Of a stretch of 27,582 nucleotides of DNA, positions 1-27,582 are shown piece by piece. Position numbers and translations under genes: made by a program. Origin of the DNA: a virus; IMG/VR virus record IMGVR_UViG_3300022591_000528, positions 1 through 27,582 of that record; one strand, written 5' to 3'. The notes below the pieces were generated by a model. It was not told where the DNA came from. It did no database searches and worked only from the letters and a program-made list of their open reading frames with translations. Position 1 is the stretch's first letter, and each line of letters starts with the position of its first letter.

Positions 1-16
1 ACAAAAAGCGATAGAC

Positions 17-2347
17 ATGACAAAGATTACAGTAATAAAAAGAGACGGAACAAAAGAGCCACTAACAATTGAAAAGTGGCAAGCGCAAGTAGCAAAAGTA
101 TGTAAGGGTATAGCTGACGTTAGTCAATCAATGATTGAGATTAAGGCTCAGCCGCACTTCTATGATGGCATTACTACAGAAGAGATTGATGGCATTACAT
201 TACGTGCTATTGTTGATCTTATTGACGTAGAGCATAATCCAGACGTAGGACATACCAATTATCAATATGTAGCAGGTAAGCAACGATTGTCAATGCTACG
301 CAAAGATGTATATGGGGATTATCAAGTTCCACACCTATACACTATTGTTAAGAAAAATGTAGAAATAGGATTATATACCCCAGAGCTTCTGGAGTGGTAC
401 ACAGAAGACGACTGGAACCGCATGAATGATATGTTGGATCACGAAAAGGACGAAACATATTCATATGCGGCAATTGAACAATTGATTGAAAAATATCTTG
501 TTAAGAATCGTGCCACAAAGGAAACGTATGAAACCCCGCAAATTAGGTACATGGTGGCAGCGGCGACAGTATTTCACAAAGAAGAGCCGAATAGCGCAAG
601 AATGCGTTACATTAAAGAATACTATACAGCGGCATCCGATGGCTTGTTTACTCTTGCTACACCTGTCTTGGCTGGTCTTGGCACTCCGACTAAACAGTTT
701 TCTAGTTGTGTGCTTATCCGCAGTGACGACGATTTGGATAGCATATTTGCTTCTGGAGAAATGATGGCCAAGTATGCGAGCAAACGTGCTGGCATTGGTT
801 TGGAAATAGGACGTCTACGTCCACTCGGTAGTCCCATCAGAGGTGGAGAGATCATGCACACAGGCATGATTCCTTTCTTAAAGAAATGGTTCGGTGACTT
901 ACGTTCATGCTCACAAGGAGGTATCCGTAATGCTTCAGCCACAGTTTTTTATCCTATTTGGCATCATCAGTTTGACGATCTTATCGTTCTTAAGAATAAT
1001 CAAGGAACTGAAGAGACTCGAGTCCGACACATGGACTACGGAGTCGTCTTATCAGCCTTCTTCTGGAGACGATTCAAAAATAAAGAAAACATAACATTCT
1101 TTGATCCAAATGAAGTGCCAGACTTGTATGAAGCCTTTTACAAAAACACTGAGTTGTTTGAAGAGCTCTATGTAAAATATGAAAAGCGTAAAGACCTACG
1201 CAAGAAAACAATGAATGCCGAAGATGTATTCAAAGGTGGCATACTAAAAGAACGTACTGATACAGGACGTATCTATCTTGTGTTTATTGACAATGTCATG
1301 AACCAAGGCCCGTTTGATCCTGAGTACCACACAATTTATCAAAGTAATTTATGCTGTGAAATCCTATTACCTACTAAACCTTTTAAGCGTCTTGATGATG
1401 TGGACGGCCGCATTGCTCTTTGCACACTCGGCTCGATTAACTGGGGAGCATTCCGTAATCCAGAAGATATGCGACGTGCTTGCCGTATTCTACAGCGTAG
1501 TCTATGCAACATACTTGATTACCAAGATTTCTTATCCATTCAATCTAAGTTAAGCAATGATGAAATACAACCATTAGGCATTGGTATTACTAACTTAGCC
1601 TACTGGCACGCCAAGCGTGGACTCAAGTACGGCGAGAAAGATGCACTGCAAGATGTTAAGACTTGGATGGAACATCAAGCATTTTATCTAACTGAAGCAA
1701 CCGTTGAGTTAGCAAAAGAACGCGGGGCATGTACACATAGCCAACATACACGTTATGGTAAAGGTATATTCCCTTGGGAATTACGTGCTAAAGGTGTTAA
1801 TGATTTAACAGACTTTGCACCGGAACTTGACTGGGAAACACTCCGTGCTAATATGAAGCAGTACGGTGTACGCAATGGCACACTAATGGCAGTTGCACCA
1901 GTCGAAAGCAGTAGTGTTGTTATAAACAGCACGAATGGTATTGAAATGCCAATGAGCTTAATCTCAGTTAAGGAATCAAAGGCAGGATCATTTGTACAGG
2001 TTGTACCAGAGTATCATAAGCTCAAGCACAAGTATCAAATGATGTGGGAACAAAAAGACTGTGATGGCTACTTGAAGACAGCGGCGGTTATTGCAGCCTA
2101 TGTTGATCAAAGTATTTCAACTAACACATTCTACAATCCAGCTCATTGGACAGATCGTAAAGTTCCAACTACTTTGATTGCTAAAAACTTGATGCAAAGT
2201 CATTATTGGGGATTGAAGACTTTTTATTATAGTCTAATTAATAAAGCAGGCAGTAAAGCTATTGCCGAACCTACTCCAGAGATGAGTACCTTCCAGCGTG
2301 TTGAAGTAGATATGTTAGAAGATGATTGTGAGGCATGTAAGTTATAA
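17..2347 (+). CDS. nrdA: Ribonucleoside-diphosphate reductase, class Ia large subunit
   Basis: This is the catalytic subunit that reduces ribonucleoside diphosphates to deoxyribonucleotides, here to feed phage DNA synthesis. The 776-residue protein is full length for the family. An ATP-cone domain occupies about residues 3-95. The active-site set is visible: C231 in FSSC, the N444/C446/E448 triad in SNLCCE, C469 in ALCTLGS, and the C-terminal C771-x2-C774 pair that is re-reduced by glutaredoxin. The gene joins the next one by a one-base TAATG overlap, and nrdB and a glutaredoxin follow, which makes a complete class Ia module. Only 16 bases lie upstream in the window, so its promoter cannot be judged. 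Identification is secure; the intact ATP cone suggests overall dATP/ATP control is kept. Confidence 0.97.
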   Translation: MTKITVIKRDGTKEPLTIEKWQAQVAKVCKGIADVSQSMIEIKAQPHFYDGITTEEIDGITLRAIVDLIDVEHNPDVGHTNYQYVAGKQRLSMLRKDVYGDYQVPHLYTIVKKNVEIGLYTPELLEWYTEDDWNRMNDMLDHEKDETYSYAAIEQLIEKYLVKNRATKETYETPQIRYMVAAATVFHKEEPNSARMRYIKEYYTAASDGLFTLATPVLAGLGTPTKQFSSCVLIRSDDDLDSIFASGEMMAKYASKRAGIGLEIGRLRPLGSPIRGGEIMHTGMIPFLKKWFGDLRSCSQGGIRNASATVFYPIWHHQFDDLIVLKNNQGTEETRVRHMDYGVVLSAFFWRRFKNKENITFFDPNEVPDLYEAFYKNTELFEELYVKYEKRKDLRKKTMNAEDVFKGGILKERTDTGRIYLVFIDNVMNQGPFDPEYHTIYQSNLCCEILLPTKPFKRLDDVDGRIALCTLGSINWGAFRNPEDMRRACRILQRSLCNILDYQDFLSIQSKLSNDEIQPLGIGITNLAYWHAKRGLKYGEKDALQDVKTWMEHQAFYLTEATVELAKERGACTHSQHTRYGKGIFPWELRAKGVNDLTDFAPELDWETLRANMKQYGVRNGTLMAVAPVESSSVVINSTNGIEMPMSLISVKESKAGSFVQVVPEYHKLKHKYQMMWEQKDCDGYLKTAAVIAAYVDQSISTNTFYNPAHWTDRKVPTTLIAKNLMQSHYWGLKTFYYSLINKAGSKAIAEPTPEMSTFQRVEVDMLEDDCEACKL

Positions 2348-3003
2348 TGTTAGAAACAATTTGTGATATTTTAGTCGACGCATACAAGCGTAATTGGATT
2401 ACAAGCCGTGATGGTAATGTAAGCATACGTCATCACGACCGTGACCACTTTTACATTACACCTAGTGGTGTACGTAAACAAACCCTACAGCCAGATCAGT
2501 TTAAAAAGATACAGATTGGTAAGTGGATCAATAGTGGCAATGGTACAGGAGTATTTGGTTATAATTGGCAAGAGTTAGAATATACTGACATTAGTGCTAA
2601 TCTAAAACCTAGTGGAGAAATTCCATTACACTTTGGCTTACAAAAAGAAATGGGACAACATACAGATGAAGTGCGTGTAGTTGTACACGTTCATCCTACT
2701 TATTGTATTGCCGCTATGCATGCCGGTATTGACCTTAGTACTATTAGCAATGCATTTCCAGAACTTAACCGATACACTAAGGTAGCACCAAATGTACCAG
2801 ATGTTCCTCCTATTAGTCAAGAACTAGCAGATCAATGTTTTGATAAGTTAGGATTAGATAGCATGGGCAATATTGCCTATGACATTGTTGGTATTAAGGG
2901 ACATGGAGTAGTTGCTATTGACACAAGTCCGTGGCGTGCCTATGAACACATTGAACGATTAGAACATATTTGCAAGATAGTACTTGCATCAGGAAAATAT
3001 TAA
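2347..3003 (+). CDS. Class II aldolase/adducin-family protein
   Basis: This 218-residue protein belongs to the zinc-dependent class II aldolase (AraD/FucA/MtnB) superfamily. Visible family motifs are DGNVSIR near the N terminus, TPSG, PSGEIPLHF with the likely catalytic Glu, the metal-binding VHVHP pair of histidines, and GHGVVAI near the C terminus. Members cleave or epimerise phosphorylated sugars such as fuculose-1-phosphate or ribulose-5-phosphate, or dehydrate methylthioribulose-1-phosphate; the substrate cannot be told here. It sits between nrdA and nrdB, overlapping the nrdA stop by one base and ending one base before the nrdB ATG, so it is almost certainly co-transcribed and translationally coupled with them. 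The family assignment is firm, the reaction is unknown. Confidence 0.85.
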   Translation: MLETICDILVDAYKRNWITSRDGNVSIRHHDRDHFYITPSGVRKQTLQPDQFKKIQIGKWINSGNGTGVFGYNWQELEYTDISANLKPSGEIPLHFGLQKEMGQHTDEVRVVVHVHPTYCIAAMHAGIDLSTISNAFPELNRYTKVAPNVPDVPPISQELADQCFDKLGLDSMGNIAYDIVGIKGHGVVAIDTSPWRAYEHIERLEHICKIVLASGKY

Positions 3004-3004
3004 T

Positions 3005-4105
3005 ATGAGCCAAGCACAATATAATTTAAACACAAAGACAGACTATCTCACTCGTAAGATGTTCTTGGATCCAGCTGGTCCAGTTACTATCCAACGCTTT
3101 GAAGAAGTTAAGTACAAAAAGATTGCAGACTATGACCAAACTGCACAAGGGTTCTTTTGGCGTCCAGAAGAGATTAGCCTAAGCAAAGATGCTAACGACT
3201 TTAAGGATGCATCAGATGCAGTCAAACATATCTTTACTAGTAACCTATTACGTCAAACAGCCTTAGATAGTTTACAAGGACGTGGGCCCGCCCAAGTGTT
3301 CACACCAGTAGTATCATTGCCGGAACTTGAAGCACTAATGTACAACTGGAGCTTCTTTGAAACAAATATTCACAGTCGTTCATACAGCCACATCATCCGT
3401 AACATCTACAATGTGCCTAAAGAAGTGTTCAATACTATTCATGACACTAAAGAGATTGTTGGTATGGCAGCGAGCGTGGGCTTATATTACGATAAGTTGC
3501 ATCTAATCAATTGCCTTAAAGAAACAGGCGAAAAGATCGATGAACATATTCACATCAAAGCAATATGGTTAGCTCTTAACGCATCATACGCATTAGAAGC
3601 ATTCCGCTTTATGGTTAGCTTTGCTACAAGTTTGGCAATGGTTGAGAATAAGATCTTCATCGGCAATGGCAACATTATCAGTTTGATCTTACAAGACGAA
3701 TTGCTACACAAAGGTTGGACAGCCTACTTGATCAATCAAGTGGTCAAGGAAGATCCACGCTTTGCTCAAGCTAAACAAGAATGTGAACAAGAAGTGTACG
3801 ATTTGTATATGGATGTTATCCGCGAAGAAAAGCAATGGGCCGACTACTTGTTTATGAAAGGTCCAGTTATTGGTTTGAACGCTGGCATTCTAAAAGACTT
3901 TGTAGACTATACAGCAGTGGGCGCACTAAAAGACATTGGTATTAAGTATCAACAGATTGCGCCTAAGTCTACTCCTATTCCTTGGTTCAACAAGCATAGC
4001 GATACAAGTAAGAAACAAACAGCACTACAGGAAAATGAATCGACCAATTATGTTATCGGTGTGATGTCCGATGCGATTGATTACGATGCATTGCCTGCGT
4101 TATAA
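3005..4105 (+). CDS. nrdB: Ribonucleoside-diphosphate reductase, class Ia small subunit
   Basis: This 366-residue protein is the ferritin-like subunit that holds the diiron centre and the tyrosyl radical. The helix with E119, H123 and the presumed radical Tyr127 reads FFETNIHSRSYSHI; WRPEEISLSKD and the later DELLHKGW segment carry further iron ligands. The ATG at 3005 was chosen because it starts one base after the aldolase stop (TAATATG); a longer reading from a TTG would overlap that gene. One oddity: from memory of the E. coli protein, the Glu and His in this helix are three residues apart (ETIH), whereas here they are four apart (ETNIH). The subunit partners with the nrdA product upstream. 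Confidence 0.96.
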   Translation: MSQAQYNLNTKTDYLTRKMFLDPAGPVTIQRFEEVKYKKIADYDQTAQGFFWRPEEISLSKDANDFKDASDAVKHIFTSNLLRQTALDSLQGRGPAQVFTPVVSLPELEALMYNWSFFETNIHSRSYSHIIRNIYNVPKEVFNTIHDTKEIVGMAASVGLYYDKLHLINCLKETGEKIDEHIHIKAIWLALNASYALEAFRFMVSFATSLAMVENKIFIGNGNIISLILQDELLHKGWTAYLINQVVKEDPRFAQAKQECEQEVYDLYMDVIREEKQWADYLFMKGPVIGLNAGILKDFVDYTAVGALKDIGIKYQQIAPKSTPIPWFNKHSDTSKKQTALQENESTNYVIGVMSDAIDYDALPAL

Positions 4106-4123
4106 TAGTAAAAAGGATTTAAG

Positions 4124-4351
4124 ATGAAAGCGATAGTATGGAGTAAAGATGCTTGTCCGTTTTGCGTACAAGCCAAAGCCTTGTTAGAAATGAAGGGCAT
4201 CGAATTTGAAGAAAGAAATGTCCAGCATGAATGGACTAAAGAACAGTTGTTAGAAGCTGTGCCAACAGCCAGAACTTTGCCACAAATATTCTTAGACGAT
4301 AATTATATTGGCGGGTTTACAGAACTCAAGAAACATTTCGAAAAGGTATAA
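4124..4351 (+). CDS. grx: Glutaredoxin
   Basis: This 75-residue thioredoxin-fold protein has the dithiol active site CPFC (residues 11-14), the TLPQIF segment with the cis-Pro, and the GG-containing IGGFTELKKHF end typical of glutaredoxins. It probably reduces the C-terminal cysteine pair of the phage ribonucleotide reductase encoded just upstream, much as T4 NrdC does. An AAAAGG ribosome-binding site lies upstream of the ATG, unlike most genes in this run. The next gene starts one base after the stop. Confidence 0.93.
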   Translation: MKAIVWSKDACPFCVQAKALLEMKGIEFEERNVQHEWTKEQLLEAVPTARTLPQIFLDDNYIGGFTELKKHFEKV

Positions 4352-4352
4352 T

Positions 4353-4643
4353 ATGTTAATAGACAAAGGCGTTACAGAAGGTGAAGTAATCACTTTAAAA
4401 CTTACATCAGGCGAAGAAATTGTTGCTAAACTTGTAGAAGACGGTGCGTCATACTACAAACTAAGCAAGCCAATGGTCATCGGTATGGGACAAAAAGGCC
4501 CAGGCCTAATGCCATATTTGTTTACAGTACACCCAGACAAGGCAGTTAAGTTGTCCAAGTCAACTGTAACTGTAGCAGAAGCAACAGACGAAACGTTTGC
4601 CAAGCAGTTCCTTGAATCTACTTCAGGTATTGCTCTAGCCTAA
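4353..4643 (+). CDS. Conserved small phage protein, possible Sm-like barrel
   Basis: This 96-residue protein starts at the ATG at 4353, one base after the glutaredoxin stop; a 15-codon-longer reading from a TTG would run into that gene. Its first half, with GEVITLKLTSGEEIVAKLVE followed by a KLSKPMVIG strand, looks like the strand pattern of an SH3- or Sm-like small barrel. I recall similar proteins in T4-like marine phages but know no assigned function. An AAGG sequence lies 7 nt before the start. The gene joins its downstream neighbour by a one-base TAATG overlap. Function unknown. Confidence 0.6.
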   Translation: MLIDKGVTEGEVITLKLTSGEEIVAKLVEDGASYYKLSKPMVIGMGQKGPGLMPYLFTVHPDKAVKLSKSTVTVAEATDETFAKQFLESTSGIALA

Positions 4644-5110
4644 TGTTAGATGTAACTGCCGCTACTGTAGTATTTGGTGATACATTTACACAAGTCATCA
4701 ATGTAGTTCCAGATACTCCGCCTGATACTGGCGGAGGCAGTGGTGGCGATAGTGGCGGAGGGTCTTCACCCCCTCCTGCTCCACCCCAGACAATTCCAGT
4801 AGTAACTGCTAGCTATACTGACTCCGGTGTCACTATAACAGCAGAGCTTGCTAAGGTCACTATATCAGGTAAGTACACTACAATTATTAAAACTCATTGG
4901 GAATGGCTAGATCTAACGGGAGCACCGCAGTCAGGGTCTTCAGCGCCGCCCACTGGTACATTTAAAAAGATAACCAAAGTAGATAGTCCTGTAAATTTAA
5001 AAGAAACTTGCATATATACTATTGACGGAGCAACGTTTACTCATACAGTAGATTTAGTTAGCTACGATAAAATTGGCAATCTATTAAAAAGTTTATTAGC
5101 GACAGTATAA
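4643..5110 (+). CDS. Probable structural protein with Gly/Ser/Pro linker
   Basis: I do not recognise this 155-residue protein. A short N-terminal segment (about residues 1-26) is followed by a flexible linker rich in Gly, Ser and Pro (about 27-50), and then a beta-rich C-terminal part with many Thr and Val residues. It overlaps the upstream stop by one base and ends one base before a PAAR-repeat protein. The linker architecture and the PAAR neighbour suggest a baseplate or tail accessory protein, but this is inference from context only. Confidence 0.5.
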   Translation: MLDVTAATVVFGDTFTQVINVVPDTPPDTGGGSGGDSGGGSSPPPAPPQTIPVVTASYTDSGVTITAELAKVTISGKYTTIIKTHWEWLDLTGAPQSGSSAPPTGTFKKITKVDSPVNLKETCIYTIDGATFTHTVDLVSYDKIGNLLKSLLATV

Positions 5111-5111
5111 T

Positions 5112-5411
5112 ATGGGTTCAAAACCAGTAACACGATTAGGCGACAAAACAACGGGACACGGCCCATACAAGCCACGTCCTAGTACAGGCGCCAGCGGAGA
5201 TGTCAAAGTAAATGGCATTGGTGTTGTTAGAGTAGGTGATACTTGGGCTCCGCATGGCCCTCCCCCAAACGATAGGCACGTAAGCGAAGTTGGAATTGGG
5301 TCTTCAGGATCTGGCACTGTCAGAGTCAATAATAAGCCAGTTGCAAGAATTGGTGATGCAGTAGAAGCAGATACAATTGCCGCCGGCAGTTCGAACGTAT
5401 TCGCCGGTTGA
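5112..5411 (+). CDS. PAAR-motif tail spike-tip protein
   Basis: This 99-residue protein resembles the PAAR proteins that form the sharpened, metal-bound tip of contractile tail spikes (T4 gp5.4 and type VI secretion tips). It begins MGSKPVTRLGD with a following TGHG, contains further VNGIGVVRVGDTW and VNNKPVARIGD repeats, and has His residues (GHG, PHG, DRH) able to bind the tip metal; it ends in a Gly/Ala-rich SNVFAG segment. The start is fixed by the one-base gap to the previous stop. Its TGA stop lies inside the -35 box of the promoter for the next gene. It supports a contractile-tailed phage. Confidence 0.85.
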   Translation: MGSKPVTRLGDKTTGHGPYKPRPSTGASGDVKVNGIGVVRVGDTWAPHGPPPNDRHVSEVGIGSSGSGTVRVNNKPVARIGDAVEADTIAAGSSNVFAG

Positions 5412-5435
5412 CAAATTAAAAATCCCTGTTATAAT
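5408..5435 (+). promoter_or_regulatory. Sigma70-type promoter giving a leaderless mRNA
   Basis: TTGACA (5408-5413), a 16-bp spacer and TATAAT (5430-5435) match the sigma70 consensus at all twelve positions. The ATG of the deoxyribonucleotidase begins exactly 6 nt after the -10 box, where transcription is expected to start, and there is no ribosome-binding site between them. Confidence 0.85.
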
Positions 5436-5441
5436 TAACGC

Positions 5442-5945
5442 ATGATTATATATTTAGATATGGACGACGTAGTCGCCGATTGGATGCCCGCCGCCCGGGC
5501 AATCGTAAACCGTAACTGGAACTATGGCGAACGTATTCCAGAAAGTGATTGGGCAAAAGTAAAAGCTAAGGAACGTTTCTATCGTGACTTGCCTTTGAAG
5601 CCCGGAGCACATGAGTTAGTTCAATACTGTCGTGACCTACTGGCAAATGGCACTATTGAAGATTTACGTTTCCTAACAGCACTACCGCATGATTACTCAG
5701 TTCCGTTTGCCGTATACGATAAAGTACAATGGGCAGATAGACACTTCCCTGGAATACCAATGCTTATCGGCCCATTCAGTCATGACAAGTGGCGTCATTG
5801 CCAACCAGGTGATATCTTAATTGATGATCGAACAAGCAACTGCGAAGAATGGGCACGTGAAGGCGGCCATTCACACATTTACCGAAATTGGCCAGATTGT
5901 AAAGTTTGGCTAGAATCAGTATTACAGGCGCCTGTAAGCGTCTAG
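5442..5945 (+). CDS. HAD-family 5'(3')-deoxyribonucleotidase
   Basis: This 167-residue protein is of the NT5C type, a HAD-superfamily phosphatase acting on deoxyribonucleoside monophosphates. The nucleophile motif DMDDVVADW (D6 and D8) opens the protein, a FLTALP segment fits motif II, and DILIDDRTSNCEEW carries the acidic motif IV. It would help balance deoxynucleotide pools alongside the ribonucleotide reductase. Its ATG sits exactly 6 nt after a perfect -10 box, so translation is predicted to start on a leaderless mRNA. It is expected to be transcribed by host polymerase early in infection. Confidence 0.85.
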   Translation: MIIYLDMDDVVADWMPAARAIVNRNWNYGERIPESDWAKVKAKERFYRDLPLKPGAHELVQYCRDLLANGTIEDLRFLTALPHDYSVPFAVYDKVQWADRHFPGIPMLIGPFSHDKWRHCQPGDILIDDRTSNCEEWAREGGHSHIYRNWPDCKVWLESVLQAPVSV

Positions 5946-5971
5946 ACTAATTATTAAACAAGGAGACAACT

Positions 5972-6169
5972 ATGTCAAACAAATATTCAGAATTCACAGC
6001 AATCGTAGAAGCAATGGAAGGCGACTTCGAAAAGTTTTACGATAAAGAAGTAGGTGCCGCTGGTACTCGTGTACGCAAGCATTTACAAGAATTGGCTAAA
6101 CTCTGCAAAGAAACACGTAACGATGTGACAGCAGTTAAAAACGCTCGTAAAGAAGCATCAGCTAAGTAA
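5972..6169 (+). CDS. Histone H1-like (Hc1-type) small protein
   Basis: This 65-residue, Lys-rich helical protein resembles the histone H1-like Hc1 family found in some bacteria and phages. The characteristic stretch is KFYDKEVGAAGTRVRKHLQE (about residues 22-41), followed by helical basic residues. It may bind DNA or RNA non-specifically. A good AAGGAG ribosome-binding site precedes the ATG, so this gene, unlike its neighbours on either side, uses ordinary initiation. No promoter of its own is evident; it is likely read with the deoxyribonucleotidase gene. Confidence 0.7.
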   Translation: MSNKYSEFTAIVEAMEGDFEKFYDKEVGAAGTRVRKHLQELAKLCKETRNDVTAVKNARKEASAK

Positions 6170-6180
6170 ACCAAATACTG

Positions 6181-6209
6181 TTGACATTGTATCAAATATA
6201 CTGTATAAT
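6181..6209 (+). promoter_or_regulatory. Consensus sigma70 promoter
   Basis: TTGACA (6181-6186), a 17-bp spacer and TATAAT (6204-6209) are a perfect consensus with ideal spacing. The expected start point, 7 nt after the -10 box, coincides with an ATG at 6216 that opens a nine-codon reading frame, not the downstream gene. Confidence 0.85.
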
Positions 6210-6215
6210 AGCAGT

Positions 6216-6245
6216 ATGTTAAACAATTTGGTGCAATGTCAATGA
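6216..6245 (+). CDS. Possible leaderless nonapeptide leader ORF
   Basis: An ATG lies exactly 6 nt after the -10 box, as at four other promoters in this window, and opens a nine-residue frame (MLNNLVQCQ) ending in TGA at 6243-6245. That stop overlaps the ATG at 6242 of the next gene as ATGA. The main gene has no ribosome-binding site, so ribosomes loaded on the leaderless start could reinitiate at 6242. Whether the peptide itself matters is unknown; the evidence is position only. Confidence 0.4.
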   Translation: MLNNLVQCQ

Positions 6246-6640
6246 GTATGCATTTGGAAGGCCCTTGGTTATCTACTACAGGTAAAAAGAAGGGTAAGAA
6301 AAAATGGGCTTCAGCAGAAGCCAAGCGTAAAGCAGAAGCTCTAGACGAGTCATGGAAAGAGATTCTGAAACGCCAAGGTGTTGAGCAAGAAAATAAAAAA
6401 CGTGCTCGAGCCATGTCTGCTCCTAGTTTGAGTAGTTCATACAAATTAAGTATTCCCGAAGGCCGTAACACGACTGCTCATATTAAGAGTCGTGATACTG
6501 GCGGCGGATCGGCAACACTTGCCGCACCAAAAGTGTATACCGGAACCAAAGTAAAAGGTATCGCAACCATGCATAAAAGCAATGCAGTACCGGTTTTCAG
6601 CGATGAAGAAGCTATCGATATCAGTAAAATGCGTAGATAA
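6242..6640 (+). CDS. Conserved basic phage protein, unknown function
   Basis: This protein of about 132 residues has a strongly basic N terminus (a GKKKGKKKWASAEAKRKAEA region around residues 14-33), a helical segment, and a C-terminal part with TGTKVKGIATMHKSNAVPVF. I recall proteins of this general appearance in marine T4-like phages but no function. Three in-frame ATGs (6236, 6242, 6248) are possible starts. The one at 6242 was chosen because it overlaps the stop of a nine-codon leaderless frame as ATGA; none has a ribosome-binding site. Its basic head suggests nucleic-acid binding, which is only an inference. Confidence 0.6.
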   Translation: MSMHLEGPWLSTTGKKKGKKKWASAEAKRKAEALDESWKEILKRQGVEQENKKRARAMSAPSLSSSYKLSIPEGRNTTAHIKSRDTGGGSATLAAPKVYTGTKVKGIATMHKSNAVPVFSDEEAIDISKMRR

Positions 6641-6670
6641 CTTAACTAATACTTTTTCTGGGGCAGTTTT

Positions 6671-6784
6671 ATGGATAACTATATATTGTACCTCAAAGGT
6701 TTGGGGTGCCGTGCAGTGAGGCTTTTAACGCATAAGGAGATGTATCAGAGCCATATTAACAATGACGGAACTAGCGATTCCTGA
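6671..6784 (+). CDS. Possible 37-residue ORF in a 166-bp gap
   Basis: The gap between 6641 and 6806 holds one ATG-started frame of 37 codons ending in TGA, encoding a peptide with a short hydrophobic start (MDNYILYLKGLGCR). There is no clear ribosome-binding site, and I do not recognise the product. The region also contains short inverted repeats (for example CCTCAA with TTGGGG near 6692-6707), so it may instead be an untranslated leader of the lysin gene. Low confidence. Confidence 0.25.
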   Translation: MDNYILYLKGLGCRAVRLLTHKEMYQSHINNDGTSDS

Positions 6785-6806
6785 TCCAGCGTAAAGGAGA
6801 AATAAC

Positions 6807-7337
6807 ATGATACGCATCATTAAATTAGTAGTATTTGCTTTGGCAATTTCAGTTGTCGGAGTAATAGGGTACAAAGCAGTTAACTATAAGTTAGACACCC
6901 TAAAAAATGCTCGCATGAATGTGAGCCCAGTTACAGCAGAAATGAGACAGAAACAACTAGACTGTCTAGCTCGTAACATCTACCATGAAGCCGGCTATGA
7001 GCCCTTCGAAGGCAAGGTAGCAGTTGCCCAAGTAACAATCAACAGAGCAGAAAGTGGACAGTTCCCATCTGACATCTGCCAAGTTGTATATCAAAAGAAC
7101 ATTGTATATGAAAAAGTACTGTGCCAATTTAGCTGGTACTGCGATAGTGCTTCTCTAAAGAAGCCAATGAATGGCCCCGTGTATATTGAATCTATGGAAG
7201 TAGCAAAGAAAGTGCTATTGGAGGGATTCAGGATTGACAGCGTGAAGAAAGCCCTGTATTATCATGCTGACTACGTTAATCCGCAATGGGGCAGAGAAAA
7301 AGTAGCAAAAGTCGGTCGGCACATCTTTTACAAATAA
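6807..7337 (+). CDS. SleB-type cell wall hydrolase (probable endolysin)
   Basis: This 176-residue protein has an N-terminal hydrophobic segment (about residues 5-23) followed by a Hydrolase_2/SleB domain from about residue 50: CLARNIYHEAG with the likely catalytic Glu61, VAQVTINRAESGQFP, CQFSWYCD and a C-terminal ALYYHADYVNPQW stretch. SleB-type enzymes cut peptidoglycan glycan strands. The N-terminal segment could be a signal-arrest-release anchor or a signal peptide; this cannot be told by eye. A membrane protein of holin-like size follows 8 nt downstream, fitting a lysis pair. An AAGGAG ribosome-binding site precedes the ATG. Confidence 0.85.
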   Translation: MIRIIKLVVFALAISVVGVIGYKAVNYKLDTLKNARMNVSPVTAEMRQKQLDCLARNIYHEAGYEPFEGKVAVAQVTINRAESGQFPSDICQVVYQKNIVYEKVLCQFSWYCDSASLKKPMNGPVYIESMEVAKKVLLEGFRIDSVKKALYYHADYVNPQWGREKVAKVGRHIFYK

Positions 7338-7345
7338 GGACTAAA

Positions 7346-7681
7346 ATGAATACTCAACAAGTAAAACAATTTACACAGGATTTATTTAATTTAGATCTTT
7401 GGGTTAAAAACATTAAAGAACACGCACCGCATATTTCAGCAGAAACAGCAGGTTGGGTAGCAGTAGTCCTCCTACATTTGGCTACTATCCCAACTATGAT
7501 TGCTGTAATGACAGGACTAACTGAGAAAATGCCACCTGTAGATATGGTGTTGTTTAGTTGGTTAGGATTATTCTTGTTTTTTATTAAAGCAACCATCCAA
7601 AAAGATTTACTTAATATTGTAACAATTGGATTAGGCTTTTTTGTGCAGGCCGCCTTGTTAGCATTAATAGTGTTCAAGTAA
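7346..7681 (+). CDS. Small membrane protein, holin candidate
   Basis: This 111-residue protein starts at the ATG at 7346, 8 nt after the lysin stop; a longer in-frame reading from 7286 would overlap the lysin heavily. An amphipathic N-terminal region (about 1-32) is followed by three probable membrane spans (about 35-54, 67-83 and 91-109). Its size, three-span plan and place immediately after a SleB-type lysin suggest a class I holin, which would form the hole that lets the lysin reach the wall. No family signature was recognised, so the role is inferred from context. Confidence 0.6.
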   Translation: MNTQQVKQFTQDLFNLDLWVKNIKEHAPHISAETAGWVAVVLLHLATIPTMIAVMTGLTEKMPPVDMVLFSWLGLFLFFIKATIQKDLLNIVTIGLGFFVQAALLALIVFK

Positions 7682-7687
7682 AATAAC

Positions 7688-7695
7688 GATAAATA
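7688..7695 (+). promoter_or_regulatory. T4-like late promoter box
   Basis: GATAAATA matches the NATAAATA late-promoter motif of T4-like cyanophages (TATAAATA in T4). It lies 24 nt before the ATG of a probable virion protein, and a good AAGGAG ribosome-binding site lies between, so this late mRNA has a conventional leader. Confidence 0.7.
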
Positions 7696-7719
7696 TTAGA
7701 TATATTAAGGAGCATTAGA

Positions 7720-8328
7720 ATGCCATCAGGATTTCAACAAGATACTAATCAATTAAGCCCAAACTTTTACCGTGTTCAGATTGACATGGCAAATACCACG
7801 TATTTCCCAACTGCCAACACTAATAGTGATAATGGCGGATGTACACCAAATGGATGGGACTATTTCTCAGCGGCCAACGCACCAACTACACAGGTTAAAG
7901 CAGATGCCCGTGCAAGAGGTGTTTTACGCTTTAAGAACATAGTTCGCGAATTAACAAACTTGGCCGATTGCCAATTGTTAGATATTACTATTACTGAAGC
8001 TAACGCAGATGCACAAGCAACATCATTAACATTTACTGTTAAGTATGAGCGTGATGCAGGTATTCCGTTAACTGGACAATATCAAGGTACTACAGTAGTA
8101 GGAAATGATGCCGCTGGTAATGCAATGGATACTAAAGCCAAAGCCATTGCTAACGCTATTGCTTTTGGTCTGTACACCGGCCGCACTGAATCTGTCCGTA
8201 ACTATAATGTAGCTACTGCTGAAGGTAGTCAAGTTAGCATTACAGCTAATGCCGCCGCAACATTGGCACAAATACTTGGTAAAGTAACAGTCACTTTAAT
8301 TGACACAACCACTATTGTTAATGCATAA
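7720..8328 (+). CDS. Probable virion structural protein
   Basis: This 202-residue protein is Thr-, Ala- and Asn-rich with mostly beta character and almost no Lys clusters, like small decoration or tail proteins of T4-like marine phages. It begins MPSGFQQDTNQLSPNFYRVQ, with a central DCQLLDITITEANADAQATS region, and ends in repeated Thr/Val strands. A late-type promoter box and a strong AAGGAG ribosome-binding site precede it, as expected for an abundant late product. No signal peptide is present. The specific role is not recognised. Confidence 0.6.
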   Translation: MPSGFQQDTNQLSPNFYRVQIDMANTTYFPTANTNSDNGGCTPNGWDYFSAANAPTTQVKADARARGVLRFKNIVRELTNLADCQLLDITITEANADAQATSLTFTVKYERDAGIPLTGQYQGTTVVGNDAAGNAMDTKAKAIANAIAFGLYTGRTESVRNYNVATAEGSQVSITANAAATLAQILGKVTVTLIDTTTIVNA

Positions 8329-8335
8329 TTAACAC

Positions 8336-9601
8336 ATGATTTTAGCCTGGCTCTTACTCCTTACTGGTCTTACAATTTCAGCTGTCGCAATCTACTACTC
8401 CGTAGTAGGTTTGGCAGCTATCTTCTCGGCCGCTGTCGTTCCCATTATTGTTATGGGCTCTGCATTAGAAGTGGCCAAGCTAGTATGTGCCAGCTGGCTT
8501 AAAGCTAATTGGAGTAAGGCTCCACGATTGATGAAGATATACATGACTACTGCGGTAGCTGTGTTGATGCTTATCACTTCAATGGGTATTTTTGGATTCC
8601 TTTCCAAAGCACACTCAGACCAAAGTTTAGTGTCCGGTGACGTTACAAGTAAGATTGCCATCTATGATGAAAAAATCAAAACCGAGAAAGAGAATATTGA
8701 AGCAAACCGTAAGGCACTTAAACAGATGGATGAGGGAGTGGACCAAGTACTGGGTCGCTCAACAGATGAAAAAGGTGCCGACAAAGCTGTGGCTATGCGT
8801 CGCTCCCAGCAGAAAGAACGTAGTCGCTTACAAGCTGAAATATCACAGTCGCAAAAGTCTATCGCGGAACTTAACGATGCCCGTGCGCCTATTGCCGCCG
8901 AAGTACGTAAGGTTGAAGCAGAAGTTGGACCTTTAAAATACATTGCGGCGTTTGTATATGGTGCAACAGATGAATCAGTGCTAGAACGTGCTGTTACTTG
9001 GGTTATCATTACAATTATTGTAGTGTTCGATCCATTAGCAGTTATTATGTTGCTAGCCGCACAAATGACATTTGGGTGGAAGAAGGAAGAGGAAGAAGTT
9101 CCGCTATTACATAATACTGTACCAGTGCATGTAACTGAAGTAACTCAACCCAAACCGCAAAACGATCCAACTTATGAACAAGATGACGGTCCTTTAACTG
9201 ACGAGCAAATTAATCAGCTTAAAGAGTCAGTACAGCGATTTAATGATGCCGGCGAACATCCGCAGGACACATTTGAACATGAACACACAGAGGAAGAAGT
9301 TCCAACCGAAACACAGCCGACTGCACTAGGAGGTGATATAACAGCGTCTGAGGAAACAGTAGAAGGTAATTCTATTGACCAATGGAACAAGATGATCGAA
9401 GAAGCTGAAAAAGCTGTACAAGAAGAAGCTGTTGACATCCAGGGAGAAGCTAAGAAATATAGCATTATTCCTGAGCTTCAAGAAGAGTTAGATAGAATCA
9501 AACCTGACTTAACAGAAGTGATCGAACCCGAAGAATCAAAAAAAAAGACTTACATGACAAAGGACAATCAGGGGAAAATCCAAGTCAAGGAGACCAAGTA
9601 G
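8336..9601 (+). CDS. Membrane and coiled-coil phage protein (zero-frame product)
   Basis: The zero-frame product has 421 residues. Two N-terminal membrane spans (about 1-40) are followed by another at about 66-89, a long charged coiled coil (about 100-200), a fourth span (about 221-245) and an acidic, poorly structured tail. I recall proteins of this plan in marine T4-like phages, with no known function; membrane association during assembly or DNA entry is conceivable. No ribosome-binding site is clear. Near codon 403 the gene crosses A AAA AAG, a classic -1 slippage heptamer, in the correct frame; a shift would replace the last 17 residues with a 112-residue extension and give a protein of about 516 residues. 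Confidence 0.75.
   Translation: MILAWLLLLTGLTISAVAIYYSVVGLAAIFSAAVVPIIVMGSALEVAKLVCASWLKANWSKAPRLMKIYMTTAVAVLMLITSMGIFGFLSKAHSDQSLVSGDVTSKIAIYDEKIKTEKENIEANRKALKQMDEGVDQVLGRSTDEKGADKAVAMRRSQQKERSRLQAEISQSQKSIAELNDARAPIAAEVRKVEAEVGPLKYIAAFVYGATDESVLERAVTWVIITIIVVFDPLAVIMLLAAQMTFGWKKEEEEVPLLHNTVPVHVTEVTQPKPQNDPTYEQDDGPLTDEQINQLKESVQRFNDAGEHPQDTFEHEHTEEEVPTETQPTALGGDITASEETVEGNSIDQWNKMIEEAEKAVQEEAVDIQGEAKKYSIIPELQEELDRIKPDLTEVIEPEESKKKTYMTKDNQGKIQVKETK
9541..9547 (+). other. A AAA AAG slippery heptamer (-1 frameshift site)
   Basis: The run of nine A (9538-9546) plus G gives A AAA AAG with the codon boundaries required for tandem -1 slippage (zero-frame codons AAA 9542, AAG 9545). This is the heptamer used in E. 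coli dnaX. No strong upstream Shine-Dalgarno-like stimulator and only weak downstream pairing were seen. Transcriptional slippage on A9, or an assembly error in the homopolymer, are alternatives. Confidence 0.6.
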
Positions 9602-9885
9602 GATACGTACAAAACGCTGAACAAGGCGCAAGTACACTTTGGGCAAGAATACAAACAAGAACTTCTGACGATATATTCAAACCTATAGACCGACTCTATG
9701 TAGAATTTAATAAGGATCGGTTTTCAGGAATAGATGCATCCAACGAGTTAGAGGTACAAAAATTTATTAACGATATCCAATCTGGAGAACATAAATTTGA
9801 CGACTATTCTGCAGAAGATATCGAATACTTTGCAAAGAGAATATATGAACTTAGGGAAAATAACAGTAATAACACCGCCGGATAA
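9547..9885 (+). CDS. -1 frame C-terminal extension of the 8336 gene
   Basis: From the slippery site the -1 frame stays open for 112 codons to a TAA at 9883-9885. The peptide is of normal composition, with an aromatic and charged core (GYVQNAEQGASTLWARIQ, then DIFKPIDRLYVEFNKDRF) and an acidic helical end (SAEDIEYFAKRIYELRENN). The frame holds no ATG, GTG or TTG anywhere between its upstream stop (9505) and its end, so it cannot start by itself and only makes sense as an extension of the upstream gene. It fills what would otherwise be a 243-bp gap and overlaps the start of the next gene by 41 bp. Confidence 0.6.
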   Translation, partial: DLHDKGQSGENPSQGDQVGYVQNAEQGASTLWARIQTRTSDDIFKPIDRLYVEFNKDRFSGIDASNELEVQKFINDIQSGEHKFDDYSAEDIEYFAKRIYELRENNSNNTAG

Positions 9886-10261
9886 ACTATTCAATTTAAC
9901 TCTAAGTTACTTGTTAGTATGCCCTAGCAATCATGTAAATGAACAATTTCAAACCATACTAAGCCATAGCATTGATGACTTAAATGTGTTCATTTATGGT
10001 AATCAAGAAGATGATGTTAGTTGGCTATTAAGTGTTGCTCAACAGGTCGATTGTGTAATTATTGACGTAGACAACTGCGATATAACAACCAAACAGTTTG
10101 TCACATTTATGTTAGCACAGCCTAACGTACACTATATAACTAACGACGAAATTACTCCATATAATTTGATAAGTAAAAATCGTATATACGATTTGGATTG
10201 GATAGTCGACCAAATCAAAGAACAAGAAGACGAAGAGGATAGTGATGAATCAGAAGAGTAG
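9845..10261 (+). CDS. Unknown phage protein with acidic tail
   Basis: This 138-residue protein starts at the ATG at 9845 (a TTG-started reading from 9797 adds 16 residues of unconvincing sequence that overlap the frameshifted tail of the previous gene). It has an alternating alpha/beta pattern: a MNLGKITVITPPDKLF strand, a CVIIDVDNCD strand in the middle, LAQPNVHYITND, and an extremely acidic C terminus (EDEEDSDESEE). The pattern is like a small Rossmann-type fold, but no motif is recognised. An AGGG lies about 13 nt from the start inside the previous frame. Its 3' end overlaps the bS21 gene by 17 nt. Confidence 0.55.
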   Translation: MNLGKITVITPPDKLFNLTLSYLLVCPSNHVNEQFQTILSHSIDDLNVFIYGNQEDDVSWLLSVAQQVDCVIIDVDNCDITTKQFVTFMLAQPNVHYITNDEITPYNLISKNRIYDLDWIVDQIKEQEDEEDSDESEE

Positions 10262-10475
10262 AGGAACGGGTATTACCGTCCGTGACGGTGAGAATATTAA
10301 CCAAAGTTTACGCCGATTTAAACGTAAAATGGAAGAAGCTGGAACTTTGGATACACTCCGTGCTAAAGAGTTCTATGAGAAACCAACTACCGAACGCAAG
10401 CGTAAGAAAGGTGCCGCAAAAGCACGTTGGCGCAAGAAACTACAAAAAGAAAGCCTACCACCCAAATTGTATTGA
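10245..10475 (+). CDS. rpsU: Phage-encoded ribosomal protein bS21
   Basis: This 76-residue protein matches bacterial S21: GITVRDGENINQSLRRFKRK, then KEFYEKPTTERKRKKGAAKA and a basic RWRKKLQKE end. In the small subunit, S21 sits beside the 3' end of 16S rRNA and the anti-Shine-Dalgarno sequence and affects initiation. Phage bS21 genes are known, for example in pelagiphage HTVC008M; the usual proposal is that they favour phage mRNA. The ATG at 10245 is preceded by GAGGA five bases upstream. Here the protein occurs in a genome with many leaderless or weak-SD starts, which may be related. Confidence 0.92.
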   Translation: MNQKSRGTGITVRDGENINQSLRRFKRKMEEAGTLDTLRAKEFYEKPTTERKRKKGAAKARWRKKLQKESLPPKLY

Positions 10476-10500
10476 CATTAGTATATAGGCCAGTTAAAAT
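10472..10500 (+). promoter_or_regulatory. Sigma70-type promoter giving a leaderless mRNA
   Basis: TTGACA (10472-10477), a 17-bp spacer and TAAAAT (10495-10500) lie directly before the homing endonuclease. Its ATG starts exactly 6 nt after the -10 box with no ribosome-binding site, the same geometry as at 5408, 6181, 11891 and 25252. Confidence 0.8.
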
Positions 10501-10506
10501 ACGCAT

Positions 10507-11883
10507 ATGATTAACTGGCCTGATTATATAAAACTAAAAGAAAACAAATATAGTAAGTGGTACACTGACCTTATAGAAAAAGCCCAGTCTAGAGTATTAC
10601 CTAAAGACGTTTATACTGAGAAACACCACATAATTCCCAAAGCCTGGGGCGGTATAGATAAAAAGATTAACCTTGTTCGATTAACTGCTAGAGAGCACTA
10701 CATGGCTCATGCTTTCTTGTGGAAAATGAGTGTTGGAGAAGGGTTTCATAATAAGATGGTTCATGCATTCAATGCCATGAGTATCATGAAAGACGGATCC
10801 TATAACAAACCTGGTTATAAAATAAACAGCAGACTATTCCAATCTGTAAGATTAGAAAGAATTGCTCATCTAAGAACACTTAAAGGTCCCTTGAGCCCAG
10901 CATACGGAAAGAAACAGAATGTTTCTGAAGAGGGAAAACTTAATAGGAAAAAAGCGCAAGAAGAATTTTGGAATGATCCCGAACGTGTAGCACGTAGAAA
11001 CGAAAATTTACGTAAAGCACAACAAACTCCCGAAGCTATTGCCAAACGCAAAGCATTAGCTGATTCAAAGCGAGGGATTAGACGCGATCCTGCCATTATA
11101 GAAAAGAGCGCATCTAAACGTCGAGGCAAACCGGTCTCTCAACAAGCATTAGAAAATATACGACAGGGAAATAAGAATAGAATTTATTCTCCTGAAGCTA
11201 AAGAAAAAATGAGAGAAGTTGCTCGAATGAACGGAAGCAGACCAAAGTCTGAGGAACATAAAAGAAGAATAGCCGAAAGTAATAAAAAAGTAGATAGATG
11301 GTGGACCAGAGGAGAGAATAATCACAATTACGGTAAAACAATGTTGCCGCATGTAAAAGAAAAATTAAAAGAAGCCAATCAGAACAAGTACAAAGAACGA
11401 AAATCTAAAATGTTTGTTGGGCCTATTAAACCAACAAACACATTTACATTCAGGGGAGTTGTTTATAGAGGTGTTTGCCAGGCATCAAGGCAAACTGGTT
11501 TTTCTCAAAGTCAAATAAAAACACAAGTTAAATATTGGGGAGAAAATCCTGATCAAGAGACAATTAGAAAAATCGATAATAGAGAATTAGAATACCCTAG
11601 AGTAGCACCAAATAAAGGTATTCCTATGAGTGAGGAACAGAAACGTTCTATAAAGGAAACAAAACGTATTAAGTTTGAAAAACTTAGAGAAGCGGGCCTT
11701 CCTAATCCAAACACAGGAAGAAAAGCATCTGAAGAAACTAGAAAAAAAATAGCTGAAAAAGCTAAAGGCAGAAAAGCATCTGAAGAAACTAGAAAAATTT
11801 TATCACAAGCAAGTAAGGGAAAACCAAAGTCTCCAGCGCATATAGAAGCTATAAGATTAGCCAAACTAGCCAAAAAAAGTTAA
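10507..11883 (+). CDS. HNH homing endonuclease with NUMOD3 repeats
   Basis: This 458-residue protein has an N-terminal HNH nuclease site (EKHHIIPKAWGG with H40 and H41, N55 in INLVRL, and H64 and H68 in REHYMAH). It is followed by many basic helical DNA-binding modules of the NUMOD3 kind (GPLSPAYGKK, GENNHNYGKT, SEEHKRRIAES, and three SEETRKK/SPAHIEA-like units at the C terminus) and a NUMOD1-like helix-turn-helix around residues 313-345 (FRGVVYRGVCQASRQTGF). Such enzymes spread themselves by cutting related phage genomes. It is free-standing between bS21 and the DexA-like gene, with its own promoter. The base composition looks more A-rich than its neighbours, fitting a recent arrival. Confidence 0.88.
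   Translation: MINWPDYIKLKENKYSKWYTDLIEKAQSRVLPKDVYTEKHHIIPKAWGGIDKKINLVRLTAREHYMAHAFLWKMSVGEGFHNKMVHAFNAMSIMKDGSYNKPGYKINSRLFQSVRLERIAHLRTLKGPLSPAYGKKQNVSEEGKLNRKKAQEEFWNDPERVARRNENLRKAQQTPEAIAKRKALADSKRGIRRDPAIIEKSASKRRGKPVSQQALENIRQGNKNRIYSPEAKEKMREVARMNGSRPKSEEHKRRIAESNKKVDRWWTRGENNHNYGKTMLPHVKEKLKEANQNKYKERKSKMFVGPIKPTNTFTFRGVVYRGVCQASRQTGFSQSQIKTQVKYWGENPDQETIRKIDNRELEYPRVAPNKGIPMSEEQKRSIKETKRIKFEKLREAGLPNPNTGRKASEETRKKIAEKAKGRKASEETRKILSQASKGKPKSPAHIEAIRLAKLAKKS
11719..11797 (+). repeat. Direct repeat in the NUMOD3 region
   Basis: A sequence of about 28 bp beginning AGAAAAGCATCTGAAG occurs twice with a 51-bp period (from 11719 and from 11770). It encodes two successive RKASEETRK DNA-binding modules and is nearly identical at DNA level, which points to a recent in-gene duplication of 17 codons. 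Confidence 0.8.
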
Positions 11884-11890
11884 AACTCCG

Positions 11891-11919
11891 TTGACATAGA
11901 CTTATAAATCTGTTATAAT
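11891..11919 (+). promoter_or_regulatory. Consensus sigma70 promoter giving a leaderless mRNA
   Basis: TTGACA (11891-11896), a 17-bp spacer and TATAAT (11914-11919) are a perfect consensus. The exonuclease ATG at 11926 starts exactly 6 nt after the -10 box, with no ribosome-binding site possible. Confidence 0.85.
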
Positions 11920-11925
11920 ATTATT

Positions 11926-12507
11926 ATGAATACTGACATTATGATAGATTTGGAGACTCTAAATACAACTCCCGACGCTACTATCCTTACAATCGGTGCT
12001 GTAAAGTTTGATCCGTTTGGATCAGAGATCAAAGAGCCTAAAATGGATAGTTTCTATGTCAAAGTAGATATAGATAGTTGTGACAGAATTGGACTCACCA
12101 CCAGTGACGACACTATTGCGTGGTGGGCTAATCAAAGCAAGGAAGCACAAGAAGCTGCCTTTGACCCAGAAGGTCGAATCCAAATTGAAGATGCATTTCA
12201 ACAACTATATAAATTTTGTTGGGGTGCTAAACGTGTGTGGTCAAATGGTTCATGTTTTGACATTGTCATTTGCGAACATGTTTTCCGTAACATAGGTCGC
12301 GCTATTCCTTGGAAATTCTGGGAAGTACGTGATGTACGTACAGCATTTGATTTAGGTATCAACCCACAACGACCACCAGTAACGGCCCACCATGCTTTAG
12401 AGGATGCGTGGAACCAGGCAGTAGGCATTCAAAATGTCTATAACACACTACGCACTAGCACAACTAGTGGCGGAACATATATTACACCATTTGTAAAAGA
12501 AAGATAA
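11926..12507 (+). CDS. dexA: DEDDh 3'-5' exonuclease, DexA/Rv2179c-like
   Basis: This 193-residue protein carries the DEDDh exonuclease motifs: MIDLETL (D8 and E10), the central NGSCFDIVI Asp, and HHALEDAWNQA near the C terminus with the His and final Asp. Its length and motif spacing fit the T4 DexA and Rv2179c-like group, which degrade DNA or RNA from the 3' end. It starts on a predicted leaderless mRNA from a perfect sigma70 promoter, so it is probably expressed early. A MazG-like gene follows after one base, presumably in the same transcript. The substrate (DNA or RNA) cannot be told here. Confidence 0.87.
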   Translation: MNTDIMIDLETLNTTPDATILTIGAVKFDPFGSEIKEPKMDSFYVKVDIDSCDRIGLTTSDDTIAWWANQSKEAQEAAFDPEGRIQIEDAFQQLYKFCWGAKRVWSNGSCFDIVICEHVFRNIGRAIPWKFWEVRDVRTAFDLGINPQRPPVTAHHALEDAWNQAVGIQNVYNTLRTSTTSGGTYITPFVKER

Positions 12508-12508
12508 A

Positions 12509-12793
12509 ATGTCAGAAGAATATAAAGAAGTAATGAGCATTCTTCAAGAAGAGTGTGCAGAAGTTATACAAGCGGTAAGTAAAATTAATCGCTTTGGTAT
12601 TGATAACTACAAGCCCGGCAAACCAAAAACTAACAGAGAACACCTAGAAGAAGAAATGGGTGATGTGTTAGCTATGATTTGTATTTTAGAAAAGATGGGT
12701 GTTGTGCATCAAGCAGGCTTAGAAGCCGCTACTAAAGCTAAAATAGAAAAACTCAAGAAATGGTCTAATATTAAGAATCTTGAGAATATCTGA
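12509..12793 (+). CDS. mazG: MazG-like nucleotide pyrophosphohydrolase
   Basis: This 94-residue all-alpha protein has the metal-binding pattern of the MazG/dUTPase superfamily: EECAEVIQAVSK (E14, E15, E18) and EEEMGDVLAMI later in the chain. Such enzymes cleave nucleoside triphosphates to monophosphates; short phage forms are common in marine T4-like phages and have been proposed to act on (p)ppGpp or damaged nucleotides, which is debated. The gene starts one base after the exonuclease stop. A late promoter box and the dnaK leader follow immediately; the dnaK leader hairpin with its T-run could also end this transcript. Confidence 0.85.
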   Translation: MSEEYKEVMSILQEECAEVIQAVSKINRFGIDNYKPGKPKTNREHLEEEMGDVLAMICILEKMGVVHQAGLEAATKAKIEKLKKWSNIKNLENI

Positions 12794-12801
12794 GATAAAT
12801 A
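12794..12801 (+). promoter_or_regulatory. T4-like late promoter box before dnaK
   Basis: GATAAATA lies just after the MazG-like stop. With the usual 5-6 nt offset the transcript would begin at about 12806-12807, at the foot of the leader hairpin. Confidence 0.65.
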
Positions 12802-12805
12802 AAAA

Positions 12806-12855
12806 TGTAGAACGCCGTAAGGGTTTTACATTTTTCTTGCTTAATTAAAGGAGAA
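12806..12855 (+). promoter_or_regulatory. Two-hairpin dnaK leader, ROSE-like RNA thermometer candidate
   Basis: Hairpin 1: TGTAGAACGCC (12806-12816), loop GTAA, GGGTTTTACA (12821-12830); ten pairs with G12814 bulged. Three bases later, hairpin 2: TTCTTGCTT (12834-12842) pairs with AAGGAGAA (12848-12855) over a 5-nt loop, with G12839 bulged, hiding the AGGAG ribosome-binding site 8 nt before the dnaK ATG. TTGCT pairing with AGGA around a bulged G is the hallmark of ROSE-type heat-responsive leaders. The same layout precedes hsp20. Hairpin 1 plus the following T-run could alternatively serve as a terminator. Confidence 0.6.
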
Positions 12856-12861
12856 CATATT

Positions 12862-14763
12862 ATGAGCAAAATCATCGGTATCGATTTAGGTACAACAAAT
12901 AGCTGTGTAGCAATCCTAGAAAACGGAGTTGCTAAAGTAATCGAAAACAGCGAAGGTGCTAGAACAACACCATCAATCATTGCATATACAAAGGACGAGA
13001 TCCTAGTTGGTGCAACAGCAAAACGACAAGCAGTCACAAACCCAAAGAATACAATTTACGCCGCAAAGCGTTTGATCGGACGTAAGTTTGAAGAAAAAGA
13101 AGTCCAAAAGGACATCGATCTAATGCCTTATGCTATTGTTAAGGCAGACAATGGTGACGCTTGGATCGAAGCAAACAATGAAAAACTAGCACCACAACAA
13201 GTGTCAGCTGAAGTGCTACGTAAAATGAAAAAGACAGCTGAAGACTATTTGGGTACAACCGTTACACAAGCAGTTATTACTGTTCCGGCTTACTTCAACG
13301 ACAGTCAACGTCAAGCTACTAAGGACGCAGGTAAGATTGCAGGCCTAGAAGTTCTACGTATTATCAATGAGCCAACAGCGGCCGCACTAGCATATGGTGT
13401 AGACAAGCAGGACAAGAAGGATCGCAAGGTTGCCGTTTATGACTTAGGTGGTGGTACATTTGACGTAAGCATTATTGAAATCGCCAACATCGACGGCGAC
13501 AAGCAAATTGAAGTGTTGTCAACAAACGGCGACACATTCTTGGGCGGTGAAGACTTTGACCAAGCTATCATGGATCACTTGGTAGACGAGTTTAAGAAAG
13601 ACAATGGAATTGATCTTAAGACAGACGTACTAGCACTACAACGTTTGAAAGAAGCCGCAGAAAAAGCTAAGATTGAACTGTCAAGCAGTCAATCAACAAG
13701 TGTTAACTTGCCATATATCACAGCAGATGCAAATGGTCCAAAGCACATGAACGTGACTATCAGCCGTTCTAAGTTTGAACAAATGGTTGAAAAGTTAATC
13801 CAACGTTCAATCGAGCCTTGTAAGACAGCAATGGCAGATGCTAAAGTAACTGCTGAAGACATTGACGAAGTTATCTTAGTTGGCGGTCAAACACGTATGC
13901 CTAAGGTACAAGAAGCAGTTGAAAAATTGTTTGGTAAAACTCCACGTAAGGATGTCAACCCAGACGAAGCAGTTGCCGCAGGTGCCGCAATCCAAGGCGC
14001 TGTTCTAGCAGGCGATAAGACAGACGTATTGTTATTGGACGTAACTCCATTAACTCTAGGTATTGAAACAATGGGCGGTGTGTTTACCAAGTTGATTAGC
14101 AAAAACACAACTATCCCAACCAAGCACTCACAAGTATTCTCAACAGCAGAAGACAACCAACCAGCGGTTACTATTAAAGTAGCACAAGGTGAACGTGATA
14201 TTTTCAAATATAATAAATTGCTTGGCGAGTTTAACTTAGAAGGTATTGCACCAGCAATGCGTGGCATGCCACAAATCGAAGTTACTCTAGACATTGATGC
14301 TAACGGTATCTTGAATGTAAGTGCTAAAGATAAAAATACTGGCAAAGAAAACAAGATCACTATCAAGTCAGATAGCGGATTAACTGATGAAGAAATTCAA
14401 CGTATGGTTCGCGAAGCAGAAGAAAATGCAGAAGCTGATAAGAAAACTAAAGAGTTAATTGAAGCTAAGAATCAAGCTGAAAGCACACGTCACTCATTGA
14501 ATAAAGACTTTGAGGAATTCAAAGAGCAATTATCTGATGATGAAAAGACAGCTTATGAAACAGCCAAAGCAGATTTGGACACAGCAATGACCGGCGATGA
14601 TAAGGAAAAGATCAATGAGGCTTTAACCAAATTGTTTGAAACATCAGCACCGATCACTGCTAAGAGACAAGCCGCTGAACAAGCTAAACAAGCCCAACCA
14701 ACCGAGGGCGAACAAACCGTTAATGCGGAGTTCAAAGAGGTTGATGACACAGACACAAAGTAA
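12862..14763 (+). CDS. dnaK: Hsp70 chaperone DnaK
   Basis: This is a complete 633-residue bacterial-type DnaK. The ATPase domain opens with [17 protein letters not shown] and contains [20 protein letters not shown], the [12 protein letters not shown] phosphate loop, [13 protein letters not shown] and [11 protein letters not shown]. The linker reads [16 protein letters not shown], the substrate domain follows, and the chain ends in an acidic EFKEVDD-type tail. It refolds proteins with DnaJ and GrpE, neither of which is in this window, so it would have to use host or distant phage cochaperones. A full DnaK is rare in phages. A strong AAGGAG site precedes the ATG but is paired in a ROSE-like hairpin. 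Hsp20 and ClpS genes follow. Confidence 0.97.
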
Positions 14764-14769
14764 TATAAT
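14741..14769 (+). promoter_or_regulatory. Probable sigma70 promoter for hsp20
   Basis: TTGATG (14741-14746), a 17-bp spacer and TATAAT (14764-14769) overlap the end of dnaK. The predicted start, about 14776, is one base before the first leader hairpin, so the leader RNA begins at the hairpin foot. Confidence 0.55.
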
Positions 14770-14776
14770 GTAAACA

Positions 14777-14828
14777 TGTAGGGCGCCTATGGTAGGGCCC
14801 TACAAAGTTCTTGCTTAATAAAGGAGAT
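14777..14828 (+). promoter_or_regulatory. Two-hairpin hsp20 leader, ROSE-like RNA thermometer candidate
   Basis: Hairpin 1: TGTAGGGCGCC (14777-14787), loop TATGGTA, GGGCCCTACA (14795-14804), with G14785 bulged at the same place as in the dnaK leader. After 3 nt, hairpin 2: TTCTTGCTT (14808-14816), loop AATA, AAGGAGA (14821-14827), with G14813 bulged; it covers the AGGAG site 7 nt before the hsp20 ATG. Compared with dnaK, one G-T and two A-T pairs of hairpin 1 become G-C pairs, so the structure is kept while the sequence changes. Confidence 0.65.
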
Positions 14829-14833
14829 CTAAA

Positions 14834-15253
14834 ATGACACAACTAAGAACTATTGATGCGGCAGCTCTTGCCGGACTAAACAGAGCACTTGTAGGTTTTG
14901 ACCGTTACTTTGCTAACCAATCAGTTAACAGCAACTATCCTCCACATAACATTGTGAAGTATGCCGATAACCAATATGGGATTGAAGTAGCAGTAGCAGG
15001 ATTTTCTAAAGAGGAAATCACTGTCGAAGTTGACCAAGACCAACTAACAATCACAGGTGTTAAATCACTTGATGTAGGCGATTCAAAAGAATACTTGCAT
15101 CGTGGGTTAGCGGCCCGTGACTTTGAACAAACATTTACTCTTGCCGAGTATATGGAAGTCAAAGGCGCAGAGGTTAAGGATGGTATGCTCAAGATTCAAA
15201 TCGAGCGTATTGTTCCTGATGCACTCAAACCTCGCCAGATTGAAATTAAATAA
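14834..15253 (+). CDS. hsp20: Small heat-shock protein Hsp20 (IbpA-like)
   Basis: This 139-residue alpha-crystallin protein is of the IbpA type: YPPHNIVKYADNQYGIEVAV, then EYLHRGLAARDFEQTFTLAEY and a C-terminal end with PRQIEI, which contains the I-x-I assembly motif. Such proteins hold unfolding proteins for DnaK to refold. Hsp20 genes are common in T4-like cyanophages, but here it follows a phage dnaK. It has its own likely promoter and a two-hairpin leader that masks its ribosome-binding site, as for dnaK, so both could be translated more when temperature rises. Identification is secure. Confidence 0.95.
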   Translation: MTQLRTIDAAALAGLNRALVGFDRYFANQSVNSNYPPHNIVKYADNQYGIEVAVAGFSKEEITVEVDQDQLTITGVKSLDVGDSKEYLHRGLAARDFEQTFTLAEYMEVKGAEVKDGMLKIQIERIVPDALKPRQIEIK

Positions 15254-15254
15254 T

Positions 15255-15285
15255 TGTAAATAAACCCGGGGGAGGCAACTCCCCC
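15255..15285 (+). promoter_or_regulatory. TGTAAATA box and GNRA-loop hairpin before clpS
   Basis: TGTAAATA (15255-15262) resembles the late box with one change and also occurs upstream of csgF and the first curlin gene. Starting 6 nt after it, GGGGGAG (15268-15274), loop GCAA and CTCCCCC (15279-15285) form a perfect 7-bp hairpin. No T-run follows, so it is more likely a 5' stabilising leader hairpin than an intrinsic terminator. Confidence 0.4.
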
Positions 15286-15305
15286 ACTTTAGAAAAGAGA
15301 TAACA

Positions 15306-15608
15306 ATGCCTAGCACCGATATTCAGTTAGATGAAAAGATTAAGATTAAAGTTTCCGAACCAAAGAACTGGAAAGTAATCTTATTGAATGACGACACTAC
15401 TCCTATGGAATTTGTAATTGCAGTTCTTATGGAGATTTTTAAACATAGTCATAATAGTGCTACTGATGTTACTATGCAAGTACACGAAACTGGTAGCGGC
15501 ATTGCTGGTGTGTATAGTTTTGAAATTGCAGAAGCTAAAGCAGTTGAAGCAACACAGACTGCACGTACAAACGGTCATCCGTTACAAATTAAATTGGAAG
15601 AAGAATGA
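15306..15608 (+). CDS. clpS: ClpS-type protease adaptor
   Basis: This 100-residue protein matches ClpS, the adaptor that delivers N-degron proteins to ClpAP/ClpCP. The core motif NWKVILLNDDTTPMEFVIAV contains the Asn-Asp-Asp and Thr/Met residues of the N-degron pocket, VHETGSGIAGVYSFEIAE follows with the pocket His, and the end is NGHPLQIKLEEE as in bacterial ClpS. It could redirect host proteolysis. It overlaps the heme oxygenase gene by ATGA, which makes the two translationally coupled; ClpS is known in plants to help degrade glutamyl-tRNA reductase, so a link to tetrapyrrole control is possible but only inferred. Confidence 0.92.
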   Translation: MPSTDIQLDEKIKIKVSEPKNWKVILLNDDTTPMEFVIAVLMEIFKHSHNSATDVTMQVHETGSGIAGVYSFEIAEAKAVEATQTARTNGHPLQIKLEEE

Positions 15609-16162
15609 GCAATTTACGTGAACTAACCAAAGAAGCACACACAAACGCAGAACGTCAAGAGTTTGTAAAGATTCTATTTTCAGGTTCTATCAATCCACAG
15701 TTATACGCAACATTTTTAAAAAATCAACATCCGCAGTATGAAATTCTAGAAGTATGTGCAATGCCACATGCATTATTAACTGGTCTCCCGGATATCCGCA
15801 GAGCACCAGCAATCTTATCAGATTTCCTCGAACTATGGGGAAATGATAATACCGAACAGCCGCAGATCCTTCCTGTGGTTAATGATTACATTCAACACAT
15901 CCTTAGCATTAAGGACGATCCTAAAAAACTAATGGCTCACTTGTATGTACGCCATATGGGCGACCTAGCTGGCGGACAAATGATTGCTAAGAAAGTACCC
16001 GGCTCAGGTAAGCTATACAAGTTTGAAGATCCAGAAGCACTTAAAGTTGCTATCCGTGAACGCCTAAGCGATGACATGGCAGATGAAGCTAAAATTTGTT
16101 TTGGCTTTGCTACTCGCATGTTTAAAGAGATGATGGAACTAGTAGAGTATAAAGATGAGTAA
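15605..16162 (+). CDS. ho1: Heme oxygenase
   Basis: This 185-residue protein is a heme oxygenase of the biliverdin-forming HO-1 class. The proximal heme His is H12 in ELTKEAHTNAE, and the distal helix reads LYVRHMGDLAGGQMIAKK with D120 and the flexible glycines, followed by GKLYKFED. The reaction opens heme to biliverdin, releasing iron and CO, and needs an electron donor such as ferredoxin. The start is set by the ATGA overlap with clpS. Its stop overlaps the bilin reductase gene by 8 nt, so biliverdin should pass to that enzyme. Paired ho and bilin reductase genes are known from cyanophages and from uncultured non-cyanophage marine viruses. Confidence 0.95.
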   Translation: MSNLRELTKEAHTNAERQEFVKILFSGSINPQLYATFLKNQHPQYEILEVCAMPHALLTGLPDIRRAPAILSDFLELWGNDNTEQPQILPVVNDYIQHILSIKDDPKKLMAHLYVRHMGDLAGGQMIAKKVPGSGKLYKFEDPEALKVAIRERLSDDMADEAKICFGFATRMFKEMMELVEYKDE

Positions 16163-16835
16163 AGTTTGGGACACCCTGATAGGCATTCAACAATACTTTG
16201 AACAACAATTTTATGCAACAGGCAGTATTATACATGAACCCGGAATGGATCGTTTTAATCAGCCAGGTTGGGTTAACAAAGTTTGGGCAAGTAGCGTTTA
16301 TCGTAGAGCGCACATTGATGTAGTAGATGCCCGTGAAACTAAGGGCTTGTGGATGATGCATTGTTGCATTTTTCCGCACTTACATAATCCCGCTCCTATC
16401 TTTGGGTTTGACGTTATTGCCGGCAAGAATAAAATTACAGGTTGTTTCTACGATTACAGTCCTAGTGCTGATCGTGAACATCCTATGTTAGATTGGTTTG
16501 CCGATGAAGCACAGCTACTACAGTGGAACAAGACTCGTAAACTACCTGACTGGGCAGAACGTATTTTTAGTGGTAGTATGGTTGCCGCTGGCAATGTTAG
16601 CGAAGAAGAGGAACTAGCACAGATCTTTGCTATTGCTAAAAAAGGCATACATCATTATTTAGATACGGTAGGTGAAACTAATAAAACTGCCGTTAGTTGT
16701 CTAGACGCACAAAATTATTACTGTCAAAATCAGAAGCAAAACCCGCACACACCTAAAGTTATGGTAAGTTTAGGGCTATCTGAGGAAGATGTACAAGTGT
16801 TTATCCAGGATTGTTTGTTCCCAGAAGTTCGATAA
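16155..16835 (+). CDS. pcyX: Ferredoxin-dependent bilin reductase, PcyX/PcyA-like
   Basis: This 226-residue protein belongs to the ferredoxin-dependent bilin reductases. The core reads AHIDVVDARETKGLWMMHCCIFPHL and then PIFGFDVIAGKNKITGCFYDYSP. Aligning by eye with cyanobacterial PcyA, H69 matches His88 and D86 matches Asp105, while the position of Glu76 is Asp (D55). A phage enzyme of this PcyA-like kind, PcyX, was reported from uncultured marine phages and makes phycoerythrobilin from biliverdin; the upstream heme oxygenase supplies the substrate, as here. I assign PcyX on this context and the Asp substitution; phycocyanobilin production (PcyA activity) is the alternative. The ferredoxin is not in the window. 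Confidence 0.88.
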   Translation: MSKVWDTLIGIQQYFEQQFYATGSIIHEPGMDRFNQPGWVNKVWASSVYRRAHIDVVDARETKGLWMMHCCIFPHLHNPAPIFGFDVIAGKNKITGCFYDYSPSADREHPMLDWFADEAQLLQWNKTRKLPDWAERIFSGSMVAAGNVSEEEELAQIFAIAKKGIHHYLDTVGETNKTAVSCLDAQNYYCQNQKQNPHTPKVMVSLGLSEEDVQVFIQDCLFPEVR

Positions 16836-16838
16836 ATA
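16831..16838 (+). promoter_or_regulatory. T4-like late promoter box, near-leaderless
   Basis: GATAAATA overlaps the last codons of the bilin reductase gene and ends exactly 7 nt before the ATG at 16846. With the usual late offset the mRNA would have a leader of only about two bases. The minus-strand desaturase gene has the same spacing. Confidence 0.65.
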
Positions 16839-16845
16839 CTTTACT

Positions 16846-18507
16846 ATGCGATTTTCCCAGATCAAAGAAGCTTCAGTCTTTAAAAAAGTAAAAAACCAGT
16901 ACGTTGTTGGCTATAGAATGTCTATCAGCACCAAAGCTGGCGGGAAAGCTGTGGACGCAATTCAACAAGTTGTCAGCGATTTTGACCCATCCGAAGTACT
17001 AGCAGTTGCTCCAGAAGATGCTACGCCTACACACGTTATTAATCTTTCAAAGAAACAGCCTGCTAAGTATAATCTTGCTAGAGCAAACGGCGAAATTATT
17101 CAATTAGCTGGAACTGAATCAGAAATTGAAAGTTCACTAAATGGTATTGGTCCAGCAATTGATCCTAATGCCGCCCCGGGCGCAGTCAAAATGCCTAACA
17201 AGGGCGACACAGCCGAAGCATTGTTAGGTGGCGCAATGTTTGCTAAATTGCTAAATCGTCATCACGGATCAATTGGTGAAATTGATACTGATCAAGTATG
17301 GAACATTTTTGATAATCTAAAACCAGTTAGTGGTGATGATTATATGGTTCACAGCAAGGATCTAGGTGGTGCAACTGATACTGTATGGTTTAGATTAAAA
17401 GTAAAGAATACAGTCAAGACAGCATTAAAAGATCCAACAATGCGTAAGAAATTAACATTGTGGTTACAAAGTCCAGTTAACTATGTTAACAGCCCTGCTG
17501 GAACAGAGTACGCAGAAGAATTTTATAAGAATGGTACTCCTGATGAATTAGGGGTTATCAGTGATGGATTATCAGCACAGGGCGATAAAAAGACTGATGT
17601 ATATACCGCAGTTAAAGATCCCAAAACAAACACAGTAAAAAAAGAACTGTTGCCCACTAGCCTTAAAGCAGGTGCAGAACAGTTTGCACAGCATTCTGGT
17701 GGTAAATGGTCTGCTATGACTGATATGTTTACACACTTAGGCGTTACATTCCCAGTGACTAAAGGCAATGATATTGCTAAAGACTATGAAGGATTACAAG
17801 GCAAAGGTAAACAAGTTGAAGCGGCTGCTCGTGTTTATGAAAAAGCTGCCAAGATGATCAACGCACAATTTAAAGCTCCAGCAGATGAAGCTAAGTTTGT
17901 TAGAACAGTAGCACATGCACTACGTTATTGGGCAACTAATGATGACGATAATGTACAAGTTGTTAGCTTTGGTAGCCGCGGCGCCTACGATGTGTTACAG
18001 TTTAAAATTGATAAACTAATCCCTGTTATGAAGCGTTTGCAACTAAGAGCAGAAGCAGTGACATCTGGCGATAATCCTAAATTAATCATTAAAGATGAAA
18101 AAACAGGCGGAGTATTATTCCATCTAAGAACGTACTTACAAACTAAGAAAGACGGTACTAAGTATCAACGCAACATTATTGAAAAAGGTCCGTTATTGGC
18201 TATGGTAGCAGATTCTACTGGTAAGTATGCCAAACCACCAGAGTTAGCTAAACAAGCACCTGCGGCAGCACCCAAGGCCGCTAAGCCAGCAGTACAGGCA
18301 GCAACACCAGTAGTTGCACCTGCTCCGGCAGTACCTGCACCAGTACAAGCACCTGCTCCGGCACCAACAACATTTGATGCTACTGCACCTGCTCCAGAAG
18401 TACCAGAAGAAGAACCAGTAGCTGAAGAACAAGGCAAGTGGATTTGGCCAACTCCAGATGCTGTTGAAGATCTTAAACATCGAGTAGCAACCCTACTAAA
18501 ACGCTAG
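16846..18507 (+). CDS. Large late protein of unknown function with Ala/Pro linker
   Basis: This 553-residue protein starts at the ATG at 16846 (MRFSQIKEA), set by the late promoter box 7 nt upstream; a longer reading from 16789 would run far into the bilin reductase gene. The N-terminal half has no recognised motif. Around residues 390-450 a basic alpha/beta region ends in LFHLRTYLQTKKDGTKYQRN and IEKGPLL, which I recall as a shared ending in some phage proteins but cannot name. A long Ala/Pro linker (about 465-525) leads to a short tail with KWIWPTPDA. It could be a virion-associated or packaged protein. Function unknown. Confidence 0.55.
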   Translation: MRFSQIKEASVFKKVKNQYVVGYRMSISTKAGGKAVDAIQQVVSDFDPSEVLAVAPEDATPTHVINLSKKQPAKYNLARANGEIIQLAGTESEIESSLNGIGPAIDPNAAPGAVKMPNKGDTAEALLGGAMFAKLLNRHHGSIGEIDTDQVWNIFDNLKPVSGDDYMVHSKDLGGATDTVWFRLKVKNTVKTALKDPTMRKKLTLWLQSPVNYVNSPAGTEYAEEFYKNGTPDELGVISDGLSAQGDKKTDVYTAVKDPKTNTVKKELLPTSLKAGAEQFAQHSGGKWSAMTDMFTHLGVTFPVTKGNDIAKDYEGLQGKGKQVEAAARVYEKAAKMINAQFKAPADEAKFVRTVAHALRYWATNDDDNVQVVSFGSRGAYDVLQFKIDKLIPVMKRLQLRAEAVTSGDNPKLIIKDEKTGGVLFHLRTYLQTKKDGTKYQRNIIEKGPLLAMVADSTGKYAKPPELAKQAPAAAPKAAKPAVQAATPVVAPAPAVPAPVQAPAPAPTTFDATAPAPEVPEEEPVAEEQGKWIWPTPDAVEDLKHRVATLLKR

Positions 18508-18545
18508 TTTTTAATCTAGATTAAACTCAGCGTTTAATTTTCGCC
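18499..18545 (+). terminator. Probable terminator hairpin after the 16846 gene
   Basis: AAACGCT (18499-18505) pairs with AGCGTTT (18529-18535); inside it AGTTT-AATC pairs with GATTAAACT around a TCTAGA loop, with small bulges. The stop codon lies in the stem. AATTTT follows, a short T-rich tail. Confidence 0.45.
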
Positions 18546-18553
18546 ACCAAAAC

Positions 18554-18561
18554 TGTAAATA
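18554..18561 (+). promoter_or_regulatory. Late-box variant TGTAAATA before csgF
   Basis: TGTAAATA lies 27 nt before the csgF ATG. The same octamer precedes clpS and the first curlin gene. It differs from the late motif by one base; no experimental support, so low confidence. Confidence 0.3.
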
Positions 18562-18588
18562 CTGTACGGTACACCGGGAGCGAATTCG

Positions 18589-19038
18589 ATGACCAAATCA
18601 AGGGCAATATGTTTGTTAGCATTACTGCCACTTTACGTAGTGGCTGCTCCTCTTGCCGACTATACCTTTAAAAGCCCAAGTTTTAATGGTGTAGGCTACA
18701 GCAGTCACGTTTTAACTATTGAAAATCAAGAGTTTACCCGTAAGGCGCAAATACAAAAAGATATACAAGCCGCTCTTGATAAAGCAAAGGCCGATGCGGC
18801 CAATACAAATATTAACAAGTTTTTAAACAACTTGGAATCACGCATTTACGCACAAATTAGTCAAAATTTAGCTACAGCTATGTTTGCTAATGGCGGCAGT
18901 AATTCAGGTACATTAAATTTTGAAGGCAACACTATATTCTGGAGTAAAGACGGAACTAGTGTTACAATGACTGTTACTGATGTTACTGGCAATCAAACAA
19001 CAGTAGTAATTCCACTAAGCCAGTTCCAGTTCCAATAA
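18589..19038 (+). CDS. csgF: Curli assembly protein CsgF
   Basis: This 149-residue protein has a signal peptide (about residues 1-20) followed by YTFKSPSFNGVGY, which matches the CsgF N terminus that plugs the CsgG channel (FRNPNFGG in E. coli). A helical middle with QISQNLATAMF and a C-terminal GTLNFEGNTIFWSKDG / TVTDVTGNQTTVVIPL strand pair complete the family pattern. In curli systems CsgF sits outside the outer membrane and anchors the nucleator. The Asn of the plug constriction is Ser here. A GGGAG ribosome-binding site stands 8 nt before the ATG. csgG follows after one base. Confidence 0.88.
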   Translation: MTKSRAICLLALLPLYVVAAPLADYTFKSPSFNGVGYSSHVLTIENQEFTRKAQIQKDIQAALDKAKADAANTNINKFLNNLESRIYAQISQNLATAMFANGGSNSGTLNFEGNTIFWSKDGTSVTMTVTDVTGNQTTVVIPLSQFQFQ

Positions 19039-19039
19039 A

Positions 19040-20179
19040 ATGAAAAAGACTTTACTAACACTTACACTAGTTACTATGTTAAGTGGATGTGCAGTCATCC
19101 AAAGCACTGGGTTGACTGAAATAGATCCTACTCTTACGGAACAACGCAGGGGTGTTAAAAAAGAGTTTGATACAATACCAGCTCCAGCAGTAGGCAAACC
19201 TATAACTGTAGCAGTATACGGATTTACAGATAAAACAGGACAGCGCCGTCCACAACCAAACGTAGCAAGCCTAAGCACAGCAGTTACGCAAGGTGCTGAA
19301 ACATTTTTAATTCAAGCACTACAAAATGTCGGACATAGTAAATGGTTTGATGTAGTAGAACGTGTAGGTATTGATAACCTGACTAAAGAACGTACTATTA
19401 TTAAACAAATGCGCGAAGCATATGAAGGCCCAAATGCTAAACCATTAATGCCAATGCAGTTTGCTGGTATTATTATGGAAGGTGGTATTGTAGGTTATGA
19501 TGCTACCACTACTAGCGGTGGAGCTGGCATGCGTATTTTTGGCATTGGCAAGCAAACACAATGGTCAACTGATACTGTAACAGTTAGTTTAAGAGCAGTT
19601 AGTGTTAACACAGGTAAAGTATTAGCGGTGGTTACTGTACAGAAAACGATATTAAGTACGGCAGACTCTGCAACAGCATTAAAGTTTTTTGATCAAGGTA
19701 CACAGGCATTTGAAGCAGAAGCAGGGTTAACAATCAATGAACCAGGCACGTATGCTGTCAAGGCAGCTACAGAAATGGCAGTAGTTGAATTGATTAAAGA
19801 AGGACAGCGCAAAGGTATTTGGGAATACAAACTAGAGCCGGTAGTAGTTCCAGTTGCACCTGTTGTTGAAAAGAAAGAATTAGTTATAAGTTCTGAAATT
19901 AAAAAAGAAGAACCTAAAGTAGTAGAAGTGAAGGCAGAGGAACCTAAAGTAGTAGAAGTGAAGACAGAGGAAACACCAATTAAACAGCCGACTGAAGCAA
20001 TACTGTCTGAAGCTCAATTCATTTATAAAGAACCGAATGAAAAGAGTACTAAGACATGGCAGTTTAAAAAGGGCACACTTGTTACCATCATCAGCAGTCA
20101 GGGTGATTGGATAGAAGTGAGAGACGCAGAGAAGCGTAAAGGTTTTGTTAAGAAGGATGTACTTGTTGACAATCAATAA
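19040..20179 (+). CDS. csgG: Curli secretion channel CsgG with SH3-like C-terminal extension
   Basis: This 379-residue lipoprotein has a lipobox (LSGC, C17) and then a full CsgG domain: ITVAVYGFTDKTGQ, a constriction loop region with RRPQPNVASLSTAVTQGAE, SKWFDVVERVGIDNLTKER, GIIMEGGIVGYDA, GAGMRIFGIGKQTQWSTDTV and QKTILS, ending near residue 265. CsgG forms the nine-subunit outer-membrane curli export pore. The E. coli protein stops at 277 residues; here a charged linker with two 10-residue repeats (EEPKVVEVK) leads to an SH3-like domain (about 324-376, FKKGTLVTIISSQGDWIEVR, KGFVKKDVL) that could bind peptidoglycan. E. coli constriction residues Tyr51, Asn55 and Phe56 appear as Gln, Ser and Leu by eye. 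Confidence 0.92.
   Translation: MKKTLLTLTLVTMLSGCAVIQSTGLTEIDPTLTEQRRGVKKEFDTIPAPAVGKPITVAVYGFTDKTGQRRPQPNVASLSTAVTQGAETFLIQALQNVGHSKWFDVVERVGIDNLTKERTIIKQMREAYEGPNAKPLMPMQFAGIIMEGGIVGYDATTTSGGAGMRIFGIGKQTQWSTDTVTVSLRAVSVNTGKVLAVVTVQKTILSTADSATALKFFDQGTQAFEAEAGLTINEPGTYAVKAATEMAVVELIKEGQRKGIWEYKLEPVVVPVAPVVEKKELVISSEIKKEEPKVVEVKAEEPKVVEVKTEETPIKQPTEAILSEAQFIYKEPNEKSTKTWQFKKGTLVTIISSQGDWIEVRDAEKRKGFVKKDVLVDNQ
19911..19970 (+). repeat. 30-bp tandem repeat in the csgG linker
   Basis: Two adjacent 30-bp copies (19911-19940 and 19941-19970) differ at one base and encode EPKVVEVK-type decapeptides in the linker between the CsgG and SH3-like domains. They probably set linker length and can vary by slippage. 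Confidence 0.9.
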
Positions 20180-20229
20180 CTGTTAAATTTTTTACATGTA
20201 AATTTTTTTACATGTTTAAAAAATAACAG
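20180..20229 (+). terminator. Long hairpin directly after csgG
   Basis: CTGTTA (20180-20185) pairs with TAACAG (20224-20229), TTTTTT with AAAAAA, and ACATGTAAA with TTTACATG plus T, giving about 21 pairs with two 2-nt bulges around a TTTT loop. It starts at the base after the csgG stop. It has no T-run after it, so it may also act as a 3' stability element. Confidence 0.5.
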
Positions 20230-20353
20230 CAGAGTATAATTTACACAGAGCACCGTGTAAATAATTTAGTAAAAAAGGATCGTAGCGAGAAAACTAAAAT
20301 ATGGACTAAGTCCAAGGAGCGTATTAGGCAAATAACCCTAATATGTATGTAAG
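20230..20353 (+). promoter_or_regulatory. Structured leader before the first curlin gene
   Basis: This stretch holds TATAAT (20235-20240) without a clear -35 box; a hairpin ATTTACAC (20239-20246) / GTGTAAAT (20255-20262); the octamer TGTAAATA (20256-20263); the inverted repeat TGGACT-A-AGTCCA (20302-20314) joined to AAGGAG (20314-20319); the hairpin TATTAGG (20322-20328) / CCTAATA (20337-20343); and an 8-codon frame MYVRWIND (20343-20369) running past the curlin ATG. It looks like a regulated leader; no known riboswitch was recognised. Confidence 0.4.
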
Positions 20354-21292
20354 ATGGATAAACGATTGAAAGGCGGTGGTGAGTTGTCGAGAAAATTACT
20401 CACAATTCTGATGTTGGCTGCAATGCCAACATTGGGTTACGCTGTTGATAATAGTATCTACATCGACCAAGCAGGTGATAATGCTGTAATTAATATTACC
20501 CAAGATGGCGCGGGTAATACTGTTAAAGGCATTGTACAAGGTGCACCAGGGCAACGTGGTATTGACGCGGCAACGCTTGTAGGAAATAATGCAAACATTA
20601 ATGTTACCCAAGTTGGTGCGGGGAACACATTGGCATTGGGTGTTAACGCTACTGTAGATTCTGGTAAATCAGCTAACATTAATTATAATGTAACTGGCGA
20701 TAGAAATACTGCATTAATTGATGTTAATGCTGCCGGTACCGGTGTTGCATCAAATATTCAAATTGATGTTACACAGTCAGGCGGTGGTGCAAACTTCAAA
20801 GCTGATGTACAAGGTGTAGGAAATACTATTAGTGTAACTACAGCTGGTGCAAGCGATAATGTACAAAACAAGATCAGAGACAACAACACAAGTGTTAATG
20901 TGTCATTAGCAACAGGTGGCCAGAACGCAGTTGTAACAGATCAAGCTGGCGGTTCTAACACTATTGGTATCAATGCCGATGGTATTGCTAATAAATTCAG
21001 TATTTTACAAAATGGTGCAGGTAACCAAACATCTATAGCAGGTTATAGTTCAGGTGATGCGTTAGTTGGAAACGATAACTCTGTTAAAGTAGTGCAAAAC
21101 GGTTCTGATAACGTGGCAAATATTGGATTAACTGGTAGCAGTAACTGGATCGGTATTAACCAGGGTGCTGGTGGTGGTACTACTAACGAGGCAAATGTAA
21201 AAGTTAGTGGTAACAGCAATACAGTTAATATTAGTCAAGGTGCAGGTGTTCCGTTGTTAACAGCACCAACTGGATTACCGGTGCTTAGATAA
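20354..21292 (+). CDS. Curlin-repeat amyloid protein (CsgA/CsgB-like), first copy
   Basis: This protein of up to 312 residues has a signal peptide (ending near residue 30, after LTILMLAAMPTLGYA) and then irregular curlin repeats of about 22-25 residues, such as IYIDQAGDNAVINITQDGAG, NINVTQVGAGNTL, FSILQNGAGNQTSI, VKVVQNGSDNVANI and VNISQGAG. Gln, Asn and Gly at fixed repeat places are what stack curli amyloid. It would be exported through the CsgG pore encoded upstream. The longest start is the ATG at 20354; a TTG at 20384 behind GGTGGTGAG would still keep the signal peptide. It is larger than E. coli CsgA (about 150 residues). Confidence 0.88.
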   Translation: MDKRLKGGGELSRKLLTILMLAAMPTLGYAVDNSIYIDQAGDNAVINITQDGAGNTVKGIVQGAPGQRGIDAATLVGNNANINVTQVGAGNTLALGVNATVDSGKSANINYNVTGDRNTALIDVNAAGTGVASNIQIDVTQSGGGANFKADVQGVGNTISVTTAGASDNVQNKIRDNNTSVNVSLATGGQNAVVTDQAGGSNTIGINADGIANKFSILQNGAGNQTSIAGYSSGDALVGNDNSVKVVQNGSDNVANIGLTGSSNWIGINQGAGGGTTNEANVKVSGNSNTVNISQGAGVPLLTAPTGLPVLR

Positions 21293-21293
21293 T

Positions 21294-21470
21294 ATGGTAG
21301 ATGCTCGTACACTACACCACATGTACCAAGCATGGATGCAAGGTAATGAAAATTACATCCGTGATTGGTACAGTTTTGTAGAATTTGCGGCACGCCATTG
21401 TAACACTACCGGCGATGAAGTGATGAGAGAACTACAAAAATATTATTGGTTTAAGAAAGGCCACGAATGA
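21294..21470 (+). CDS. Small protein between curlin and FecR genes
   Basis: A 58-residue frame (MVDARTLHHMYQAWMQGNEN at the start, KKGHE at the end) exactly fills the space between the two genes: its ATG lies one base after the curlin stop (TAATATG) and its TGA overlaps the FecR-gene ATG as ATGA. It is hydrophilic and helical with many aromatic and His residues, and has no signal peptide, so it probably stays in the cytoplasm. The product is not recognised, but the perfect junctions on both sides argue that it is a real gene. Confidence 0.6.
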   Translation: MVDARTLHHMYQAWMQGNENYIRDWYSFVEFAARHCNTTGDEVMRELQKYYWFKKGHE

Positions 21471-22597
21471 ACATATGGCATGTTATACCGACGACAATAT
21501 TGCTGAGTATATCAGGGCTATGTTACTCTGCAATAGGAACCGTAACGGAACAGATCAATACCCCGCCATCCATACAACGGAAGGCACAGACTCTGACTGG
21601 CGCAAAAGGCACAGGCGTAGAGATGAACGACGCCGTAAGGACAGCACAGGGTAAAGTAGGTATTACGTTTGAAGATAATACTAAAGTACAAGTAAATGAA
21701 AACAGTAAACTAGTCATTGACGACTTTGTTTACGATCCTAAAAAAGGATCTGGCAAACTAGCACTTAATATGGCTATGGGCACGGTTCGCTATGCTAGCG
21801 GCCAAATTGCTAAAAACAATCCACAAAGTGTAGGTATCAATACTCCTAGTGCTACTGTTAGTGTGCGTGGTACAGACTTTACTGCTACTGTAGATGAATT
21901 AGGTCGCAGTACATTTATTTTGCTACCTAGTTGTCCAAGTGATCGTATGACTAGAACTGTTAGTGATATTGAATCAAATTGTAAGACTGGAGAAATTGTT
22001 GTTGGAAACGATGCTGGGTTTGTTATACTTAATCAGCCATTCCAAGCAACCAAGGTAGACAGCAGAGGTAGCCCACCAAGTGCTCCGGCTATTTTAAAAC
22101 TTAGTGAGGGTGCTATTAACAATATGTTAATTGTTGTACCTCCTAAAGAATTAAATCAGCAAGCAGAAAAAACTAGTGTGAAACTTGAAATGAAAACAGC
22201 ACTAGATATGGACTTCTTAAAAGAACAAGGGCTTGCTAATGCCTTAGATGAACAGCAAAAAGAAATGTATCAAGATAAATTAGCACGTAACTTTCTTGAT
22301 CAAAATTTTCTTGCAAATATTTTAGATATCATTGATAGTATGATGAAAGCACAAATGAATCTATTAAACACAACTAGCAACAAACTATTGCCAGACTATA
22401 ATGCTCTCACAGGTATAACTGTAGATATACAAGAACCAAAAATAACATTAGCTAGAGACGATGGTAGTAATGTAATGAGTGTAACAGTACCTACTAGTCA
22501 AAATACAACAATGTATATGACACAAGGTGCAATGGATACTATTAAGAATCGTATTAACAGCGGAGGGTCAACGGTTATTACGTTGATACAAAGATAA
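21467..22597 (+). CDS. Exported FecR-domain protein
   Basis: This 376-residue protein has a signal peptide (about residues 1-22) and a FecR domain: AQTLTGAKGTGVEMNDAVRT, VGITFEDNTKVQVNENSKLV, then MAMGTVRYASG and INTPSATVSVRGTDFTATVDE (to about residue 145). The C-terminal two thirds are helical (ALDMDFLKEQGLANALDEQ and DIIDSMMKAQMN) with no known motif. FecR-domain proteins without a membrane sensor part are often found beside curli-like or surface-protein genes and CHASE2 cyclases in proteobacteria. It overlaps the small upstream gene as ATGA and the next curlin gene as TAATG. It probably acts in the periplasm or at the surface; its partner is unknown. Confidence 0.82.
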   Translation: MNIWHVIPTTILLSISGLCYSAIGTVTEQINTPPSIQRKAQTLTGAKGTGVEMNDAVRTAQGKVGITFEDNTKVQVNENSKLVIDDFVYDPKKGSGKLALNMAMGTVRYASGQIAKNNPQSVGINTPSATVSVRGTDFTATVDELGRSTFILLPSCPSDRMTRTVSDIESNCKTGEIVVGNDAGFVILNQPFQATKVDSRGSPPSAPAILKLSEGAINNMLIVVPPKELNQQAEKTSVKLEMKTALDMDFLKEQGLANALDEQQKEMYQDKLARNFLDQNFLANILDIIDSMMKAQMNLLNTTSNKLLPDYNALTGITVDIQEPKITLARDDGSNVMSVTVPTSQNTTMYMTQGAMDTIKNRINSGGSTVITLIQR

Positions 22598-23193
22598 TGG
22601 AACGTGCAATAATTATTGCTACAATGGTTTTCTTAGTTGCTGGATTAGGGCAATGTAATAAATCCCATGCCGCTGACAATACAATCGTAATTGATCAGAT
22701 AGGCACAGGAAATCAAACAACTGTAACACAAGACGGTACTGGACATAGTGCTACTATTACTGCTGGTTACGGTATCTCAGTCGACTATAATGTGTTTGCT
22801 ATTACACAACAAGGTGCGGCAAAGACAGCTACAATAGAACTTAAATCTGGTATCAATAATACATTTAATATACAGCAAGATGGCACAGGAAATCATACTG
22901 CCGCAATACAAAATATGATCGGCTCTGGAAACAATGTTAATATATCACAAAGCGGCGCAGGCAACCATACACTTAATGTTACTAATCCGTGGAATGCTAC
23001 AAATAATGGTAATACTGTAACTGCTACCCAAAGCGGCGGAGTCGGTGCAGATAAACGATTTGATTTAATGTTTAGTGGTGCTACGGGTGCAGGTGTTACT
23101 ATTAATCAAACAAATCCAACAACTCCAGATCAAGCTGGTATGAATATCCAGTGTAATCCATGCGGTTCTGGTTGGTCTTACACCAAATTTTAA
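22597..23193 (+). CDS. Curlin-repeat amyloid protein, second copy
   Basis: This 198-residue protein has a signal peptide (about residues 1-25, ending SHAA) and curlin-type repeats: IVIDQIGTGNQTTVTQDGTG, FAITQQGAAKTATI, FNIQQDGTGNHTAAI, VNISQSGAGNHTLNV and a final VTINQTNP. The C terminus ends in CNPCGSGWSYTKF, a Cys pair and aromatic cap absent from the first copy, which might mark it as the nucleator (CsgB role) or the fibre end; this is inference. Its ATG overlaps the FecR gene stop by one base (TAATG), with no ribosome-binding site. Confidence 0.85.
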   Translation: MERAIIIATMVFLVAGLGQCNKSHAADNTIVIDQIGTGNQTTVTQDGTGHSATITAGYGISVDYNVFAITQQGAAKTATIELKSGINNTFNIQQDGTGNHTAAIQNMIGSGNNVNISQSGAGNHTLNVTNPWNATNNGNTVTATQSGGVGADKRFDLMFSGATGAGVTINQTNPTTPDQAGMNIQCNPCGSGWSYTKF

Positions 23194-23195
23194 CA

Positions 23196-23203
23196 GATAA
23201 ATA
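23196..23203 (+). promoter_or_regulatory. Possible late promoter box before the cyclase gene
   Basis: GATAAATA begins two bases after the stop of the second curlin gene and ends 4 nt before the cyclase ATG. The spacing is 3 nt shorter than at the two other leaderless late starts, so the transcript could begin at or within the start codon; weaker than those cases. Confidence 0.4.
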
Positions 23204-23207
23204 CTGG

Positions 23208-25250
23208 ATGATAAAAAAGATCCTTTTGAGCCCGTGGACTGCTCTATTGACCTTAGTGTTAATAGTGGGCATACGTGTTGCAGACCCCTCATTTGTCGAA
23301 AGTGTAAGATTACGATATTTTGACACACTAATCACTAGCAAAGCACCTACAGAAAATAACATCTATACAGTAAACATAGATGAAGCTAGCTTAGACAAAT
23401 ACGGCCAGTGGCCACTACCAAGAGCTCAATATGCAAAAATTATTCAAGATCTTTATGCTCGTCACGCTGGCCTTGTTGTGCTCAACGTGCTCATGGCTGA
23501 GCCTGATCGCACTGGTGGAGATGCAGTACTTTCTGCCACTCTTAAAAATTATCCAGTAATACTTGGAAGTGTTCCAAGTGCAAAAACTAAAAATACACCC
23601 CGTGTTCCAGGTAGTGCAGTTTTAGGTCCAGAGTACTTAGATCAAATTGTTACATACCCAGGGTTAATTGCCAACGTGCCTGCATTAGAAAACAATGCCT
23701 ATGGAGTTGGTATTGTAAACACACTACCAGAAGTAGATGGAGTTAATCGTCGTATACCTTTAATTGTTACAGTTGAGGGAAAACTATATCCAGGTCTAGC
23801 AATGGAAACATTACGTGCTGCCGCAGGAGATACTACTTTCCAAGTAAAGTTGTTTGAGGGTGGGGTTGAAAAGATGCGTATTCCTAAGTTTGGGCCTGTA
23901 ACAACAGATAACTTAGGTCGCGTGTGGGTTGATTGGAGTCAGCAAAGTAAATCAGTATCACTAACAGATTTACCTAAAGACTTTGGCGGAGCAATCGTAA
24001 TTGTAGGACCAACTGCCGCAGGTATTGGAAATCCTGTACCAACAAGCAAAGGTGCAGTTTGGCCGCATGAAGTACAAGCCAGTGTAGTTGCTACAATGGC
24101 AAACGGTGTTACCATCCAACGTCCAGATTGGGCAGATGGTGCTGAAATTCTTGCCTTGGTAGTATTAGGCATAGCTTTACTATTTTTAACAAGGTGGACT
24201 TATGTTGGACTTTCTAGTGGCGTTATCGCTCTTGGTATTTTGTACCCTATATCTCACTATGTTTACGAGACTAATCTTTGGCTTGTTGACATTACCTCTC
24301 TTGCTGTGGGTATTACTCTTATTTTGCTTCATGCTTACGGGATTAAGTTTGTAAGTGAATTCTTACAGAAACAAGCTATTAAGAAACAGTTTGCTGGTTA
24401 CTGCTCTAAGGAAGTTGTAGAGCTACTACAAAAAGATCCAGACCTAATCAAGCGCGGTGTACGTAAAGACGTATCAGTTATGTTCAGTGACCTACGTGGC
24501 TTTACACCTATTGGCGAACACTATGGTGATGACGTGGCTGGCCTAGGCAAATACATGAACGGCTACATGGATGCTATTAGCCAACCAATGTTAGACAACA
24601 AAGGTATGGTTATCAAGTATGTAGGCGATGCGTCAATGCACATACACGGCGCTCCTATTGAAGATCCTAACCATGCTCATACTATTGTTAAAGTAGGTTT
24701 AGAGATGTTGGATAAAGTAGACGAGTATACTAAACTAATGGAAGCACAAGGTTTACCACCAGCGGCAATGGGTTGGGGTTGTAACTCGGGTATTGGCTTT
24801 ATTGGTGAGATGGGTTCAACAGAACGACACAGCTATGACATCTTAGGTGATATGGTTTCAACTGCCGCTCGTTTAGAAGCACGTTGTAAAGCATATGGTG
24901 TGTTATGTATTATTGGTGCTGAAACATACAATAGAACTAAAGATGACTTCTGTTACTTGTATTTGGATAACTTACAACCAAAAGGTAAAACTGTAGCAGA
25001 TGCTATCTATACAGCGTTGCGTACAAAAGGTGCAGACTATTCCGCAGACATTGGCTTGCATAACATGATGCATGATTTATATAAAGCAAAAGAGTTCGAT
25101 AATGCGGCCGCTATGTGTGCAAAGCTAAAAGGTAACTTTGGCGGACAAATGGACAAATACTACAAGATGTGGATCGAACGTTGTGAGTTCATGAAACAGC
25201 AAGACCTACCGGAGAATTGGAATGGTGAATTTGTGGCCCATGAGAAATAA
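23208..25250 (+). CDS. CHASE2-domain class III adenylate/guanylate cyclase
   Basis: Starting at the ATG at 23208, the first after the second curlin gene, the protein has 680 residues. An N-terminal span (about 5-20) leads into a CHASE2 sensor domain (YTVNIDEASLDKYGQWPLPR; VVLNVLMAEPDR; up to about 300), three more spans (about 307-385) and a class III cyclase domain. Metal-binding D428 (FSDLRGFT) and D474 (VGDA), purine-site K470 and D544, and R555 are present. The transition-state Asn expected before the Arg is Ser551 (GDMVSTAARLE). K470 and D544 favour ATP as substrate. The sensor faces the periplasm, next to the curli products; a cyclic-nucleotide enzyme in a phage is very unusual. Confidence 0.88.
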   Translation: MIKKILLSPWTALLTLVLIVGIRVADPSFVESVRLRYFDTLITSKAPTENNIYTVNIDEASLDKYGQWPLPRAQYAKIIQDLYARHAGLVVLNVLMAEPDRTGGDAVLSATLKNYPVILGSVPSAKTKNTPRVPGSAVLGPEYLDQIVTYPGLIANVPALENNAYGVGIVNTLPEVDGVNRRIPLIVTVEGKLYPGLAMETLRAAAGDTTFQVKLFEGGVEKMRIPKFGPVTTDNLGRVWVDWSQQSKSVSLTDLPKDFGGAIVIVGPTAAGIGNPVPTSKGAVWPHEVQASVVATMANGVTIQRPDWADGAEILALVVLGIALLFLTRWTYVGLSSGVIALGILYPISHYVYETNLWLVDITSLAVGITLILLHAYGIKFVSEFLQKQAIKKQFAGYCSKEVVELLQKDPDLIKRGVRKDVSVMFSDLRGFTPIGEHYGDDVAGLGKYMNGYMDAISQPMLDNKGMVIKYVGDASMHIHGAPIEDPNHAHTIVKVGLEMLDKVDEYTKLMEAQGLPPAAMGWGCNSGIGFIGEMGSTERHSYDILGDMVSTAARLEARCKAYGVLCIIGAETYNRTKDDFCYLYLDNLQPKGKTVADAIYTALRTKGADYSADIGLHNMMHDLYKAKEFDNAAAMCAKLKGNFGGQMDKYYKMWIERCEFMKQQDLPENWNGEFVAHEK

Positions 25251-25251
25251 C

Positions 25252-25280
25252 TTTACAGAGTTATTTGCAGAGTGTATACT
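25252..25280 (+). promoter_or_regulatory. Sigma70-type promoter giving a leaderless mRNA
   Basis: TTTACA (25252-25257), a 17-bp spacer and TATACT (25275-25280) are one mismatch each from consensus. The ATG at 25287 begins exactly 6 nt after the -10 box, the fifth case of this geometry, and this fixes the start of the next gene. Confidence 0.75.
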
Positions 25281-25286
25281 AGACAG

Positions 25287-26021
25287 ATGCGTAGAATCTT
25301 ATCTTTATTGGTACTTCTTACCTTTTTATATAATGGGCAAGCAATCGCCTCCACTACCAAACCTTTGTCTATCACCGCTTCGAGCTGGCTCGTGGCTGAC
25401 GGCGAAGGTAAAATAATACAGGGCGAAAATACTCAGCAACAACGTAGTATTGCTAGTATTACTAAGTTAATGACTGTTATGGTTGTGCTTGACGCACATC
25501 AAGAATTAGATCAACAGCTTAGACAATTTACTCGCCGAGAATTAATACAACTAGCATTGGTTAAATCTGATAACAAAGCCGCAATCGAATTATGCGACAA
25601 CTACCCTGACGGGAAAGATCATTGTATCCGTGCTATGAATGAAAAAGCTCGCAGTTTAGGATTAACACAAACAAAGTATGTTGAGGCAAGCGGCCTTAGT
25701 GTGTTTAATGTTAGTAACGCTGAAGAACTAATTAAGATTGTTATAGCGGCAAGCGGCTACGAAGAAATCGTACAAGCAAGTCGTTCAAGCCAAGTTAAGA
25801 TTAGAAACAAAAAGAAGTGGTTTATCTTTAATAATACAAACCCTATCATAGGCAAGCGTCATGAGTTTGTTGTAAGTAAAACAGGCTATATTAGAGCAAG
25901 TGGCGGCTGTATTGTTATGATGCTTGATACAGATATTGGCCGCCGTATTGTTGTAGTGCTTGGCAGTAAGAACACGCATACACGTATTCCCGAAGCAGAG
26001 TTTATTGCTAAGAGTTTCTAA
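25287..26021 (+). CDS. S11-family penicillin-binding endopeptidase (PbpG-like)
   Basis: This 244-residue protein has a signal peptide (about residues 1-21) and the three active-site motifs of S11 D-Ala-D-Ala peptidases: SITK (S57, K60), SDN (S94-N96) and KTG (198-200). The short length, without the C-terminal anchor domain of PBP5-type enzymes, fits PbpG/PBP7-type endopeptidases that cut peptidoglycan cross-links. In a phage it could loosen the wall for lysis, for entry or for passage of the curli channel. It starts on a predicted leaderless mRNA. Its 3' end overlaps the minus-strand desaturase gene by 14 bp, tail to tail. Confidence 0.9.
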   Translation: MRRILSLLVLLTFLYNGQAIASTTKPLSITASSWLVADGEGKIIQGENTQQQRSIASITKLMTVMVVLDAHQELDQQLRQFTRRELIQLALVKSDNKAAIELCDNYPDGKDHCIRAMNEKARSLGLTQTKYVEASGLSVFNVSNAEELIKIVIAASGYEEIVQASRSSQVKIRNKKKWFIFNNTNPIIGKRHEFVVSKTGYIRASGGCIVMMLDTDIGRRIVVVLGSKNTHTRIPEAEFIAKSF

Positions 26022-26712
26022 CTTTAGCAAGTCCAACAAATTCAAATATTTTAAACCACATCCAACCGCCGTCAAACTCGAACCATCGACGACTTAGTTT
26101 AGGATTTGCCGGATCTAAGTGATGGTTATTGTGTAGTTCTTCACCGCCAATTAATATACCCCATGGACTAACATTGCGACTATGGTCCTTGGTCTCGCCA
26201 TTGCGATATCCCCACCAATGTCCTATGCCGTTAATGAATCCAGCGGCCCAGAATGGAATCCATATCATCTGTACACCCCACACTAGAAAACCCCACGGCC
26301 CAAATAACAACAGGTCTATAACCAACATTACAAGAATGCCGTGGCGGTGATATCTAGTGTAGAAAACTTCAATACGATCCTTAGGCGTGCCGGCACCATA
26401 TTTAATGACCATATTAGGATCTTTAGTTGCTTCATGGTACAAACTCCAGCCGCCTAATAATAGTCTCTTAATGCCAAATACGTGTGGACTATGCGGATCA
26501 CCTTCTACGTCTGTATTTTGATGATGTTTACGGTGAACTGCTACCCATGCTTTAGTAGTCATCCCAGTAGTCATCCATAACCAAAATCTCATAAAGTGAC
26601 TTAATATAGGGTGAAATTCAATACCACGATGAGCTTGGCATCTATGCAAATATAGTGTAACACAAACTATTGTAATGTGCGTCATTAATAACGTAGATAG
26701 GATTATATTCAT
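26008..26712 (-). CDS. Membrane fatty-acid (acyl-CoA/acyl-lipid) desaturase
   Basis: This 234-residue membrane protein has the three His boxes of delta-9-type desaturases: HRCQAH (residues 23-28), HRKHH (about 60-64) and HNNHH (about 196-200), with hydrophobic spans between them. It would insert a double bond into host acyl chains and so change membrane fluidity. It is short for the family (usual about 280-320), with a reduced N terminus. A late box (GATAAATA on this strand) ends exactly 7 nt before its ATG, so the mRNA is almost leaderless. A glycosyltransferase gene lies upstream on the same strand. Confidence 0.92.
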   Translation of the reverse strand: MNIILSTLLMTHITIVCVTLYLHRCQAHRGIEFHPILSHFMRFWLWMTTGMTTKAWVAVHRKHHQNTDVEGDPHSPHVFGIKRLLLGGWSLYHEATKDPNMVIKYGAGTPKDRIEVFYTRYHRHGILVMLVIDLLLFGPWGFLVWGVQMIWIPFWAAGFINGIGHWWGYRNGETKDHSRNVSPWGILIGGEELHNNHHLDPANPKLSRRWFEFDGGWMWFKIFEFVGLAKVRNS

Positions 26713-26719
26713 AGTCGAA

Positions 26720-26727
26720 TATTTATC
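26720..26727 (-). promoter_or_regulatory. T4-like late promoter box, minus strand
   Basis: Read on the minus strand this is GATAAATA, ending 7 nt before the desaturase ATG, the same spacing as for the 16846 gene. It overlaps an 8-bp inverted repeat. Confidence 0.65.
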
Positions 26728-26749
26728 CGTAAAAGTACTGGTTACGGAT
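26725..26749. repeat. Inverted repeat between glycosyltransferase and desaturase genes
   Basis: ATCCGTAA (26725-26732) and TTACGGAT (26742-26749) are perfect complements around a 9-nt centre. It lies between two minus-strand genes, so it could be a transcription end for the glycosyltransferase (no T-run follows) or an operator, because it overlaps the late box. Confidence 0.5.
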
Positions 26750-26761
26750 TCCAGCGATACC

Positions 26762-27582
26762 TTATCTTGTACCCGATTTTATTAAATTATTTTTAAAGAT
26801 TTCCCAAGCATTTTCCCAAGTCCAACGCTGACTGCCTTCCCATACTTTCTTACGATCTAGCATTAGTGTGTCTTTAACTGCTTGTTTCAAATCGTCATTC
26901 ATGCAACCTGTAATTCCTTCATCAATAACATCTTCTGGCCCTTGACACGGATACGCCGCTACAGGAGTACCGCAGGCCATTGCTTCTATCATAACAATGC
27001 CAAATGTTTCCCAACGACTTGGAAACACAAACACATCTGCTAATCGATAGTAATCGGCAAGATCTTTACCTGTTTTAAATCCTACAAATTCCACAGTTGG
27101 ATATTTTTTCTTATAAGTTTCTAGCATAGGGCCGTCACCTACCATAATTTTACGAGCGCCTGTATATTCTAGTTCAAAGAACGCTTCTAAATTCTTTTCT
27201 TTAGATACACGACTAACGCATACAAGGATGGGCCTAATACTGTTATTGCGGCTACTAGGATAAAATATATCACGGTCAACGCCGCGACTCCATGGGATAA
27301 CATCTCCGTCAAACCCATGATCTTTTAACTCCTTAACCATGCTGTCTGTAGTTGTTAGAACTTTGCCACTATGCTTATGAAACCAGCGTACAAAGCGCCA
27401 AGTGATAGACTCAGGTATTCCAAATAGTTTCTTAAGTCCTTCTGGAAACTTAGTATGATAAGCGGTATTGTGAGGAATACCAGCCAATGAAAGATATGCT
27501 CTAGCCCACAGACCAAGAGGACCCTCTGTGGCGATATGGATATAATCCGGAGATATCTCCTCAATCTTCTTGCCCAAGTTCC
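26762..27582 (-). CDS. Family 4 glycosyltransferase, N terminus outside the window
   Basis: At least 272 residues are visible; the frame is open to the window edge. The visible part resembles GT4 enzymes of the lipid-linked mannosyl/sulfoquinovosyl group: ATEGPLGLWARAYLSLAGIP, YHTKFPEGLKK, VIPWSRGVDRDIFYP, then the nucleotide-sugar site with FVFPSRWETFGIVMIEAMACG containing the E-x7-E pair, and GPEDVIDEG. It would transfer a sugar from a nucleotide donor to a lipid or surface glycan. Beside the desaturase it suggests envelope lipid changes. No sensible start lies within the window (a TTG at 27577 is internal), so the protein is truncated by the edge, not broken. Confidence 0.88.
   Translation of the reverse strand, partial: NLGKKIEEISPDYIHIATEGPLGLWARAYLSLAGIPHNTAYHTKFPEGLKKLFGIPESITWRFVRWFHKHSGKVLTTTDSMVKELKDHGFDGDVIPWSRGVDRDIFYPSSRNNSIRPILVCVSRVSKEKNLEAFFELEYTGARKIMVGDGPMLETYKKKYPTVEFVGFKTGKDLADYYRLADVFVFPSRWETFGIVMIEAMACGTPVAAYPCQGPEDVIDEGITGCMNDDLKQAVKDTLMLDRKKVWEGSQRWTWENAWEIFKNNLIKSGTR

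Follow-up and report, generated by a model that had tools for sequence, protein, structure and literature searches.

Can a phage-borne receptor cyclase that lacks the canonical transition-state asparagine of class III still be a working enzyme, and how did its unusual active site arise? The question is raised by the last gene of a curli-type cassette on a virus contig of 27,582 bases from the IMG/VR database (the window). Translation of this gene yields a protein of 680 amino acids (Table 1); a longer in-frame reading from an alternative start at 23160 would overlap csgB. The original prediction described a complete CHASE2 sensor joined to a cyclase domain with Asp428, Lys470, Asp474, Asp544, Ser551 and Arg555, and it is confirmed by Pfam for the domains and by our residue check for every one of these positions. 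The CHASE2 match spans positions 2–256 of the 257 in the profile. Sequence and fold both identify a class III cyclase with the two metal-binding aspartates (D428 and D474) and R555 in place, whereas the position of the canonical transition-state asparagine is occupied by S551. Lys470 and Asp544 form the textbook ATP-type pair. The protein matches PHROG 35576 over its full length (E 2e-191), a family catalogued with unknown function that receives its name from the CHASE2 and cyclase domain match. Several relatives of the gene are located on far larger contigs of up to 364 kb.

Table 1 Features of the curli/FecR/cyclase cassette in the window.
Feature	Coordinates	Strand	Evidence
csgF-like, type VIII secretion chaperone	18589..19038	+	Pfam CsgF E 3e-13
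csgG-like outer-membrane pore, C-terminal SH3-like domain	19040..20179	+	Pfam CsgG E 2e-48
Curlin-repeat protein, csgA/B-like	20354..21292	+	Pfam Curlin_rpt E 8e-5
FecR-domain protein, putative signal peptide	21467..22597	+	Pfam FecR E 5e-11
Second curlin-repeat protein, csgA/B-like	22597..23193	+	Pfam Curlin_rpt E 1e-9
CHASE2 receptor-type class III nucleotidyl cyclase, 680 aa	23208..25250	+	Pfam, residue check, AlphaFold model
CHASE2 sensor domain, residues 15–322	23250..24173	+	Pfam E 2e-40
Class III catalytic domain, residues 420–590	24465..24977	+	Pfam Guanylate_cyc E 5e-14; structural match
Metal ligand Asp428 codon	24489..24491	+	
Lys470 to Asp474 codons (base contact and second metal ligand)	24615..24629	+	
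Asp544 codon (base-specifying position)	24837..24839	+	
Ser551 codon, TCA, replacing the transition-state Asn	24858..24860	+	
Arg555 codon (transition-state Arg)	24870..24872	+	

An AlphaFold model (mean pLDDT 86.6), for which 46 viral sequences served as input, begins with an N-terminal helix, followed by the CHASE2 core, by three long helices (residues 309–329, 331–356 and 363–395), by the class III fold and by a helical C-terminal extension; it thereby shows a whole CHASE2 domain together with its membrane helices. Its catalytic part aligns with OaPAC, P. aeruginosa CyaB and CyaC at Z scores of about 20–21 (Foldseek and VIA). Residues 535–545, which form the loop before the helix bearing S551 and R555, fall below a pLDDT of 50; we therefore take the model as support for the fold only and do not interpret the geometry of Ser551.

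As had also been predicted, the cyclase gene follows curli genes: it ends a same-strand run encoding CsgF, CsgG, a curlin-repeat protein, FecR and a second curlin-repeat protein (Pfam), with fecR one gene away. The start of the second curlin-repeat gene overlaps the fecR stop, and its product is CsgB-like by NCBIfam, below the cut-off. Curli (type VIII secretion system, T8SS) cassettes have been described in pelagiphages and in the methylophage Melnitz (PMC9599517, 2022; PMC7029224, 2020; PMC9004378, 2022). Both the cassette csgF-csgG-csgA-fecR-csgB-cyclase and its gene order are already published for pelagiphages (Wittmers 2022; PMC9599517), as are the curli pore genes of Melnitz (PMC9004378). 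Melnitz and HTVC008M share the gene order of the window. The Melnitz cyclase, 45% identical to that of the window over 99% of the length, also has Asp544/Ser551, whereas the HTVC008M cyclase has Ser544/Asn551. The text of the 2022 survey (PMC9599517) contains neither "CHASE2" nor "active site", and we found neither the active-site split and its trajectory nor the sensor swapping described below in Wittmers 2022. Sequence comparison thus assigns the locus to a clade of viral CHASE2 receptor cyclases whose active site is unusual and strictly conserved, within a cassette that had been published before. The association is general among long loci, with fecR near the cyclase in 93/94 Ser-type and 16/16 Asn-type cases and csgG in 90/94 and 15/16, respectively. 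Inverted or separated cassettes occur in some phages, but these too remain close to the cyclase.

Several further features of these neighborhoods were recorded. The CsgG protein of the window, with 379 aa compared to about 280 in Melnitz and HTVC008M, carries an SH3_4 domain at residues 325–375. Two small membrane proteins of ~92–112 aa are encoded near the cyclase in 89/94 Ser-type and 15/16 Asn-type long loci (for example, L006 11649–11984 and 12311–12592, both minus strand, where the pair has no Pfam match, and L244 2001–2279 and 2659–2946); they may correspond to the "histidine kinase" named before csgF in PMC9599517, for which they seem far too short. Directly 3' of the cyclase in the window lies a Peptidase S11 (D-Ala-D-Ala carboxypeptidase) gene (25272–26021, plus strand), a relative of which follows the cyclase in 38/148 Ser-type and 0/68 Asn-type loci. 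Next to it are genes for a DesA-like desaturase and a GT4 glycosyltransferase (26008–26712 and 26762–27580, both minus strand), the latter most similar, below cut-offs, to GlcN-phosphatidylglycerol and monoglucosyl-diacylglycerol synthases. Relatives carry a similar lipid-type gene set (L006 5369–7993, plus, and 10027–10737, minus; L048 6080–7990, plus) in which the glycosyltransferase is closely preceded by an LpxH-like metallophosphoesterase, and together these genes could form a phage PlcP/Agt-type set for phosphate-sparing lipid remodeling. Upstream, DnaK-, Hsp20-, ClpS- and haem-oxygenase-like genes stand in a row (12862–16162, plus strand; identified by eye), a chaperone set unusual for a phage.

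Is Ser551 a genuine feature of the enzyme? Together with D428, K470, D544 and R555, it occurs in 81/81 close relatives (the window's own copy included), and D474 is found in 80, with one gap. A viral survey of 356 loci yielded 258 distinct proteins, comprising 138 with Asp544/Ser551, 98 with Ser544/Asn551 and 22 with Thr544/Asn551, so that Ser551 is present in 138/138 distinct proteins of the Asp544 type. A sequencing error or private mutation, the caveat attached to the original prediction, is thereby rejected. The residue is encoded by AGY codons in 75 and by TCN codons in 64 of 139 Ser-type proteins, and the codon class changes ~31 times on the protein tree (shuffled mean 46) while the residue itself stays constant; exact change counts, here and below, are approximate, as several trees were built with quick settings and gave long-branch warnings. 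Such repeated moves between AGY and TCN without a change of residue indicate that Ser551 is selected as serine. In six pairs, dN/dS amounted to 0.03–0.05 for the catalytic domain and 0.11–0.16 for the sensor, so that constraint within the protein is strongest in its catalytic half. Based on codon-class switching and low dN/dS, we regard the cyclase as functional and reject decay as an explanation of Ser551.

The Asp/Ser type forms a single clade (support 99/98). A protein with Asp544/Asn551 (L452) is sister to all Ser forms (support 100/100), and one with Thr544/Asn551 (L332) branches outside both (support 98/96). Because these Thr/Asn and Asp/Asn stages survive, the likely order of change is Thr/Asn to Asp/Asn to Asp/Ser, with Asp544 acquired first and Ser551 second. 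Two pattern scans across all viral contigs revealed 11 Asp/Asn cases, all within the CHASE2 cyclase family; the idea that Asp544 and Ser551 always occur together is thus rejected. Apart from L452 there is another Asp/Asn clade, with nine rows. The reverse combination, Ser or Thr at 544 with Ser551, was absent from all viral contigs in the pattern scan, which did not cover AGY serine codons at 544. A long branch (0.68–0.78) leads to the Ser clade, in which many catalytic-domain changes are fixed relative to Asn-type relatives (e.g., E534, D544, S551, T552, H478 and H480).

We searched two bacterial phyla, Pseudomonadota and Planctomycetota, for the Ser form. The best 29 Pseudomonadota relatives all have Ser or Thr at 544 with Asn551. 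When 398 Pseudomonadota genomes were scanned with a DNA pattern specifying Ser or Thr at 551, it matched two contigs of one bin (G001) and four Thr cases, and the Ser form was thus found only on phage-like contigs of that one bin; as a control, the Asn version of the pattern matched 67/120 genomes. Planctomycetota CHASE2 cyclases comprised 18 of the Thr/Asn type and one of the Asp/Ser type, the latter in the bin of L246. Scanning genomes with the Ser-type domain yielded three matches (L244, L245 and L246, with L245 in the same bin as L244). The surroundings of two of them were read: L244 and L246, which belong to a Rhodobacteraceae and a Pirellulales genome bin, are phage-like contigs that carry the same curli cassette as in phages. 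They are probably phage contigs mis-binned into bacterial genomes, and we do not count the Ser type as bacterial. As far as the trees and these searches indicate, the Ser clade arose once, inside viruses. Another natural variant was seen in four Pseudomonadota cyclases (L311, L312, L313 and L314) with Thr at the position of the transition-state asparagine (YTC[IV]GD[ST]VTLAARLE). Our literature search yielded neither a natural Asn-to-Ser variant, which does not prove absence, nor a case in which Ser had been tested at this position.

The sensor has a different history. Ser-type catalytic domains are 79–89% identical to each other, while their sensor halves drop to 29–35% identity. Viral sensors fall into three groups; the Ser type occurs on all three and the Asn types on two. 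On the catalytic tree the Ser type is a single clade, but on the sensor tree it requires seven or more changes, even with the count restricted to well-supported branches. This comparison indicates that the sensor and output halves were swapped several times.

Two characterized systems help to interpret the protein. In S. meliloti, the receptor cyclases CyaD1, CyaD2 and CyaK work via the cAMP receptor Clr, CyaD1 without its CHASE2 domain produces cAMP constitutively, and both Clr and the FecR-domain protein SMc02177 are encoded close to CyaD1 (PMC5498481). CyaD1 resembles the window protein in combining CHASE2 with a cyclase domain and in the nearby FecR-domain gene, but it is bacterial and has its receptor encoded beside it; the S. 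meliloti proteins were outside our alignment. More broadly, fecR directly adjoins a CHASE2 cyclase gene in 6/20 cellular regions fetched, which, with SMc02177, bears out the predicted bacterial neighborhood of the two genes, and in phages such a pair seems to have been combined with curli genes. The second system, Ma1120 of M. avium, naturally carries Ala at the Asn site, retains the Lys/Asp base residues and the Arg, and is proven active; restoring Asn lowered its cAMP production and abolished its cGMP production (PMC4215837). It thus shares with the window protein the Lys/Asp pair, the kept Arg and the missing transition-state Asn, but it has Ala instead of Ser, and there is no sign of a trait shared by descent. 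Since Ma1120 is active with Ala, the transition-state Asn is usual but not defining for class III cyclases, and since its restoration lowered activity there, S551N would be an unsafe positive control.

Taken together, we consider it probable that this phage gene specifies a catalytically active receptor cyclase, which senses the state of the envelope and alters the host's cyclic nucleotide, with Ser551 as a functional replacement of Asn and not a loss. CHASE2, which Pfam and the model show between one N-terminal and about three later membrane helices, would be periplasmic. By analogy with S. meliloti CyaD1, the sensor would probably keep the catalytic dimer restrained as long as no envelope signal is received. 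An envelope change, most plausibly tied to the FecR and curli proteins of the cassette, would then release the cytoplasmic, homodimeric class III domain. FecR as the input is weakened as an idea by the finding that SMc02177 is dispensable for signal perception in S. meliloti (PMC5498481). The released domain would produce a cyclic nucleotide; given the ATP-type Lys470/Asp544 pair, ATP is the expected substrate and cAMP the probable product. A CRP-type cNMP_binding domain (PF00027) had no match in 14 large virus records, Melnitz and HTVC008M, with the window contig, a fragment, outside the search; PF00027 matched 10/14 control genomes. With no phage receptor found, the signal would act through a host protein, presumably CRP-like. 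Ser551 would have been fixed once in the viral clade, after Ser/Thr544 had become Asp.

The strongest competitor, which we regard as unlikely, is that the Asp544/Ser551 pocket mainly produces cGMP or a pyrimidine cyclic nucleotide, or has relaxed its base choice, so that the phage would gain a signal that host enzymes do not make. The long branch of the Ser clade and its many fixed catalytic-domain changes are in line with such a shift, and one or two pocket residues can move class III specificity (PMC4215837). On the other side, the phages searched contained no matching receptor. The Lys470/Asp544 pair also points to ATP.

It is more doubtful still that the protein, nearly or wholly inactive as an enzyme, senses and signals by changing shape or binding a partner. 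The asparagine that normally takes part in transition-state binding is indeed absent, but pseudo-enzymes often lose their metal ligands, whereas here both metal aspartates are kept along with Lys, Asp and Arg. Constraint is moreover strongest in the catalytic half, and Ma1120 is active with Ala at the same site. The original prediction had offered reduced, retuned or silent activity. The kept catalytic residues, the low dN/dS and the persistence of Ser across codon switches speak against the reduced and silent forms, and "retuned" is the better of its options. That the cyclase is a mere passenger, brought along when the curli cassette recombines and without a role in infection, is very improbable: cassettes and domains do move between phages (sensor and catalytic trees; PMC9599517), but the gene is under strong purifying selection, conserves a single residue across codon classes and is retained near inverted or split cassettes.

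Whatever its product, the preferred reading of an active receptor cyclase concerns a widespread viral enzyme family with a living series from Thr/Asn through Asp/Asn to Asp/Ser, so that the role of the "essential" Asn and the order of changes are directly testable with natural proteins. The family is also an example of phages shuffling the sensor and output parts of a signaling protein. Envelope-based phage control of host second messengers has been little studied, and the family links a signaling protein of this kind to the curli cassette of phages. We tentatively raise one further idea, to which we give a low probability: the clade may represent a distinct class III site, so far virus-only, that was built in at least two ordered steps, operates on at least three CHASE2 sensors, and differs from host enzymes in kinetics or base choice. 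If so, the envelope state and curli program of the infected cell would run on a private, phage-controlled signal.
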